A DNA stretch of 64,000 nucleotides from Bryobacteraceae bacterium (GTDB taxonomy: Bacteria; Acidobacteriota; Terriglobia; Bryobacterales; Bryobacteraceae). Location of the stretch: the NCBI GenBank assembly GCA_019752335.1, contig JAIEMJ010000024.1:1-64000 (forward strand), written 5' to 3'. Below the pieces are notes generated by a model. The model worked only from the letters and a program-made list of their open reading frames with translations. It was not told the DNA's origin and ran no database searches. Position numbers and translations under genes: made by a program. Within the stretch, counting starts at the first letter, position 1. Each line of letters begins with the position of its first letter. This document shows positions 1 to 64,000 of the stretch, in pieces.

Positions 1-423
<423 letters not shown>

Positions 424-834
424 ACCGTTAGTTAACAAGTCCAACATTTGTTACCCCACAGATAGCGGAGCCTTCCATGCTGAACTCTTGTCGCCTCAGA
501 TGTTACTCAAATATTACTGACGAGTTCGAACTTCGCATCCAATCAGGTTGTCAAACAACTGACCAACTTTGACGCGATCAAAAAGAAAGCATCATCATTG
601 GCGGCCTCGAAAGGCGGCTTCCAGGTCGTCCCAAAAGGAACTTCCCAGAAAAACTCAAAATCCTCTGCCGTTTTGCAAGAGTGCGGCGAATCGCCGCAAC
701 AGGCGGGTTACATCCCAGAAAGCCTACCGGCTAGTCGCGCGGCGCTTTCAGAATCCCGACTCCGTCTTCTTTATATCGGCAATTTCGTTCTTGCCAGGAG
801 TCGGCCAACCGTCAATCTCGTTTAACCATCTACT
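424..834 (-). other. rRNA operon leader, no protein gene seen
   Basis: This stretch separates the rRNA promoter from the 16S 5' end and is best read as the transcribed leader of about 400 nt. A short dyad, GTTGT-caa-ACAAC, at 547-559 gives TTGTTTGACAA on the transcribed strand. That resembles an antitermination boxA element, but the match is only approximate. ORFs on the plus strand here have no plausible start signal or family resemblance. Confidence 0.6.
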
Positions 835-883
835 ACACTACGGTACTTTTGGAACCCTGTCAACTTTTCTTTTCATCTCTTTC
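835..883 (-). promoter_or_regulatory. Strong sigma70-type promoter of the rRNA operon with UP-like element
   Basis: On the minus strand a perfect -35 TTGACA (complement of 858-863) is followed by a 17-nt spacer and -10 TAGTGT (complement of 835-840). The 20 nt upstream of the -35 (864-883) are A-rich on the transcribed strand, as in rRNA UP elements. The orientation drives the 16S gene, and the predicted start of transcription is near 828. Confidence 0.75.
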
Positions 884-1175
884 ACACCAGAGCCACCAGA
901 CAGGAGCATTTTACATCCTTGTTTCTGAGGGATCTTTTTGGGAGAAGATCGAAGCGAGCGAGGTTTGTCGCACCAGCAGTTGGGATTCGCGTCGCCGCGC
1001 ATCCACGAGCTTTAGATTAGCAAAGGGTGGGGGGCTTGGCAAGCTGATGGCCAAAGAAAGTTTTGTTGATGAAGACATTTTTCATCCATTACGTTTTATG
1101 ATAATTCGTAACTACCTGATGATACGTCGGTTACGATTCTGTGGCAGTTCGAGAAAAATTCTTTACGGAGGCGCT
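884..1175. other. Intergenic region between the rRNA promoter and a lipoprotein gene
   Basis: No gene is supported here. The part at about 1060-1130 is much more AT-rich than its surroundings, with a TATGAT-like hexamer near 1098, so it probably holds the promoter of the lipoprotein gene at 1176. No -35 at good spacing was found. An open frame running in from 849 is only an upstream extension of the lipoprotein frame. Confidence 0.4.
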
Positions 1176-1793
1176 ATGATTCCCTCGGGGTGTAGTAAAA
1201 GACGGCAATGCCTGTGCTTTGGCGGTTTGATTCTGGCGTTGTGCCTGATTTCCTGCTCGCCCCGAACGATTCCGGCTCCGTCTACAACGCCAAAACCGCT
1301 GGCTGGCACTTATCTCGATCTGGAACCGGGCTGGAGACTTCGCGTGATTACGCCTTTGCTCCGGGGCGGGGGTTTTGTTTTGAAGCCCATTCCGCTTCGG
1401 GAGGACGGCTCGACGATAGCACTTCAGGCTTCCAATGACTTCGAGGGCTACGAGACGTCCTTCTACGAGGTCCTGCCGCCCATGCGACTGCGCTTCCAGC
1501 AAGCGACTGCCACGCGCGAGGGCATTACGGCTCCCGCCGCCAAGCCCAGCTACGCCTTATCGATTCCGGGTGGAATGAAGTTTGCAAGGCTCGTTTATCT
1601 CAAGCGCGGTTCGGAGAAGGCGCATGACATGGCGATCCTTGCCGCGCGGCATCCGGCAGAGCTCGACGCATTGACCTTTCGGTTGCAAAGCTCACCGGCC
1701 AGCGATTGCGGCAAAGGGTGTCAGTGGGTACCGGTGGGCATTGCCGTGCGCGCCGAGCAACAAAAGAATGGGCAGTGGGCCCCAGTGCGTTGA
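1176..1793 (+). CDS. Putative lipoprotein of unknown function
   Basis: A 205-residue protein. The start at 1176 is chosen because GGAGG lies 5 nt upstream and the sequence then gives a lipoprotein signal: basic KRR, a hydrophobic run, and lipobox LISC with the Cys near residue 27, followed by a Pro/Thr-rich linker. It should therefore be exported and lipid-anchored. The frame is open upstream to 849, but that part is not signal-like. The body (about 45-205) has no recognised domain; a CGKGC motif near the C-terminus is the only distinctive element. The gene stands alone between the rRNA promoter and the PRC/MgtE-N gene. Confidence 0.75.
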   Translation: MIPSGCSKRRQCLCFGGLILALCLISCSPRTIPAPSTTPKPLAGTYLDLEPGWRLRVITPLLRGGGFVLKPIPLREDGSTIALQASNDFEGYETSFYEVLPPMRLRFQQATATREGITAPAAKPSYALSIPGGMKFARLVYLKRGSEKAHDMAILAARHPAELDALTFRLQSSPASDCGKGCQWVPVGIAVRAEQQKNGQWAPVR

Positions 1794-1860
1794 CCCATCG
1801 TCCCAGGATTGGCGATAGTGGAAGAGCGGAAAGAAGAATGAGTATGGACGCGGGCGGCCG

Positions 1861-3081
1861 ATGGCGGATATCCTTTACCTCACCGAACTTCTGGGGCTAC
1901 AGGTCTTTGATCTCAAGGGCCGAGTCCTCGGTCGCGTGCGCGACGCCGCCATTGTTCCGCTGATTGACCCGCAACGGGTAGACCGCTTTCTCATAGGCGG
2001 CAATGGCACTTCCTGGCTTACGGTGAGGCACGATCAGATCCAGCGCATCCAACTCACCGGCATTCAGTTGCGCGACGAGGTCCTCACTCCGTATCACAAC
2101 GACGAGTACATGCTACGCCTGGTGCGCGACCTGCTCGATCAGCAGATTATCGACGCCCAGGGTCGCAAGGTGGTGCGCGTGACGGACGTCACGTTCACCG
2201 TGGAGGGGCCGGAGCTGAAGGTGCTGGAAGTGGATGTCGGTTTGCGGAGCGTGTTGCGGCGTTTGGCGCAGGGGGTCCTGCCACGGGATTGGATCCGGAG
2301 CCTGCAATCGCCGATCGCGCCGCAGAGCATCAGTTGGCAATTCTGCAATATCGTGGAGCCGGATCCGCAGCGCCGTTTGCGCTTAAACATCACGAATAAT
2401 TTCCTCGAGAAAATGCACCCGGCGGACATTGCCGATATTGTCGAAGAACTAGGTCCTGAGGACCGCGAAGCGATTATCGCGTCGCTCGACGAAGAGGTGG
2501 CGGCCGAGGCGCTGAGCGAGGTGGATCCGGATATGCAGGCCAGTATTCTGGAGGCGCTCGAAACCGAAAAGGCCGCGGATATTATGGACGAGATGGACCC
2601 CGGCGAGGCCGCCGATGTATTGGCCGAACTTGAGGACGAGCGGGCCGATGAAATCATGCACGAAATGGAAGCCGAGGAAGAAGTTACCGAGTTACTCGAG
2701 TTTGCCGAGGATAGTGCGGGACGGCTGATGTCTACCGAGTTTGTCGAGCTACCGGGCGACGCCACGGTGGCGATGGCGGTGCGGCAGCTCAAGGAAAATC
2801 CGGAAAGCATCGAGGCATTGCAGGCGATTTACTTGCACTCGGGGGGTAAGCTCACCGCCACTGTTCCCTTGGCCCGGCTGTTACTCGCCCAAGGAGATAC
2901 TCTTCTGACGAAATTGGCGGCGGAGAATTCAACGCGTATCAAGGTGGACGCCAAACAGAGCCGCGTCGTGGAGCTATTCGACAAATACAATTTGCTCGAA
3001 CTGCCGGTGGTAGACGCGGACGAGCGAATGGTGGGCGTGATTACGGCGGACGATGTGATTACTTTGTTGAGGGACCAGTAA
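1861..3081 (+). CDS. PRC-barrel / MgtE N-terminal / CBS-domain protein
   Basis: A soluble protein of 406 residues with no membrane segment. The N-terminal ~160 residues look like two PRC-barrel-like modules (conserved 'D.KGR.LGRV.DA' and 'DAQGRKVVRVTD' patterns). Residues ~170-280 match the MgtE intracellular N domain, with repeated 'HPADIADIVEEL', 'DPGEAADVLAEL' helices rich in Asp/Glu. Residues ~280-406 are a CBS pair ending in 'GVITADDVITLL'. In MgtE these two domains sense cytoplasmic Mg2+ and gate the pore; here the pore is absent and an NRAMP-type permease begins 1 nt after the stop. Inference: a separate Mg2+-sensing subunit or regulator for that permease. Confidence 0.88.
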   Translation: MADILYLTELLGLQVFDLKGRVLGRVRDAAIVPLIDPQRVDRFLIGGNGTSWLTVRHDQIQRIQLTGIQLRDEVLTPYHNDEYMLRLVRDLLDQQIIDAQGRKVVRVTDVTFTVEGPELKVLEVDVGLRSVLRRLAQGVLPRDWIRSLQSPIAPQSISWQFCNIVEPDPQRRLRLNITNNFLEKMHPADIADIVEELGPEDREAIIASLDEEVAAEALSEVDPDMQASILEALETEKAADIMDEMDPGEAADVLAELEDERADEIMHEMEAEEEVTELLEFAEDSAGRLMSTEFVELPGDATVAMAVRQLKENPESIEALQAIYLHSGGKLTATVPLARLLLAQGDTLLTKLAAENSTRIKVDAKQSRVVELFDKYNLLELPVVDADERMVGVITADDVITLLRDQ

Positions 3082-3082
3082 C

Positions 3083-4324
3083 TTGTTCCGGCGGCTGAAG
3101 TATCATATCGCGGTCTTTTTCTCGGTCATCGGGCCGGGCTTCATCACGGCCGTGGTCGATAACGACGCCGGTGGGATTTACACTTACTCGCAAGCCGGGG
3201 CTAAGTATGGCTATCTGCCGCTGTGGACCCTGCTGCCGATTACGCTCCTGCTCATCGTTACCCAGGAGATGTGCTCGCGCATGGGCGCGGTGACGGGCAA
3301 GGGACTCTCGGACTTAATCCGCGAAGAATTCGGCCTGCGAACGACGTTCTTCATGATGTTGATTCTGGTGCTGGCCAACCTGATGAACGTGATGGCGAAC
3401 TTTGCCGGCATCGCGAGTTCGCTCGAACTATTTCACGTCAGCCGTTATTTTTCCGTCCCTTTGGGCGCGCTGATAGTCTGGCTGTTGGTGGTGAAGGGTA
3501 CTTACGCACGCGTGGAGAAGGTATTTCTGTTTGCGACGATTTTGTATGTCGCCTACATTGCCGCCGGCATCCTGGTGAAGCCGGATTGGAAGCAGGCGGC
3601 GCTCTACAGTGTGAAGCCCGAGTTTATGTTCGATTCTGGCTATCTGACGATGCTGATCGGCATGGTAGGCACGTCGGTGGCGCCATGGATGCAGTTTTAC
3701 TTACAGGCGGCAATCGTGGAGAAGGGGGTGAGCGCGAAGGAATACGCGGAGTCCCGGATCGAGGTGATTGTTGGCTGCGTGGTGATGACGGTGATCGCCT
3801 TTTTCATTATTGTGGCTTGCGCCGGGGCGATTGGCAGTGTGGCGCCGCGCGATATCAAGGACGCGGCGGACGCGGCCGAAGGCTTGAAGCCGTTCGGCAC
3901 ATACGCCTATTTGATGTTCGCGGCGGGATTATTTAATGCCTCGCTCTTCGCCGCTTGCATCTTGCCTTTGTCGACGGCTTACACGGTATGTGAGGGGTTG
4001 GGCTTCGAGAGCGGCGTCAATTTCAGCTTTCGCGAGGCGCCGATCTTCTATTGGCTGTTTACGCTGCTGATTGTGGTGGGCGGCGGCGTAGTGTTACTGC
4101 CGTCGTTTCCCTTGGTGAAGGCGATTTTGCTTTCGCAGGTCTTGAACGGTATTCTGCTGCCGCTGGTGCTGGTGTTTATGATCTTGCTCGTCAACAAGCG
4201 ACGGCTGATGCGCGAGTGGACCAATACGGTGAGCTACAACGTCGTGGCCTGGACGGCGGTGGTCGTGATGATCGGGCTGACGCTGGCCCTGTTGGGAATC
4301 AGCGTCATGCAGTTGCGCGGTTAG
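3083..4324 (+). CDS. NRAMP (SLC11) family divalent metal transporter, probably Mg2+ type
   Basis: A 413-residue membrane protein with about 11 transmembrane segments, starting with TTG 1 nt after the MgtE-N/CBS gene, so almost certainly translationally coupled. Family landmarks are 'GPGFITA' in TM1 and the unwound TM1 and TM6 metal-site segments. The usual NRAMP DPGN of TM1 reads D-N-D-A at 26-29, and the TM6 Met-Pro-His reads A-P-W at 200-202. Loss of the metal-binding Met is known in NRAMP-related magnesium transporters, which bind Mg2+ rather than Mn2+/Fe2+. Together with the upstream partner this makes Mg2+ uptake the best guess; Mn2+ transport is not excluded. Confidence 0.88.
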   Translation: MFRRLKYHIAVFFSVIGPGFITAVVDNDAGGIYTYSQAGAKYGYLPLWTLLPITLLLIVTQEMCSRMGAVTGKGLSDLIREEFGLRTTFFMMLILVLANLMNVMANFAGIASSLELFHVSRYFSVPLGALIVWLLVVKGTYARVEKVFLFATILYVAYIAAGILVKPDWKQAALYSVKPEFMFDSGYLTMLIGMVGTSVAPWMQFYLQAAIVEKGVSAKEYAESRIEVIVGCVVMTVIAFFIIVACAGAIGSVAPRDIKDAADAAEGLKPFGTYAYLMFAAGLFNASLFAACILPLSTAYTVCEGLGFESGVNFSFREAPIFYWLFTLLIVVGGGVVLLPSFPLVKAILLSQVLNGILLPLVLVFMILLVNKRRLMREWTNTVSYNVVAWTAVVVMIGLTLALLGISVMQLRG

Positions 4325-4346
4325 GTATCTCACGACGACTCTTTTT

Positions 4347-4874
4347 ATGCCAGACATGACGGATGCGCGGTTCGCAGAGTTGTGCCAGGAGTATGATGCC
4401 TACCGCCTCGAACATACGGCGGAAGGAGAGTTGCTGATCCTGCCACTGGAGGATCCCGAGACCGACGCGCAAAACATGATGATCGTCGTTCAGTTGTCGA
4501 AATGGAATGTCGAGTCGGGAAGAGGAGTGGTGAACGGCCCAAGCGGCGGATTTCTGCTTCCCAACGGAGCCCGTCGTGCCCCGGATGCGGCATGGACGTC
4601 GCGGCAACGCTTCGGGCGGCGGCCCGGCGTACCGGAATTCGTCATTGAATTGCTCTCACCCAGCGACCGGTTGAATCAGGCCGAAGCGAAGATGCTCGAG
4701 TGGCTCTCGAACGGCGTGGAACTCGGTTGGCTCATCGACCCGGGCGCCCGCACGGTGCGGATCTATCGCCCCAATGTCCCGCAGCCCGAAATACACCGGG
4801 GCGTCGCGTCCATCGACGGTGAAGCGCCGGTCGTGGGTTTCACCCTCGACCTCAGCGCGATTTGGGAAATCTGA
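4347..4874 (+). CDS. Uma2 family (DUF820) restriction-endonuclease-fold protein
   Basis: A 175-residue protein of the Uma2/DUF820 family, a PD-(D/E)XK nuclease fold common in cyanobacteria and acidobacteria. Visible landmarks are 'GRRAPDAAW' (here ARRAPDAAW), 'PEFVIELLSPSD' and 'LGWLIDP', in family order and at normal length. The Asp of PDAAW and the Glu of FVIEL would be the metal ligands. Biological role is generally unknown for the family, though many copies are linked to mobile DNA. It lies 22 nt after the metal permease and ends 3 nt from the convergent htpX gene; no terminator is visible between them. Confidence 0.88.
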   Translation: MPDMTDARFAELCQEYDAYRLEHTAEGELLILPLEDPETDAQNMMIVVQLSKWNVESGRGVVNGPSGGFLLPNGARRAPDAAWTSRQRFGRRPGVPEFVIELLSPSDRLNQAEAKMLEWLSNGVELGWLIDPGARTVRIYRPNVPQPEIHRGVASIDGEAPVVGFTLDLSAIWEI

Positions 4875-4877
4875 ACC

Positions 4878-5744
4878 TTATAACGCCTGGCCGCGGTAGC
4901 TCGCCAGGCGGGCGATGCGCTCTTGCGTGGGCGGGTGCGTTGAGAAGAGCTTGGCGAACCACTGGCCGGCCATTGGCGGAATGATGTACATGTGCGACAT
5001 GGCCGGCGTGGAGGACTCCATCGGGATCCGCTGCGACCACGTCTCTAACTTCCCGAGGCCGGAAATCAGCCCCTCCGGCGAACCCGTGAACTTTGCGGCG
5101 GCGTAGTCCGCGCTGAATTCGCGGGTGCGGGAGATCGCCATCTGAATGACCATGGCGGCCATGGGCGCGAGGATCATCATGGCCAAGGCGCCCACGATGC
5201 CGCCGCCGCCCGAGTCTTCATCGTCATCGTGATGCCGTGGCCCCATGAACATGAGCATGTTGCCCATGTAGGAGATCGCCGTCGCGATGGTGGCGGCGAT
5301 GGAGCCGGTAAGAATATCTCGATTCTTGATGTGGCCCAGTTCGTGCGCAATGACGGCTTCCACTTCGCGGTCGCTCATCAGGTCGAGCAGGCCGGCCGAG
5401 ACGGCGACCGAGGAGTGCGACGGATTGCGGCCGGTGGCAAAGGCGTTCGGCGAGGCTTCGGGCAGCACCCAGAGCTTCGGCATCGGCAGGCCCATGCGCT
5501 GGCACAGTTGCGCGGTCATGGGGCCAATTCGGGCGAAGATCGCGGCGTTCTCGCTCTCGCTGACGCGGACGGCGCCGCTCGACGACAGCGCCATCTTCTC
5601 CGAGAAGAAGTAGCTGAAGAAATTCATGCCCACGGCGATTACCAGGGCGATGGTCATGCCTTGTTGTCCACCGGCGATACGGCCCGCCAGGATCAACAGG
5701 CCACTCAGGGAACCCAGGAGTATGGCGGTCTTAATTGCGTTCAT
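4878..5744 (-). CDS. htpX: HtpX-type M48 zinc metalloprotease
   Basis: A 288-residue inner-membrane protease for quality control of membrane proteins. The zinc motif HELGH is at 134-138. Two hydrophobic segments lie in the first ~50 residues and two more at about 145-195, as expected for HtpX. The segment between them contains 'NAFATGRNPSHSSVAVSAGL', typical of the family, and 'REFSADYAAA' supplies the third zinc ligand Glu. Length is normal and all catalytic residues are present. It is transcribed alone, divergently from the membrane protein at 5880. Confidence 0.95.
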   Translation of the reverse strand: MNAIKTAILLGSLSGLLILAGRIAGGQQGMTIALVIAVGMNFFSYFFSEKMALSSSGAVRVSESENAAIFARIGPMTAQLCQRMGLPMPKLWVLPEASPNAFATGRNPSHSSVAVSAGLLDLMSDREVEAVIAHELGHIKNRDILTGSIAATIATAISYMGNMLMFMGPRHHDDDEDSGGGGIVGALAMMILAPMAAMVIQMAISRTREFSADYAAAKFTGSPEGLISGLGKLETWSQRIPMESSTPAMSHMYIIPPMAGQWFAKLFSTHPPTQERIARLASYRGQAL

Positions 5745-5879
5745 TTTTCTCTCTCTGCACTCAGTATGACGGATCTTTCATGCTTCAGGTTCCGAAGATC
5801 GGAGTAAGGCGCCCGGTTACGCAGACCCAGGGGTTTTGCTAATGGCCGTTACGAAAAGTTCGGGCTAGACTGCTATTGG

Positions 5880-6383
5880 ATGCAGTACTGGCGAACAGCG
5901 ATGCGCGAGGCGTTAGGGATGGGCTGGGCGTTTGTGACGTTCAACTTGCCCCTGTCCATCGTCTATTTGTACCTGCCGGAGAGCCGGCATTGGTCATTGA
6001 TGGCGGTGCTGGCGATCCCCGGACTGGTGTTGCCGGCCTTATGCGCGATTGCGCGCCTGCACCGGCAACAGGCCTCCGCGCTGGCGATGGGAGCCACTTG
6101 CTTCTTCGGCGCGGTGCTGGCCGCCTTCGCGCATCACGCCGCGATGATGGGGCTCACCCACATCGGCATCTACCTGGGCGACCGGACGGGCTTCACTCGC
6201 CTGCCCGTCGCCCTGCAGACGGACCTCAACTTCTGGAAGAAGCACTTCGCCGAGACGCCCGGCTACTGGATTCCGCCGGCCAAGGAAGTGCTGGATCTGG
6301 TGCTGATGTTCGGTTTCGTCGCCGCGCTGACGGCCGGTTGGCTGGTGACGCGTCAGTGGCTGCTGCGGTCGCGGACGGCGTAG
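5880..6383 (+). CDS. Hypothetical integral membrane protein
   Basis: A 167-residue protein with about four predicted transmembrane segments: residues ~13-32, ~38-58, ~68-92 and a C-terminal one at ~137-157. A soluble loop at ~100-135 is rich in Trp, Phe and Pro ('FWKKHFAETPGYWIPPAK'). No family was recognised. The ATG at 5880 follows a weak ribosome site. It is the only plus-strand gene between htpX and the oxidoreductase at 6532, with no clear operon partner. Confidence 0.6.
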   Translation: MQYWRTAMREALGMGWAFVTFNLPLSIVYLYLPESRHWSLMAVLAIPGLVLPALCAIARLHRQQASALAMGATCFFGAVLAAFAHHAAMMGLTHIGIYLGDRTGFTRLPVALQTDLNFWKKHFAETPGYWIPPAKEVLDLVLMFGFVAALTAGWLVTRQWLLRSRTA

Positions 6384-6531
6384 CGCTCTACGCTCACCCC
6401 GTGAACCATCTCGTAAACTTCTGCCTGTGAACGACCCCCTCACTATCGTTCGGGGCTGGTTGGCGGGCCAGAATGCCATCAAGCCGCAAACCGAATCAGT
6501 GGGTCCAACCAGCATCGGTTAAGATGCCAGA

Positions 6532-7794
6532 GTGACTTCTCCCCTCCAACGCCGTCATTTTCTAGTCGCCGCCGCGGCCGCCCAGCAGACTTGGGCCGGC
6601 GCCAATGACCGTTTACGCATCGCCATCGTCGGCCTGGGCGGACGCGGTACCGCGCACATCAAGGAGCTGCTGCCGGTTCCGAACCTGGAGATCGCCGCGC
6701 TCGTCGAGGTGGACGGCGCGCGCGCCGAGGCCGCCTCGCAGGTGATCTTTGAGAAGACCGGTAAGCGTCCCATCATCGAAAGCGACATGCGGCGCGCCTT
6801 CGACATGAAGACCATCGACGCGGTCACCGTCGCCACTACGAACCATTGGCACACGCTTACCGCCGTTTGGGCGATGCAGGCCGGCAAGGACGTCTACGTC
6901 GAGAAGCCGGTCTCGCACAATGTCTTTGAGGGGATCAAGCTCGTCGAGACGGCGCGCAAGTACAACCGCATCGCCGCGGGCGGCACCCAGCGGCGCTGGT
7001 GGGGCCGCTTCCGCGCCGCGGTGGACCTGCTCCACGCGGGCGCCATCGGCGACGTCTACCAGGGCAACTTTATGTTCCCTGGCAACCGCGAGCCCATTGG
7101 CTTTAAGCCCATCGCCCAGCCGCCCGCGAATCTCAACTGGGACCTCTGGGTCGGCCCCGCCCCGATGCAGCCCTACCACGCGAACTTGGTCCACTACAAC
7201 TGGCACTGGTTCTGGGACTTCGGCAATGGCGAACTTGGCAACAACGGCATCCACATGATCGACGTCCTGCGTTGGGGCATGAAGAAGACGCTGCCCGTCG
7301 CCGTCCGCTCCACCGGTGGCCGCTTCGGCCCGCAGGACCAGGGGCAGACGCCGAATACGCAAAACGTCACCTGGACCTTCGCCGACGGCACGAGCATCGT
7401 CGGCGCGTTGCGCGGACTTCCCACCGCCGAGCCCATGGCCTGGGACTTCTTCGGCACCAAAGGCCATCTGCATCTGATGGCCGACGGGCGCCATCGCCTA
7501 ACCCTGGGCCGCAACAAGAAGCCGGAGCCCGAACCCGCCGAGTATCCCAAGGATCTGGACCACTTCGCCAACTTCGCCGACGCCGTCCGCGCGCGGGATC
7601 GCAAGCTCTTGCACGCCGAGGTGGAGGAGACCGCGATTTCCACGGCCTACTGCCACCTGGGCAACATCTCCCATCGGCTGGGCCGCGAACTGCGCTTCAA
7701 CCCGGAGCAGATGAAGTTCGTCGCCGACGCCGAGGCGAATGCTATGCTCACGCGGAAATACCGGTCGCCGTATGTGGTGCCGGAACGGGTTTAG
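6532..7794 (+). CDS. Gfo/Idh/MocA family oxidoreductase, exported
   Basis: A 420-residue NAD(P)-dependent sugar oxidoreductase, or glycosidase-like member, of the Gfo/Idh/MocA family. The N-terminus has the 'RRHFL' Tat-like signal, so export is likely. The Rossmann motif 'VGLGGRG' is at ~33-39, the conserved 'EKPVSHN' at ~123, and the C-terminal substrate domain contains 'GNNGIHMIDVLRWG', which includes the usual catalytic-site His/Asp region. The start is GTG. Exported members of this type are abundant in Solibacter-like acidobacteria and act on sugars or sugar derivatives; the substrate cannot be told from sequence. The next gene begins 12 nt later but is unrelated. Confidence 0.88.
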   Translation: MTSPLQRRHFLVAAAAAQQTWAGANDRLRIAIVGLGGRGTAHIKELLPVPNLEIAALVEVDGARAEAASQVIFEKTGKRPIIESDMRRAFDMKTIDAVTVATTNHWHTLTAVWAMQAGKDVYVEKPVSHNVFEGIKLVETARKYNRIAAGGTQRRWWGRFRAAVDLLHAGAIGDVYQGNFMFPGNREPIGFKPIAQPPANLNWDLWVGPAPMQPYHANLVHYNWHWFWDFGNGELGNNGIHMIDVLRWGMKKTLPVAVRSTGGRFGPQDQGQTPNTQNVTWTFADGTSIVGALRGLPTAEPMAWDFFGTKGHLHLMADGRHRLTLGRNKKPEPEPAEYPKDLDHFANFADAVRARDRKLLHAEVEETAISTAYCHLGNISHRLGRELRFNPEQMKFVADAEANAMLTRKYRSPYVVPERV

Positions 7795-7806
7795 GGAGTC
7801 TTTGGC

Positions 7807-8646
7807 ATGGGCCACCGGTTCGACTACGACAGTAACATCAAGCACACTTTCGAGATCGACGTTCCGACGATGTTGACGTGGATTACTGGCGGATTGGCGG
7901 TTAAGGCGTTTTTGAACGTCGAACTGCCCGTAATTCTGAAGCGCGTGGCGGACCTGGTGATGCAGTTGGAAGATGCCTCGCTCTTGCACCTCGAGTTTCA
8001 AAGCACGAACGACCGGGACATGGCCCATCGTGTAGGAATCATGGCGTTGCTGATCGGCCAGCGCTACCCACGCCGCCGCTTACGGCAGGTGGTTTTGTAT
8101 TTGGGCGAAGGAAAAGTGCGCATGCCGAAGCTCCTCCGCGTGGAGGGGGTGACGGTGGAGTACGAACTGATCGATATCCGAGACTTCGATGCCCAGGCGC
8201 TCCTCGCCACCGGTAACCCTGGCGACTGTGCTCTGGCGTTGTTGGCCAGGGGGGGACCTGAGAGTTTGCGTACGATATTGCGGCAGGCAAACCGGCTACC
8301 GCCAGAGGCACGCGAGCGTGCGTTGTCCCATTTGTACGTATTTTCGGGCTTGCGCCGGATGTCAAATCAGCTAAGAATGGAGATGAAGGCTATGGGAATC
8401 ACAATCGACATCGAGAAAAACTCGATCCTGAAGGACACCCGGGACTCCGCGTTGGCGGCTGGCCGCATGGAAGGCCGCATGGAAGGCCGCGTGGAAGGAT
8501 TTGCCAAATTGCTGGAGGTTCGTTTCGGGGAGTTGCCAACCTGGGCCCAGGAGCGACTCGCGCGGGCCACGCCAGTGCAGATCGACCGCTGGACGAAGTC
8601 TGTCTTTCGCGCCGACTCGCTCGAGGTCCTCCTCGGAAAGAAGTAA
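7807..8646 (+). CDS. Rpn family recombination-promoting nuclease / putative transposase-like protein
   Basis: A 279-residue protein of the Rpn/YadD (PD-(D/E)XK) type. The nuclease-core pattern is visible at ~57-75, where an acidic 'LEDASLLHLEFQS' strand precedes 'DMAHRVGIM'. Known E. coli Rpn proteins are DNA endonucleases that can act in phage defence. The C-terminal tail carries a tandem GRME-GRME-GRVE repeat, a common and variable feature of the family, then a helical end. Several in-frame ATGs occur at 8359-8394; the one at 8392 has GGAG 9 nt upstream and could start a separate 84-residue C-terminal product (see findings). Confidence 0.8.
   Translation: MGHRFDYDSNIKHTFEIDVPTMLTWITGGLAVKAFLNVELPVILKRVADLVMQLEDASLLHLEFQSTNDRDMAHRVGIMALLIGQRYPRRRLRQVVLYLGEGKVRMPKLLRVEGVTVEYELIDIRDFDAQALLATGNPGDCALALLARGGPESLRTILRQANRLPPEARERALSHLYVFSGLRRMSNQLRMEMKAMGITIDIEKNSILKDTRDSALAAGRMEGRMEGRVEGFAKLLEVRFGELPTWAQERLARATPVQIDRWTKSVFRADSLEVLLGKK
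8461..8496 (+). repeat. Three 12-bp in-frame tandem repeats
   Basis: GGCCGCATGGAA occurs at 8461-8472 and 8473-8484, and once more as GGCCGCGTGGAA at 8485-8496. The array adds four-residue units (G-R-M/V-E) to the Rpn-like protein without changing frame, so unit number could change by slippage without inactivating the gene. Confidence 0.95.
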
Positions 8647-8650
8647 AAGC

Positions 8651-9493
8651 TTACCGGGCTCGGGCTGCGCGCTCCCGATCCAGCATCGTACGCTTGCGCG
8701 CTATCCCCCAGCGATAGCCACCCATCTCGCCAGTGCCGCGAATCACGCGATGGCAGGGAATCACCAGCGCGACACGATTGCTGGCGCAGGCCCGCGCCAC
8801 GGCACGTGAAGCGCTCGGTGCCCCGAGCGCGGCCGCCACCTCGCCGTAGCTAGCTACCTCGCCATAGGGAATCGACTGCAAATAGCTCCACACGCGCATC
8901 TGAAAGGCGGTGGCCTGGATGTCGAGCGGTAGCTCCAACGCAGGCTGCGTGCCGGCCAAGTGCGCTTGGAGATTTTCGAGCCAGCGGACGAAGTCCGGAT
9001 GCGGCGGCTGGGCCATGGGGGTCAGCACAGCGGCGGGGTATTCGCGGCGCAGCAGGTCGAGCAAGGCCTGGGCATCGTCGGCGAATTGGACAAAGCACAG
9101 CCCGCGGTCCGTGGCGCCCATCATCATCCAGCCGACCGCCGTCTCGGCGGAGGCGTAAGTAATCTCGACGGCTTCGCCACCCCGGCGGTACTGGCGCGGC
9201 GTCATGCCCAGACGCGTATCGGCGCGCTCATACACCCGGCTCGACGAGCCGAAGCCGGCCGCATAGACCGCCTCGGTGACGTCGCCCGCGCTGCGCAGGC
9301 TGGCCTTCAATTGCCGCATCCGGCAGGCCTCAGCGTATTGCTTCGGCGTCACGCCGGTGGCAGCCTTAAAGCGGCGTTGCAGATGAAAGGGACTCAGGGC
9401 GGCCCGCGCGGACAGTGACTCCAGGGTGTGCGTCTGGTCGCGGTGGGTCTCAATAAAGCGGCAGAGCTCTTGGATGCGTTCGTCAGTCGTCAT
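8651..9493 (-). CDS. Ada-like AraC-regulator / O6-methylguanine-DNA methyltransferase
   Basis: A 280-residue fusion. Residues ~5-105 are an AraC-type double helix-turn-helix ('LSPFHLQRRFKAATGVTPKQ' and 'GFGSSSRVYERADTRLGMTP'). Residues ~110-190 are the ribonuclease-like N domain, and 195-275 are the alkyltransferase with active site P-C-H-R-V, Cys247. It accepts alkyl groups from O6-alkylguanine irreversibly. Compared with E. coli Ada it lacks the N-terminal zinc/phosphotriester-sensing domain, so it resembles the shorter Ada form common outside enterobacteria and may not sense methylphosphotriesters. It ends 4 nt from the convergent Rpn-like gene. Confidence 0.93.
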   Translation of the reverse strand: MTTDERIQELCRFIETHRDQTHTLESLSARAALSPFHLQRRFKAATGVTPKQYAEACRMRQLKASLRSAGDVTEAVYAAGFGSSSRVYERADTRLGMTPRQYRRGGEAVEITYASAETAVGWMMMGATDRGLCFVQFADDAQALLDLLRREYPAAVLTPMAQPPHPDFVRWLENLQAHLAGTQPALELPLDIQATAFQMRVWSYLQSIPYGEVASYGEVAAALGAPSASRAVARACASNRVALVIPCHRVIRGTGEMGGYRWGIARKRTMLDRERAARAR

Positions 9494-9625
9494 GAGTTGA
9501 GGATACGGTTTCGGCCCCGGCGGGGCCTATCCGATTCTTGCGCGATTCTCACCCGCGACATTGGGATTACGGCGCCAAAGGCGGCCGAGGGGAATATTTG
9601 ACCGCCTCGTAGGGATCTTGCGCCC

Positions 9626-10069
9626 ATGGATAAAACTTTTCTCCTTCTTACTCTCTGCGCCCTCGCCTGGGCGGACGATCCCAACAAGCGCGTCGCGCCG
9701 GTGAACCAGGACAGTGCCCATGTGGCGATTCGCGGCTACGACCCCGTCGCCTACTTCACCAGCGGCCAGCCAGCTAAGGGCCAAAGCCAGTTCGAACATA
9801 CCTGGATGGACGCCAAATGGCTCTTCACCAGCGCCGCCAATCGCGACGCCTTCGCCGCCGCGCCAGAGAAGTTCGCCCCGCAATTCGGCGGCTACTGCGC
9901 CTGGGCCGTCAGCAACAACTACACGGCGCCGGTGGATCCCACGGCGTGGAAGATCGTCGATGGCAAGCTCTATCTGAATTACAACGCCGACGTCCAAAAG
10001 AAGTGGGCGGAAGGCATGGCCGAGCGCATCGAAAAGGGCCACCAGAATTGGCCCAAGCTGCACCGCTAA
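9626..10069 (+). CDS. Exported YHS-domain protein
   Basis: A 147-residue protein with a Sec signal peptide ('FLLLTLCALAWA', cleavage near residue 16-17) and a YHS-like domain: 'AIRGYDPVAYF', 'WLFTSAANRDAF', 'YCAWAVS'. YHS domains often bind metal and occur in heavy-metal ATPases and hydroxylases; this single-domain exported form is common in proteobacteria and acidobacteria and has no firm function. The next gene starts 1 nt after the stop, so the two are probably one transcript. Confidence 0.85.
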   Translation: MDKTFLLLTLCALAWADDPNKRVAPVNQDSAHVAIRGYDPVAYFTSGQPAKGQSQFEHTWMDAKWLFTSAANRDAFAAAPEKFAPQFGGYCAWAVSNNYTAPVDPTAWKIVDGKLYLNYNADVQKKWAEGMAERIEKGHQNWPKLHR

Positions 10070-10070
10070 C

Positions 10071-10745
10071 ATGCCCAGTTCCCACCAGGAGCGCCTGCGC
10101 GACGCCGTCTGCCGGATCCCGGTGGACCCCGGTTTACGCGTGCGTGTGTGCGCCACATTTGTGCCGCGCGAGCCCACGTTTCGTCTGGCCCGGCAACTGC
10201 AACTGGCCGGCGTGATTTTCGCCCTGGCCTTCGTGGCCGGTTCGGGCTCGCGGGGGCCTAGAGGCCCTGCGAGCGTAGAGGAGCAATTGGCGGAGGCTGG
10301 CGCTTTTCGGCTCGCCGTCGGAGACCATCTCGAATGCGCCTTGCGCCGCAAGCGCATCGGCCAACCCGGGCTCACGCCCCCCGCGCATCCTGGGAGTGAA
10401 CACCTGTGCCACTACGAAGGACACGCGCTCACCCATCTGACGATGGCCGGGAACGACGGCGTCGCCTCGCTCATCATCGCGCGCCGCGAAGCCGATGGGC
10501 CGCCAATCGAGGGCATGCGCCAGGCACGCACCAGTGAACTGACGGTGACGGCGATCGCCAGCCACGGCTTCGACGTCTACCTGGTGTCCCACCAGAACCC
10601 TCACGCCGGCCAGGAACGGATGCGCCAACTGATGCCCCGGATCAACCGTCTCACGGCGATGATGGCCTTGGATACCGTCGCGGTGGCGCGAAATCCCGCG
10701 TTAAAACGGACGAAGCCTCCAAAGCCCTTGCCAAGCGGCGTGTAG
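10071..10745 (+). CDS. Possible anti-sigma-factor-like membrane protein
   Basis: A 224-residue protein of uncertain family. The N-terminus (~1-40) has a charged helical segment, then a single hydrophobic stretch ('LAGVIFALAFVAGSG', ~45-60), giving a likely one-pass topology. The distal part contains 'HLCHYEGHALTHLTM' and a following 'VASLIIARRE' strand, a Cys/His-rich arrangement I associate with periplasmic domains of acidobacterial anti-sigma-like proteins. No sigma gene is adjacent. It starts 1 nt after the YHS gene, so it is probably translated with it. The assignment is tentative; it may simply be an unclassified protein. Confidence 0.5.
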   Translation: MPSSHQERLRDAVCRIPVDPGLRVRVCATFVPREPTFRLARQLQLAGVIFALAFVAGSGSRGPRGPASVEEQLAEAGAFRLAVGDHLECALRRKRIGQPGLTPPAHPGSEHLCHYEGHALTHLTMAGNDGVASLIIARREADGPPIEGMRQARTSELTVTAIASHGFDVYLVSHQNPHAGQERMRQLMPRINRLTAMMALDTVAVARNPALKRTKPPKPLPSGV

Positions 10746-10893
10746 ATTCACGAAGAACGCCCGGAGCCGATGGGCTGGCGAAGCTTTTTACTATGGAAAG
10801 ATGAGCAGGATTCGGCAGTTGTCTCCCCTGGTCGCTTTGGCCATCATGAAGTGTTGCTCGAGTCCCGCGCCGAGAAAGGCGGCCAGGCAGAGT

Positions 10894-11262
10894 ATGACGA
10901 ATCCGGTGGTATATTTCGAGATTCCCGTCACCGATCTTGGCCGCGCCATGCGATTCTACGGGGCGGTGTTCGGGTTTGCCTTCGAACGAGAGTCGATCGA
11001 CGGTAATGAGATGGCCCTGTTCCCCTTGGTGGAGGGTGCGGCGGGCATCAGTGGAGCGCTGGCCAAGGGCAGTATCTATGTTCCTTCGAAGACTGGATCT
11101 GTCATCTATTTCGCCGTAGACGATCTCGCTAAGACTCTCGCGCGGGTGAACGCGACCGGAGGTAAGACGCTTTATCCCGTCACGGCCATCGGCGCGAACG
11201 GTTCTGTCGCTGAGTTCGAGGACAGCGAAGGCAACCGAGTGGCGCTCCACTCGAAAAACTGA
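10894..11262 (+). CDS. VOC (glyoxalase/bleomycin-resistance fold) family protein
   Basis: A 122-residue single-domain VOC protein. Start 10894 was chosen because the fold begins at 'MTNPVVYFEIPVTDLGRAM', as in its relatives; an in-frame ATG at 10801 adds a non-homologous leader. Landmarks are 'EIPVTDLGRAMRFYGAVFGF', 'GSVIYFAVDDLAKTLARV' and the C-terminal 'FEDSEGNRVALHS', where the metal-binding Glu and His would lie. The reaction is unknown; members include glyoxalases, dioxygenases and resistance proteins. The spacing to the next gene (28 nt) could allow co-transcription. Confidence 0.85.
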   Translation: MTNPVVYFEIPVTDLGRAMRFYGAVFGFAFERESIDGNEMALFPLVEGAAGISGALAKGSIYVPSKTGSVIYFAVDDLAKTLARVNATGGKTLYPVTAIGANGSVAEFEDSEGNRVALHSKN

Positions 11263-11290
11263 GGGGCGCGGAATCGGCTATCTTGGCAGC

Positions 11291-12241
11291 ATGCTCCGCA
11301 AGCCGCTCTTCGTTCTCGCACTTGCTCTTCAAGCCGCCACGGCCCAGAGCCGCATCCCGGTGGTGCTCTCCACCGATGTCGGCAACGAGGTGGACGACCA
11401 ATGGGCGATCGTGTATCTGCTGCTGCATCCCACCTTTGACGTGAGGGGCATTCTGTCGGCGCATGCGCCGAGCATCAGTCCGCCGGCGGGCAAAGTGTCG
11501 TTGGAGATTCTGCGCTCAGTGGTCGAGCAGCGCCTAGGGATGGCCACCCATCCGCCATTGTTCGAAGGTGCTAGCCTGCCGCTGGCCTCCCGGACGCAGC
11601 CCCGGCCCAGTCCGGCGGTGGACTTCCTGATTCAGGCCTCGCAAGGCTATACCGAAACCAATCGACTGCAGGTACTGAATATCGGCGCCATCACCGACGT
11701 CGCCTCCGCCATCCTGAAGGACCCCTCGATCACCCGGCGCATCCGCGTCCTCAACATGGGCTTCAACAGCGCCGCGCAAGGAGGCAACGAGTTCAACATC
11801 GCCAACGATCCGCTCGCCATGCAAGTGGTGCTCGACTCGGACGTGCCCCTGGTCACCGGCCCCGGCGACGTCTGCCGCCGCGATCTGGCGTTAACGCTCG
11901 ATCAGGCCCGGGCCATGGTCGCCGGCCGCGGACCCGTCGGCCAATGGCTGTGGACCGAGTTTCTCGCCTGGTACTACCGCCACGTGAAGCCGCTGCGCAA
12001 AGACGATTTCAGCAAGCCGTGGATGATCTGGGACAACATCGTACTGGCGCACCTGTTGGGAATGACGGAGTCGCGCGAGGCGGACCGTCCAGCCATGACG
12101 GAGGCGATGAGCTTCACGCCGTCCACCGTTCCCGGTCGGAAGATGACCTGGATCACGCGAGTGGACAGCGCCCGAATGTGGGCCGATTTTGTCGAACGGC
12201 TCGACTTGTATCAGTCGACGCATGCGGTCCCTGGGCGTTGA
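11291..12241 (+). CDS. Exported inosine/uridine-preferring nucleoside hydrolase-like protein
   Basis: A 316-residue protein with an N-terminal signal peptide ('PLFVLALALQAATAQ'). Immediately after it comes 'STDVGNEVDDQWA', the calcium-binding DTDxGxDDxxA-type motif of ribohydrolases, with the first Asp replaced by Ser. 'NIGAITDVASAI' and 'WDNIVLAHL' match further conserved positions of the fold. These enzymes hydrolyse N-glycosidic bonds of nucleosides; the exported acidobacterial forms have no established substrate and the altered first residue leaves activity uncertain. It converges on the permease at 12276. Confidence 0.82.
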   Translation: MLRKPLFVLALALQAATAQSRIPVVLSTDVGNEVDDQWAIVYLLLHPTFDVRGILSAHAPSISPPAGKVSLEILRSVVEQRLGMATHPPLFEGASLPLASRTQPRPSPAVDFLIQASQGYTETNRLQVLNIGAITDVASAILKDPSITRRIRVLNMGFNSAAQGGNEFNIANDPLAMQVVLDSDVPLVTGPGDVCRRDLALTLDQARAMVAGRGPVGQWLWTEFLAWYYRHVKPLRKDDFSKPWMIWDNIVLAHLLGMTESREADRPAMTEAMSFTPSTVPGRKMTWITRVDSARMWADFVERLDLYQSTHAVPGR

Positions 12242-12275
12242 TTGCTTCGCTGTCCTCAAACAGAAGCGATGGAAC

Positions 12276-14858
12276 TCACTCGGCTCGCAAAGCAGCCAGC
12301 GGATCGACGGCGGCGGCGCGACGCGCCGGTAACACGCTGGCCGCGAAGGTGGCCAAACCCAGACCGCCCACCACCCCCGCGTAAGCGACCGGGTCCAGCG
12401 GACTCAGCCCATACAGCAGGTTCGTCAACAACCCCGACAGCAGCCCCGCGCCCAGCAGTCCCACGATCATCCCCGCGAACACCGCCCGCAGATTCTGCCA
12501 CAGCACCAGCCTAGTCACCTCGCGGGGCTGAGCGCCCAACGCCATCCGGACGCCGATTTCGCGGGTCCGTTGCGCGACGTTGTAGGCCACCACGCCGTAC
12601 AGCCCGACACAGGCGAGCGTCAGCGCAAAGGTGCCCAGGCCGAGCGCGATACTGGCCGCGACGCGCGATGCCTTCAATGTCTCCGCCATGTCCTGGTCCA
12701 GGCGATTGACCACCGGCAGCACTTGCGGGTCCAGGGAGCGAACGGCCTCGCGGAGCAGCCCGAGTTGCCGCGGCTCCTTCAGCCTTACCAGAAACGTCGC
12801 GTCCAGGCCGCCGGCGCTCGGCAGGAAGTAAGTGGGCTCGGCCTTCGATTCGAGCCCCCGGTAGACGCTGTTGCGCGCGACGCCCACCACTTCGTAATTC
12901 TTCTGCACCGCGCGAAATTTTCGCCCAAGCGGATCCTCGCCGCCCCAGGCCAGACGGGCCGTGGCTTCGCTAATGATCGCCACGCGCTGGCCGGCGTCGC
13001 GCGGCGTAAAGTGGCGCCCCGCGACAAGCGGAACGCCCAGCATCTCCAGATGCCCAGGATCGACTTGGGCCACCACGGCACGCTCCAGCGTGCGGCCCCC
13101 GTTGCTGGCGATGAAGTCGGTGCCGTTGCTGTTGTTCCCGAAGGGCAGGATGTCGCTATAACTGACGCCAGTCACGCCCGGCAGCGCAAGCAGGCGTTCG
13201 CGCAGCGTGCGCGTCAGGGTGAGGGCCCGGGCTTCGTCGTAGCCGAAGAGCCGTAAATCGAGCCTTAGGACGGCGAGTCCCCGCGTATCGAAGCCGGCGT
13301 CGGCGCGGTTGGCGTGCAACACGCCGCGCAGGAGGAGTCCCGCGCTGGTGAGGAGAATGACGCAAAGCGCCACCTGGGCCGCCGCCAGCAGACGGCGTGT
13401 ATCCCAGCGACGCAGCTTGGCGTTCGCCCCCTTCAACGCGGACTGCACGTCGAATCGCGTCGCTTGCAGGGCCGGCATCAGCCCGAAGACCACCGTGGCC
13501 AGCAGGCTTACGATCAGCGAGAAGACGAGCACCGTGCCGTCGGGCTCCAGCCGGAAGGTGAGCGTCTGATCCGACACCGCATTCAAGATCACCTTCGGCA
13601 GCATCGTGGCGAGCGCCAGGCCGATGGCCGCGCCGGCCAGGCTGAGCACCAGGCTCTCGGTGAGCAACTGCCGGATCAGCCGCCCTCGGCCCGCGCCGAG
13701 CGACAGCCGCACCGCGATCTCCTTGCGCCTCGCCGAGGCCCGCGCCAGCAGCAGGTTCGAGACATTGACGCAAACCAGCAGCAGCACCAGCGCCACCGCC
13801 AAGCCCAGCAATGCCAGGACCGGTCCCAGCCGTTCCTGAATCCGCGGGTGCGAGAAGAACGAAGCGCCGGTCAGCAACATCCCGTGCGACTCGCGTTGAT
13901 GCTCCTTCCGCCAACGATCACCCAGGACGGCGATTTCGGACTGCGCCTCGCTGCGCGTAACGCCCGCCTTCAGGCGCCCCAGCACGTCCGTGCAGCAGGC
14001 GCCCGGCTCGTTCACCATGCTGTTTTCTGGCTGCAAGAGCGCCAGGGCGTGGAACGGCACCCAGACGCCCATCGCGTCCGGCGAGATCCCCTGGAACTCT
14101 TCGTTCGCTACGCCGATGATCCGCAGCGGCACGCGGTTCAGCGTCAGTCGACCGCCGAGCACGTCGCGCCGCCCCGCGAATTGGCTTTGCCAGAAGCGGT
14201 AACTCAAAACGACCGGTGGCTCAGCCAGGCCGGCGCGGTCGTCCTCCGCGGTGTAGTTTCTCCCCCAGGCCATGGGCACGCCGAGCACGGCGAAGTAATT
14301 GCCGCTCGTCGCCGTGGCCTGCACATTCACGCGTTGCCCCTGCCGCTCCATCAGCAAGGACCCCAGCGTCCGGTGCGCCGCGATGCCGGACATCGACTTG
14401 GCCTGGTCGCGTAAGTACTCGAAGAACGGATGCTGTAAGCCGCGATAAGCCACCCGGCTGCGCCGCGCGTCCACCTGCAGGATCGACACGACGTGGGCCG
14501 GATCTTGAATCTCCGGCGGCCGCAGGGCAACGGCGTTGAAAAGCGTGAAGAGGCTGGTGTTGAAGCCAATGCCGAGCCCCAACGCACCAATAGCCATCAC
14601 GGCGAAGCCGGGTGTGGCGCGCAGGCTGCGCAGCGCGTAGCCGAGGTCCTGCCGCAGTTCGTCCAGCCAGCGGACCGTCCAGGCGGCGCGCGCCTCCTCC
14701 TTCAACTGCGTCACATTGCCCAGCCGGCGCCGCGCCTCCCGGCCCGCCTCTTCGGGCGACAGGCCCGCTGCGCGCAACTCGGCCTCTCGCATTTCGCGAT
14801 AGAAGTCGAGCTCCTCGTCCAGGTCCGTCCGTTTCCAGAAGAGTAGTTTGCGCCACAT
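12276..14858 (-). CDS. ADOP-type ABC transporter permease (MacB-like, FtsX domains)
   Basis: An 860-residue permease. The N-terminus is the family's characteristic acidic helical cap ('DLDEELDFYREMREAELRAAG'), then a MacB-like periplasmic domain and two FtsX-type membrane domains, each with several transmembrane segments (~75-100 with 'GIGFNTSLFTLFNAVALRPP', ~345-470, and ~745-850). The C-terminus reads 'RRAAAVDPLAALRAE'. This is the 'acidobacterial duplicated orphan permease' layout, usually encoded without its own ATPase and behind a PadR regulator, as here (14 nt upstream). The transported substrate is unknown; MacB relatives export peptides or macrolides by mechanotransmission. Confidence 0.92.
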   Translation of the reverse strand: MWRKLLFWKRTDLDEELDFYREMREAELRAAGLSPEEAGREARRRLGNVTQLKEEARAAWTVRWLDELRQDLGYALRSLRATPGFAVMAIGALGLGIGFNTSLFTLFNAVALRPPEIQDPAHVVSILQVDARRSRVAYRGLQHPFFEYLRDQAKSMSGIAAHRTLGSLLMERQGQRVNVQATATSGNYFAVLGVPMAWGRNYTAEDDRAGLAEPPVVLSYRFWQSQFAGRRDVLGGRLTLNRVPLRIIGVANEEFQGISPDAMGVWVPFHALALLQPENSMVNEPGACCTDVLGRLKAGVTRSEAQSEIAVLGDRWRKEHQRESHGMLLTGASFFSHPRIQERLGPVLALLGLAVALVLLLVCVNVSNLLLARASARRKEIAVRLSLGAGRGRLIRQLLTESLVLSLAGAAIGLALATMLPKVILNAVSDQTLTFRLEPDGTVLVFSLIVSLLATVVFGLMPALQATRFDVQSALKGANAKLRRWDTRRLLAAAQVALCVILLTSAGLLLRGVLHANRADAGFDTRGLAVLRLDLRLFGYDEARALTLTRTLRERLLALPGVTGVSYSDILPFGNNSNGTDFIASNGGRTLERAVVAQVDPGHLEMLGVPLVAGRHFTPRDAGQRVAIISEATARLAWGGEDPLGRKFRAVQKNYEVVGVARNSVYRGLESKAEPTYFLPSAGGLDATFLVRLKEPRQLGLLREAVRSLDPQVLPVVNRLDQDMAETLKASRVAASIALGLGTFALTLACVGLYGVVAYNVAQRTREIGVRMALGAQPREVTRLVLWQNLRAVFAGMIVGLLGAGLLSGLLTNLLYGLSPLDPVAYAGVVGGLGLATFAASVLPARRAAAVDPLAALRAE

Positions 14859-14872
14859 ACTGTGCCTTCCTC

Positions 14873-15196
14873 CTATGCCGTCCTCAGAATCTGTTGAATC
14901 ATGTTCACCATGCGGTCGAACTCCGCGCTCTCCGACGCCAGTTGCTCTTTACCGGCACCGGTGAGCTCATAGAAACGCGCCTTGCGGCCTGTCTCCGACA
15001 CGCCCCACTTCGCCGATGCCCAGCCCTTCACAACGAGTCGCTGCAAGGCCGGATAGAGCGAACCTTCGCCCACCTGCAGCAGGTCTCCAGAGACTTGGCG
15101 CAAGTAGAGGCCGATCCCATAGCCATGCAGCGGCCCTTTGGCGAGCGATTTGAGGACGAGTAGGTCTAGGGTTCCAGGCAGCAGTTCTCGATACAT
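14873..15196 (-). CDS. PadR family transcriptional regulator
   Basis: A 107-residue winged-helix protein of the short PadR type. 'LPGTLDLLVLKSLAKGPLHGYGIG' is the typical N-terminal helix, 'VGEGSLYPALQRLVVKGWA' the recognition helix, and the C-terminal helix (~75-105) is the dimerisation coil. It lies 14 nt upstream of the ADOP permease on the same strand, so it presumably represses its own operon until a ligand or stress relieves it. A dyad at 15191-15212 overlaps the start codon region (see that entry). Confidence 0.93.
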   Translation of the reverse strand: MYRELLPGTLDLLVLKSLAKGPLHGYGIGLYLRQVSGDLLQVGEGSLYPALQRLVVKGWASAKWGVSETGRKARFYELTGAGKEQLASESAEFDRMVNMIQQILRTA

Positions 15197-15236
15197 TGAT
15201 ATACGATGTATAACAAACCAGAAGCCCGGTTAGCAA
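15191..15236 (-). promoter_or_regulatory. PadR promoter with overlapping dyad operator
   Basis: On the minus strand a -35 TTGCTA (complement of 15231-15236), an 18-nt spacer and a -10 TATACA (complement of 15207-15212) place transcription start about 4-6 nt before the PadR ATG, so the mRNA would be almost leaderless. A dyad with arms ATACAT (15191-15196) and ATGTAT (15206-15211), and a smaller perfect one TATAC-gat-GTATA (15200-15212), covers the -10 and the start codon, as expected for PadR autorepression. Confidence 0.55.
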
Positions 15237-15257
15237 GCAGGGCTATCCTAAAGAAGG

Positions 15258-15656
15258 ATGTCTCGTGGCTCAATCACCTCGAAGCTGGGCCGCGGGCTCT
15301 ATCTGAGTCTGGGCTGGTGCTGTGTGGCGTTAGGCTTTGCTGGCGTCTTTATCCCGGGCCTGCCCACCACCGTCTTCATCCTGGCGGCGTCCTACTGTTT
15401 CGCCCGGAGTTCTCCGCGTTTCCAGCAATGGCTGCTGAACCACCGTTGGTTCGGGCCCAGCCTGCGCCGCTTCCGAGAGTCGGGCGGCATGCCCCGTTCG
15501 GCGAAGGTCGCCGCGCTCACTACGATGTGGATCGCGGTGTTGTTGTCCGCCATGATGCTATCCCGCGTCCGGCTCTGGGCCGCCATCGCCACGCTGAGCC
15601 TTGGCGTGATTGGCACCCTTACGATTCTGTTCGGTGTACGCACCGTAGCGGAATAG
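15258..15656 (+). CDS. YbaN (DUF454) family inner-membrane protein
   Basis: A 132-residue membrane protein with three to four hydrophobic segments (~14-30, ~32-48, ~80-96 and ~104-122). The landmarks 'GVFIPGLPTTVFILAASYCFARSSPR' and 'WLLNHRWFGPSLRRFRE' are diagnostic of YbaN/DUF454. Function of the family is unknown. It is divergent from PadR, with only 61 nt between them, so the PadR operator could affect it too, but its own promoter was not identified. Confidence 0.88.
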   Translation: MSRGSITSKLGRGLYLSLGWCCVALGFAGVFIPGLPTTVFILAASYCFARSSPRFQQWLLNHRWFGPSLRRFRESGGMPRSAKVAALTTMWIAVLLSAMMLSRVRLWAAIATLSLGVIGTLTILFGVRTVAE

Positions 15657-15782
15657 CACACTTTGGTTTTCGTTTTACTCTGCATGGGAATACTTCCGGG
15701 GGCGACGGTGATTCAGCTTGCAGGAACTTCGAATGCCAATCGCCATCACCGGCAACTCCCCGAATCTTCACTGGCGGCGCCC

Positions 15783-16487
15783 ATGTGTACCGTGAGCTGG
15801 CAATATCGCGCCGGCGGCTATCAGCTCTTCTGCAATCACGACGAAAGCCTTAGCCGCAAAGCGGCCTTGCCTCCCGAACTCGAGGCCTTTGCCGGAGCCC
15901 GCTTCCTCGCTCCACGCGACACCGGTCGCGCCGGTACTTGGATCGCCGTGAACGAATTCGGGATCACCGTCTGCTTGCTGAAGGGCGGGCCGGCCCATGG
16001 CGGTGTCCGCGCCACGCAAAGCCGTGGTTGGCTGGTCGCGGACCTGGCCCGCCTGCGCTCCACCGCGGAAATGGCCGCCTATCTGGAGTACTCGCCGCTG
16101 TACGACTATTCGAGCTTCACCGTAGCCATTCTCGCGCCGCGCGAAGCCGTCTTGCTGTTGGAATGGAATGGAGTGACCAAACATTCGGAGCGCCGCGCAG
16201 GCCGGGGCATGATCTCCTCCTCGTCCTACCACCCCGACGCCACTCGCCAGTACCGGGAGTGCCTGTTCGCGGAGCACCTCCAAGCGGGCGGCTCGTTAGC
16301 AGAGTTCCACGCGAGCCACGGCGAATCGCCCAGCCCGTACTCGCCGTGCATGCATCGCGAGGATGCGCGGACGGTGAGCTTCTCCAAGGTAGAGGTAACC
16401 GAAGGCGAGGCGACGCTCGACTATTCGCCCGGATCGCCCTGCCAGGGGTTGCCTTTCGCGCGCATGAGCTTGGCGTTGCTCGATTGA
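15783..16487 (+). CDS. NRDE/TANGO2-like Ntn-hydrolase family protein
   Basis: A 234-residue protein. The start 15783 was preferred over the in-frame upstream start at 15663 because the family begins M-C-T-V-S-W with Cys2 as the exposed N-terminal nucleophile, and 'FCNHDESLSRK' is the 'N.RDE' signature. 'GTWIAVNEFGITVCLLKG' further matches the NRDE fold. Members resemble Ntn hydrolases, but the natural reaction is not established. A longer N-terminus would bury the Cys, unless it were removed by processing. Confidence 0.75.
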   Translation: MCTVSWQYRAGGYQLFCNHDESLSRKAALPPELEAFAGARFLAPRDTGRAGTWIAVNEFGITVCLLKGGPAHGGVRATQSRGWLVADLARLRSTAEMAAYLEYSPLYDYSSFTVAILAPREAVLLLEWNGVTKHSERRAGRGMISSSSYHPDATRQYRECLFAEHLQAGGSLAEFHASHGESPSPYSPCMHREDARTVSFSKVEVTEGEATLDYSPGSPCQGLPFARMSLALLD

Positions 16488-16509
16488 GGTTGCTGTAAAG
16501 TGTAAAGCG

Positions 16510-16731
16510 ATGGCCGAAGTAGCACTCTCTTCCAAAAACCAAATCGTCGTACCGAAAGAGGCCCGAGAAGCTCTGGGCGTCTTGCCCGGTGACAGACTCC
16601 TCTTGCTTGTACGCGGCGATTCGGTGGTAGTCCTTCCTCGACCGCGATCTTTCACCAAGGCCCTGCGCGGCTTGGCGAAACCCGCCGCCGCAAAAGACTA
16701 TCTCGCTCAGGAGCGAGCCAGTTGGCACTAA
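16510..16731 (+). CDS. AbrB/MazE-type DNA-binding antitoxin-like protein
   Basis: A 73-residue swapped-hairpin AbrB domain: 'SSKNQIVVPKEAREALGVLPGDRLLLLVRGDSVVVLP' is a clear SpoVT/AbrB pattern. The C-terminal ~25 residues are basic and would be the toxin-binding tail. These proteins usually sit in front of a PIN or MazF toxin, but the next gene (16751) is on the opposite strand and unrelated, so this is an orphan regulator or antitoxin. GTAAAGT-GTAAAGC, a short direct repeat just upstream, may be part of its own operator. Confidence 0.88.
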   Translation: MAEVALSSKNQIVVPKEAREALGVLPGDRLLLLVRGDSVVVLPRPRSFTKALRGLAKPAAAKDYLAQERASWH

Positions 16732-16750
16732 GGCTCTTTGCCCGGAAAGA

Positions 16751-17845
16751 CTACGCCCGCAAATACCAGCCCCGGCGATGCAGACCGTAGGCGATGGTGA
16801 GCATCAGCAGCATGTAGCTCACCGCGTACAGCAGCGAGGCGTTCATTGGCGAGGCCAGCGGTGCGAAAAACGTCTCATACAGCCACTCCCGCATCGACGT
16901 CCCCGCCATCGGGATCGACTGCAATGTGACGTCGATCACCTCCGACGCCATGTACACGGCGATGGCGTTCTTCCCCAGAATGACGAACGGCGCCAAGCCC
17001 TTCCGGTAACCTTGGCCATCCACCAGCCACAGAATACTCGCGAAGAGAATAAAGTCCAAGCCGGCCATCAGCAGGACGAACGAGCTCGTCCACAGGCTCT
17101 TGTTAATCGGCAGCCAGGGGTCCCAGCAAAAAGCGGCGGCGACCAGCACGTTGCCGATGATCAGCATCCAGGTCGTACGAGTCGCTAGGTCGCGTTTCGC
17201 CGCGAGTAAGTGCCCCGCCAATAACCCGATGAGGCAACTGCCAATGGCGGGCAGGGTACTCACCACGCCTTCCGGATCCCAGGTCCTGGTATGCGCGTAG
17301 TTGTGCGCGCCCAGCACGATCCGGTCAATATAATGCGCGAAGTTCCCCTCCACGTCCAACCGGCCCGCCCCATAGCCCGGCACCGGCGCTTGGAACATCA
17401 GCAGCGCGAAGCCGAGCAGACAAACGGCCGCCGCCACCACCTGCCCGCGCAGACCCGTGTACAGAAAGATGGCCACCGTCGCGAAGTAGCAGATCGCCAG
17501 ACGCTGCAGCACTCCCAGGATGCGGAACGTGCCCACGTCGAACGTAGGGTAGGCGTAGACGAAAAGACCCAAAGCGAACAGAATCGCCGCGCGCCGCGCC
17601 GCCGTCCGCAGCAGCGGACCCCGCGCCTCACCCGCCGCCAGCTTCCTCCCCATTGAGAGCGTGATGGCTAAGCCAATGATCCAGACAAACGACGGGAAGA
17701 CGACGTCGGTGGGCGTCCAGCCGTGCCACTTGGCGTGGCGCAGCGGCGCGTAGACCGCGTCGCCCGTACCGGCCGTGTTGACGATGACCATGAAGGCCAT
17801 CACCAGTCCGCGAAAGACGTCGAGCGAAAGCAGGCGCTGAGGCAT
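16751..17845 (-). CDS. Heparan-alpha-glucosaminide N-acetyltransferase-like (DUF5009) membrane protein
   Basis: A 364-residue membrane protein with about ten hydrophobic segments. The N-terminal 'RLLSLDVFRGLVMAFMVIVNT' with the 'DVFRG' motif, the first loop His-containing 'HAKWHGWTPTDVVFPSF' and 'SMGRKL' are characteristic of the YeiB/HGSNAT-like acyltransferase family, which moves acetyl groups across the membrane onto sugars. The exact substrate is unknown; peptidoglycan or glycan amino sugars are a plausible guess. It is monocistronic on the minus strand, divergent from the DUF2959 lipoprotein at 17869. Confidence 0.85.
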   Translation of the reverse strand: MPQRLLSLDVFRGLVMAFMVIVNTAGTGDAVYAPLRHAKWHGWTPTDVVFPSFVWIIGLAITLSMGRKLAAGEARGPLLRTAARRAAILFALGLFVYAYPTFDVGTFRILGVLQRLAICYFATVAIFLYTGLRGQVVAAAVCLLGFALLMFQAPVPGYGAGRLDVEGNFAHYIDRIVLGAHNYAHTRTWDPEGVVSTLPAIGSCLIGLLAGHLLAAKRDLATRTTWMLIIGNVLVAAAFCWDPWLPINKSLWTSSFVLLMAGLDFILFASILWLVDGQGYRKGLAPFVILGKNAIAVYMASEVIDVTLQSIPMAGTSMREWLYETFFAPLASPMNASLLYAVSYMLLMLTIAYGLHRRGWYLRA

Positions 17846-17868
17846 GAATTATTGTACGGTGGAAGCTA

Positions 17869-18501
17869 ATGCGTCCCCTACTGCTTCTGGCTTTGGCCCT
17901 CACCGGCTGCACCTCGCTCTACTACAACGCCATGCAGAAGATCGGCAAGGAAAAGCGCGACATCCTGGTGCAACGCATCCGGGACAGCCAGCAGGATGCC
18001 GATCAGGCCAAAGCGCAGATCAAGACGACGCTCGAAGCCTTTCAGGAGCTCACCGGGTTCGACGGCGGCAACCTCGAGAAGACCTACAAAAAGCTCAACG
18101 GCGAATTCGAGGACGCCGAAAAGCGCGCCCAAACGCTGGCGGACCGCGTCAAGAGCATCGACCAAGTCGGCCACGACCTCTTCCGTGAATGGAACCAGGA
18201 GCTCGCCTCCATCAAAGACGCCAGTCTGCACGCCCGCAGCGCCCAGTTGCTGCGGCAAACGCGCAGCCGCCATCAACAGTATCTGGCGCGCATGAAGCAG
18301 ACTGAGCGCAAGATGGCCCCGGTTCTCCAGGGCTTTCGCGACCAGGTGCTCTTCCTCAAGCACAACCTGAACGCAAGCGCGATGGGCTCTCTCAAAACCA
18401 CCGCGGCCCGCATGGACGGCGACGTCAACCTCCTAATCGCCGACATCGAAGGCTCCCGCCAAGAAGCTGATGCCTTCATTCAGACGCTGTCTGCACGGTA
18501 G
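17869..18501 (+). CDS. DUF2959 family lipoprotein
   Basis: A 210-residue protein with a lipoprotein signal ('LLLLALALTGC', Cys at ~14). The mature part is almost wholly helical and coiled-coil-like: 'YNAMQKIGKEKRDILVQRI', 'SQQDADQAKAQIKTTLEAF'. This is the DUF2959 signature. The protein should sit on the inner face of the outer membrane or the outer face of the inner membrane. Function unknown. The start codon lies 23 nt from the divergent acyltransferase. Confidence 0.88.
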   Translation: MRPLLLLALALTGCTSLYYNAMQKIGKEKRDILVQRIRDSQQDADQAKAQIKTTLEAFQELTGFDGGNLEKTYKKLNGEFEDAEKRAQTLADRVKSIDQVGHDLFREWNQELASIKDASLHARSAQLLRQTRSRHQQYLARMKQTERKMAPVLQGFRDQVLFLKHNLNASAMGSLKTTAARMDGDVNLLIADIEGSRQEADAFIQTLSAR

Positions 18502-18566
18502 ACAGAGGCGAAGCAATTGGGGATTCGGGTGCTTGCATGTCATGCCCCATGCCTGACGCGGCCACC

Positions 18567-19061
18567 CTATGGCAGCAACGTGAAATTCACTTCTACCTCG
18601 GTCGCCACTTCCACGGCTTCGCCATTGAGCAGCGTCGGCCGGTAGCGCCACTGCTTCACGGCGACGGCGGCCGCCTCGCGCAAGCGGCTGTCGACGAACT
18701 GATTTACTGGCTGCAGGTCCAGCACGGTACCTTCTCTGCTAATCGACACGCGCAGCAGTACCGTGCCTTCCACGCGTTCCGCCTTGCAGTCGCGCGGTAG
18801 CCCGCCTGCTCCACCTGCACCGTGTAGCTGCCCGTGGGCACGCCCGGCCAGCGAAACTCGCCCGCCGCATCCGTGCGCACGATCTAGCGCCGCGGCCCCG
18901 CCGTGTCCGCCCCGGTGGGGAAAACCAGCGACACCCGCGCGCCCGCCACTCGCATCGCTAACGACGCCGTGGATGCCTACGGCATCCCCTTGCGCGAGCA
19001 GGACTGCGCCTGCCACGAGCGCGATCGCCAAAAGTCGTAGTGCCATCACGCCCATCATCAC
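18567..19061 (-). pseudogene. Decayed exported protein: carboxypeptidase-regulatory plus TonB C-terminal domain
   Basis: The open frame gives a signal peptide ('LLAIALVAGAVLLAQ') and, at the other end, a convincing TonB C-terminal domain ('GTVLLRVSISREGTVLDLQ', 'AAVAVKQWRYRPTLLNGEAV'). The middle, roughly 18785-18945, makes no sense in this frame. In another frame it reads a typical carboxypeptidase-regulatory domain ('VAGARVSLVFPTG', 'DAAGEFRWPGVPTGSYTVQV'), which is interrupted by an in-frame TAG near 18884. So the original gene has suffered two frame changes and a stop. The start is GTG overlapping the end of the DUF1801 gene, so it is the last gene of that minus-strand operon. Confidence 0.65.
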
Positions 19062-19393
19062 TTCTTCTCCTTGAGCCGCGCCTTCACCAGCTTCCGGATT
19101 AAAACTGCGGGCAAAGGCTGATCGATCGCAAACTGAATCGTCCCCTTCGACGTCTCGTAGCCTGCCAACTCCTCCGACAGCCCGGCGATGGTCGCCGCGC
19201 TGAGCGGGAAGAAGCTGCAGTGCTTCTGGAACGACGCAAACGCCACCAGCGGACCCTCATGATGGATCGTGGGAATGCCATACGAAATGGACTCCGTGGC
19301 CCCCGGCACCTCCGCATGAATCCGCTTTCGCACCTCTTGCAGCGTCGTCCGCTGCGGCTCCGGCACGGCCGCCAAATACTCGTCCACCGTCAT
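19058..19393 (-). CDS. DUF1801 (YdhG-like) family protein
   Basis: A 111-residue protein. Start 19393 (ATG, overlapping the M20 stop codon as TGATG) was preferred to the longer frame from 19450, whose N-terminus lies inside the peptidase gene. The pattern 'TVDEYLAAVPEPQRTTLQEVRKRIHAEVPGATE', 'SYGIPTIHHEGPLVAFASFQKHCSFFP' and a basic C-terminal tail match the YdhG/DUF1801 family, a small fold of unknown role. It is translationally coupled with both neighbours. Confidence 0.9.
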   Translation of the reverse strand: MTVDEYLAAVPEPQRTTLQEVRKRIHAEVPGATESISYGIPTIHHEGPLVAFASFQKHCSFFPLSAATIAGLSEELAGYETSKGTIQFAIDQPLPAVLIRKLVKARLKEKK

Positions 19394-20514
19394 CAGAACC
19401 TCCGGATGAATTCGAGATGAAAGGCCAGCGCCGCGCTCACTTCGGCGCACGGCACATACTCGGCCGCGGTGTGGGCCTGGTCAATGTTGCCGGGTCCGAA
19501 GATGATGCTGGGAATGCCTTGGCGGACCAGCTTGCTGGCGTCGCTCCCGAAAGGGACTCCGCAGGGTACGGCGTCGTAGCCCAAGCCACCGAGCACTTCC
19601 TGGGCGGTGCGCACCAGGTGGCTCTCGGGTGTAGTCTCCATCGCGGGGTCAGCCAGCCAGGGCGGGTCGGCGATGGCGTTTATTCCAGGAATGCCGGCCA
19701 AGGCTGCTTCATAGCTCTTCCACACGGTGAGCGCGTCTTCGCCGGGCAACAGGCGACGGTCGAGCGTGATTTCGCAGACCTCCGGAATGAAGTTTGTCTG
19801 CTCGCCGCCACGGATAGTGCCCACGCTGATCGTCGCCGGACCCAGCAGCGGATGCCGCACACTGGCGAGCGCCTGATGGTCCGCCTCCAACCAGTCGAGC
19901 ACCGGCACCATGGCGCGAATCGCGCTGACGCCCAAGTGCGGCTGCGACGAATGCACGGCCACGCCGCGGGTGCGAATCTTCCAGCGCAAGACTCCCTTGG
20001 CCGCGACGACGATGCGCATCCGCGTCGGTTCGGCAACGATAGCCGCCGTCGCCGATAGCCCCTCGCATAACTTGGTCACGCCGCGGAAGCCGACCTCTTC
20101 ATCCACCGTCGCGGCGAGCCAAAGCTCGCACGGGGGCACGCGGCCGTCCTCTTTCCAATGCGCCAGGGCGTGCATCATCGTGGCCAGCCCGGCCTTCGTA
20201 TCGCAGGAGCCGCGGCCATACAGCAGACCGTCGCGGATCTCTGGCACGAAGGGCGGAATCGTCATGCCGCTGACGGACACCGTGTCCATGTGCGCTTCCA
20301 GAATCAGCCGCCGCGACGAATCCTGGCCCGGCACACGCGCGATCACGTTGTCGCGGCCCGGCAACACCGGCTGGCGAAAGGTCTCGATGCCACGCGCGGC
20401 GAAGAAGGCCTCCACGTATTGCGCGACGCCCTCCTCGGGCACGCCGCCCTCGTGCGCCGGGTTAATGCTGTTGATGGCGATCAGTTCGCTCAGCGTTTGG
20501 AGAACAGGTTCCAC
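19393..20514 (-). CDS. M20 family metallopeptidase (ArgE/DapE-like)
   Basis: A 373-residue zinc-dependent deacylase/peptidase. The HMDT metal motif is at ~75, 'GRGSCDTKAGLA' carries the bridging Asp, 'DEEVGFRGV' the catalytic Glu, and 'EPT' plus a C-terminal 'GPGNIDQAHTAAEY' complete the metal site, all in ArgE/DapE order with a normal lid domain. It probably removes an acyl or amino-acid group; acetylornithine deacetylase is one option but biosynthetic neighbours are absent. It follows the unknown 1043-residue protein by 15 nt, so the two are likely co-transcribed. Confidence 0.9.
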   Translation of the reverse strand: MEPVLQTLSELIAINSINPAHEGGVPEEGVAQYVEAFFAARGIETFRQPVLPGRDNVIARVPGQDSSRRLILEAHMDTVSVSGMTIPPFVPEIRDGLLYGRGSCDTKAGLATMMHALAHWKEDGRVPPCELWLAATVDEEVGFRGVTKLCEGLSATAAIVAEPTRMRIVVAAKGVLRWKIRTRGVAVHSSQPHLGVSAIRAMVPVLDWLEADHQALASVRHPLLGPATISVGTIRGGEQTNFIPEVCEITLDRRLLPGEDALTVWKSYEAALAGIPGINAIADPPWLADPAMETTPESHLVRTAQEVLGGLGYDAVPCGVPFGSDASKLVRQGIPSIIFGPGNIDQAHTAAEYVPCAEVSAALAFHLEFIRRF

Positions 20515-20529
20515 GCCCTGTATCGTAGC

Positions 20530-23500
20530 TTATGCGCTTACCAGCCGCTGCTCCAGCGCGATTTCGGCTGGTTCCGGCGCCCCGCCATCGAGGAACGCTT
20601 GCGGCGTGATGGTGTGGCCGGGCGCCAGCACCGTCATCGTGATCATCGCGCGCGGCTGCACTGCGGCCAGGCTCGGATTGAGCGCCTTCGACGCTTCGAG
20701 AAACACGACTTGCCCCAGGGCCCGCAATGCGGACTTATCCGCGTACACGCCGTCCAGCCGATGATGGAATGCCTCGGTGAGATCGGCGCCGAACTCCGCC
20801 AGGCGCTCGACGATGCGAGAGGGCGGGCCCGACAGGTCCGCCAAGTCGTGCAGCGCCTCGGCGGCCTTCGCGACGATCTCAGCCTCGAAGAAGAGCAGAC
20901 CATCGAAGCGCGGATTCGTGCCCGCGCCGAGCGCCAGGAAGTCACTGGCTTCGGACGGGTCAAAGAAGGCAGCACGCCCGTTTTCGCCCGCCTCCTGCAA
21001 GCGGCGCCGCGCCTGGGCCAGCGTCGCGCCCAGGCGCGCGACCGTGTCCGGATTCATGGCCATCGCCGAACGTTGGGTAAGGTCGCGGAAGTCCCAGTAG
21101 GGGCTATCGTCGGTGTTGAAGGTGAGGCGGCCATCGCGCAGCGAGACCGACGTGGAAGGCTTCATCGACGCCCACACGAGCAACGCGGCGGCGGCGCTGT
21201 TCTGGTCCAGCCGGTCGAGATCCTGGAAGAAGTAAAACGGCAGCAGGCGCTTCACCCCGGCCTGAATCGCGCGAGAGGCGCGCATCGTGGCGGCCTTGCG
21301 TTGCGCTGGGTCCATCGGCGCGAGCCACGCGCTGAGCGCGCTGCCCGGAATGCTCACTTCCATCGACGTCAGCACGTCACCGAATTCGTTCTTGCCGTTA
21401 TGTAGCTGGTCCTCCACGGCCGCGTCGAAGAGCGTGTAGAAGGTGCTCAGGTCGGTCCCGCCGCGGAAGTTGCCTGCGAGGTACTGCTCCATGAAGGGGC
21501 GCGCGTAGCTCTCCAGTTCCTCGCGTCTGAGGTGCAGCTTGGCATACAGCAAACGATAGCTCCACGTGGCGTCGCTCGCGTCATTCAGGCGCAGTGCCGG
21601 TGAGCGTAGGGCGCCCGTATTGAGCGCCACAGACAACTTACTCTTGTACTGATTCCGCACGCGGACTTCGTCGCTCGCCGTCAGGTCATACACCAGCACG
21701 CGCCCGGCTTCTTCGGTCACTTGTAGATCCTGGGCTCTCACCTTGGCCAGGCTGCGATTGGCATGGTCCGAGCGGAAGTTGAACATGGGCAAGCTGACTT
21801 CGACGAAACTCGTCCGGGTGATGCCGTGGCTCAGGGAGCCTTGTTCCAGCCGCACGCCAGCCGTGGGCTCCACCAGCAGGCGATCCAGTTGCGCTTCGGT
21901 CATCACCGCGCGGAAGAGCTGGAAAGCGCTGGGCTGCGAGAGGTCGAACTCGGCGTCGAACAAGGCCTCGGTGGTGGAGGCGCGGTGAAAGGCCGACGTC
22001 AGTTCAAAGGTATAGGTATGATTGAGCGCCTTGCGCGCCTCGGCGAAGATCTCGCTCTGCTTCGTGGTGATGGCGTGGAGCGCGTTCTTCATCTCGTTCA
22101 AACGCGAGAAGTCGAACTCCGTATCGAGGAAGAGGCTCAAGCGGCCGGTGAGCAAGCTGTCGAGTTGGCGGAAGTCAGCGGCGGTGACGGCGTCGCGAAT
22201 GCCGTCCAGGCTCAGGGCGCTATCGAGGTGCTGCTTCAGGTTCTGGAGGAGGCCGCCCTGCAAGGCGCCCAGCGTTTTCTGGGCGGCGTCGCGGACAAAG
22301 TCAAGGCGGTTGGCGAGCGCCAACAAGCCATCTTCCGCCAGGGCCTGTAGCCATTGGCTTTCGATTTTGTTGGTGAGTCCCGACGAAGCAATTAGCTTCT
22401 CCAGTTGAGCGGCGGTGCGCGCCGGGTCGGCCAGGATTTCTAACTCGGCGGTGAGTTGCGTGATTTCCGGCTTACTGAGCAACTTCCAGACACGCGAGGA
22501 AACGCGCCCCGGCAGGGCATCCCATTGGTTCAACGCGCCGAGTAACTCACTCCTGGCGGCGTCGAACTTCTTCGCCGGGTCGATTCCGGTGGCGGCCTTC
22601 AGCAGAGTCATAGCCCGCTCATTGGCCAGACCCGCGACTAACTCGCCGACGCTCTGTTTCTTGTCCGTCCACTGCGCCAAATTCTTCAGCGCCTTCGCGA
22701 TCTGAGTACCGTGGACACCGAAGACGGCGCTGACGAAGTCGCCGGCGTCTTCGGGCACGGCGGCCGTCGCGGTGACACCGGCCTTGAGGTTCAGGCCGAA
22801 GTCCATGCCGTTGGTTTTCTGCTTGAAGAGCTGCAGCCGGACCCGGGTATCGTCCGCTGGACGTCCCACGACGGCCAGCAACTTGCCGCTCACGTTCAGT
22901 CCGAAGGTGGCGCTCAAGCCGGCGTCGAGCTTCAGGCCCAGGTCGCCGGAGAGTCCGCCGAGGCGGGCTTCGTGGAGGAAGCTGAAGTGATAGCCCAGGC
23001 GCGCGCCGAGCTTCAGCGACGCATTGCCGTCCACTTCGGCGATCAACCAACAGCCCGGAGCCAGGTTCAAGCGGCCCTGCGCATTCAGGCCCACGTGCCG
23101 CGGCAGGCGAAAGCTGGAAGCGGTGAGTTGCATCACGGTGGCGGCGCCGTCGGTGGCGGCGAAGCGCTGCACCACGGCGAAACGGCCCGCACTGACGGCG
23201 CTGGCGCCAAAGGTGAACGTACCCACGGCTCCAAGGGGGTGGGTACCGGACACCTTGCCGGAAGCTTGGTAGCCCAGACGAATCACGGCGAAGCGATCTC
23301 CGTCGCGCTGGCTCAAATGAATCGGCACGGCGGGCGTTTCGGGTAGGTCCAGCGAGGCTAGGGCGGCCGCTGCGCTGTCGTAGATTCCAGCGCCCGAAGA
23401 GAAGCCGACACTCACCTGGACGGGTCCGGCTTGCAGTTTCAGATCTTCGCTAGAGTCCAGCGCAAAAGCGAGCCCGGCCAACGGCAACACGCCGTTCGGC

Positions 23501-23661
23501 CGGGTGGGGAAGGGTTTGTCTTTAGCCAAAGCCAGCGCGACATCGGCGCCGGTGGCCACGGAGACCGTCAGCGACGAAGCCGCGCCGGCGGGCAGGATCG
23601 AGGGGTCCAGGAAAAACTTGCGTTCAAAGCTATCGGACAAGGCAGTAATGGGAATGGACAT
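20530..23661 (-). CDS. Large protein of unknown function (1043 residues)
   Basis: The open frame extends to 24159, but the start at 23661 is favoured: GAGG lies 8 nt upstream and the region above it is the TPR gene read in another frame. No signal peptide and no long hydrophobic segment, so it should be cytoplasmic or leave the cell by a non-Sec route. Residues ~1-330 look beta-rich, with alternating hydrophobics and Gly-rich turns ('GNASLKLGARLGYHFSF', 'GLSGDLGLKLDAGLSATFGL'). Residues ~330-650 are helical with Ala/Leu-rich heptad-like stretches, and the rest is mixed with several Trp/Phe-rich patches. I recognise no catalytic motif. It is preceded by a TPR protein (113 nt) and followed by an M20 peptidase. 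Confidence 0.8.
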   Translation of the reverse strand: MSIPITALSDSFERKFFLDPSILPAGAASSLTVSVATGADVALALAKDKPFPTRPNGVLPLAGLAFALDSSEDLKLQAGPVQVSVGFSSGAGIYDSAAAALASLDLPETPAVPIHLSQRDGDRFAVIRLGYQASGKVSGTHPLGAVGTFTFGASAVSAGRFAVVQRFAATDGAATVMQLTASSFRLPRHVGLNAQGRLNLAPGCWLIAEVDGNASLKLGARLGYHFSFLHEARLGGLSGDLGLKLDAGLSATFGLNVSGKLLAVVGRPADDTRVRLQLFKQKTNGMDFGLNLKAGVTATAAVPEDAGDFVSAVFGVHGTQIAKALKNLAQWTDKKQSVGELVAGLANERAMTLLKAATGIDPAKKFDAARSELLGALNQWDALPGRVSSRVWKLLSKPEITQLTAELEILADPARTAAQLEKLIASSGLTNKIESQWLQALAEDGLLALANRLDFVRDAAQKTLGALQGGLLQNLKQHLDSALSLDGIRDAVTAADFRQLDSLLTGRLSLFLDTEFDFSRLNEMKNALHAITTKQSEIFAEARKALNHTYTFELTSAFHRASTTEALFDAEFDLSQPSAFQLFRAVMTEAQLDRLLVEPTAGVRLEQGSLSHGITRTSFVEVSLPMFNFRSDHANRSLAKVRAQDLQVTEEAGRVLVYDLTASDEVRVRNQYKSKLSVALNTGALRSPALRLNDASDATWSYRLLYAKLHLRREELESYARPFMEQYLAGNFRGGTDLSTFYTLFDAAVEDQLHNGKNEFGDVLTSMEVSIPGSALSAWLAPMDPAQRKAATMRASRAIQAGVKRLLPFYFFQDLDRLDQNSAAAALLVWASMKPSTSVSLRDGRLTFNTDDSPYWDFRDLTQRSAMAMNPDTVARLGATLAQARRRLQEAGENGRAAFFDPSEASDFLALGAGTNPRFDGLLFFEAEIVAKAAEALHDLADLSGPPSRIVERLAEFGADLTEAFHHRLDGVYADKSALRALGQVVFLEASKALNPSLAAVQPRAMITMTVLAPGHTITPQAFLDGGAPEPAEIALEQRLVSA

Positions 23662-23707
23662 ACGCGTACCTCTGGCGAACAAAGGGCAGGGAGTGACGAC
23701 AGAAGCA

Positions 23708-23727
23708 CCCGGCGGCGGCGCGCCGGG
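23708..23727. other. GC-rich hairpin between TPR gene and the 1043-residue protein
   Basis: CCCGGCG (23708-23714), loop GCGGCG, and CGCCGGG (23721-23727) form a perfect 7-bp stem in the 113-nt spacer. No T-run follows on either strand, so it is unlikely to be an intrinsic terminator; it may influence mRNA stability or set different levels for the two genes. Confidence 0.5.
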
Positions 23728-23774
23728 CGGAAGGAGATGTTCGCAGTGTACGTGAATCGCGGGCCGGATTGCAA

Positions 23775-24653
23775 TCAGCGCAGGCGTTGCAGGTCGGCCT
23801 CGGCGGCGATGAAGCCGAAGGCGCTCCATTGGCGCCCGGCGGTCACTTTGCGGAAGATCTCCAGGGCCTTCTCTTTCTGTCCGTGGTAGAGATACCAGTT
23901 GCCGACGCCGTAGCCTTGCGTGGCCAGCGACAAGTCGTCGGCGCCGGCGGGATCCAGCAGACTCTCGGGCGGACGCAGACCCTTGTACATCAGCAAACGC
24001 CGGTGGTAGCTGTCGTTTTCGATGATGTCCATCTTCTCGCGGATGGGCACCAGCGCGGCGGCGGCTTCGCGGGGACGGTTCAAGCGGCGGTAGGTCATAT
24101 AGAGCCAGTCCGTGGTGGCGGTGAGTGAATCGTCGTTGGAGCGGGAGACCTTCATGCACTCGCGGTAAGCGCGCAGGGCCTTGGCGAAATCGCCCTTCAG
24201 ATAGTGCGCCAGCCCCAGGTGGTACCAGATGTTGAACTGCAGCGAGGAGCGCGGCTGGTTCACGCGGTTCGGCAAGCCGTCGGGCTCAATCTGGTCGGGT
24301 TGGCCTTTCACCAGACGCGTGGCGCGTTCGAAATCGGCGATGGCGAGGTCGAACTTGCGGATGGTGAGATAACGATGGCCGCGATGGCGCAGAAACCGGG
24401 CGTCCTGGGGGAAGCGGGTGACGCCTTGCGAAAACGTCGCAATGGCCTCCTGATACCGGCCCACATAACCCAGCCGCCGGCCGACCCAGATCAGCGCGTC
24501 GGCGCTATTCGGCTCCTTTTCGAGGCCGGCGCGGGCCTGAGCCAGATTCGCTTCGGCCGCCGCGGACGCGGGGGGCGAGAATAACGGCTGACCGCCGAGC
24601 GACGTCGCTTCGGGAGTCTGGACCAGGAAGAGGAGCAGAGCGGCGCTAAACAT
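23775..24653 (-). CDS. Exported tetratricopeptide-repeat protein
   Basis: A 292-residue protein with a short hydrophobic N-terminus ('FSAALLLFLVQTPEA') that may be a signal peptide, then TPR-like helices: residues ~35-110 ('NSADALIWVGRRLGYVGRYQEAIATFSQGV', split here by pattern), ~140-210 ('WYHLGLAHYLKGDFAKALRAY') and a C-terminal one at ~255-285. TPR proteins scaffold other proteins. It starts the minus-strand run that leads into the unknown large protein, so the two may interact. Confidence 0.8.
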   Translation of the reverse strand: MFSAALLLFLVQTPEATSLGGQPLFSPPASAAAEANLAQARAGLEKEPNSADALIWVGRRLGYVGRYQEAIATFSQGVTRFPQDARFLRHRGHRYLTIRKFDLAIADFERATRLVKGQPDQIEPDGLPNRVNQPRSSLQFNIWYHLGLAHYLKGDFAKALRAYRECMKVSRSNDDSLTATTDWLYMTYRRLNRPREAAAALVPIREKMDIIENDSYHRRLLMYKGLRPPESLLDPAGADDLSLATQGYGVGNWYLYHGQKEKALEIFRKVTAGRQWSAFGFIAAEADLQRLR

Positions 24654-24953
24654 GATTCCAGCATACGGAATCCGGCGGCCTCCCTACCGGCGGGATTTTC
24701 GCGGTCGTCAAATCAGGATTGAACGGATACCTTGTAAGTTGGAACAGAAACTCAGATTGACCAACGTGGTGAGGGCTATGTTTGAAGGGCGTTGGGACAG
24801 GCTGCTAAGGGAGCTTAACTCGCATATGGGCGTCAGGACACCAATGTTTCAGGGTGGAGTGATCGGCAAAGCTCAGTCTGCTCTGTCCGGGATGGCCGGA
24901 GGGCGTCCGCTAGGGGTTTATGCATGGCACCATCAGGGCATACTAGCGATAAC
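24654..24953. other. 300-nt stretch without a supported gene
   Basis: Between the TPR start and the PIN stop. Base use is noticeably richer in A and T than the surroundings and codon-like structure is lacking; one plus-strand frame from 24652 runs through it but continues antisense into the PIN gene, so it is a shadow. No terminator, repeat or RNA gene was recognised. The change of composition fits an acquired toxin-antitoxin island on its left edge. Confidence 0.4.
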
Positions 24954-25487
24954 TCAACCGCGAACGAGGCCGACAAAACTCGGAACCAACTTAGCCAAGC
25001 GTTGGAGCAGCAAGTCGAACGGAATCCCAATATCCTCTGCCTGCTCACGAAGCCGAACGCGCACCAAGGTTGGATCTGACGCCCAAAGCAACGTGAGAAA
25101 GGCAGATGGCCCACTCACCGCGACCGAGTCCGTAGCGGGGCGGAAATCTTTGAGGTTGAAGGTGACCAAATAGTCGGCGCGCCATGCGACGGCCGCGGCG
25201 AGCACGTGACGGTCCTTCGGGTGGTTGCCCATTTTTGCGATCAAGTCCTCATAGCCGGCAACGAGGGCACCGGGAAAAAATTGCCGCATGGCGCTCTCCC
25301 TGTACAGCACAGCCTCCCGGGACTTACCAAAACTCTGTGCCAGCGTCCGCCGGACTTCCTCCAAGATCTCGTCAGTCCAACGGACCTGATACAGCGACGG
25401 GGGTTCGGCGAGCCGCAAGAGCGTATCGGCCAGCGGCATCGGGATCAAGACGCACGCATCCAATAGCGCTACCGGTGGCCGGTTCAC
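24954..25487 (-). CDS. PIN-domain ribonuclease toxin
   Basis: A 177-residue PIN-domain protein. Acidic sites are visible: 'ALLDACVLIP' (first Asp), 'WTDEILEEVRRTL' (Glu), 'HPKDRHVLAAAV' (Asp) and 'LVTFNLKDF' (Asp), which together bind Mg2+/Mn2+ for RNA cleavage. The length is above the ~130 of classic VapC; it belongs to the longer PIN group paired with helix-turn-helix antitoxins. The GTG start follows the antitoxin stop codon directly (TAAGTG), so translation is coupled. Confidence 0.9.
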   Translation of the reverse strand: MNRPPVALLDACVLIPMPLADTLLRLAEPPSLYQVRWTDEILEEVRRTLAQSFGKSREAVLYRESAMRQFFPGALVAGYEDLIAKMGNHPKDRHVLAAAVAWRADYLVTFNLKDFRPATDSVAVSGPSAFLTLLWASDPTLVRVRLREQAEDIGIPFDLLLQRLAKLVPSFVGLVRG

Positions 25488-25940
25488 TTACTCGTCCCGA
25501 CCACCTTCGGGAATGCCCGCATCGTCATACAGCCCCTCCGCGTAGGCATCGCGCGACATCTTCTTAAGCGCTGCCTTCCGCGCCGCACGCCGTTCGGCGA
25601 AAGCCAACACGTCCCTGAGCGCGACGCGCCGGTGCTTGCCCACGAGGTGATGCGGCATCTCGCCGGCGTCGAGCAGCCGGATCACATAGGGCCGGGACAT
25701 GCCCAGGAGTTCGCCGGCTTGTTGCGTGGTGAGTTGTTTTTCTTCAGGGAGCAGAACCAGGCTTCGTCCAGCTTCCAAGCTCTTGACGATATCCTGCAGC
25801 AGGAGCAGCAGGGGCGCGGGCAGCGTGGCTTGCTCGCCCTGGGGCCCTAGCAATTTCGCGGAGCCGCGCTCGAGCAAGAGGCCCACATCACGCAGGCCGG
25901 CGGCATCCTGCGGCTCAATCGAAATGGGCTCCTCGACCAT
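25488..25940 (-). CDS. Excisionase/MerR-type HTH antitoxin of a PIN module
   Basis: A 150-residue protein. The start at 25940 is chosen because GGAG lies at a good distance and the frame upstream (to 26093) is not protein-like. Residues ~65-115 hold an excisionase-type helix-turn-helix: 'LTTQQAGELLGMSRPYVIRLLDAGEMPHHLVG' within the family's 'HRRV' context. The N-terminal part is a helical region and the acidic C-terminus would embrace the PIN toxin. Together with the next gene it forms a toxin-antitoxin operon. Confidence 0.88.
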   Translation of the reverse strand: MVEEPISIEPQDAAGLRDVGLLLERGSAKLLGPQGEQATLPAPLLLLLQDIVKSLEAGRSLVLLPEEKQLTTQQAGELLGMSRPYVIRLLDAGEMPHHLVGKHRRVALRDVLAFAERRAARKAALKKMSRDAYAEGLYDDAGIPEGGRDE

Positions 25941-25986
25941 TGGCTCTCCTGATTGCAGGCTAACATGACCTCTCGACATTCGCAAT

Positions 25987-25998
25987 ACTGTAAACAGT
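25987..25998. promoter_or_regulatory. Candidate operator of the PIN toxin-antitoxin operon
   Basis: ACTGT-aa-ACAGT, a perfect 5-bp dyad, centred about 52 nt upstream of the antitoxin ATG. Its position fits the promoter region, so it is a candidate site for the HTH antitoxin. A single short dyad may also occur by chance. Confidence 0.4.
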
Positions 25999-26181
25999 CT
26001 GCCTAGGGGCGCCCCCCGGCCCAAGCGGCCGCTCCGCCCGCCACCCATGGATTTTGTGGCAGCCCGGTTCGCCGACTCCCTTGGTTCCGACATGCGACGG
26101 CGCGCGCCAGTTTTCGAAGACGGGGCGGTGACATCCTATCCCTCGGCGCGCTGGCTGCCGGATTCAACCAGCCGAAGCTGA

Positions 26182-27864
26182 CTACTTAATCTCTAACTCA
26201 AACGACTTCGACCCCACCACGACTACCGGCCCGCAGTCGATCACGAGTTCCGCTACCGCCGAACCGGTGGGCGGCGGCGGTGGGCTGCTTTTCGCCATCG
26301 ACAGCGCGGCCGATGGAGGCAGCCCTGGCAGTTCCACTGGTCCCGCGGCATAGCTCGGGTCCGCTCGCCAGACGCGGATGTAGACGTTGCTGTTGCTGCG
26401 CTGGCGGTTGAGCAGCGCCACCATCTCGGCCGGAGTCTTGCCGGCCAGCGTGCCGCCCGCGAAGAGATTCCGTGCTTCGAAAGAATTGAGCGTGGGGGCG
26501 TCGCCGACGGTGAAGTAGAGCGTGCCGGGCTTGGCTCCCGTGGGGATCGTGTAGCGAATCTTCTTGCGCTCTTCGCGGCCGTTCTCCGCGCTCAGGCCTA
26601 CCGAGAGTTCCAGTGTGTCACCCGGCGCGGCTTGGCGCTGGCTCGGCCAGGCCTGCTCGATGCGCCATTGGCGGCGCTCCTCCACCACATCGAAGTTGAG
26701 TTCGATCGCCTTCAGGCGCAAACCTGGCGTGACGCTTTCGAGCAAAGTGGCCAGGGGCGTCGCCGCCGACAACGACGCGACGCCCAACACGCTGAAGTCG
26801 CCCGTATACCGGTTGGCCAGCTTCACCGGCGGCAAGCCGTCTTCAAACTCAATCTGGCCGCGCACGCCGACGGTGGCCGAACCGAAGGATCTTTCCGTCG
26901 CGTCCAGCGCGGAGAACGCCGCCATCTGCACCATCAGCGGCGCCAGAAACCGGTGCGGAGCGACGTTCACCTGATAACTCTGCCGGCCGTTCACCGTAAT
27001 GCGCATCGGTAGCAGCTTGGCTTCCCGGCCCAACTCGCCAGCGACGGCCGTGTTACGGTCACTCGTGATGGCGCCCATCCACTCGCGGGCGGCGGAGATC
27101 TTGAACGAAGTCGTCAGGCTCGGCAAGAGCGCCAGCACCTCCGCGCGCGCAAAGGGCAATTCGGTATCGCCCACCGAGAGGAAGCGATGGCCGAAGGCGT
27201 AGATCTTCTTCCCGTCGATCCAGGTGACGGTGCCATCGGCGCCGGCGGTCATGTCACCGGTGATCAACTGGACGGAGATCATCGAACCGGGCTCCAGCAA
27301 TCGGGGATCGCCCGCTGCCCGCGGACGCCCGCCGCCGATGGCCTGGCGCGGTGACAAGCCCCATTCGCGCAGGCGGGGCCCGAATTCTTCCAGCGTCCGC
27401 GCCGTGAAGCCATTGAAGGCGACCGGGGTGGCAATCTCTTCTAACTGCGCTTCTCCGAAACGCAAGGCGGCCCGGGGCTGGGGCCCCCGCGCGACGCTGG
27501 CCAGGATTTCGCTCATCGGCCGGATGCCGCCGATGGCCTCCTTCGCGAAGGGAAAGGCGAAAGCCACCGCGCCGATCAGCTTGCCATTCACCCACACCGG
27601 GCTGCCGCTCATGCCCTGCATCACCCCGGTGTTGGCCAACGGACCGCCGGAGAGACGCGCCAGGATCAGACTCTGCTTCGGGCCGGTATTCTCCATCACC
27701 CCCAGGATCTCGACGTCGAAGGTGCTCACCGTCGTACCGGCAAATACAGTACGTCCCGTGCCGCGTTGGCCGCTCTTTACCTCGCTCAGCGGAAGAAACG
27801 CCGGTTGCGCCCGCAGCCAGCCACTCAGGACGGCCGAGACGAAGATCAATTTGCGCAAGCCCAC
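26182..27864 (-). CDS. Exported SpoIVB-type (S55) serine peptidase domain protein
   Basis: A 560-residue protein with a signal peptide (about 20 residues, ending 'LRAQ'). The S55 domain fills ~20-260: 'GMSGSP' at 84-89 holds the catalytic Ser in the SpoIVB manner, 'LSEVKSGQRGTGRTVF' is the conserved entry strand, and 'FGHRFLS' supplies the His region. The second half (~270-550) is a beta-rich module with Pro-rich 'SSPPPPPTG' near the end. SpoIVB cleaves partners in sporulation signalling; acidobacterial forms have unknown targets. It is divergent from the exosortase gene 82 nt away. Confidence 0.85.
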   Translation of the reverse strand: MGLRKLIFVSAVLSGWLRAQPAFLPLSEVKSGQRGTGRTVFAGTTVSTFDVEILGVMENTGPKQSLILARLSGGPLANTGVMQGMSGSPVWVNGKLIGAVAFAFPFAKEAIGGIRPMSEILASVARGPQPRAALRFGEAQLEEIATPVAFNGFTARTLEEFGPRLREWGLSPRQAIGGGRPRAAGDPRLLEPGSMISVQLITGDMTAGADGTVTWIDGKKIYAFGHRFLSVGDTELPFARAEVLALLPSLTTSFKISAAREWMGAITSDRNTAVAGELGREAKLLPMRITVNGRQSYQVNVAPHRFLAPLMVQMAAFSALDATERSFGSATVGVRGQIEFEDGLPPVKLANRYTGDFSVLGVASLSAATPLATLLESVTPGLRLKAIELNFDVVEERRQWRIEQAWPSQRQAAPGDTLELSVGLSAENGREERKKIRYTIPTGAKPGTLYFTVGDAPTLNSFEARNLFAGGTLAGKTPAEMVALLNRQRSNSNVYIRVWRADPSYAAGPVELPGLPPSAALSMAKSSPPPPPTGSAVAELVIDCGPVVVVGSKSFELEIK

Positions 27865-27946
27865 GGCCTTCAGTGTAGAATACGGGCGGGTTTTCCGCGA
27901 CCGATGCGGGCCCCGGGGAATCAGCTATCATAGAAACAATAAATTC

Positions 27947-28867
27947 ATGACTAGTCCAGTCCATCCGGTCAACCCTTCGGAGGTGGTTGTCCCCGGTACC
28001 GCGGGCCCTCCTGGCCGCGAAGTGCCCTGGGGACCTCTCGCGTGGTTCTTCACGCTGATCGCCATCTGCTATTTCCCGATGCTGCAAGCACTAATCGGGC
28101 AATGGTCGAACGACGAGGACATGGGCCACGGCTTCTTTGTTCCGGTCATCGCCGCGTATATCGCCTGGCAACACCGCGATGAACTCCTCGCCACGCCCCT
28201 TCAACCCAGCTATTGGGGTTTGCCTCTGTTGCTCTGGGGAGCCTTCCAATTGACCATCGGCAACCTGGGCGCCGAATTGTTTCTACAACGTACGGCCATT
28301 ATCTTCACCATCGTTGGCGCGGTATGGCTGGTTTGCGGCACGCGCATCTTGCGCATTGTGGCCTTTCCACTCTTCTTGCTGGTCTTCATGGTGCCGCTGC
28401 CGGCCGTCATCTACAACAAAATCACGTTCCCGCTCCAGATCTTCGCTAGCGTCGTGGCGGAAACCACGCTGAATCTGATTGGCATCCCCGCCCTGCGCGA
28501 GGGGAACGTGCTCGATCTCCCCAACAACAAGCTGTCGGTGATTGAAGCCTGCAGCGGCATTCGCTCTCTGTTGTCGCTCACCTTTCTGTCGTTGGTCTAC
28601 GGCTACTTCTTCGACCGCAAAAGCTGGGTGCGGCCGATCCTGCTCCTCGGAGTGATCCCGATCGCCATCATCGCCAACGCCGCCCGCGTCACCATCACCG
28701 GCATCATCTCAGAGTACGACCGTGAATTAGCCCAAGGCGTCTTTCACACGCTCGAAGGCTGGGTGATCTTCATGATCGCCTTCGTGCTGCTCGGCGTCTT
28801 GCACCAGACCGTCAATTGGATCTACAACATGGTGCAGAAAGCCCGGACTGAACCCACCCTCTCGTAA
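27947..28867 (+). CDS. Exosortase (PEP-CTERM/surface-protein sorting protease)
   Basis: A 306-residue membrane transpeptidase-like protein with about eight membrane segments. The active-site set is complete: Cys202 in 'IEACSGIRSL', Arg247 in 'NAARV' and His267 in 'FHTLEG'. Start 27947 is taken because upstream codons lack the fold and are antisense to the S55 gene. Exosortases cut C-terminal PEP-CTERM-like signals of exported proteins and are usually linked to exopolysaccharide genes. Here only EpsI follows (16 nt); no polysaccharide genes or PEP-CTERM substrates are visible in the window. Confidence 0.93.
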   Translation: MTSPVHPVNPSEVVVPGTAGPPGREVPWGPLAWFFTLIAICYFPMLQALIGQWSNDEDMGHGFFVPVIAAYIAWQHRDELLATPLQPSYWGLPLLLWGAFQLTIGNLGAELFLQRTAIIFTIVGAVWLVCGTRILRIVAFPLFLLVFMVPLPAVIYNKITFPLQIFASVVAETTLNLIGIPALREGNVLDLPNNKLSVIEACSGIRSLLSLTFLSLVYGYFFDRKSWVRPILLLGVIPIAIIANAARVTITGIISEYDRELAQGVFHTLEGWVIFMIAFVLLGVLHQTVNWIYNMVQKARTEPTLS

Positions 28868-28883
28868 AAAGGAAGCCTGACCG

Positions 28884-29537
28884 ATGAAATTCTCCCTTAC
28901 CCGCGCCGGCCAGATTTTGAGTGCTATCCTCATCGGTCAGGCCGCATTGTTCTACGGGCTGTCACGCGCCGAATACGTCCCGCCTAGTCAGCCCTTGACG
29001 AATATGTCGAAGACCCTCGGCTCCTGGAAGATGGTGCAGGAGGGCGTGGTGGAAAAAGAAGTGCAGGACGTCCTCAAGGCGGACGACACCCTCACTCGTG
29101 GCTTTGTTTCGGACAAGTTTCCGGTCTCGGCCGGCCTCTTCATCGCCGCGTTCCGGTCGCAGCGGAGTGGCAAAGCGCCGCATTCACCCAAGAATTGCCT
29201 GCCGGGTAGCGGCTGGACGGAAACCGAACAAGGCTTTGCCTCGCTGAAGCTCGATGGCCGCGCCGATCCGATTGTCGTGAACAAATACGTCGTCCAGAAG
29301 GGCGAATCCACCAGCCTGGTGATCTACTGGTATCAGTCGCGTGACCGCGTCGTGGCCAGCGAGTACAGCGCGAAGGGCTACGTCGTTCTCGACGCGATCC
29401 GCGACAACCGTACGGACTCAGCCCTGGTCCGCGTCATTGTTCCCGTCGTCAACAACAACGTCGACCAAGCCATGGTCGTGGCCACTGACTTCATCCAAGC
29501 CTCCTTCGACAAGATCCGCCGCCAGTTGCCAGCCTAA
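28884..29537 (+). CDS. EpsI family protein, exosortase-associated
   Basis: A 217-residue protein with an N-terminal membrane anchor (~12-30) and an exported body. 'FRSQRSGKAPHSPKNCLPGSGW' begins the conserved EpsI block, with the invariant Cys of 'NCLPGSGW' at ~110; 'VIYWYQSRDR' is a second conserved stretch. EpsI is found fused to, or next to, exosortases and is required with them for exopolysaccharide or protein sorting, with no defined reaction. The 16-nt gap and order with the exosortase indicate one operon. Confidence 0.92.
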   Translation: MKFSLTRAGQILSAILIGQAALFYGLSRAEYVPPSQPLTNMSKTLGSWKMVQEGVVEKEVQDVLKADDTLTRGFVSDKFPVSAGLFIAAFRSQRSGKAPHSPKNCLPGSGWTETEQGFASLKLDGRADPIVVNKYVVQKGESTSLVIYWYQSRDRVVASEYSAKGYVVLDAIRDNRTDSALVRVIVPVVNNNVDQAMVVATDFIQASFDKIRRQLPA

Positions 29538-29603
29538 CCACTCCTCGCCGTAAGGCTTTTTGCCGAGTGGCAAATGTTCCTAATGCAGGCAGTATAGAGG
29601 TGC

Positions 29604-29669
29604 ATGCGCGCACTTCGCTTCTTCGCCTTCACCCTCGCCCTGATCGTACTCATGAAAATCGTGGCCTGA
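29604..29669 (+). CDS. Possible 21-residue hydrophobic peptide
   Basis: ATG at 29604 to TGA at 29667-29669 would give a 21-residue peptide, RALRFFAFTLALIVLMKIVA after the Met, with two basic residues near the start and a single hydrophobic helix, typical of small membrane proteins. A GAGG lies only 3 nt upstream of the ATG, closer than usual, so translation is uncertain. It lies in the intergenic region between EpsI and nrdJ. It could be a chance reading frame. Confidence 0.35.
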   Translation: MRALRFFAFTLALIVLMKIVA

Positions 29670-29715
29670 TCCGATTTCCTGCGAAATCGCCGGTTTTCCC
29701 CGGGTATCGCAAGAC

Positions 29716-29789
29716 TTATCCACAGCCCCCCAAGCTACACTCAAACTGGTTATCCCTGTTTGAGGTTAACACTCCGTGACTTATCCACA
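29716..29789 (+). promoter_or_regulatory. DnaA-box cluster upstream of nrdJ
   Basis: Two perfect DnaA boxes (TTATCCACA) lie at 29716-29724 and 29781-29789, in the same orientation and 65 nt apart, and a near match TTATCCCTG lies midway at 29750-29758. The region 29538-29942 is otherwise without a normal gene. In E. coli DnaA binds upstream of nrdAB and couples dNTP synthesis with replication; the same is inferred here. There is no dnaA, dnaN or gidA gene beside it, so it is not likely to be the chromosome origin. Confidence 0.65.
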
Positions 29790-29832
29790 GAAACGTGCCC
29801 GCAAGTGTATGTACCATCTATAGATAAAGAGC

Positions 29833-29862
29833 TTGACGGACCACTAGATGTTGGGGCATCAT
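29833..29862 (+). promoter_or_regulatory. nrdJ promoter with NrdR-box match in the spacer
   Basis: A -35 TTGACG (29833-29838), an 18-nt spacer and -10 CATCAT (29857-29862) form a plausible promoter starting near 29869. The spacer holds CCACTAGATGTTGGGG (29841-29856), which agrees with the NrdR box consensus acaCwAtATaTwGtgt at every strongly conserved position (C, w, A, A, T, T, w, G). NrdR bound here would block RNA polymerase. A second, weaker half-match (CAAGTGTATG, 29802-29811) is about 42 nt upstream centre to centre. A palindrome ATCTATAGAT (29816-29825) lies between them. Confidence 0.6.
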
Positions 29863-29942
29863 CGTAGGGCTTACCCGATCTGTGTCTTGGGAGTAGACAC
29901 CGGTCAAAACACTCAAAAATAAGAACATTCGAGGAAGAATCA

Positions 29943-32792
29943 ATGGGACAGTTGGCCGTCGCACTGAGTGCGAAGTTAAATACGTTGAAAAAGCCACTAC
30001 AAAAGGAACACCGTAGTGGAATTTCATTCCCCCGCTATTTCACGGCCCGGCTCGAAAACGGTCGGACTCCATACGACGAGATTCTGTGGGAGCGGCGTAC
30101 CGCCTCCATTGGGAACGACAAAGGCGCGGTGATCTTCGAACAGCGCGACGTCGAAATCCCGAAGGACTGGTCGCAGACCGCGACCAACATCGTCGCCAGC
30201 AAATACTTCCACGGCAAGATGGGTTCGCCCGAGCGCGAAACCAGCGTCCGCCAGCTGGTCCACCGTGTTGTCGACACGATCGCCGAGTGGGGCATCGCCG
30301 ACCGCTACTTCAAGACCCGCGAGGACGCCGAGAATTTCCGCTCCGAACTCGCCCACCTGATGCTCACGCAGAAGGCCTGTTTCAACTCTCCCGTCTGGTT
30401 CAACGTCGGCGTCCGCGGCGAGAAGCGCGGCTACGGCTGGTATTGGGACGAGACCTCGCAATCCATCCACAAGTTGCAGCCGGAGGACTCCCGTCCCCAG
30501 TGCTCCGCCTGCTTCATCGTCTCCGTCAAGGACTCCCTCGAAAGCATTCTCGACCTCGCCAAGACCGAGGGCATGCTCTTCAAGTGGGGCTCCGGCACCG
30601 GCTCAAACCTTTCCAGCCTGCGCGAGGAGAACGCGATTCTCTCCGGCGGCGGCCGCGCTTCCGGTCCGCTGAGCTTCATGAAGGGCTTCGACGCCTTTGC
30701 CGGCGTCATCAAGAGCGGCGGCAAGACGCGCCGCGCGGCCAAGATGGTCGTGCTCAACGCCGAGCATCCGGACATCGAAAACTTCATCTGGTGCAAGGCT
30801 AAGGAAGAAAAGAAGGCGCACACCCTCATCGAACAGGGCTACGACTCGTCGCTCGACGGCGAAGCCTACAGCTCCGTCTTCTTCCAGAACGCGAACAACT
30901 CGGTCCGCGCGACCGACGAATTCATGCAAGCCTGCGAGAACAATACGGACTTCTGGACCAAGGCTGTCGGCGTGGGAACGCCCGTGAAGCGCTTCCAGGC
31001 GCGCGACCTGCTGCGCGAAATCGCCGACGCCACCTGGCGCTGCGGCGACCCCGGCATGCAGTTCGATACCACGATCAATACGTGGCACACCTCGAAGAAC
31101 ACGGCCCGCATCAACGCTTCGAATCCCTGCTCCGAGTACATGTTCCTCGATGATTCGGCCTGCAACCTGTCGTCCTTGAACCTGATGAAGTTCCTCTCGC
31201 CGAACGCTGAGTTCGACGTGGAAGCCTTCCGCCACGCCGTCGACACGATGATCGTGGCCCAGGAGATCCTGGTCGACAACGCCTGCTACCCGACGGACCG
31301 CATCGCCCAGAATTCTCACGAGTACCGCCCGCTCGGCCTCGGCTACGCCAACCTGGGCGCCATGCTGATGGCCATGAGCGTGCCTTACGACTCTGATCAG
31401 GGCCGCGATCTTGCCGGCTCCATCACCGCCGTCATGTGCGGCCAGGCCTACCTCAGTTCGGCGCGCATCGCCGATGCCGTCGGCCCCTGCGCCGGCTACG
31501 CGCACAACGAGGAGCCCTTCCTCGACGTCATCCGCATGCACCGCGACTCCTGCAAGCGCATCAATCCGGCCAACATCTCGCCCGAACTCTATAAGGGCGC
31601 CTGGGAGTGCTGGACCAACGCTTATGAGCTCGGCCGCTCGGCCGGCTACCGCAACGCGCAAACCACCGTCATCGCCCCCACCGGCACCATCGGCTTCATG
31701 ATGGATTGCGACACCACCGGCATTGAGCCGGACCTCTCGCTCGTCAAGTACAAGAAGCTGGTCGGCGGCGGCGTCATCAAGATCGTCAACCAGACCGTCC
31801 CGCAAGCCCTGCTCAAGCTCGGCTACCGCGAGGCGCAAGCCGAAGCGATCGTCAACCACATCGACTCCACCGGCACCATCGAAGGCGCCGCCCACATCAA
31901 AGACGAGCATCTCGCCATCTTCGATACCTCCTTCCGCCCGGCCAACGGCAAGCGCTTCATCCATCACATGGGCCATGTGAAGATGATGGCCGCCGTGCAG
32001 CCATTCATCTCCGGCGCCATCTCCAAAACCATCAACATGCCCGAGGAATGTACGGTGGAAGAGATCATGGACGCCTACCTCGAAAGCTGGCGCCTGGGCC
32101 TGAAGGCCGTCGCCATCTATCGCGACAACTCGAAGCTGGCGCAGCCGCTCTCCTCGGGTTCCTCGAAGGGCGAGAAGAAGTCGAACGCGCAACTGGCTGC
32201 CGCCGCGGCGGCTCTGGTCCCGGCGAAGGTGGAAGAGCGCATCGTCTACAAGCCGATCCGCCGCAAGCTCGCCGACGAGCGTGCGTCCATCACGCATAAG
32301 TTCTCCATCGCCGGCCACGAAGGCTACATCACGGTGGGCCTCTACGACGATGGCCAGCCGGGCGAAATCTTTATCTCGATGGCGAAAGAAGGCTCGACGA
32401 TTTCGGGCATCATGGATAGCTTCGCCACTGCGGTATCTTACGGGTTGCAATACGGCGTACCGCTCAAGTTCTACGTGGACAAATTCAGCCACGTGCGCTT
32501 TGAGCCTTCGGGTTGGACCAACAATCCGCAGGTGCAGTACGCGAAGTCGATCATGGACTACATCTTCCGCTGGATGGGCGCGAAGTTCCTCGGGCCGGAG
32601 TATTCGGTGAGCGAAGCGGGCGAAGGCCTCATGCTGAAGCCCACGGAACCCGAACCCCAGCAGAAGCTGGAATTCGAGCCGGTGACGTCAGTGGCTGACT
32701 CGCCAGTCTGCCAGGTGTGTGGTTCCCTGATGACGCGCAATGGTTCGTGCTTCAAGTGCGAGAACTGCGGCGGCACGAGCGGCTGCAGTTAG
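29943..32792 (+). CDS. nrdJ: Vitamin B12-dependent (class II) ribonucleotide reductase
   Basis: A 949-residue enzyme that converts ribonucleotides to deoxyribonucleotides with adenosylcobalamin as radical generator, so it works with or without oxygen. The 'NPCSEYMFLDDSACNLSS' block (thiyl-radical Cys at ~396) and 'GTGSNLSSLR' are canonical, as is 'ATAPTGTIGF' (here IAPTGTIGFMMDCDTTG). The C-terminal tail 'CQVCGSLMTRNG..C..C' is the NrdJ Cys-rich reductant tail. ATG 29943 is preceded by GAGGAAG. No class I or III enzyme occurs in the window, and nrdR is ~3 kb further on the other strand. It is a stand-alone transcript ending in the terminator at 32817. Confidence 0.98.
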   Translation: MGQLAVALSAKLNTLKKPLQKEHRSGISFPRYFTARLENGRTPYDEILWERRTASIGNDKGAVIFEQRDVEIPKDWSQTATNIVASKYFHGKMGSPERETSVRQLVHRVVDTIAEWGIADRYFKTREDAENFRSELAHLMLTQKACFNSPVWFNVGVRGEKRGYGWYWDETSQSIHKLQPEDSRPQCSACFIVSVKDSLESILDLAKTEGMLFKWGSGTGSNLSSLREENAILSGGGRASGPLSFMKGFDAFAGVIKSGGKTRRAAKMVVLNAEHPDIENFIWCKAKEEKKAHTLIEQGYDSSLDGEAYSSVFFQNANNSVRATDEFMQACENNTDFWTKAVGVGTPVKRFQARDLLREIADATWRCGDPGMQFDTTINTWHTSKNTARINASNPCSEYMFLDDSACNLSSLNLMKFLSPNAEFDVEAFRHAVDTMIVAQEILVDNACYPTDRIAQNSHEYRPLGLGYANLGAMLMAMSVPYDSDQGRDLAGSITAVMCGQAYLSSARIADAVGPCAGYAHNEEPFLDVIRMHRDSCKRINPANISPELYKGAWECWTNAYELGRSAGYRNAQTTVIAPTGTIGFMMDCDTTGIEPDLSLVKYKKLVGGGVIKIVNQTVPQALLKLGYREAQAEAIVNHIDSTGTIEGAAHIKDEHLAIFDTSFRPANGKRFIHHMGHVKMMAAVQPFISGAISKTINMPEECTVEEIMDAYLESWRLGLKAVAIYRDNSKLAQPLSSGSSKGEKKSNAQLAAAAAALVPAKVEERIVYKPIRRKLADERASITHKFSIAGHEGYITVGLYDDGQPGEIFISMAKEGSTISGIMDSFATAVSYGLQYGVPLKFYVDKFSHVRFEPSGWTNNPQVQYAKSIMDYIFRWMGAKFLGPEYSVSEAGEGLMLKPTEPEPQQKLEFEPVTSVADSPVCQVCGSLMTRNGSCFKCENCGGTSGCS

Positions 32793-32816
32793 TCCGGACA
32801 GTAGACAGAACAAAGG

Positions 32817-32843
32817 GACCCCGCCGCAAGGCGGGGTCTTTTT
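32817..32843 (+). terminator. Intrinsic terminator of nrdJ
   Basis: A perfect 9-bp GC-rich stem (GACCCCGCC, loop GCAA, GGCGGGGTC) is followed by TTTTT, 25 nt after the nrdJ stop codon. The GNRA-type loop and the U-run make this the most convincing terminator in the window. Confidence 0.92.
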
Positions 32844-32876
32844 GCGTTTGCGCTATGCTAACCATAGGAGATTGGC

Positions 32877-33209
32877 ATGAGCATCCAACTAGCTCTCGAT
32901 GTCTCCGCCGCAACGGCGGCCGGTATGCCCGTCGACGGTGTGCTCCGGGAAGCCCTCAAGCTCTACGACAGAAAACGGCAATCGGCTGTGCGGCGCGTCG
33001 AGTACACCTCCCGGGAGCTGGAAATGGCTTGGACGCGAGAACCCGATCTCCGGTACATCGGCCAATGGGTAGCTCTAGAAGGGTCTCTCGTGGTAGCTAG
33101 CGGCACCGATGGCAAAGCCGTCGCACAGTCGGCACGCGCGCAGGGCATCCCAATTCCCTTTATGTTCTACGTAACCGAACCTGACTCGCACCCGTTCGCC
33201 GGGGGTTGA
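32877..33209 (+). CDS. DUF5678-containing small protein
   Basis: A 110-residue protein. The C-terminal half, 'YIGQWVALEGSLVVASGTDGKAVAQSARAQG', resembles the DUF5678 domain ('y.GkwVAl.gg.vva.g.d..ea...A...g'), a short fold seen in small proteins near toxin-antitoxin genes. The N-terminal half (1-50) is a helical, charged region that could be a DNA- or partner-binding part. It follows the nrdJ terminator by 33 nt and has no obvious partner. Function unknown. Confidence 0.8.
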   Translation: MSIQLALDVSAATAAGMPVDGVLREALKLYDRKRQSAVRRVEYTSRELEMAWTREPDLRYIGQWVALEGSLVVASGTDGKAVAQSARAQGIPIPFMFYVTEPDSHPFAGG

Positions 33210-33289
33210 AAGGCACGGAGTGCCGCACCACCAACGCAGGCACGGACGCCTTCAGAACGACATGGGCTTGAAACCAGGTCGGCAATGGT

Positions 33290-33312
33290 AGGACAGGCCT
33301 CCGGCCTGTCCT
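33290..33312. repeat. Palindromic intergenic element (REP-like)
   Basis: AGGACAGGCC (33290-33299), TCC, and GGCCTGTCCT (33303-33312) form a perfect 10-bp dyad in the short space between the convergent DUF5678 and DyP genes. Such 'AGGACAG..CTGTCCT' palindromes look like the interspersed elements of acidobacterial genomes. Without a T-run it is not a typical terminator but could act as one in both directions. Confidence 0.6.
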
Positions 33313-33326
33313 GGTTCAGCCTCCCC

Positions 33327-34742
33327 TTACCCGAAGAACGGCACCGACGGCGCGTAGAAGTACTCGCCACCCCGCATCCGCACGAACCCCTTGAAGTCGA
33401 TCGGCGTCGCCAGCGGCACCATCTGGCCGTAGCGCTGTGACCACGGCTGCGGCGTGGAAGACGGATTCTGGCCAATCACCGGATCGATGCCGTCGTTCGA
33501 GTGCGGAAAGCTGTTGTTGTTCACCCATGTGCCCTGCACAAATTCAAACTGCTGCGCGATATCCGCCACGAAGCAGCCAAACAGCAGGCCCACGTTACCG
33601 CTGGGCATCAAATCAATCGAAGGCTCTTCCTTCTCGGGACGGTCGCCGTACGGGATCCCGCGACGCGCCAGCCGCTTAGTCCGGTCGAAGTCGAGACCTC
33701 CCGGGCTGCTGCCGCGCGGATTCGTCTTGCGGATGTGGGCGTGAAACGGGCAACGCTGCCCCGCCGCGTCGGCGTCATAGTTGAAGTTATTTGGGACCCC
33801 CGTCGGCGGCAGGTCATCCACCGGCGCGGGCAACGAGGTGCCGCCCCCGGGCGACATGGTGGCCGCTGCCGCCAGGGTGACCGGAGCGCCGTTCTCAAAG
33901 CGCCCCACCACCTGCGCCCCGGCAATCTCCTTGTCCGCGTTCAACTGCGCATTGCCGAGGTTCTCCTCGGCGCGCTTGAAGCCGCGCACGTCCTGGTCCA
34001 GCTTGCGGAAGACGAAGAAGCTCCCATAGGACTCCGCATGAGCGTGAAGTGGATCCTTCACCAGCACCAGATTCGGTCCTGCCGCCGGGTCCCATTTGTC
34101 GATCCCGCCGTTGCTCTGTTCACTCGCCACCTCCTCCTCGAAAAACAGCGGCTGGCTGCGGCCATCCACATAGCCGAAGTGCTCAATGTGGTCGCCATTG
34201 TCATTGCGGCGGCCGTGCCCAGTCTCCACCTGCACCACGTTGCCGACGGTCGATAGCCTCCCGATCAAGGCGCGGGCTTCGCGGGAAAGGAAATGACGGT
34301 CGTCGTCGGCCAGGATGAAAAGAGCGTGGATCTCCTGCCGGAAGCCGGGGTCCCAAAGGGGCACCGCGGGATCGTTCAGCCGGGGGACCGAGCTCTTCAT
34401 ACCGTTCTTGAACTCGGCGGGAAAACCGGCCAAACTGGCTCCCAGGTGGCTGAGCCCCTTGCCGGTCAGCAGCACACCGCGGAAGATTTCGCCTTCGAGT
34501 CCGCTTTCTTTAAACTCCTGGCGCTCCTTCAGTTGCTTGGCCAGCGTGGTCAGTTTCGGCGCATACTTCTTCAGAAAGGCCTTCACCGAGGCCTTCGGTT
34601 TCGTGAAGTGAACGAAGATGTTCACTGCATGGTCGCGGCCATGCGACTTCAGGATATTTCCCTGCATGCGCTCAAAAGCGGGAGCGAGTGCCGGAATTTG
34701 AGCAGTCAGAATCGGCGTAGCAGACTGGTGTAGGTTAGGCAT
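33327..34742 (-). CDS. DyP-type haem peroxidase
   Basis: A 471-residue dye-decolorising peroxidase. The distal-site 'GYVDGRSQP' supplies the GxxDG motif with catalytic Asp, and 'CPFHAHIRKTNPRG' holds the proximal His ligand and Arg, in normal order. The family oxidises dyes, lignin-like compounds and porphyrins with H2O2. The ATG at 34742 is chosen (GGAGG 10 nt upstream); a TTG at 34748 is possible. No signal peptide or encapsulin gene is seen, so a cytoplasmic role or encapsulated form cannot be settled. It is monocistronic. Confidence 0.93.
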   Translation of the reverse strand: MPNLHQSATPILTAQIPALAPAFERMQGNILKSHGRDHAVNIFVHFTKPKASVKAFLKKYAPKLTTLAKQLKERQEFKESGLEGEIFRGVLLTGKGLSHLGASLAGFPAEFKNGMKSSVPRLNDPAVPLWDPGFRQEIHALFILADDDRHFLSREARALIGRLSTVGNVVQVETGHGRRNDNGDHIEHFGYVDGRSQPLFFEEEVASEQSNGGIDKWDPAAGPNLVLVKDPLHAHAESYGSFFVFRKLDQDVRGFKRAEENLGNAQLNADKEIAGAQVVGRFENGAPVTLAAAATMSPGGGTSLPAPVDDLPPTGVPNNFNYDADAAGQRCPFHAHIRKTNPRGSSPGGLDFDRTKRLARRGIPYGDRPEKEEPSIDLMPSGNVGLLFGCFVADIAQQFEFVQGTWVNNNSFPHSNDGIDPVIGQNPSSTPQPWSQRYGQMVPLATPIDFKGFVRMRGGEYFYAPSVPFFG

Positions 34743-34846
34743 AAGCAACCGTCCTCCACCTGTACACGCGCAAAAAGGCTACGCCGGGGGACACCGTGTC
34801 TGGTAAACTTTCGTCCCCTGCCCGCTACAAACACCGGGAAGCCGGC

Positions 34847-35767
34847 CTAAGGCTGATTCTGGGCTCGCTTCACCCAGCGATACGCCGCCTGCGAATTGCG
34901 CCAGAAAAACTTCTCCTGCACCGCGCGACTCTTGCTGGCAAAGTAGCTTTGCACCGTAGATAGGCCTTGCGCGTATGTCCCCGACGTGTCGCTATTCGGC
35001 CAGTCGCTCCCGTAAAGCACGCGGTCTTCGCCGAAGGTCGCGCACAGAGGATCGAGCAGGCTCGCCGTCGACGGCTTGTCCGCCGCCTTCTGCCGCAGCA
35101 GAATCGCCGAGAGCTTCACATAAACCTGTTTGCGCGCGCCCAACTCGCGCAAGAGCTTCTCGTACGTGGCCCGCTCACCGGCCGCCACCCGAATGTTCGG
35201 CAAATGGTCAATCACGATGCGCAGCGTGGGGTGGCGGTCCGTAATCCGCAAGGTATCTTCCAGCAGACGGATGCTCTGGTTGGCCGTGTCGAGCGACAAA
35301 CCGGCCTTGGCTAGCCGTCCGAGGTCGGCGACGAACTCCGGTTTAGCCAAACCGGCGCGCAGATCGCGATCCCAAAGGTAACCGTAACGGATGCCGCGGA
35401 AGAGCGAATTCCTGGCCAGTTGCTCCAGTTGCTTGGGGAACTCCGGTTTGCCGGGCTCCAGATTGCCCGCGAAGCCCACCATAATGGTGTCCTGCGCGCA
35501 GACGTCCAGCACCCATTGGTTGTCGGTAAACCACGGGCTCGCCTCAATCTCAATCGCGCCCACCACGTTGAACCCCTTGGTCACCTCGCGCAAGCGCTTC
35601 GGCAACGCCGTCTTATACAGCACGGGGTTATCCTTCGGCGGCCACGGCACACCGCCGGCGCGCGACGGGTCAAAGAGGTGGACGTGCGTATCGATGATCG
35701 GGATCGGAGGATCAGCGGCTAAGAGCGGAGCGGCAGCGGTGGTTTGCAGAAAGGCACGGCGCTTCAT
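34847..35767 (-). CDS. Exported amidohydrolase (amidohydro-2 / fuconolactonase-like)
   Basis: A 306-residue TIM-barrel hydrolase. The N-terminus 'RRAFLQTTAAAPLLAA' is a Tat-like signal. 'IPIIDTHVHLFDPSRAGG' is the metal-binding HxH motif, and 'LYGSDWPNS' near the C-terminus supplies the Asp ligand of the amidohydrolase fold; the middle contains 'IVIDHLPNI' with a metal/substrate His. The pattern is closest to lactonase/decarboxylase-type Amidohydro_2 enzymes acting on sugar lactones. The substrate is unknown. It is 49 nt from nrdR, same strand, possibly read through. Confidence 0.85.
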   Translation of the reverse strand: MKRRAFLQTTAAAPLLAADPPIPIIDTHVHLFDPSRAGGVPWPPKDNPVLYKTALPKRLREVTKGFNVVGAIEIEASPWFTDNQWVLDVCAQDTIMVGFAGNLEPGKPEFPKQLEQLARNSLFRGIRYGYLWDRDLRAGLAKPEFVADLGRLAKAGLSLDTANQSIRLLEDTLRITDRHPTLRIVIDHLPNIRVAAGERATYEKLLRELGARKQVYVKLSAILLRQKAADKPSTASLLDPLCATFGEDRVLYGSDWPNSDTSGTYAQGLSTVQSYFASKSRAVQEKFFWRNSQAAYRWVKRAQNQP

Positions 35768-35815
35768 CCTTGGCAGTGTATCGCCAAATCGGCCCTACCC
35801 GATGGTTTGCGTCCT

Positions 35816-36292
35816 CTAAGACCGCGGTTCGCGGATGGTCTTCTGCCGCATCAGGTTCTTCATCTCGTTGAAGAACGCGTCTTCGTCCTGAAAATCGCGA
35901 TATACCGAGGCGAAGCGGACGTAGGCGATCTTGTCCAGCACCTGCAGGCGCTGCATCAGCAACTCGCCGATCTGGCTGGTGGGAATCTCCCGATCCGGCG
36001 CGTCGTTCAGCAAACCCTCGATCTCGTCCACCAGATTGGCCAGACGAGTCATGGGAATGGGGCGCTTCTCGCACGCCTTGAGGAGGCCGTTGAGCACCTT
36101 CTGCCGGTCAAACTTCTCGCGGCGGCCATCTTTTTTGATCGCCATGTAGGGGATCTCATCAATGCGCTCGTACGTCGTAAAGCGACGGGCGCATTGTAAG
36201 CACTCGCGCCGGCGGCGGATGGATTCCCCCTCCTTGCTTTCGCGCGAGTCGATCACTTTGTCTTGCAGATGGCCGCAAAAGGGGCACAGCAT
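35816..36292 (-). CDS. nrdR: Transcriptional repressor NrdR
   Basis: A 158-residue regulator of ribonucleotide reductase genes. The zinc ribbon reads 'MLCPFCGH' and 'RECLQCARRFTTYERI' (four Cys), and the ATP-cone at ~49-139 contains 'IKKDGRREKFDRQKVLNGL'. It senses ATP/dATP and binds NrdR boxes; a matching box lies in front of nrdJ about 6 kb left (29841-29856). It starts 3 nt downstream of gnd, so the two are probably one transcript. Confidence 0.97.
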   Translation of the reverse strand: MLCPFCGHLQDKVIDSRESKEGESIRRRRECLQCARRFTTYERIDEIPYMAIKKDGRREKFDRQKVLNGLLKACEKRPIPMTRLANLVDEIEGLLNDAPDREIPTSQIGELLMQRLQVLDKIAYVRFASVYRDFQDEDAFFNEMKNLMRQKTIREPRS

Positions 36293-36295
36293 AGG

Positions 36296-37798
36296 CTAAA
36301 TCGCGATCTGCGGACGGCCGGGCTCTGGCCAGTCGAGGTGGAAGAACTTGCCGCGAGGCTGGTCCGTCCGCTCGTAGGTGTGCGCGCCGAAGAAGTCGCG
36401 TTGGGCCTGCAGCAGATTCGCCGGCAAGGACGCCGAGCGGTAGCCGTCGTAGTAGCTGAGCGCTGAACTGAAGGTGGGCACCGGGACGCCGCAAAGCGTC
36501 GCTTCGGCGATCACCTGCCGCCAGTTGGCTTGCGTGCGCTGGATTTCGCTGTTGAAGAACTCGTCCAGCAGCAGGTTCGCGAGTTGTCCGTCCCGCCCGA
36601 AGGCTTCGGTGATCTTCTGCAGGAAACGGGCGCGGATGATGCAGCCGCCGCGCCAGATCTGCGCGATCTCGCCAAAGTTCAGCGTCCACTTGTACTCTTT
36701 CTGCGCCTCGCGCATCAGTTGGAAGCCCTGCGCATAAGAGCAAATCTTGGAGCAATAGAGGGCGTCATGAATCGCGGCGATCATGGCCTTCTTGTCGCCG
36801 GCAAAGGTCTTGGCCGGGCCGGTGAGCTTGGTGGAGGCGTAGACGCGCTCCTCTTTTACGGCCGAAAGACAACGCGCGAAGACGGCTTCGGCGACGGTGG
36901 GCGCGGGCACGCCCATGTCGAGCGCGTTCACCGACGTCCACTTGCCGGTGCCCTTCTGGCCTGCCGTGTCGAGCACGATATCGACGAAGGCGCCACCGGT
37001 GACGGGGTCCTTTTGCCGAAGGATGTCGGCGGTGATCTCGACGAGGAACGAATCGAGCAAGCCTTTATTCCATTCGGCGAAGACGTCGCCGATCTCGCCG
37101 GGCGCCATGCCCAGCAGGTTCTTCATGATGCTGTAGGCTTCGCAGATCATCTGCATGTCGCCGTACTCGATGCCGTTGTGGACCATCTTGACGTAGTGGC
37201 CGGCGCCGTTCGGGCCAATGTAAGTGGAGCAGGCGACGCCACCCAGAATCGGGTTGCCGGGCGTGGCGCCGTCGAGCGGCTTGCCCGTGACGGCGTCCAC
37301 CTTGGCGGCGATGGCGGTCCAGATGGGCTCGATCTCTTTGTAAGCGGCGGGGTCACCACCGGGCATGAGCGAGGGGCCGAAGCGGGCGCCTTCTTCGCCC
37401 CCGGAGACGCCGGAGCCGATAAAGCGGAAGCCCTTAGCGGCGAGGTCCTTCTCGCGGCGAATGGTATCAGTCCAAAGGGCGTTGCCGCCGTCGATGACGA
37501 TGTCGCCGGCTTCGAGATGCGGCAGCAGACTGTCGATCACCGCGTCGGTTGGCGCGCCGGCCTTCACCAGGATGATCATCTTGCGCGGCCGCTTCAGCGA
37601 CCCGACGAAGCCCTCAATCGTGGCTTGGCCTACCAGGCCGCCAGGAGTATGCCGGTTTTCGGCGACGAACTTCTCCATGGTCGCGGCCGTACGGTTGTAG
37701 ACAGAGATGCGGAAGCCGTGGTCGGCGACGTTCAGGGCGAGGTTCTGGCCCATGACGGCAAGGCCGACGAGCCCGATATCGGAAAGCTGTTCACTCAT
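36296..37798 (-). CDS. gnd: 6-phosphogluconate dehydrogenase, decarboxylating
   Basis: A 500-residue NADP-dependent enzyme of the oxidative pentose-phosphate pathway (6-phosphogluconate to ribulose 5-phosphate). Landmarks are '[16 protein letters not shown]' (Rossmann GxAxMG), '[10 protein letters not shown]', '[12 protein letters not shown]', '[15 protein letters not shown]' and the catalytic Lys/Asn in '[14 protein letters not shown]'. Length is that of the long dimeric form. It provides NADPH and ribose, and its transcript probably includes nrdR 3 nt downstream, a natural link to dNTP supply. Confidence 0.96.
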
Positions 37799-37868
37799 GT
37801 AGCCAACATTTTCTCACGCCGTAACCGGAAGCGCGCTGCCGCCGTCCGAAGAAATTGAGAGACTGATC

Positions 37869-38837
37869 ATGATGAAGACACTTTTTTCAAGCTTGCTACT
37901 GCTGAACGCGGCCCTGCTGTGGGCCGACAAGACCAACCCCAGCCAAGCGGAGATCGACGAGATCGTCAAAAAGTTCGCCGCCAAGGAGAGCGAATTCGCC
38001 ACCGCGCGGCAGGCCTATACCTATCGCCAGTCGGCCAAACTCCAGGAGGTCGGCGCCCAGGGCGGCAAGTGGGAAGAGGTGTCGGACATCGTCTTTTCGG
38101 GCGCTGGCAAGCGAGAGGAGAAGGTGATCCGCGCCCCCGTGCAGACCCTGCGCAACATCATCATGACCCCCGAAGACTTGCAGGATATGCGCAATACACA
38201 GCCCTTCGTCCTCACGTCGAGCGAGGTGGACCAATACTTCGTCCGTTTCCTGGGCCGCGAAAAGGTGGACGAGATCGACGCCTACGTCTTCGCCGTAAAG
38301 CCCAAGAAGCTCGAGACCGGCAAGCGTTACTTCTCCGGCATGATCTACGTCGATGACCAGGATTTGCAGATCGTGAAGAGCTACGGCCGTGGCGTCGGTA
38401 TCGCCAAGAATCAGCAGTTCCCCAAGTTCGAGACGTTCCGCGAACAGATCGACGGCAAGTATTGGTTCCCCACGTACACCGTGTCGAACGACACGCTGAA
38501 CTTCGATAGCGGTCCGGTGCCGATCAAGATGACGGTGAAGTACGAGAACTACAAGCGCTTCCAGGCCGAATCGACGATCAAGTTCGGCGACATCGCCGAG
38601 CCCACGACGCCGGCTGCGCCCACCGCTCCTCCTGTGACCACCACACCGGGCGCACCCACGCCCTCGTCCACGGATAGCGATCTGCCGCCGCATATGCGCC
38701 AGAAGACGACGCCCAAGCCAGGCGCCACGCCCTCTTCCACCACGTCCACGACGGCCGCGCCACCGCCGCCGCCGGTTTCGTCCGGCCCCGAACTGGCGCC
38801 GCTCTACGGCAAACCGACGCCGAAGAAGAAGAAGTAA
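37869..38837 (+). CDS. Exported LolA-like outer-membrane lipoprotein-sorting family protein
   Basis: A 322-residue protein with a signal peptide ('FSSLLLLNAALLWA'). The body (~25-240) is a beta-rich fold resembling the LolA/outer-membrane lipoprotein-sorting superfamily ('RQAYTYRQSAKLQEV', 'YFSGMIYVDDQDLQIVKSYGRG', 'FPKFETFREQIDGKYWFPTYT'). The tail (~245-322) is Pro/Thr/Ala-rich low complexity and ends in Lys-Lys-Lys. It overlaps the next gene by one base (TAATG), so the three genes 37869-39825 are coupled. Substrate unknown. Confidence 0.65.
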   Translation: MMKTLFSSLLLLNAALLWADKTNPSQAEIDEIVKKFAAKESEFATARQAYTYRQSAKLQEVGAQGGKWEEVSDIVFSGAGKREEKVIRAPVQTLRNIIMTPEDLQDMRNTQPFVLTSSEVDQYFVRFLGREKVDEIDAYVFAVKPKKLETGKRYFSGMIYVDDQDLQIVKSYGRGVGIAKNQQFPKFETFREQIDGKYWFPTYTVSNDTLNFDSGPVPIKMTVKYENYKRFQAESTIKFGDIAEPTTPAAPTAPPVTTTPGAPTPSSTDSDLPPHMRQKTTPKPGATPSSTTSTTAAPPPPPVSSGPELAPLYGKPTPKKKK

Positions 38838-39340
38838 TGCGCATTCTTACCTGGTTCCTGTTGGCCAGTCCGCTGGTGGCGCAAGTCGCTCCCGGCTTGG
38901 GCCGCGGCTATCTGGGAGAGCTCGAGCACACCGGCCGCCAAGTGCTGCAACTCGCCGAGGCCGTCCCCGAAGCGAAGTACTCCTGGCGTCCCGCGCCGGG
39001 TGTGATGTCGGTGGCCGAGGTCTACACGCACATCTACGAGGGCAACTTCTTCCTGCTCAGCCAGGCCGGACATCCGGTACCCAAAGAGATGCAGACAAAG
39101 ACTACGTCGAAGGCCGAGATCATCGCGCGGCTGAAGCGCAGCCTGGCCGAGGTGAAGCAGAAGTACGAAGCGACTTCGCCCGCCGAGATGCAGCGGCCCG
39201 TAAAGTTCCTCGGCACGGTGGACTCGAAGGTCGAGAATTTGTATCTGCGCATCCTGGCGCACATCAGCGAGCACATGGGCCAGTCGATCGCCTACGCGCG
39301 CATGAACGGCGTCGTCCCGCCCTGGTCCGTCAAACCATGA
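38837..39340 (+). CDS. DinB-family protein, possibly exported
   Basis: A 167-residue four-helix protein of the DinB/YfiT type with an N-terminal signal-like hydrophobic stretch ('ILTWFLLASPLVAQV'). 'SWRPAPGVMSVAEVYTHIYEGNFFLL' contains the first metal His, and 'LRILAHISEHMGQSIAYARMNGVVP' the second metal-binding His pair. The family uses a three-His metal site in thiol-dependent transferases; the role of this copy is unknown. Its stop overlaps the next DinB start by 4 nt. Confidence 0.88.
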   Translation: MRILTWFLLASPLVAQVAPGLGRGYLGELEHTGRQVLQLAEAVPEAKYSWRPAPGVMSVAEVYTHIYEGNFFLLSQAGHPVPKEMQTKTTSKAEIIARLKRSLAEVKQKYEATSPAEMQRPVKFLGTVDSKVENLYLRILAHISEHMGQSIAYARMNGVVPPWSVKP

Positions 39341-39825
39341 CTGAACCCTGGCTCCGTGGGCCGATAGCCGATCTGCATCCCGTCGCCGCGCATCTGATCT
39401 ACACCTTCACGCAAGCGCGCGAGGAGTTGGCGTTGCGTCCGATGGACGTCTGGGCCCCGGTGGGTCCGATTGCGCCGGTAGGCTTTCATCTCGCGCATAT
39501 CGCAGGCAGCGTGAACCGGCTGACGACGTATCTGCGCGGCGAGCAGTTGACGCCGGAGCAGATGGCCCGTTTGCAAGCCGAGTCGACGCCGGGGCCTACC
39601 TGGGCCGAATTGCTGGCGGCCATGGAAGTCGAGTTCGCGGCCACCGAAGCGCTCGTCCGCACGATTTCGCCGGAGACCTACCCGGAGCCTCGCTACGTTG
39701 GGCGGAAGCGGTTGCCGACGACGGCCGGCGGGCTGATTATCCATATGGCCGAGCACACACAGCGGCACACCGGCCAGGCGCTGCTCACCGTGAAGCTAGC
39801 GCTGGCGGCTTCCGACAGTTACTGA
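39337..39825 (+). CDS. DinB-family protein (second copy)
   Basis: A 162-residue DinB-fold protein with 'GPIADLHPVAAHLIYTFTQAREEL' first helix, 'IAPVGFHLAHIAGSVNRLTTYL' with one metal His, and a C-terminal 'IIHMAEHTQRHTGQALLTVKLA' holding the other two. No signal peptide, so it is cytoplasmic in contrast to the copy upstream, with which it overlaps by 4 nt (ATGA). The two DinB proteins probably arose by duplication but have diverged strongly. Confidence 0.9.
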   Translation: MTEPWLRGPIADLHPVAAHLIYTFTQAREELALRPMDVWAPVGPIAPVGFHLAHIAGSVNRLTTYLRGEQLTPEQMARLQAESTPGPTWAELLAAMEVEFAATEALVRTISPETYPEPRYVGRKRLPTTAGGLIIHMAEHTQRHTGQALLTVKLALAASDSY

Positions 39826-39850
39826 GCCGGAGAAGGTGGACCATCGGGAG

Positions 39851-40021
39851 CTACGAGGGATCTTTTCCCCGCGTGGCCGGCACGGCCTTCACCAGTCCCA
39901 GACCCAGCAGGACGACCGCACCGACCACGATCCAGTGGGTGGCGACGTGCAGCAGTGAGGCCCCATAGATCAAGCCGCCGATCAGGATCACGAATCCGAC
40001 AAGGTATATTGCGAATGACAT
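39851..40021 (-). CDS. Small membrane protein (56 residues)
   Basis: A 56-residue reading frame with two hydrophobic segments, ~4-24 ('IYLVGFVILIGGLIYGASLL') and ~30-47, ending in a charged 'ATRGKDPS'. A longer frame on this strand runs to 41170, but that part is antisense to the methyltransferase. It fits the gap between the DinB gene and the methyltransferase and has a plausible ATG but a weak ribosome site. No family was recognised. Confidence 0.55.
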   Translation of the reverse strand: MSFAIYLVGFVILIGGLIYGASLLHVATHWIVVGAVVLLGLGLVKAVPATRGKDPS

Positions 40022-40123
40022 TGCTATTCGCAGAGCAATTCGAGGTCCGCGACGGAGTCGGCAAAAAGTGCACTCCTGGTGCGTCCAACTGGAAGTCATA
40101 TACAGTAGTGGGAACCAAAGCCT

Positions 40124-41158
40124 ATGCACCAAAACGAACTCCCACCCGCCGCCCAGATGATGAACCTGCTCTGGGGTAAGGCCGTCGCCACCTCCATCTC
40201 GGCCGTCGCCAAACTCGGCGTTGCCGACCACATGTCCCTCACCGAACCAGCCTCCGCCGAAGCGCTCGCTCAGGCCACCCACGCTCACGCCCCCAGCCTC
40301 TACCGCGTTCTGCGCATGCTCTCCGGCATCGGGATGTTCCAGGAACACTCCGGCCAGCGCTTCACCCTTACACCGCTCTCCAACACTCTTCGCTCCGATG
40401 TGCCCGATTCCGTCCGCGGCGTCTGTATGTTCCTCACCGACCCCTGGCACATGCGTGGGTACGAAAACATCCTGCACTGCCTCCAGACCGGCGAAAACGG
40501 GGTTACCAAAGCCTACGGCCGCCACGGTTTCGACGTCATTGCCGAGGATCCCGCCTCGCTCGAGAATTTCCAGATCGGCATGTCCAACTACACCGCCATG
40601 GAAGGCGCTCTCCTCGATCCGCTGCTGGATCTCTCTTCCTTCCGGCGCATCGGCGATGTGGGCGGCGGCCACGGCTCGTTGTTGGCGCAAATCCTCCGCC
40701 GGAATCCCACGCTGCAAGGGATTCTCTTCGATCTTCCGGAAGTCGTCGCACACGCGCCAAACCCCGCGGATCTCGGCCTCACCGGCCGCATGACCATCGA
40801 GGCCGGCAGCATGTTCGAGCGCGTCCCCACCGGCTGCGACGCTTACATCATGAAGCACATCATCCACGACTGGGACGACGAACACTCCCGCAAAGTCCTT
40901 CGCCTGATGTGCGATCAACTCGCTGCGGAAGCTCCGCAAGCCGGCCGCGTCTTCCTGGCCGAAATGGTGGTCCCGCACAGCCCCGAGCCCCATCCCGCCA
41001 AATTCCTGGATATCGAAATGCTCGTCATGACGCCCGGCGGCAAGGAGCGAACGACAGCCGAATTCGCCGTGCTCTTCGAATCCGCGGGCCTCGAACTCGT
41101 GCGCACGCTCACCACGCCCGGCCCCATTTGCCTGATCGAAGCCCGCGTAGCCGCCTGA
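40124..41158 (+). CDS. SAM-dependent O-methyltransferase (methyltransferase family 2)
   Basis: A 344-residue O-methyltransferase with the usual two parts. The N-terminal dimerisation/winged-helix domain (~10-95) carries 'SISAVAKLGVADHM' and 'APSLYRVLRMLSGIGMFQE'. The catalytic domain has the SAM loop 'IGDVGGGHGSLLAQIL' at ~177, 'FDLPEVVAHAP' and the catalytic-region 'IMKHIIHDWDDE' (His-Asp). Such enzymes methylate phenolic or polyketide hydroxyls; no pathway genes are adjacent, so the substrate is unknown. Confidence 0.92.
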   Translation: MHQNELPPAAQMMNLLWGKAVATSISAVAKLGVADHMSLTEPASAEALAQATHAHAPSLYRVLRMLSGIGMFQEHSGQRFTLTPLSNTLRSDVPDSVRGVCMFLTDPWHMRGYENILHCLQTGENGVTKAYGRHGFDVIAEDPASLENFQIGMSNYTAMEGALLDPLLDLSSFRRIGDVGGGHGSLLAQILRRNPTLQGILFDLPEVVAHAPNPADLGLTGRMTIEAGSMFERVPTGCDAYIMKHIIHDWDDEHSRKVLRLMCDQLAAEAPQAGRVFLAEMVVPHSPEPHPAKFLDIEMLVMTPGGKERTTAEFAVLFESAGLELVRTLTTPGPICLIEARVAA

Positions 41159-41675
41159 TCCGCCCACCACCAGTTCTCCAGTTCGTCCACGCGATTGACG
41201 TAAGCTGGAAGCAACGGAGGTTCCTCATGCGGGGAGCGTGCTGGGCGATCTGGTGGGTGAGTGTCGCGGCGTACGGCCAATGGCCCGTCGTGCTCGACGA
41301 GGGGAAGCTGCGCGTGGTGCTGCGCGACGGCAAATCCGTAGTGGTGCTGCCGGTAAGCAACAACGCGGCGGCGGCGAGTCGCGCGACGCTGGAATTGTTG
41401 TAGTCGTAGAGCGCGAACTGCCCGGATTTCGCTTGCATAGGGAAGCGCGGCGACCAGGAGAATTCGAAGGACTGGCCCGCCAGCTTGCGGCCACAAACAG
41501 AACACGACCCGGTCCGGGTGAACAATCCCGAAGCGCGGACGGTCTTGCCACCCTCTCGTTGGAGGGTGGAGTAAGTGCTTCTTTGTAGCCGAGTCCTGAC
41601 CATTTCGTCATGGTCGGCGATGTGCGCAATGCCACCTGGGCGCTTGCAGTGGCGGCCCGCAGTGGCGGCTCCCGC
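41159..41675. other. 517-nt region with gene remnants, no intact gene
   Basis: Apart from the fragment at 41227-41403, a minus-strand frame at ~41380-41560 encodes a protein-like segment ('RTGSCSVCGRKLAG', then 'FEFSWSPRFPMQA') with a CxxC pair and a good aromatic pattern, but it lacks a credible start or end. The two apparent fragments face each other and meet near 41400. This looks like a rearrangement junction holding parts of two unrelated genes. No repeat or terminator was found. Confidence 0.4.
41227..41403 (+). pseudogene. Truncated 5' fragment of an exported-protein gene
   Basis: ATG 41227 has a good ribosome site (GGAGG, 7 nt upstream) and gives a signal peptide ('WAIWWVSVAAYG') followed by ~40 residues ('WPVVLDEGKLRVVLRDGKSV'), then an early stop at 41401-41403. 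The signal and strong initiation site suggest a once longer exported protein now cut short. It could alternatively be a genuine 58-residue exported peptide. Confidence 0.4.
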
Positions 41676-44600
41676 CTACGACCGGTAAGCCGGCTGCCGC
41701 TCCTCAATCAGCGCCGCCGATTTCGACTTACGTCCACGCAACCACTCTTGCAGGCTCTCCATATACAAGTAAATCACCGGCGTAATATACAACGTAAGTA
41801 CCTGACTCACCAACAAACCGCCCACCACCGCCAGACCCAGAGGCTGCCGCGCATCGGCCCCTTCGCCGTAACCCATCGCAATCGGCAGCGTCCCAAACAG
41901 AGCGGCCACCGTGGTCATCATGATCGGCCGGAAGCGTTGCAGGCAGCCGCGCCAGATTGCTTGCTCCGCGCTCTCCCCCTCCGCTCGCGCGGCAATCGCA
42001 AAGTCGATCATCATGATGGCGTTCTTCTTTACCACGCCAAATAACATGATGATGCCCACAAAGGCATACAGGTCCAGTTGCTTGCCGAAGATCAGCAGGG
42101 TGGCCAGCGCGCCGAAGACCGCCGACGGTAGTCCCGCCAGAATCGTAATCGGGTGGATGAAGCTCTCGTAGAGCACGCCCAGCACCAAATAGATCACCAG
42201 GATCGCCACCAGCAATAATACAGTCAGATTCTCGAATGACTTCTGAAACTCCTTCACCGTGCCCTGGAAGCTGGTGGTAATGTTCGTCGGCATGCCCAGG
42301 TTCGTGATCGTCTCTTGCACCTTCTCCGCCGCTTGACCCAGCGAGAAGCCCGGCGCGAGATTGAACGAAACAGTCACCGCCGGCAGTTGTCCGAAGTGAT
42401 TGATCGAGAGCGGTCCTACTTGGCGCTTCAGCTTGGCCAGCGTATCCAGCGGCACCAGCGCGCCGTTTGCGGAACGCACATATAGCTTCGAGAGCGAAGA
42501 CTGTTCGCGCTGATAACGCGGCTCCACTTCGAGGATGACGGCGTACTGGTTGGCGGGTGCGTAAATCGTCGTTACTTCCCGCTGACCGTAGGCGCCGAAT
42601 AGCGCCGCCTGAATCTGCTGAGCGGAGATCCCCAGTGCCTGCGCACGATCCCGGTCTATTTCGACATTCACTTCGGGGCTGGCAATCTGTAAGTCGGAAT
42701 TGACGTCCACAAAACCGGGTAACTTCTTCATTTCGTCGGCGAGCTTCGGCGCCCACTGATACAGCGACTGTAAGCTAACACTCTGCAGCGTCATCTGAAA
42801 CAGGCTCTGCGACGGCTGCCCGCCGATCGTAATCGGCGGCGGGTTATTCATAAAGACCTGGATGCCAGGCACCGCCGCCATCTTCGGCCGCAATTCCGCG
42901 ATGATCTGGTCAATGGACCGCTGGCGCTCCGCTAAGGGCTTCGCGCGCATCACCAGAAAACCGGCGTTGCCGCTGCGGATGAAGGAGACCGCGGAAACGA
43001 TATCCGGGTCCGCCTTGCCGATCGCCGCCACCGCCTGCTGATGCTCCGCCATCGATTCAAACGAGATATCCTGGGCCGCCCGCGTCTGCGAAAAGATCAC
43101 GCCGCTATCCTGGCTGGGTATAAAGCCCGTCGGCATGCTCTTGAATAAATACACCGTACCCAACAGCATCGCTACCGCCACCGCCATCGTCACCAAGTGG
43201 TAACGCATCGCCGCGCGCAGAGTAACTTCGTAGATTCGGGCCATGCCATCGAAGCCGGCTTCGAACCAGCGATAGACCAAGCCATGTCCGCTCGCGTGCG
43301 TCACCGTCAGATAACGGCTGCCTAGCATCGGCGTCAACGTCAGCGACACGAAACCCGAAATCAGAATCGCCACCACGATGGTGACCGAAAACTCATGCAG
43401 CAAACGGCCCACAATGCCGCGCAGAAACAACACCGGAATAAAGACGGCGACGAGCGAAATCGTCATCGACACAATCGTAAAGCCGATCTCCTGTGACGCC
43501 ACCATGGCCGCCTCCAGGCGCGTTTTGCCCATCTCCATGTGCCGCACAATGTTTTCGAGCATCACGATCGCGTCGTCCACGACAAAGCCCACCGACAGCG
43601 TCAGCGCCATCAGGGACAGGTTGTTCAGGCTGTAGCCGAGCAGATACATCACCGCGAAGGTACCCACCAATGAGAACGGCACCGCAATGCCGGGAATCAG
43701 CGTGGCCGGCAAGTTGCGCAGGAAGAGGAAGATCACCAGGATCACCAGGGCAATGGTGAGCAGCAGCGTGAACTCGACGTCCGCGATGGAGCCGCGGATG
43801 GTCTGCGACGAGTCGTTGGCCACCTCGAGCTCAATCGTCGGGGGCAGTGCCGCGCGGAAGGCGGGCAGCATGGCGCGGATCTGGTCGACGATCTCGACGG
43901 TATTGGTCCCGGGTTGGCGTTGCACGGCCAGGATCACGCCGCGGGTGCCGTTGTGCCAGCCGATGTTCTTCGTATTCTCCACGCCGTCAAGCACCGTGGC
44001 GATCTGGTCCAGCCGGATCGGCGAACCGTTGCGCCACGCCACAATGATGGGCCGGTAAGCCTTGGCGTCGGCGAGCGTGCCGCTCGATTGAATGGTAAAA
44101 GCCTGCTTCCGGCCGTCCAGCCGTCCGGTGGGCAGGTTCGTGTTGCTGGTCTGCAGGGCGCGTTGCACATCCTCCACCGAGAGGTTGTAGGCCGTCATGC
44201 GGTCGGGGTCCACTTGGATGCGCACCGCGTACTTCTGCACGCCGAAGATGTTCACGCTGGAGACGCCGCTCACCATGGAGATGCGCTGCGCGAGCAAAGT
44301 GTCGGCGTATTCGTTTACCGTATAGAGCGGCTGTGTTTCGGAGCGGAGGGCGAGAAAGAGAATGGGCTGCTCGGCGGGATTCACCTTTTGCAGGCTTGGC
44401 GGACGCGGCATGCTGGCGGGCAGACGGCCGCCGGCTTTGCTGATGGCCGATTGGATGTCCTGCGCGGCGGCGTCGATGTCGCGGCTGAGGTCGAACTGAA
44501 TGGTGATGGACGTCGAGCCCTGCGAGTTGGTCGAGTTCATCGAATCGATGCCGGCGACGGTGGAAAATTCGCGCTCGAGCGGCGTCGCCACGGAGGTGGC

Positions 44601-44777
44601 CATCGTCTCCGGACTCGCCCCGGGCAGCACCGCCTGCACCTGCAGCGTGGGATAGTCGATCGCCGGCAACGCCGCCACCGGCAGGGAGCGGAAGGCGATC
44701 GCGCCGAACAGAATGATGGCCAGCGTCACCAGCGACGTCATCACCGGCCGTTCAATAAAGATGCGCGAGAAGTTCAT
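41676..44777 (-). CDS. RND efflux transporter, inner-membrane pump (MdtB/C, AcrB-like)
   Basis: A 1033-residue hydrophobe/amphiphile efflux RND pump with the standard duplicated topology, 12 transmembrane segments and two large periplasmic loops. The N-terminus 'FIERPVMTSLVTLAIILFG' and the proton-relay pair in TM4 'VGFVVDDAIVMLENIVRH' are intact. It works with the adaptor encoded upstream (4-nt overlap) and an outer-membrane channel; no TolC-type gene is present in the window. Among RND types it most resembles the MdtB/MdtC group. The substrate is unknown, probably drugs, bile-like compounds or dyes. Confidence 0.95.
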   Translation of the reverse strand: MNFSRIFIERPVMTSLVTLAIILFGAIAFRSLPVAALPAIDYPTLQVQAVLPGASPETMATSVATPLEREFSTVAGIDSMNSTNSQGSTSITIQFDLSRDIDAAAQDIQSAISKAGGRLPASMPRPPSLQKVNPAEQPILFLALRSETQPLYTVNEYADTLLAQRISMVSGVSSVNIFGVQKYAVRIQVDPDRMTAYNLSVEDVQRALQTSNTNLPTGRLDGRKQAFTIQSSGTLADAKAYRPIIVAWRNGSPIRLDQIATVLDGVENTKNIGWHNGTRGVILAVQRQPGTNTVEIVDQIRAMLPAFRAALPPTIELEVANDSSQTIRGSIADVEFTLLLTIALVILVIFLFLRNLPATLIPGIAVPFSLVGTFAVMYLLGYSLNNLSLMALTLSVGFVVDDAIVMLENIVRHMEMGKTRLEAAMVASQEIGFTIVSMTISLVAVFIPVLFLRGIVGRLLHEFSVTIVVAILISGFVSLTLTPMLGSRYLTVTHASGHGLVYRWFEAGFDGMARIYEVTLRAAMRYHLVTMAVAVAMLLGTVYLFKSMPTGFIPSQDSGVIFSQTRAAQDISFESMAEHQQAVAAIGKADPDIVSAVSFIRSGNAGFLVMRAKPLAERQRSIDQIIAELRPKMAAVPGIQVFMNNPPPITIGGQPSQSLFQMTLQSVSLQSLYQWAPKLADEMKKLPGFVDVNSDLQIASPEVNVEIDRDRAQALGISAQQIQAALFGAYGQREVTTIYAPANQYAVILEVEPRYQREQSSLSKLYVRSANGALVPLDTLAKLKRQVGPLSINHFGQLPAVTVSFNLAPGFSLGQAAEKVQETITNLGMPTNITTSFQGTVKEFQKSFENLTVLLLVAILVIYLVLGVLYESFIHPITILAGLPSAVFGALATLLIFGKQLDLYAFVGIIMLFGVVKKNAIMMIDFAIAARAEGESAEQAIWRGCLQRFRPIMMTTVAALFGTLPIAMGYGEGADARQPLGLAVVGGLLVSQVLTLYITPVIYLYMESLQEWLRGRKSKSAALIEERQPAYRS

Positions 44778-45997
44778 TCGACGGCCCCTTCGCTGCCCTT
44801 GACGGCGGCCGCACTGCGCACCTTCATGCCGGGTGCCAAGCGCAACTGGCCGTCCAGCACCACGCGGTCACCCGGGTCGACGCCGGTGACCACGGTCTGA
44901 TTGCGATAGGTCTCGCCCGCCGTCACCAGCCGCACCTCCACGGTGGAGTCGTCCTTGACGCGATAGACGTAGGGACCCTTCTGCCCCGGCTGTACCGCCT
45001 CGGCAGGCACGACGGTGGCATTGGGCACGCTGCCCAAGCCCAACACCACGTCGACAAACTGGCCGGGCCAGAAGAGGCCGTCCGCGTTGGCGAAGGTCGC
45101 CTTGAGCCGAATGGAGCCGGTGGCCGCGTCCACGGCGTTTTCGATGAGCGTCAGTTGGCCCGTTGCCGCCTTCCGCGGCGCATCCTTCAAGGAGGCGCGC
45201 ACAGCGAGGCCCGCGCGCTGCCGGTCGCGAATCGCGCCCAGGTGCGCCTCCGGCACGTAGAAAGTGGCGAAGATGGGCGACGTCCGATTCACCACCACCA
45301 GGTTCGTTTCGTTCGCCTTCACGACGTTGCCGGCGTTTACCAGCAGCGTGCCGGTGCGGCCGGCGATGGGCGAGCGGACCCAGCAATAGGCGATATCGAG
45401 CTTGGCCTTCTCCACCTGCGCCAGGTCGGCTGCCAGGTTCGCGCGTGAACTTTCGAGGCCGGCCCGGGTGGCCAATACGGCGGACTGCTCTTTTTCAGCC
45501 GTGGTGCGAATTTGGTCCAACTGCGTTCGCGAGACGATGCCGCTGCTGAGTAGCTCGGTGTAGCGCTTGGCCTCCGCCTCGGAGTACTTGGCCTGGGCCG
45601 CGTCGCGCGCGAGGTTGGCCTCTCCCTGTTGCAGCGCCGCGCGGTCGCGCGCCACGTTGGCCTCGGCCTGCGCCAGCGACTGCTGGTAGGGCCGGTCATC
45701 GATCTGGAAGAGCAGCGCGCCTTTGGCGACCACCTGGCCCTCCGTGAAGGCGACGCGCACGATCTGCCCGGCCACCTGCGGCTTCACCTGCACCGTCTCG
45801 GAGGCCTCCGTGGTGCCCACCACGGATACCTCAATCGGGATGGTGGCCGTGGAAGCCTGCCCGATCACTACCGGCGCCACGGGCGGCCGCGGCGGGCCTT
45901 TGGTGGCGTTGGGCGCAGTCGACTTGCAAGCCGTCAGTGCCACTAGACCGATGGCCGGCCAAAGACTCCTACGCAGACTCCTACACAATGTTTTCAA
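44774..45997 (-). CDS. RND efflux periplasmic adaptor (membrane-fusion protein)
   Basis: A 407-residue adaptor. It has a lipoprotein signal ('IGLVALTACKS', lipobox Cys at ~24), then a biotinyl-lipoyl domain ('VQVKPQVAGQIVRVAFTEGQ', 'GALLFQIDDRPY'), a long coiled-coil hairpin (~100-180), and beta-barrel and membrane-proximal domains ('ESSRANLAADLAQVEKAKLD', 'IAGRTGTLLVNAGNVV'). It overlaps the pump by 4 nt (ATGA), so the two are coupled. It bridges pump and channel. Confidence 0.95.
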   Translation of the reverse strand: MKTLCRSLRRSLWPAIGLVALTACKSTAPNATKGPPRPPVAPVVIGQASTATIPIEVSVVGTTEASETVQVKPQVAGQIVRVAFTEGQVVAKGALLFQIDDRPYQQSLAQAEANVARDRAALQQGEANLARDAAQAKYSEAEAKRYTELLSSGIVSRTQLDQIRTTAEKEQSAVLATRAGLESSRANLAADLAQVEKAKLDIAYCWVRSPIAGRTGTLLVNAGNVVKANETNLVVVNRTSPIFATFYVPEAHLGAIRDRQRAGLAVRASLKDAPRKAATGQLTLIENAVDAATGSIRLKATFANADGLFWPGQFVDVVLGLGSVPNATVVPAEAVQPGQKGPYVYRVKDDSTVEVRLVTAGETYRNQTVVTGVDPGDRVVLDGQLRLAPGMKVRSAAAVKGSEGAVE

Positions 45998-46126
45998 ATC
46001 AGACCTTCTAGCCTGATCGTAACACCCGGTTTCCTATAGCCCTCACGATGACGTTCTGGCTAGTCGACGGCGTTACTGCCGCGCTCACGCTGGCCATGCT
46101 TCACAACACCAGGTCGGTAGTAGAAT

Positions 46127-48520
46127 ATGCGCGTGGTGAAGCAAAAGAATTGGACGGACGTTAAGGCAGGTCTGGCTGGACTTGCGCTGATCCTGGCCGC
46201 GACGGTTCCGTGCCATGCCCAGGCACCGCGAATGTTCCTCGACCGCTACTGCGCGGCGTGCCACAACGCCAGCACGAAGAGTGGCGGCCTCAATCTGCTC
46301 CAGGCCGGCTCCTCCAAAGTCGCCGCCGAGCCCGAACTCTGGGAGAAAGTCGTCCGGAAGCTGCGCACGGGTGTCATGCCACCTCCGAACGTTCCTCAAC
46401 CGGCCATTGCGGAGCGCGTGGCGGTGTTGAAGTCGCTCGAGTCCTCGCTCGATGCCGCCTCAGCGGCGAACCCGAACCCTGGCCGCACCGAGACCTTGCG
46501 GCGTCTGAATCGCACCGAATACCAGCACGCGATCCGGGATCTTCTGGCCTTGGACATCGACGCGGCGTCGCTGCTGCCGGCCGACGAAAGCGGGCACGGC
46601 TTCGACAACGTCAATGTCGGCGACCTGTCGCCGACCCTCCTGAACCGTTACATCTCCGCCGCGCAGAAGATCAGCCGCCTCGCCGTGGGTACGCAAGCTT
46701 CGCTCCAGAACGACACCATCCGGCTGCCGGCCGACCTCACCCAGGAGGGCCATTTGCCCGGGCTGCCCGCGGGCACGCGCGGCGGCGTATCGACACCCTA
46801 TACGTTCCCCCAGGACGGCGATTACGAAATTCAGATCTCCCTCATGCGCGACCTGGCCGGCGTCATCAGCGGCTTGCGCGACGCGCGCTCGCATGAGATG
46901 CTCCTGCTGATTGACCGTGCACCGGTACACAGCTTCGCCATCTCCCGAGCTTCCCTGGGTAACGAGACGCTGAACGAGAAGATCCTGAAAGCGCGAATTC
47001 CCGTCAAGGCCGGTCCCCACCTCCTGGCCGTCACTTTCGTCAAAGAAGGCTCGTCACTCGGCGAAACTCCCCGGCTGCCCACTGAATCGCGCTTCAACGA
47101 CCGGCGCTATCCCCGCACCGCGCCCGCCGTGGACCAGATCTCCATCACCGGCCCCTACACGCCCAAAGGTCCGGGCGACACTCCCAGCCGGCGCCGGTTG
47201 TTTGTCTGCCGCCCCACGACGCAGGATCAGGAAGAGACTTGCGCGACGCGCATTCTCTCGACGCTGATGCGGCGCGCCTACCGGCGCCCGGTCTCCGCAG
47301 CCGACGTCGCCGGGCCGATGGCCTTCTACCGGAAGGCCTTCTACCGAAAGGATCGGGCGACGGGCGACTTTGACCAGGGCATCACCTTTGACCAGGGCAT
47401 CACCATGGCCGTCACGGCCGTGCTCACCAACCCCAGATTCCTGTTCCGCGTGGAAAGCGACCCCGCCAAGGTCCCGGCCGGCGGCGTCTATCGCCTCAAC
47501 GATCTCGATCTGGCCTCACGCCTCTCGTTCTTCCTGTGGAGCAGCATTCCCGACGACGAACTCCTTCGCGTCGCCGAGCAAGGCCGGCTGAGTGAGCCGG
47601 AGGAACTCGAGAAGCAGACGCGCCGTCTGCTGGCCGATCGCCGGTCCTTCAATCTCGCCACCAACTTCGCCGGACAGTGGCTGCGTCTGCGCAATATCGA
47701 CGAAGTGAATCCCAGCGGCAATCTCTTTCGCGACTTCGACGACAACCTGCGGCAGGCCTTCCGGCAGGAGACGGAGCTTTTCTTCGACAGCATCGTCCGT
47801 GAGGATCGCAGCGCGCTCACGCTCCTGAAATCGGACTACACGTTCCTCAACGAACGCCTGGCCAAGCACTACGGCATCCCCGGCGTCTACGGCAGCCGCT
47901 TTCGCCGCGTGGGTCTCCCGCCCGGCAGTCAGCGGGGCGGCCTGCTGCGCCAGGGCAGCGTGCTCTCGGTGACGTCCTATGCCACGCGCACCTCGCCCGT
48001 GCTGCGCGGCGTGCTGATCTTGAAGAACCTCATCGGCGCGCCGCCGCCCGCGCCCCCGCCCGACGTGCCCGCGCTCGATGAAGGCACCATGGCCGCCAAC
48101 CTTCCCATGCGCCAGCGGCTGGCCGCGCATCGCAGCAACCCCGTGTGCGCCAGTTGCCACCGCACCATCGATCCGCTCGGCTTCTCGCTCGAAAACTTCG
48201 ACGCCATCGGCCATTGGCGAGACCTGGAGGTGGAGGATCAGCCCGTGGATGCGTCAGGAGCCGTCCCGGGTGACCGCGCCTTCCAAGGCGTGGCTGGGCT
48301 CGAAGACTCGTTGCTGCGCCACCCCGAAGTCTTTGCCACCACGCTTACCGAAAACCTGCTCACCTTTGCGCTCGGGCGCGGGGTCGAATATTATGATGCT
48401 GCCGCCGTGCGCAAGATCGTAGCCACCGCCGAAAAGGATGGCTACCGCTTCTCGTCCCTGATCCTGGGCATCGTCAAGAGTGCTCCGTTCCAAATGAGGC
48501 GCGCCGAAGGCGCCCGCTAG
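46127..48520 (+). CDS. Exported DUF1592-family c-type cytochrome-like protein
   Basis: A 797-residue exported protein of the DUF1587-DUF1592-DUF1588-DUF1585 group. The signal is at ~14-32. Two haem-c motifs are present, C-A-A-C-H (42-46) and C-A-S-C-H (674-678). 'RTETLRRLNRTEYQHAIRDLL' begins DUF1587, 'FFLWSSIPDDELL' is DUF1592, and the C-terminal 'CHRTIDPLGFSLENFDAIG' is the DUF1588 signature. Two in-frame duplications lie at 399-426 (see repeats). Function is unknown for the family, which is typical of Planctomycetes, Verrucomicrobia and Acidobacteria. It heads a three-gene cassette, the next gene starting 10 nt on. Confidence 0.93.
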   Translation: MRVVKQKNWTDVKAGLAGLALILAATVPCHAQAPRMFLDRYCAACHNASTKSGGLNLLQAGSSKVAAEPELWEKVVRKLRTGVMPPPNVPQPAIAERVAVLKSLESSLDAASAANPNPGRTETLRRLNRTEYQHAIRDLLALDIDAASLLPADESGHGFDNVNVGDLSPTLLNRYISAAQKISRLAVGTQASLQNDTIRLPADLTQEGHLPGLPAGTRGGVSTPYTFPQDGDYEIQISLMRDLAGVISGLRDARSHEMLLLIDRAPVHSFAISRASLGNETLNEKILKARIPVKAGPHLLAVTFVKEGSSLGETPRLPTESRFNDRRYPRTAPAVDQISITGPYTPKGPGDTPSRRRLFVCRPTTQDQEETCATRILSTLMRRAYRRPVSAADVAGPMAFYRKAFYRKDRATGDFDQGITFDQGITMAVTAVLTNPRFLFRVESDPAKVPAGGVYRLNDLDLASRLSFFLWSSIPDDELLRVAEQGRLSEPEELEKQTRRLLADRRSFNLATNFAGQWLRLRNIDEVNPSGNLFRDFDDNLRQAFRQETELFFDSIVREDRSALTLLKSDYTFLNERLAKHYGIPGVYGSRFRRVGLPPGSQRGGLLRQGSVLSVTSYATRTSPVLRGVLILKNLIGAPPPAPPPDVPALDEGTMAANLPMRQRLAAHRSNPVCASCHRTIDPLGFSLENFDAIGHWRDLEVEDQPVDASGAVPGDRAFQGVAGLEDSLLRHPEVFATTLTENLLTFALGRGVEYYDAAAVRKIVATAEKDGYRFSSLILGIVKSAPFQMRRAEGAR
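47321..47404 (+). repeat. Two adjacent in-frame tandem duplications within the DUF1592 gene
   Basis: GCCTTCTACCGGAAG (47321-47335) is repeated with one change at 47336-47350, adding five residues. TTTGACCAGGGCATCACC (47369-47386) is repeated perfectly at 47387-47404, adding six residues. Both lie within 84 bp and keep the frame, indicating recent slippage or duplication. Confidence 0.95.
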
Positions 48521-48530
48521 CGAGGAAAAC

Positions 48531-49880
48531 ATGACCTTTCTCACGAAAAAAGCGATCCCGCGACGCGCCATGCTGAGAAGCGCCCAGGCCGCTCTCGCCC
48601 TGCCGATGCTCGACGCCATGATCCCCGCCGCCACCGCCTGGGCCGCCACGCCCGCCAAACCCGTCAAGCGGCTCGGCTTTGTTTTTATTCCCATGGGCTG
48701 CGACCAGGACCGCTGGACCCCGGCTGGCCAAGGCAAACTCGGCGAACTCTCCCCGATCCTGCAGCCGCTCGAACCGGTGAAGGATCAGCTCTCCGTCATC
48801 ACCAATCTGCGCCTGCAGGGCGCCTACCCCGGCACGCATGACACGTCAAATTCCGCGTTTCTCAGCGCCGCCAGCGCCAAGCATACCGAGAGTTCGGACT
48901 ATTTCTCCGGCACCACGGTGGACCAGGTGGCCGCCAGAGAGCTCGGCCGCGACACGCAAGTCGCCTCTCTGCAACTGGCCATGGATCTGAATCCGCTGGC
49001 CGGGGTTTGCAACAACGGCTACTCGTGCGTCTATCAGAATTGCCTCTCCTGGTCGTCGCCCACCACTCCGCTGCCCTCCGAGGCCCATCCGCGCGTCGTC
49101 TTCGAACGCCTCTTCGGCGAAGGCGGCAACGCCCAAGCCCGCCGCGCCGCGCTGCACAATCGGGCCAGCCTGCTCGATTCGTTCACCAAAGAGATCGCCG
49201 GCTTTCAGCAGCGCCTGGGCGCGCCGGATCGCGCCCGGCTGGACCAGTATCTCGACAGCGTCCATCAGGTGGAACGCGAGATCTCCCGCGCCGAGCAAGC
49301 CGTCGCCCAGAATCAGACGCCCGACCTCGAGCGGCCGGTGGGCGTTCCCGCCGCCTTTGCCGACCACGCCAAGCTGATGTTCGACCTGCAGATCCTCGCC
49401 TTTCAGGCCGACATCACCCGCGTCATCGCCTTTCAGTTCACCCGGGAGCAAAGCAATCGGACGTATCCGGAGATCGGTGTCCGCGATCCCCACCATCCCA
49501 CCAGTCATCACGGCAATGACCCGGTTAAGGTGGCGCAAATTGCGAAGATCAATACCTACCACATCTCCCTGTTTTCCCAATTCCTCCAGCGCCTGCAGGC
49601 GGCCAAGGAGGGCAACGGCTCGCTCCTCGATCACACGGTTTACCTGTATGGCAGCGGCATGGGCAACCCCAGCTTGCACGATCACGAAAACCTTCCCATC
49701 CTGGTCGCGGGTGGCAGAGCCACGGGCCTCAAGGGCGGGCGCCACATCCGTTACGAGAAGGGAACGAACCTCGCGAACCTCCACCTCACGCTGCTCGATC
49801 AAGTGGGCGTCCGCGTGGATTCCTTCGGCGACAGCACCGCGAAGGTCGAAGATCTTTTTGAGCGAGTGGATGTGGGCTAA
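48531..49880 (+). CDS. DUF1552 family exported protein
   Basis: A 449-residue protein with a twin-arginine signal ('IPRRAMLRSAQAALALPML', then an Ala-rich region). The body matches DUF1552: 'KPVKRLGFVFIPMGCDQDRW', 'HDTSNSAFLSA', 'DQVAARELGRDTQVASLQLA' and 'HHGNDPVKVAQIAKINTYHI' near the C-terminus. It is always encoded with DUF1592 cytochromes in Planctomycetes and Acidobacteria, and has no known reaction. A Tat route implies folding, perhaps with a cofactor, before export. The next gene starts 5 nt downstream. Confidence 0.92.
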   Translation: MTFLTKKAIPRRAMLRSAQAALALPMLDAMIPAATAWAATPAKPVKRLGFVFIPMGCDQDRWTPAGQGKLGELSPILQPLEPVKDQLSVITNLRLQGAYPGTHDTSNSAFLSAASAKHTESSDYFSGTTVDQVAARELGRDTQVASLQLAMDLNPLAGVCNNGYSCVYQNCLSWSSPTTPLPSEAHPRVVFERLFGEGGNAQARRAALHNRASLLDSFTKEIAGFQQRLGAPDRARLDQYLDSVHQVEREISRAEQAVAQNQTPDLERPVGVPAAFADHAKLMFDLQILAFQADITRVIAFQFTREQSNRTYPEIGVRDPHHPTSHHGNDPVKVAQIAKINTYHISLFSQFLQRLQAAKEGNGSLLDHTVYLYGSGMGNPSLHDHENLPILVAGGRATGLKGGRHIRYEKGTNLANLHLTLLDQVGVRVDSFGDSTAKVEDLFERVDVG

Positions 49881-49885
49881 CGGAC

Positions 49886-51394
49886 ATGAAGCCGTCACTG
49901 AAGCACTCGATCACCGCACTCTTCCTGCTCGCCACCTACTCTCTTTCCGCTGCCGACGCCCCCCTGGCCGACGCCACCGAACGACGCGACACCGCCGCCA
50001 GAAACCAACTCCTCGCCCAGGGCGCGAATGTCAACGCCGCCCAGGTGGACGGCGCCACCGCACTGCATTGGGCCGTATTCCACGATGACGCGGAAGCGGT
50101 TACCGCCCTCCTCCGCGCCGGCGCCAAGGCGAACACCCTGAACCGCTATGGCGTCCCACCCCTCGCGGCGGCCTGCACCAATGGCAACGCTGTGATCATG
50201 AACCAACTGCTCGCAGCCGGCGCCGACCCGAACGCCGAGCTCAAGGGCGGCGAGACCATGCTCATGCTGGCGGCCCGCGCCGGCCACGTGGATGCCGTCA
50301 AAGCGCTCCTGGCGCGCGGCGCCAAAGTCGACGCTCGCGAACGGCTCGGCCAGACGGCCCTCATGTGGGCTGCTGCCGAGGGCCACACGGCGGTGGTCGT
50401 CGCGCTGCTGGAGGCCAAAACTGACCTCCACGCCGCCGCCGAATCCGGCCATGAGGCCTTCTTTTATGCCATTCGCGCCGGCCACCAGGAAACCGTGCGC
50501 GCCCTGCTCGCCGCCGGCGCCGACGCCAAAACGCTCCTCCGTTCCACGAAGGGGCCGCGCGTCACTCCCCTCTCACTAGCGGTCCTCAACGGCCACTTCG
50601 AACTCGCGATCGCCCTGGTCGACGCCGGTGCCGATCCCAACGACGTGCGCACCGGCTTCACGCCCCTCCACATGATCGCCGGCGTGCGGAAGCCCGACTC
50701 GAGCGACATCAGCGATCCCGCCCCGGCCACCGGCGCCGGCCGCCTGTCGAGTGCCGGCTTCGTGCGTGAAATCGTCAAGCGCGGCGCCAACGTCAATGCC
50801 CGGCTGCCCCAGGGCTCGCCGAAGCAACAACCCAACACGTCGTCGAGCATCGGGACCGTAGGCGCCACGCCTTTCCTCTTCGCCGCCGACCGCGGCGACG
50901 TCCCCCTGATGCGCCTGCTGCTGAAACTGGGCGCCGATCCCCTTCTCCCCAACGCCGAAGGCACCACCCCGCTGCTCGCCGCCGCCGGAGTCGGCACCAA
51001 TGAGCCCCAGGAAGAAGCGGGTGAGGAAAGCGAAGCCGTGGAAGCGGTAAAGCTTTTGCTCGACCTCGGCGCCAGCGTGAACACCGTGGACCAGAACGGC
51101 GACACGGCCATGCACGGCGCCGCCTACAACATCAGCCCCCTGGTCGTAAAGCTCCTGGCGGAGCGCGGCGCTGACCCGCAAATCTGGAGCAAACCCAACC
51201 AGGCCGGCGGAACGCCTTTATTCATCGCCGAAGGCTACATCAGCCGCCTCCCACGCCCCGACGCCCCCACCATCGCGGCCATCACCCAACTGATGGTGAA
51301 AGCGGGTATCTCCACGGGAGGCCCCCGGCCGAAGATCATCGACAGCTACGAGAAGCCCGCCGCTCCCGCTACGCCCACGGCACCGCCGAAGTGA
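49886..51394 (+). CDS. Exported ankyrin-repeat protein
   Basis: A 502-residue protein with a signal peptide ('LFLLATYSLSA') and about nine ankyrin repeats, recognised by recurring 'DGATALHWAVFHDDAEAVTALL', 'GNAVIMNQLLAAGADPN', 'GQTALMWAAAEGHTAVVVALL' and 'NGDTAMHGAAYNISPLVVKLL'. The C-terminal tail (~475-502) is Pro/Ala-rich. Ankyrin domains bind partner proteins, so it may be a receptor for the two cassette proteins outside the cytoplasm. It follows DUF1552 by 5 nt. Confidence 0.94.
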   Translation: MKPSLKHSITALFLLATYSLSAADAPLADATERRDTAARNQLLAQGANVNAAQVDGATALHWAVFHDDAEAVTALLRAGAKANTLNRYGVPPLAAACTNGNAVIMNQLLAAGADPNAELKGGETMLMLAARAGHVDAVKALLARGAKVDARERLGQTALMWAAAEGHTAVVVALLEAKTDLHAAAESGHEAFFYAIRAGHQETVRALLAAGADAKTLLRSTKGPRVTPLSLAVLNGHFELAIALVDAGADPNDVRTGFTPLHMIAGVRKPDSSDISDPAPATGAGRLSSAGFVREIVKRGANVNARLPQGSPKQQPNTSSSIGTVGATPFLFAADRGDVPLMRLLLKLGADPLLPNAEGTTPLLAAAGVGTNEPQEEAGEESEAVEAVKLLLDLGASVNTVDQNGDTAMHGAAYNISPLVVKLLAERGADPQIWSKPNQAGGTPLFIAEGYISRLPRPDAPTIAAITQLMVKAGISTGGPRPKIIDSYEKPAAPATPTAPPK

Positions 51395-51444
51395 CGGCCC
51401 CGCCCCACAAGCCCGGGAAGATCGCATATGATAACCGAAACTCC

Positions 51445-52698
51445 ATGACCCACAATTTCCCCTCCCGCCGCAAGCTTCTGCGCTGCCTCACCGCCACCGG
51501 AGCGGGCCTGTTGGGCGCGCCGGCGCTGCCCGCTTTCGCCTTGCCCGAAGACAAGATCAAAGCCGTACGCTACTTCACAAATCCGGGTGACGCGAACGGC
51601 AGACAGGGCCAACCGATGGTGAACCAGTCCACCAACGTCGTCATGATCGAAACGCAGCGTGGACTCATCGGCATTGGCGAGGGAGGGGAGCCCCGCACGA
51701 TGGAGGAGTGCGCCAGCATGCTGATCGGACTCGATCCCTTCCGCATCGAAAACCACTGGCAACGCATGATGCGCGGATACTTCTATCCGGCGGGCCGCGA
51801 AAAGCTTCATTCCTTGGGAGCGTTGGACCTGGCGCTGTGGGATCTGAAAGGCAAGGCCCTTGATGTACCTATTTGGCAATTGTTAGGCGGTAAAGCGCGG
51901 GAGCACTTGGAATTGTATTCCACCGTGTTCCCGACTCCCGCGGGCGGCACCTTGGAAGATGCCGCGCGCGCCTGTCGCGATGCCGGCTTCCGCGCCTACC
52001 GCTACGCCACAGACAACCCGCGTCAAAGGGTAGTGGACCGTTTCAAACTGGTCCGCAAGATGTACGACGATTGCGTTCTGCTCCACAAAGGAGCCGGCGA
52101 CGGCGGATGGGCGATTGATTTCCACACGGAACTCGATCTCTCGGATGCCATCAACCTGGCCACTTTGCTGGAGCCCCTCCATCCCTACTTCTGCGAGGAT
52201 CTCATCCGCAGTGAGAACGTACTCTCTTATGAGACCGTCCGCCAGCGCACCAAGGTTCCGATTGCGGTGGGCGAGCAGTTCGGCTACAAGTGGGACATCA
52301 ACGCCCTCATCGAAAAGCAACTCATTGACTATACGCGGGTCACTCTGCCAAACGTCGGCGGCATCACCGAGTTCATGAAGATTTGCGCGTTGGCGGAAAC
52401 CCACTACATCGGGATGATTCCGCATTTCACGGGGCCGATCGCGGAAGCGGCACTGGTCCACTGCCTCGCGGCGACGTCGGTGATCGCCCTGATGGAGATG
52501 TTGGGCAACGGCACGCGGACTTGGCCTTACCTGCCGAAGGTCTATGATTTCAAAGACGGTAAGCTGTGGCCGAACGACCGGCCCGGACTGGGCGTTCAGG
52601 TGGACGTAACCAAACTGACCAAAATCGGGGAATACACCACCTATCGCGCGGGCATGTTCCTCAACCAGCGCCCGGACGGATCGTTCACCAACTGGTAG
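51445..52698 (+). CDS. Exported enolase-superfamily sugar-acid dehydratase-like protein
   Basis: A 417-residue enzyme of the mandelate-racemase/muconate-lactonising fold. The start at 51445 is chosen because 'FPSRRKLLRCLTATG' then gives a Tat signal; a frame from 51391 adds an unrelated stretch. Metal ligands are recognisable in 'AIDFHTELDLSDA', 'YFCEDLIRSEN' and 'VGEQFGYKW', and 'IPHFTGPIAEAA' supplies the family His. Layout is closest to galactonate/mannonate dehydratase relatives, so it probably dehydrates a sugar acid. It starts 50 nt after the ankyrin gene. Confidence 0.87.
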   Translation: MTHNFPSRRKLLRCLTATGAGLLGAPALPAFALPEDKIKAVRYFTNPGDANGRQGQPMVNQSTNVVMIETQRGLIGIGEGGEPRTMEECASMLIGLDPFRIENHWQRMMRGYFYPAGREKLHSLGALDLALWDLKGKALDVPIWQLLGGKAREHLELYSTVFPTPAGGTLEDAARACRDAGFRAYRYATDNPRQRVVDRFKLVRKMYDDCVLLHKGAGDGGWAIDFHTELDLSDAINLATLLEPLHPYFCEDLIRSENVLSYETVRQRTKVPIAVGEQFGYKWDINALIEKQLIDYTRVTLPNVGGITEFMKICALAETHYIGMIPHFTGPIAEAALVHCLAATSVIALMEMLGNGTRTWPYLPKVYDFKDGKLWPNDRPGLGVQVDVTKLTKIGEYTTYRAGMFLNQRPDGSFTNW

Positions 52699-52740
52699 CC
52701 TCCGTTTCCCGGCGCACTCCCCACATCGTTCAGGTTCTAA

Positions 52741-53919
<1,179 letters not shown>

Positions 53920-53946
53920 GGTGGCTGTCCCCGCGAGCCGAAGACC

Positions 53947-55581
53947 TTAACCATTCGTCGCCAGATGGGCCACGGTGTACGAGCCCGCCGGCAGCCGGAA
54001 CGTCATGGAGGTGCCCACTTGCGGCGCATCCAGCTTCCGCGGCACCACCTGATTCGGCTGGCCGAACGTATTGGCCGCCTTCATCTCGCGACCGGTGAGC
54101 GTTTGGCAGGACAGCACCCGTGCCGGCGTAGGCGATTGCCAGGTGATCGTGAGATCGCGCTCCGCGTCAGGATCGCGATTCAGCACAAACAGCGCCGCCT
54201 GCCGGTTCGCCGGATCGTGCGTCGCGACCACGTCCAAAAACGGTACCTGCGCATTGCGCGCTACATCAGGACGCAAGCCCTGCGCCCGGATCGGATAGCT
54301 CTCACACTCCACCTGCAGATCCAGCACCCGGCCGTGCGCGTATTCGAGCGCCCAGGCGTAGGGATAGTAGATCGTCTGCCGGATGGTCTTCTCCGCATTG
54401 GTCATCAAGGGCGCGATCACGTTGACGATCTGCGCGATGCAGCCTAGCCGTACCCGGTCGGACTGCCGCAGCAGCGTGTTCACAAAACCGCCCACCACCA
54501 ACGCATCCTCCAGGTTGTATTGCTCCTCCAGGAGGTGCGGAGCCGCCTTGCGTTGGCCATCGGAGTGTTCGCTGCCGCGCGCCCGGTACCAGACATTCCA
54601 CTCGTCAAACGATAGCCACAGCCGTTTGGACGACTTCTTCACACCCTGCACGTAGTCGCACACCGCCGCGATCTCATGAATCTGGCGCTCCATGTCGAGG
54701 TTCGCCGCCAGATAGCGCGGCAAGCTGTTGCCGGTCATCGCCTGCGTGTTGCCGTAATAGTTGTGCAGCGAGATGGCGTCCACTTGGTCATAGCATTCCT
54801 CCAGCACTTCCCGGTCCCAGATCATGTAGTTGGGCATCGACGTACTCGACGAGCCGCACGCGATCAGTTGCAGCCCCCGGTCGATCACGCGGAACTGCTG
54901 CGCGGCGTCGCGCGCCTTGCGGCCATAGTCGCGCGCCGGCATGGTGCCGATCTGCCAGGGCCCGTCCATTTCGTTCCCCAGGCACCAGTACTTCACCCCG
55001 TGCGGTTGCTCATAGCCATGCGCGCGCCGCAGATCGCTCCACTTGGTGCCGCGGTCGAGATTGCAGTACTCCACATAAGCCACTTGCTCGGCCACGTTGC
55101 TGGTGCCGAAGTTGCCGCCCAAGAGGGGCTCGGTGCCCACCAGCCGCGCCCACTGGATGAACTCGTTGGTGCCAAACTGATTCGTCTCGAGCGAATTCCA
55201 GGCCCGATCAAGCACCGTGGGCCGCTGGTTCTTCGGGCCTACCCCATCCAGCCAGTGGTAACCGGAAACGAAGTTGCCGCCGGGATACCGCATGATCGGC
55301 ACCTTCATCGCCTTCACTTCCGCCAGCACATCCTTGCGGAAGCCGCTCGCGTCCGCCAGCGGCGACTTCGGATCATACACACCTTCGTACACCGCGCGTC
55401 CGAGATGCTCGAGGAACGCGCCCAGCACGCGGCGATCCATCTCGCCCTTGTGGCGCGCCTGGTGGATCACCGTGCGCGCCGCGCCGCGCGTTTGGCTGTA
55501 GCCTAAGGGCGTCAGCCCAGCAGCGAGCGCGGCACTCGATGCGGTCAACTTGCGGAGAAAGTCTCGACGGTCAGCTGGCAT
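53947..55581 (-). CDS. Exported GH51-type alpha-L-arabinofuranosidase
   Basis: A 544-residue glycoside hydrolase that releases arabinose from arabinoxylan or arabinan. The N-terminal 'RRDFLRKLTASSAALAA' is a twin-arginine signal, so it is exported folded. The catalytic pair is recognisable: acid/base Glu204 in 'CLGNEMDG' and nucleophile Glu327 in 'SFDEWNVWY', 123 residues apart as expected for clan A. The C-terminal ~100 residues are the beta-sandwich of the family. It is divergent from the cytochrome gene at 55662 and converges on the esterase at 52759. Confidence 0.93.
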   Translation of the reverse strand: MPADRRDFLRKLTASSAALAAGLTPLGYSQTRGAARTVIHQARHKGEMDRRVLGAFLEHLGRAVYEGVYDPKSPLADASGFRKDVLAEVKAMKVPIMRYPGGNFVSGYHWLDGVGPKNQRPTVLDRAWNSLETNQFGTNEFIQWARLVGTEPLLGGNFGTSNVAEQVAYVEYCNLDRGTKWSDLRRAHGYEQPHGVKYWCLGNEMDGPWQIGTMPARDYGRKARDAAQQFRVIDRGLQLIACGSSSTSMPNYMIWDREVLEECYDQVDAISLHNYYGNTQAMTGNSLPRYLAANLDMERQIHEIAAVCDYVQGVKKSSKRLWLSFDEWNVWYRARGSEHSDGQRKAAPHLLEEQYNLEDALVVGGFVNTLLRQSDRVRLGCIAQIVNVIAPLMTNAEKTIRQTIYYPYAWALEYAHGRVLDLQVECESYPIRAQGLRPDVARNAQVPFLDVVATHDPANRQAALFVLNRDPDAERDLTITWQSPTPARVLSCQTLTGREMKAANTFGQPNQVVPRKLDAPQVGTSMTFRLPAGSYTVAHLATNG

Positions 55582-55661
55582 ATTCGTTCACCTCGGATGC
55601 CGAGCCAGTTTATCAACCCGGAGGCGCCCCCAGAAAGACCTGGGATCGCTTGCTTGATACG

Positions 55662-56636
55662 ATGAGTCCCACCGTGATCCGAATTCTTCTCTTCCTATTC
55701 CTCGTCATCTTGTCCGGCTGCAAACGCGTGGTGCTGGAGCCGGTGCCCGCCTGGGCGTATCCCACCAACCCACCTGCACCGCCCGGCCAAGCTCCTCCCG
55801 CGCCGCAAGGACCATTCCATCTCGAGTCCACCACGGTGGCCTTCACGCGCCCGCAACTCACCAACCTCTTTAGCGCCCCGGATTGGTATCCCGAGGGGCA
55901 TCCGCCGATGCCGGAGGTGGTGGCGCGCGGCCGCCGGCCCGACGTGGCGGCCTGCGGCTACTGCCACCTGCCCACCGGCAACGGACGGCCCGAAAACGCG
56001 CGACTCGCCGGTTTGCCCATCGAGTACTTCGTCACGCAAGTGAAGGCCTTTCGCGACGGCGCCCGCAAGTCCTTCGTCGCTGGCCGGGCCCCAACCATCA
56101 ACATGAGCAAGGCTGCCCGCGCGATCCAGGATGGCGAGATCCTAGCCGCCGCTCAGTACTTTGCCGCTCTTCCCGCGCAGTCCTTGGTGCGCGTCGTCGA
56201 GGCTTCCGCGATTCCCAAAACGCAGATCGCCGGCTGGTTGTACAAGTTCGACAAAGCGGGCCTACCAGAGCCGCTCGGCCAACGGATCATCGAAGGCCCC
56301 GAGGACTTTGAACAGTTCGAATTGCGCGATCCCCACACACGCTATATCGCTTACGTTCCGGAAGGAAGCATCGCCTTAGGCCAGCGCCTGGCCGAGACCT
56401 GGCACAACGGCTCATCGCTCGAATGCCACACCTGCCACGGCGACGGTTGCCGGGGCAAGGACGACGTACCGGGTATCGCCGGCCGGTCTCCCACCTCGCT
56501 TATGCGTCAACTGTACGATCTGAAGTCCGGCGCCCGCCGGGGTGGCAAGAGTTCGGAGATGGAGAAGGTAGTTTGGGATATGACGGAACGCGACATGCTG
56601 GCGCTCTCGGCTTATCTCGCCTCGCTGAGACCGTAA
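55662..56636 (+). CDS. Dihaem cytochrome c lipoprotein
   Basis: A 324-residue protein. Start 55662 gives a lipoprotein signal ('IRILLFLFLVILSGC'), while the frame upstream is antisense to the arabinofuranosidase. Two haem-c sites are C-G-Y-C-H (~100) and C-H-T-C-H (~255), each followed by a distant Met-containing helix; 'LAGLPIEYFVTQVKAFRDGARK' is typical of cytochromes of the c4/c552 kind. It probably carries electrons outside the inner membrane. The adjacent genes are carbohydrate enzymes, so the redox partner is unknown. Confidence 0.88.
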   Translation: MSPTVIRILLFLFLVILSGCKRVVLEPVPAWAYPTNPPAPPGQAPPAPQGPFHLESTTVAFTRPQLTNLFSAPDWYPEGHPPMPEVVARGRRPDVAACGYCHLPTGNGRPENARLAGLPIEYFVTQVKAFRDGARKSFVAGRAPTINMSKAARAIQDGEILAAAQYFAALPAQSLVRVVEASAIPKTQIAGWLYKFDKAGLPEPLGQRIIEGPEDFEQFELRDPHTRYIAYVPEGSIALGQRLAETWHNGSSLECHTCHGDGCRGKDDVPGIAGRSPTSLMRQLYDLKSGARRGGKSSEMEKVVWDMTERDMLALSAYLASLRP

Positions 56637-56691
56637 GAATGCCGGGCCTGCCGCTGAACGCCCCGCGATCACGCGTCAAGCTTAGGCAGAG

Positions 56692-57036
56692 TCAATCATT
56701 CGGCCGGTAGACACGGAGCAGCAACCCGTCGACAATTTCCCGGCCCGCTAGTTCATCATGTACGCGAACGGCCAGGCGATGGAAGTTGGGGTCATAGGTG
56801 CAGAGGACAATGCCAGCATGCGCCACCGCTCTTCGTTGGTGCAGCCGCAAAAAATGCAGACGGTTGTGCGTAAGGAGCGCTCTTCTCTCCGCCGCGGCAA
56901 ATTTTAGGACTTCTTCATCGGAAATCGACTGGTTCGCGTTGCCCGCATCCTGTGATGTTAGGACATCATGCTCCAGCCGGCGCAGATGCCGAACCGTCTG
57001 GATCGGGAAATTCTCGTTCGAATAGAACCGCGCCAT
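56692..57036 (-). CDS. DUF5615 PIN-like toxin
   Basis: A 114-residue protein of the DUF5615 family, a reduced PIN-like fold. 'RFYSNENFPIQTVRHLRRLEHDVLTSQ' has the usual entry with an Asn where PIN toxins have the first Asp; 'SDEEVLKFAAAERRALLTHNRLHF' carries the remaining acidic and polar sites. It directly follows the DUF433 gene on the same strand (one base between), the standard layout of this toxin-antitoxin type. Confidence 0.9.
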   Translation of the reverse strand: MARFYSNENFPIQTVRHLRRLEHDVLTSQDAGNANQSISDEEVLKFAAAERRALLTHNRLHFLRLHQRRAVAHAGIVLCTYDPNFHRLAVRVHDELAGREIVDGLLLRVYRPND

Positions 57037-57366
57037 TCAAGCGGACTCGTTCTCAACGATCTGCCCGGCGATCTCGGCTGGATGACTGCGGACGTAGGCC
57101 CAGGCGTTCACCAGATCCTCGGCTCGCAGTGATGGATAAGCTTCGAGCAATTGCTGCTCTGAGGTGCCGTGCCGTCGCGCTTGCTCCAGTAACCACACGG
57201 GAATGCGCGTCCGTACCACGCAAGGCTCGCCCCCGCAGACGCCGGGCCGAGAGTCAATACCGGGAAAGTCGTCACCAAGATCCTGCACGACCCACTTTAA
57301 GATCTGCGCCTTTTCACCGCGCGAAAGTGTCGGCAACAGGTGCTCGAAATCGGTTAGCGTCGCCAT
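57037..57366 (-). CDS. DUF433 antitoxin
   Basis: A 109-residue protein. The ATG at 57366 is preferred to the frame from 57450. The C-terminal part is a clear DUF433 helix-turn-helix: 'GIDSRPGVCGGEPCVVRTRIPVWLLEQARR', with 'SEQQLLEAYPSLRAEDLVNAWAY' the second half. The N-terminal ~40 residues are an extra helical region. DUF433 proteins pair with DUF5615 or VapC partners; the next gene is the matching DUF5615 protein. Confidence 0.9.
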   Translation of the reverse strand: MATLTDFEHLLPTLSRGEKAQILKWVVQDLGDDFPGIDSRPGVCGGEPCVVRTRIPVWLLEQARRHGTSEQQLLEAYPSLRAEDLVNAWAYVRSHPAEIAGQIVENESA

Positions 57367-57544
57367 GGTGTCTGCCCTTATTCTCGCACCGAATTGGTGA
57401 TCCGCAGGCTTGGATGCCCCAGTCGGACGGGGCACGGGCGGTGTGCACACTCGCGCATTTCGCCCGCTTGAGTTTGTCCCCCTCTGCGACAGCCTTCACC
57501 AGAAACAGAATCCGCTTGGCCCAGATTCCGTGGCGCAAAAGCTG

Positions 57545-58999
57545 CTACGGGAAGAGAGACGTTTGCCGGTCCTCCACGGGCTTGCGCTTGGGTGGCGGAC
57601 GCTTGCGGCTGCCATGGCGGACCACCGCTTCCCGCGACTCCTCGCGGGTACCCGCGCGACGCCGTACAGCGCCGATCCGTGCCCGGGCTTCCTGGCTGGC
57701 GGTGGCGGCATCGACGATCGGCGCCGGATAACCGGCCACCGGCGGTGGCTCATGGATGAGCGCGTCCGGCACATCGCGCAACTCAGGCACCCAGCGGCGA
57801 ATGAAGGTCCCCTGGGGGTCCTGATCGCGCCCCTGCTTCGTGGGGTTGTAAATCCGCAGCGTGTTGATCCCCGTGGTGCCCGATTGCATTTGGAACTGGC
57901 TGTAGTGGATGCCAGGCTCGTAGTCGAGGAAAAGCCGGGCGAGGTACAGCGAGGGTTCACGCCAGTGCAGCCACAGTTGGTACGAGGCGAAAGAGACCAG
58001 CATGGCGCGCATGCGAAAGTTGATCCAGCCGGTGGTTCGCAGGTAACGCATACAGGCATCGACGAAGGGGTAGCCGGTGACGCCTTCCCGCCAGGCCGCG
58101 AACCGGTCCGGGCAGAAGCTCTCTTCGCGCAAACCGTCGTAGGCGCGCACCAGGTTCTCGTACTCCAGGCGCGGCTCATCCTCCAATTTCTGGATGAAAT
58201 GGCAATGCCAGTGCAGGCGGGCATCGAAGGAGCGCAGGCTTTGCCGCCACAGTTTACCCTCTTCGGCGCCACGCCATTCGGCCGCCCGCCGGCGCGAGGT
58301 CTGCACCACCTCGCGCGGCGAGAGTTGGCCCCAAGCCAGGTACGGGCTCAGGCGCGAGCAAGCGCTTTCGGCGGTGACGGGGCTCGACATCTCCGTGGTG
58401 TAGCGCTCGCCCCGGCCCGCCAGGAAAGACTCCAGCGTCGCAAGCCCTGCCGCGCGCGTGCCGGGTTGCCACACCGGGACCTCCGGCTTCGGCAGCGGTA
58501 GCGAAGGGATCAGGCCCGGCGAGTGCAGGATCGCCGGGGCCGGCGTAATCGCTTCGGCCATCCGCGCTTCCCAACGTTTGGCCCAGCCGTCCCGGCTCGG
58601 CAGCCGGCGCACGACGCCGTGTGCGGGGAATTCGGTAAAGGGCACCCCGGAAGTCTTCGCCCAACGCCGTACCGCGCGGTCCCGGGCGTAGCTGACCGCG
58701 TTGCCGGTCTCCTCGTGCGCCCACAGATGAGTCAGGCCATGGCGATCCCGCAGCGCCTCGAACGCCGCGACGGCCGGACCGCGCAGCACGCAAAGCGGCT
58801 GGCCGAGCGCACGAAGAGACTGATCGAGTTCGCGCAGCGCCTCAGCTACGAAGCTCGCATGAAGGGGGCTCGAGTCCGGGGCCTGCAGCATTTCGTCCTC
58901 GACAAGGAAAACGGGAAGCACGGGCCCGCGCTGGCTCGCCTCCCACAGGGGCCGGTGATCGAAGATCCGGAGATCGCGTTTGAACCATACGACATGCAC
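57545..58999 (-). CDS. Deoxyribodipyrimidine photolyase / cryptochrome family
   Basis: A 484-residue light-driven DNA repair flavoprotein. The antenna domain (~1-130) begins '[15 protein letters not shown]'. The FAD domain (~200-440) shows '[26 protein letters not shown]', '[33 protein letters not shown]' split by pattern, and '[25 protein letters not shown]', all highly conserved. The C-terminal ~50 residues are basic low complexity. Its 3' end lies in a 178-nt space next to the DUF433 gene. Class I CPD repair is likeliest, but cryptochrome function cannot be excluded. Confidence 0.93.
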
Positions 59000-59094
59000 C
59001 GTCTCTCTAGGATGTCGCGAAACCGTAAAGCGGCGGAGAAAAGCCCTCCCGGCGAAACTAAGTCCAGTTGCCCCCCGGCGGCGTCATAAGACGC

Positions 59095-59313
59095 ATGGAT
59101 ACCTCTAAGACCGACTCTACGACTTGGCCAGACCTCGCCATCGGACTTTATGACCGGTTGACCGGCCGGGGCGCGGAAATCATTTACGAATTCCAGAACA
59201 TGGAAGTCCTGGTTCCCAGTTCCGCCTCCGCCGACGCGAAACATGCCATGTGGAAGCTCAACGGCGTGATGAAAATCAGGACCCGTGATGCCGCCACTGG
59301 CCCAAAGGCTTGA
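59095..59313 (+). CDS. Small hypothetical protein (72 residues)
   Basis: A 72-residue frame. The fold-like pattern 'WPDLAIGLYDRLTGRGAEIIYEF' then 'MEVLVPSS', 'WKLNGVMKIRT' alternates as a small beta-rich protein would and its composition is protein-like, in contrast to shadow frames. It overlaps the next small frame by 26 nt in another reading frame, an arrangement that suggests coupling. No known family was recognised. Confidence 0.55.
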   Translation: MDTSKTDSTTWPDLAIGLYDRLTGRGAEIIYEFQNMEVLVPSSASADAKHAMWKLNGVMKIRTRDAATGPKA

Positions 59314-59521
59314 ACTGGACCTCACCGTTGAACATGGCGGGCATCGGGCCAAGATTGCCGGCGAGCAAGGCAATTTTCTGGCCGTCTTTCCGACGCTGAG
59401 TTCGCTCTGCCACTTTGCCGTGGCCGCCTGGCCCCTGCGTCATGATCGCCCCGCGGGCATCACGCTCCGCGTGCAATGGCGCGGACTGCGTTGGGAGGTT
59501 CCCCACGCCGCTCGCCGCTAA
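59288..59521 (+). CDS. Small hypothetical protein (77 residues)
   Basis: A 77-residue frame with start ATG at 59288 overlapping the end of the preceding gene. 'RLELDLTVEHGGHRAKIAGEQGNFLAVFPTLSSL' is split by pattern into strands, and 'RPAGITLRVQWRGLRWEVP' reads as a terminal beta-hairpin. The stop lies within the beginning of the SDR gene, implying tight coupling of three reading frames. Function unknown. Confidence 0.5.
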   Translation: MPPLAQRLELDLTVEHGGHRAKIAGEQGNFLAVFPTLSSLCHFAVAAWPLRHDRPAGITLRVQWRGLRWEVPHAARR

Positions 59522-60974
59522 GCAACGCGTAGTGATCGCGGGGGCCACCGGCTACATCGGCGGACGCCTGGTCCCTCGCCTGCTCGCCGAAGGTTACCCG
59601 GTGCGCTGTCTGGCCCGGTCTCCCCGCAAATTACGCCATCGGGTATGGGCGGCCCTGCCTGGCGCCGAAATCGTGGAGGCGGACCTGGCCTCCATCCCAT
59701 CCCTGGCCAAGTTGCTCGCAGGCTCTGAGGTGGCCTATTACCTCGTTCACTCGATGACGTCCGCCGGACGTGGATATGCCGATAGCGATCTGAAGCTCGC
59801 GGAGAGTTTTGCGCGGGCCGCCGCCGACGCTGGCGTGAAACGCATTCTCTACCTGGGTGGGCTCGGCGCGGACGGCGCTGGCTTGAGCGAACACTTGGCC
59901 TCGCGCCGTGCCGTGGAAACGGCCTTAGCGTCCACGGGAGTTCCGGTGACGGTGTTCCGCGCCGCCATGATTATTGGCTCCGGGTCAGCCTCCTTCGAGA
60001 TCCTGCGCTACCTGGTGGAACGCTTACCGGTCATGGTGACGCCGCGCTGGGTGAGCACGCGCTGCCAGCCCATCGCGGTTCGCAACGTAATCGGTTATCT
60101 GGTTGCCGCGTTGGAGACTCCGGCCACCATCGGGCAGACTTTCGACATCGGCGGACCCGACATTCTGCGCTATCGCCAGATCATGGACATCATGGCCGAG
60201 GAGCTAGGCTTAGGCCGTCGCTGGGTGATTCCCGTGCCGATTCTCTCGCCTCGCCTCAGTTCCTATTGGATTCATTTAGTAACCCCGCTCAGCCACGACA
60301 TCGCCAAACCGCTAGCGGAAGGTTTGCGGAATGAAGTGGTCTGCCAGGAGGATCGGATCACCCGCCTGATCCCGCAAACGCTCCTCACCGTGCGGGAGGC
60401 AATTCAGGCGGCGCTGAGTAAGGTGGCCGGGCACGACGTGGAGACGAACTGGGCGATGGCAGGGCCCATTCCGGGCGACCCCGATTGGGCGGGCGGCACG
60501 GTGTTTCGCGACGCTCGCCAGTTGGTCATTGAAGCGCCGGCGGCAGCCGTGTTTCGGGCGGTCTGCCGGGTAGGGGGCGGACATGGCTGGTACGCGGCCG
60601 ACTGGCTTTGGGTCCTGCGTGGCTGGCTCGACCGTCTCGCCGGTGGCCCCGGCCTGCGCCGCGGCCGCCGTGATCCGGAATCCGTCGGCTACGGCGAAGC
60701 CCTCGACTTCTGGCGCGTGACCGGCTTTGAGCAGGATCGTCAGCTATCGCTCCGCGCGGAGATGAAAGTCCCCGGCGAGGCGCTACTCGAGTTCCGGATC
60801 GAGCCAGGCCCCGGCCCACGGCAAAGCACCCTCCACCAGGTAGCCTTGTTTCAACCGCGCGGACTCTTCGGCCTACTCTACTGGTACGCCGTGGTGCCGC
60901 TGCATCACTTGGTCTTTCGGGGCATGCTGGCGGGCATTGGCCGCGAAGCGCGGCAAATCGCGGCCCGCCGATAG
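59442..60974 (+). CDS. SDR-family NAD(P)-binding protein with DUF2867 domain
   Basis: A protein of about 510 residues. The extended SDR domain starts at 'QRVVIAGATGYIGGRLVPRLLAEGY' and covers ~35-310, with 'YYLVHSMTSAGRGYADSD' and 'LGGLGADGAGLSEHLASR' typical of the YbjT-like group. The C-terminal ~150 residues are DUF2867 ('FRVTGFEQDRQLSLRAEMKVPG', 'LHQVALFQPRGLFGLLYWY'). The start is unclear: ATG 59442 precedes the fold by ~36 residues and has no ribosome site, while a GGGAGG near 59495 lacks a conventional start codon downstream. The protein probably acts on a membrane-related or quinone-like substrate. Confidence 0.85.
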   Translation: MIAPRASRSACNGADCVGRFPTPLAAKQRVVIAGATGYIGGRLVPRLLAEGYPVRCLARSPRKLRHRVWAALPGAEIVEADLASIPSLAKLLAGSEVAYYLVHSMTSAGRGYADSDLKLAESFARAAADAGVKRILYLGGLGADGAGLSEHLASRRAVETALASTGVPVTVFRAAMIIGSGSASFEILRYLVERLPVMVTPRWVSTRCQPIAVRNVIGYLVAALETPATIGQTFDIGGPDILRYRQIMDIMAEELGLGRRWVIPVPILSPRLSSYWIHLVTPLSHDIAKPLAEGLRNEVVCQEDRITRLIPQTLLTVREAIQAALSKVAGHDVETNWAMAGPIPGDPDWAGGTVFRDARQLVIEAPAAAVFRAVCRVGGGHGWYAADWLWVLRGWLDRLAGGPGLRRGRRDPESVGYGEALDFWRVTGFEQDRQLSLRAEMKVPGEALLEFRIEPGPGPRQSTLHQVALFQPRGLFGLLYWYAVVPLHHLVFRGMLAGIGREARQIAARR

Positions 60975-60997
60975 CTTGGGCACTCGGCGCCCCAACC

Positions 60998-61255
60998 TCA
61001 GCGCTCGATCTCATCCCCGGAACGGGGAGACTCCCCACCGGCACGGGACAGAAAAGCGAGCGCAGCCTTCCGGTCGCCCTTCCCTCGCCGGGCCGCGAAA
61101 TAGGCCTCCGCCGTCTGGATGGCCGACAGCTTTTCGGCCGCCGCCATCACCAGAAACTGGTTCATACTGGTTCCGTCGGCCGCCGCCATCCGCTCCACCG
61201 CGGCTTTCAGGGAGTTCGGCAAACGCAGGGCAAACGTCGATACTCTCGGGGTCAT
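60998..61255 (-). CDS. Ribbon-helix-helix (CopG-like) antitoxin
   Basis: An 85-residue protein. ATG 61255, overlapping the toxin stop (ATGA), is taken over the longer frame from 61291. 'RVSTFALRLPNSLKAAVERMAAADGTSMNQFLVMAAAEKL' is a ribbon-helix-helix pattern with the Arg/Thr strand and a following helix. The basic C-terminal half would bind the PIN toxin. The gene comes after the toxin, so the order is reversed relative to most VapBC loci. Confidence 0.9.
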   Translation of the reverse strand: MTPRVSTFALRLPNSLKAAVERMAAADGTSMNQFLVMAAAEKLSAIQTAEAYFAARRGKGDRKAALAFLSRAGGESPRSGDEIER

Positions 61256-61683
61256 TTCCTTATCTCCTTTAGCGCTTCCGCCGGCTTCCACAGACGAATT
61301 CCGAACCGGCGCGGGGCGTCTCGATAATCGGCATGATTGAAGCTGACGATCGCCTCGGCCCGGCCATTCACTGCCGTTTCCAACACCATTTCGTCGCTCG
61401 CGTCAGACAATTGCGGACGCCATTGGTAGTGGACCTCAACCGGCACGATGATGTCAAAAATGGAGGCGAGCAAGTTTTGCACGTCTTGTTCACTGGCGCC
61501 AGCCGCTAACCGGTGATCGGCCAACATGCAGATCGACTCGTACTCCAACGCCATCGCTACACTCAGGAGCCAATCGGCTCTCCCTCGGAGCAATAGCGAC
61601 ACCAACGCTGCCGACGCTCCGGTAGGGCTTCGCATCGCAGCGACGACCACATCGGTATCGACAGTCAATCTCACATCACTCAC
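61252..61683 (-). CDS. PIN-domain toxin
   Basis: A 143-residue PIN protein. 'RLTVDTDVVVAAMRSPTGASAAL' gives the first Asp, 'ALEYESICM' the Glu, 'DASDEMVLETAV' the next acidic residues and 'AIVSFNHADYRDAPRRFGI' the last. The domain belongs to the putative PIN-family toxins of the 'PIN family toxin component' group, here encoded before its antitoxin. The GTG start abuts a 9-bp palindrome (61684-61706). Confidence 0.9.
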   Translation of the reverse strand: MSDVRLTVDTDVVVAAMRSPTGASAALVSLLLRGRADWLLSVAMALEYESICMLADHRLAAGASEQDVQNLLASIFDIIVPVEVHYQWRPQLSDASDEMVLETAVNGRAEAIVSFNHADYRDAPRRFGIRLWKPAEALKEIRK

Positions 61684-61706
61684 GATATCACATCACCTGT
61701 GATATC
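61684..61706. promoter_or_regulatory. Perfect 9-bp palindrome at the start of the PIN toxin gene
   Basis: GATATCACA (61684-61692), TCACC, TGTGATATC (61698-61706) is a perfect 9-bp dyad immediately upstream of the GTG at 61683 on the minus strand. The only ribosome-site-like sequence (AGGTGAT) lies inside it. A ribbon-helix-helix antitoxin binding here would block transcription and translation initiation at once, so it is a strong operator candidate. Confidence 0.7.
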
Positions 61707-61801
61707 GCCTCGATCCGCGCGGACCTAGGCGCGCGAAGAGCTGGAAAAACGTGAAAAAATAAGGAGGGCCAAGACTGGATTCGCGCCCGAAGGATCATGC
61801 G

Positions 61802-62395
61802 ATGCGAAAAGGGTTTACCCGAAAGCCAAAACCCGACGAACCCGGGCCCCGCGGCAAGAACTACATCACGCCGGCTGGCCTCCAGCGCCTCAAGGAGGAG
61901 CACCGGTTTCTGCTCACCCGGGAACGCCCGGCCGTCACCGACGTCGTGGCGTGGGCGGCCAGTAACGGCGACCGCAGTGAAAACGCCGACTATCAGTACG
62001 GCAAGCGCCGCCTCCGCCAGATCGACAGCCGCATTCGCTTTCTCGCCAAGCGTATCGAAGCCGCGGAAGTGGTGGACCCGGAAGCTCCCCGCCGGGGGGC
62101 GGCGGCGGAACGGGTCTTCTTTGGCGCGACGGTCCTCTATGCCAACGCCGCGGGCGTCGAGCGCACGGTAAGCATCGTGGGCACCGACGAGGTGGATCTC
62201 GACCGCAACCACTTCAGTTGGGTGTCGCCGCTGGGGCGCGCGCTCATGAAGTCGGCCGAGGGCGACTCCGTCGTGCTCCAGGCGCCGGGCGGCGCCGAAG
62301 AGCTCACTGTGCTGGAAGTACGCTACGAACGCATTCCGGTGGAGCCGTTCCGTGAACCCCTCGGCGCCGAGTCCACGCGTAAGCTGAGGACATGA
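61802..62395 (+). CDS. greB: Transcription elongation factor GreB
   Basis: A 197-residue Gre factor that reactivates stalled RNA polymerase by stimulating transcript cleavage. 'ITPAGLQRLKEEHRFLL' begins the coiled-coil, and 'WAASNGDRSENADYQYGKRRLRQIDSRIRF' carries the two catalytic acidic residues at the coil tip, Asp and Glu of 'GDRSENADY'. The C-terminal FKBP-like domain has 'GVERTVSIVGTDEVD' and 'VSPLGRALM'. The 'YQYGKR' pattern identifies the GreB type rather than GreA. It has its own promoter region; no terminator is visible. Confidence 0.95.
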   Translation: MRKGFTRKPKPDEPGPRGKNYITPAGLQRLKEEHRFLLTRERPAVTDVVAWAASNGDRSENADYQYGKRRLRQIDSRIRFLAKRIEAAEVVDPEAPRRGAAAERVFFGATVLYANAAGVERTVSIVGTDEVDLDRNHFSWVSPLGRALMKSAEGDSVVLQAPGGAEELTVLEVRYERIPVEPFREPLGAESTRKLRT

Positions 62396-62470
62396 GGCTC
62401 GCCCGTGGCCTCTTCTGGTCCGCGCCGCCGATTCCCTGCACGTTCCGGAGGTGATCGTCATCATTGGTAT

Positions 62471-62923
62471 ATGCGAATCTTGCTGGCAATAGTAGCGGCG
62501 TTTCTTTGTGGCTGCGCGAGTTGGAAGACTCACTACGAAGCCAGATCGCCTGACGGGAAGACCAAAGTTAGCTTGTTGAGAGAGAAACCGCTGCTCCCGG
62601 CTCCGGACGTACGGGTGAAGGTCCTGGTGGAACGCGATGGCCGCACCGTTACGGTGGCGACGAGAGGTGACTGTTGGCCAGAATTCACGCATGTTGCCTG
62701 GTCCGGGCAGGTCTTTTCTTTAGTGATGGATGGAGCCGTGTGCGGCGGATTGACTATCGCTTACGATGTCGAGGCCGGCCGGGCAGTCGACTTCGAACGA
62801 ACGCGTCCGTGGTTGGCGGCGTCGCTCATGAAGAAGTTCGAGATCGGAGAACTGGCCTTGCGGCCGTACGGCGGAGACCCCATCCGTTGGGCGCTGCGGC
62901 AGGAAGTGTCTCCTTCCCGTTGA
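62471..62923 (+). CDS. Putative lipoprotein of unknown function
   Basis: A 150-residue protein. Start 62471 gives a lipoprotein signal ('RILLAIVAAFLCGC', Cys at ~15); a longer frame from 62405 lacks one. The mature part shows alternating strands ('TKVSLLREKPLLPAPDVRVKVLVE', then 'SLVMDGAVCGGLTIAYDVEAG') and two Cys that could form a disulfide. No family was recognised. It follows greB by 75 nt and may be read from the same region. Confidence 0.7.
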   Translation: MRILLAIVAAFLCGCASWKTHYEARSPDGKTKVSLLREKPLLPAPDVRVKVLVERDGRTVTVATRGDCWPEFTHVAWSGQVFSLVMDGAVCGGLTIAYDVEAGRAVDFERTRPWLAASLMKKFEIGELALRPYGGDPIRWALRQEVSPSR

Positions 62924-63031
62924 ATTGGCGGGATTGCCTCCCGTAGAAGTAGTCGCTTGAAGGGCCGCATCCCCACGCCCCCCGCGATCTGTACGAAAAT
63001 CGAGGATCCGGAGGATGGAAACAAACCCAGC

Positions 63032-63895
63032 ATGATTCGGGTTCTCGTCGCGGGCGCTACCGGCGCCCTGGGCCAACATGTCGTACGTGAACTGGATAGC
63101 CGCGGACTCACCGTTCGCGCCCTCTGCCGCGTCCGCGAACGCGCCGCCAGCTTACCCATTCGCACCGAAATCGCCCTCGGCGACGCCTTGCGCCCGCGCA
63201 CGCTGGGCGGCGTGCTCAGCGACGTCGATGTCGTCTTCTCCTGCCTCGGACAAAGCCTCAGCCCGAGGAGGCTCGGCTTCCGCGCGCCCGGCTACTTCGA
63301 CGTCGACGTCCCCGCGAATCTCACTCTGCTGCGGCGCGCCGTCCGGGCCGGTGTCCGCCGTTTCATCTATGTCTCCGCCTGCCAGGCCAGCCGCTTCCCG
63401 GACATCGACTACCTGGCGGCCCACGCCCAAGTCGCCCAGGCGGTGCGGGAATCCGGGCTCGAATACGGCATCCTTGAACCCGCGCCGTTCTTTTCGCAAT
63501 TCCATGCACTGGTGCATCAGGCCCGCGACCGGCGGCTGATGCAGTTTGGTCCCAGCACGGCGCGCACCAATCCGATCGCCGAAGAGGATCTCGCCTTCGT
63601 CTGCGCGGACCTGGTTGAAAGCGCGCGCTCCCATGTGGTCCCGGTCGGAGGGCCCGAGATCTTCACGCGCCGCGAGATTCTGGAGGAGGCCTGCGCGGCG
63701 GCCCGCGTTCCGGCGCGCGTACAGCGCATGCCCACCTGGGTGCTCGATACCGGCGGCTGGGCCTGCCGCGCTTTCGCGCCGCGCCTGGCCCAACTCGCCG
63801 AATATCACAGTCTGCAATGCCGTGAGGACTTCATCGCTCCCCCGCGCGGCGCCCGCCGCCTTTCCGAATACCTCCGCGACCTCCCAGCCATCTAA
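63032..63895 (+). CDS. NmrA/SDR-like NAD(P)-binding protein
   Basis: A 287-residue protein of the atypical SDR (NmrA/YwnB) type. Start 63032 is chosen because the Rossmann motif follows at once: 'IRVLVAGATGALGQHVVREL'. 'VDVVFSCLGQSLS' and 'RFIYVSACQASRFPDIDYLAAHAQ' match the family, and 'GLEYGILEPAPFFSQFHALVHQA' lines the substrate region. The Tyr-Lys pair is not in the standard SDR position, so it may bind NADP as a sensor rather than catalyse. The last complete gene before the window edge. Confidence 0.88.
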   Translation: MIRVLVAGATGALGQHVVRELDSRGLTVRALCRVRERAASLPIRTEIALGDALRPRTLGGVLSDVDVVFSCLGQSLSPRRLGFRAPGYFDVDVPANLTLLRRAVRAGVRRFIYVSACQASRFPDIDYLAAHAQVAQAVRESGLEYGILEPAPFFSQFHALVHQARDRRLMQFGPSTARTNPIAEEDLAFVCADLVESARSHVVPVGGPEIFTRREILEEACAAARVPARVQRMPTWVLDTGGWACRAFAPRLAQLAEYHSLQCREDFIAPPRGARRLSEYLRDLPAI

Positions 63896-63908
63896 ACGCC
63901 TGCGCATA

Positions 63909-64000
63909 ATGAGAGTGATGCGCTTTCTCGTATTTCTTCTTTCGCTCTCTGCCTTGTTGGCCCAGGCTCCGGCGCCGCGGCGCGCCCCGAGCTTTCAATT
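63909..64000 (+). CDS. Start of an exported protein, cut by window edge
   Basis: From ATG 63909 (or 63918) the frame reads a signal peptide ('MRFLVFLLSLSALLAQ') followed by 'PAPRRAPSFQ' and leaves the window. The 'APSFQ' just after the signal is reminiscent of thiol-disulfide oxidoreductases of the TlpA/redoxin type, but too little is present to assign it. Confidence 0.45.
   Translation, partial: MRVMRFLVFLLSLSALLAQAPAPRRAPSFQ

Follow-up and report, generated by a model that had tools for sequence, protein, structure and literature searches.

The class II (adenosylcobalamin-dependent) ribonucleotide reductase gene nrdJ of this Bryobacteraceae bacterium is preceded by two NrdR boxes which overlap its predicted promoter, and it is very probable, judging from the conservation of the arrangement, that this two-box operator-promoter controls nrdJ and that dATP-loaded NrdR represses it. 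The region lies within a 64,000-nucleotide stretch of the genome (hereafter the window), for which the original prediction had proposed that nrdJ is tied through a single NrdR box to nucleotide level and through upstream DnaA boxes to replication. What began as a one-box guess is now a well-supported operator, conserved over an acidobacterial family, in a genome in which one B12-dependent reductase was detected. The DnaA boxes are real and, as far as seen, confined to the genus, where a genus-level control of nrdJ by DnaA is possible.

Both NrdR boxes lie on the forward strand and are 16 bp long, with conserved C4 and G13. Box 1 (GTACCATCTATAGATA, 29811-29826), which had been missed, carries the diagnostic bases C4, T9, T11 and G13, whilst box 2 (CCACTAGATGTTGGGG, 29841-29856), the one first noticed, carries C4, A6, T9, T11 and G13; the GC pairs required by the NrdR of Streptomyces coelicolor, which correspond by our alignment to positions 4 and 13, are thus present in both. 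The boxes are 30 bp apart, start to start or centre to centre, which is approximately three helix turns, and the 14-bp gap between them is at the lower edge of the short range. According to a promoter scan, a -35 element, TTGACG (29833-29838, forward strand), occupies this gap and a -10 element, CATCAT (29857-29862, forward strand), follows directly 3' of box 2, which fills the 18-bp spacer as had been claimed. The transcription start would lie near 29869. Two further features on the same strand are an upstream GTAA-type element (GCAA here, 29801-29804), identified from the conserved A positions in aligned promoters, and the ribosome-binding site of nrdJ, GAGGAAG (29931-29937), read from the sequence.

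The box on which the original prediction relied is a real site, but as a single box it is not above chance by a loose consensus, since a scan of the window found four matches with three or fewer mismatches against a shuffle mean of 6.0; the weights used in scoring NrdR boxes were our own, derived from a consensus. Single-box scans by consensus were uninformative in general, in that shuffled sequence matched as often. The significance of the site therefore comes from the second box and from the relatives of this organism.

In those relatives the pair of boxes with the promoter emerges as the conserved unit. Upstream regions were read in 35 of the 37 family genomes of the nrdJ search (G019, with no nrdJ start, and G023, with no nrdJ, were dropped), and in 32 of these 35 genomes, chosen by nrdJ alone, two boxes flank TTG[AC][CT] at a spacing of 30 bp and carry at least seven of nine diagnostic bases; two of the three failures (G007 and G008) have a 31-bp pair and the third (G025) is a poor match. 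By the same criteria the pair was found in 89 of all 92 family genomes, with all nine bases in 83, a count which should be considered with caution as 57 of the 92 were fetched through a promoter model already containing the 30-bp spacing and are biased toward this arrangement. A scan for box pairs which made no use of the promoter, and in which spacings from 17 to 60 bp were allowed, gave 30 bp as the best spacing in 71 of 91 family genomes compared with 12 of 455 shuffles, one genome being left out as its upstream stretch was too short. Outside the family, where 22 genomes of a set of 24 were used (G039 and G058 were dropped), the best spacing was 30 bp in eight and 31 bp in seven. For some loci in the family and many outside it the match to nrdJ misses the first residues, beginning as late as residue 26, and the "upstream" stretch there consequently contains some coding sequence.

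Alignment of 87 promoters showed the TTGAC of the -35 element to be nearly invariant, as is to be read in the light of these promoters having themselves been picked around TTG[AC][CT]. In the -10 element the second position is A and the sixth position is T, each in 97% of the 87, and the two A positions of the GTAA-type element are A in 93% and 72%.

A sequence model of the promoter, R1, drew on 30 family genomes, with both this organism (G000; 7.2 Mb in 55 contigs, rated 97% complete) and its congener (G001) excluded. In G000, where 150 of the 470 candidates from a first look were scored, R1 gave a single match at E ≤10, which is the nrdJ promoter itself (29799-29864, E 7.8e-14); with that share of the candidates scored, a weak second target could have escaped. 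The same scan gave no R1 match at nrdR and hence no sign of NrdR autoregulation among the candidates scored. The congener likewise gave one match (E 9.0e-16). Across the family, R1 matches at E ≤1 and with stricter filters were found in 189 of 237 genomes (159 of 207 without the 30 training genomes), and 48 of the 237 had none; matches with E near 1 may be due to chance, and the position before nrdJ was checked for the fetched loci. Seventy such loci were retrieved from R1 matches: nrdJ is present at 66, in three (L239, L241 and L243) the promoter stands without it, and L244 runs off the contig end. These four were dropped, and after them second copies of genomes already included. The best spacing is 30 bp at 65 of the 66 loci with nrdJ, in a scan which limited the spacing to 27-35 bp, gave a bonus for TTGAC and included nine training genomes. 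At the one remaining locus (L226) the best pair is 32 bp apart, yet another scan gave 30 bp for the same genome.

The right halves of the boxes are also nearly fixed across the family, as GATA in box 1 and GGGG in box 2, and these outer halves deviate from the consensus ACAC...GTGT. This asymmetry, together with the conservation of the additional GTAA-type element, might be taken to mean that the block is a plain sigma-70 promoter with the site of another regulator, and not an NrdR operator at all. We regard this as highly improbable, given that the diagnostic bases are present in both boxes, that the boxes stand in tandem about three turns apart before the one RNR gene detected, and that NrdR was found in 58 of the 61 genomes examined. 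Control of nrdJ by NrdR, as originally proposed, is strongly supported at the level of sequence, as tandem boxes conserved over the family coincide with the presence of NrdR and of one detected RNR. The operator is an ordinary, widely conserved NrdR site, and the DnaA boxes are unnecessary to explain it.

The identity of the two genes is clear. The nrdJ product (29943-32792, forward strand; 949 aa) scores above the curated cut-offs of NF005122 (1439.9 bits, cut-off 859) and TIGR02504 (571.5 bits, cut-off 399.95) and has PF02867, PF08471 and TSCPD domains; a domain search of the protein did not find the ATP-cone (PF03477). The nrdR gene (35816-36292, reverse strand), correctly placed nearby by the original prediction, lies approximately 3 kb past the end of nrdJ on the opposite strand and encodes a repressor with a Zn-ribbon and an ATP-cone (matches to TIGR00244, PF22811 and PF03477), scoring 191.2 bits against the TIGR00244 cut-off of 124.65; its ATP-cone is the only one matched genome-wide. 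The genome contains one match to the RNR barrel family PF02867 and none to the class III family NRDD, and the single B12-dependent reductase of the original prediction is supported by this count, which is based on these two families. A cobalamin riboswitch was sought by an Rfam scan of 28800-33200 and gave no match there; the three matches which that scan did return were each far under the gathering score.

Published work on the NrdR of S. coelicolor, Escherichia coli, Listeria and Streptococcus allows binding, repression and a role for dATP to be proposed here by analogy. NrdR carrying dATP and ATP is described as assembling into a tetramer which binds a pair of boxes separated by about three helix turns and inhibits RNR expression (PMC9110341, PMC12051234), and inversion of the conserved GC pairs as lowering NrdR binding about 50-60 fold (PMC9110341). 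By this mechanism, high dATP would allow the tetramer with dATP and ATP to occupy both boxes and exclude RNA polymerase from nrdJ, and as dATP falls NrdR would be released and nrdJ made. As no ATP-cone was found in NrdJ and a genome-wide search found that of NrdR alone, it is probably through the repressor that dATP chiefly restrains the overall supply of dNTPs. Genomes which combine NrdR with a single RNR operon have already been described (PMC9110341).

The gap between the boxes sits less comfortably with the published data. The usual gap is given as 15-16 bp, with 14-17 bp counted as short spacers (PMC12051234). In Table 5 of the same paper, binding values at a 14-bp gap and at the best short spacer are 169 and 45 nM for E. 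coli NrdR (91 nM at its own 15-bp spacer), 154 and 21 nM for S. coelicolor, 699 and 41 nM for S. pneumoniae and 2 and 1 nM for Listeria; its reporter text has spacers of 15-17 bp repressed and those of 13 bp or fewer derepressed, and passes over 14 bp. These values suggest that a 14-bp gap would be workable, yet below the optimum for the NrdRs of those four species. As the gap is nearly fixed and suboptimal for three of the four tested NrdRs, either 14 bp is the spacing that suits the NrdRs of this family best, or their repression is set at a weaker level. A change in the NrdR linker matching the 14-bp gap was considered and rejected, as 30 NrdRs (25 from the family) show no change in length between Zn-ribbon and ATP-cone: the distance from the start of the compared stretch to ASVY is 128 residues in 28 of them and 127 in the two whose starts differ by one residue, in a comparison to which the order-mates having the 31-bp spacing did not belong.

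The closest known systems, as far as the sources describe them, are the S. coelicolor nrdRJ and E. coli nrdHIEF operators, in which two boxes of 16 bp, likewise spaced by about three turns, lie over an RNR promoter; they share the conserved GC pairs of positions 4 and 13 and an NrdR of the same Zn-ribbon and ATP-cone architecture (PMC9110341, PMC12051234). They differ in that the gap here is 14 bp and theirs 15-16 bp, that the GATA and GGGG right halves are nearly fixed here, and that nrdR lies outside the nrdJ operon. Among the papers listed by a search of the literature on NrdR and nrdJ in Acidobacteria, one concerned the phylum, namely Chloracidobacterium, which has nrdJ but is without NrdR; judged by title, none of the papers listed for NrdR or DnaA boxes dealt with this family, and the survey figures of PMC9110341 and PMC12051234 may cover it.

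The second part of the original prediction concerned DnaA. The exact DnaA box TTATCCACA occurs, as had been noticed, at 29716-29724 and 29781-29789 on the forward strand, and the window contains no further exact copy; they are 65 bp apart and precede the putative transcription start by approximately 150 and 90 bp. Two near matches (two or fewer mismatches, 29538-29942) accompany them on the reverse strand, TGAGGTTAA at 29761 and TATAGATAA at 29819, the latter falling inside NrdR box 1. The near match listed with the exact boxes in the original prediction is unremarkable, approximately one being expected by arithmetic assuming even base use. The exact pair exceeds chance for this stretch. When the 420 bp in front of nrdJ were dinucleotide-shuffled 20000 times, one box appeared in 66 of the shuffles and two in none, and no other pair of exact boxes in G000 is this close, with approximately 0.002 such pairs expected in 7.2 Mb (by arithmetic). 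Such figures favour the idea that in this genus the sites at 29716 and 29781 are occupied by DnaA, which would raise or lower nrdJ expression with the replication cycle, as does the DnaA encoded by G000, which has a strong match to domain IV. Against it, exact boxes across the genome as a whole are little above a reversed control (14 compared with 9 in G000, and 6 compared with 7 in G001).

Comparison with the congener gives a similarly divided answer. The box at 29716 is kept in G001 at ten of ten positions, including the next G, despite the fourfold sites of nrdJ being only 60.6% identical (275/454), whereas the box at 29781 is matched there at three of ten. When the exact-box loci of G000 and G001 are compared, homology is seen between the nrdJ loci and between no others. 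A different gene precedes nrdJ in G001, where no EpsI or exosortase match was found in the interval G001:C17:30001-67409, and the kept box can accordingly be said to travel with nrdJ. We take its retention as modest evidence for possible selection, in a comparison of two species to which the box itself lends help in alignment. Neither the nrdJ search nor the R1-search genomes listed (all but 28, which had no match) contained a further species of the genus, a separate scan of genome contigs gave nothing closer than 77%, and the conservation of this box therefore rests on two species.

Beyond the genus the case for DnaA becomes weaker. Conservation of the boxes in related genomes had been suggested as a check, and the NrdR boxes are conserved there whilst the exact DnaA box is absent upstream of nrdJ from all 90 other family genomes, though the promoter is conserved; absence of the boxes beside a retained promoter, the outcome named in advance as counting against the prediction, is largely what is found for the DnaA boxes outside the genus. 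Exact boxes in two of 92 family genomes are not unusual, as 6 of 100 shuffle sets reached as many. A relaxed box, TTWTNCACA, is more favourable to DnaA control, being present in 6 of the 90 (shuffle mean 1.45, a count this high arising once in 100 shuffles), but among 1000 permuted motifs 46 performed equally well. Nor is there a clear double box, the form described at 15 of 16 DnaA-bound regions in E. coli (PMC11317965): with a partner sought 2-3 bp away, the best match was 5/9 at 29716, to be expected by chance in about one-third of such searches, and 3/9 both at 29781 and at the G001 box. Nine E. coli DnaA-box pairs are reported to include weak partners of 4-6/9, some of them no better than the one at 29716 (PMC11317965). 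On balance we consider additional control by DnaA unlikely.

We think it reasonably likely, instead, that the DnaA boxes are incidental to nrdJ, being a titration site, a chance cluster near the origin or the result of one box having been copied as a 13-bp direct repeat. The two boxes have 13 bases in common (GACTTATCCACAG), the second of them is not conserved, and dnaA lies on the same contig at approximately 90.9-92.2 kb, some 62 kb from nrdJ, and the cumulative GC skew reaches its minimum near 105 kb. Such an explanation has to accommodate the one box kept beside nrdJ in the congener despite the different upstream gene, and also the fact that nrdJ is not always near dnaA. Nearness to the origin was rejected as a general feature of nrdJ, as its distance from dnaA, readable in 5 of 12 other genomes in which both genes are on one contig, varies widely: approximately 175 kb (G008), 254 kb (G060), 0.57 Mb (G047), 1.17 Mb (G040) and 1.98 Mb (G009).

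Were the DnaA part true, it would be a case of a promoter that senses nucleotides acquiring replication control inside a single genus. That the nrdJ promoter takes two genus-level inputs of this kind, dATP through an old NrdR operator and replication initiation through a recently gained pair of DnaA boxes, seems doubtful. The idea of dual control is not new: the E. coli nrdAB promoter has been described as bound by NrdR and DnaA alike (PMC12176259), and RNR genes have also been proposed to be under DnaA control in Bacillus subtilis and Caulobacter crescentus (PMC8203912). The nrdAB promoter, in the accounts given by these sources, likewise carries NrdR boxes, with consensus DnaA boxes upstream (PMC12176259, PMC8203912, PMC11317965). 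Its enzyme is of class Ia and that of nrdJ is of class II, and its DnaA site is a double box spaced by 3 bp, whereas the two boxes here are 65 bp apart and are seen in a single genus, only one of them being kept in the congener.

The predicted tandem NrdR-box promoter of nrdJ, the class II ribonucleotide reductase gene, carries a GTAA-type element at 29801-29804, 6 bp upstream of the first box (29811-29826), and this element is kept in most of the 87 nrdJ promoters aligned across the Bryobacteraceae. Immediately upstream of nrdJ lies a gene pair encoding an exosortase and an EpsI-like protein (27962-29537), for which no match was found near nrdJ in G001, the only congener seen, over the searched interval G001:C17:30001-67409. 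The EpsI-like gene is followed by an open frame (29604-29669) for a 21-residue hydrophobic peptide, MRALRFFAFTLALIVLMKIVA; over this interval the G001 alignment consists mainly of gaps.

An additional copy of the nrdJ-type tandem-box promoter, located away from nrdJ, was observed in three genomes, G119 (L280:1418-1484), G074 (L281:2690-2749) and G103 (L282:9474-9545); each copy shares 85-89% identity with the nrdJ promoter of its own genome across 63-107 bp. The G119 copy is followed by a region containing both a tRNA-Val and a phage-type integrase. A tRNA-Ser lies approximately 150 bp beyond the G074 copy, and three tRNA genes lie on the opposite strand close to that of G103.

Three database records contain an nrdJ 59-74% identical to that of the window under organism titles that appear to be wrong: Bordetella parapertussis (L099), Arcobacter (L088) and Comamonas (L157).
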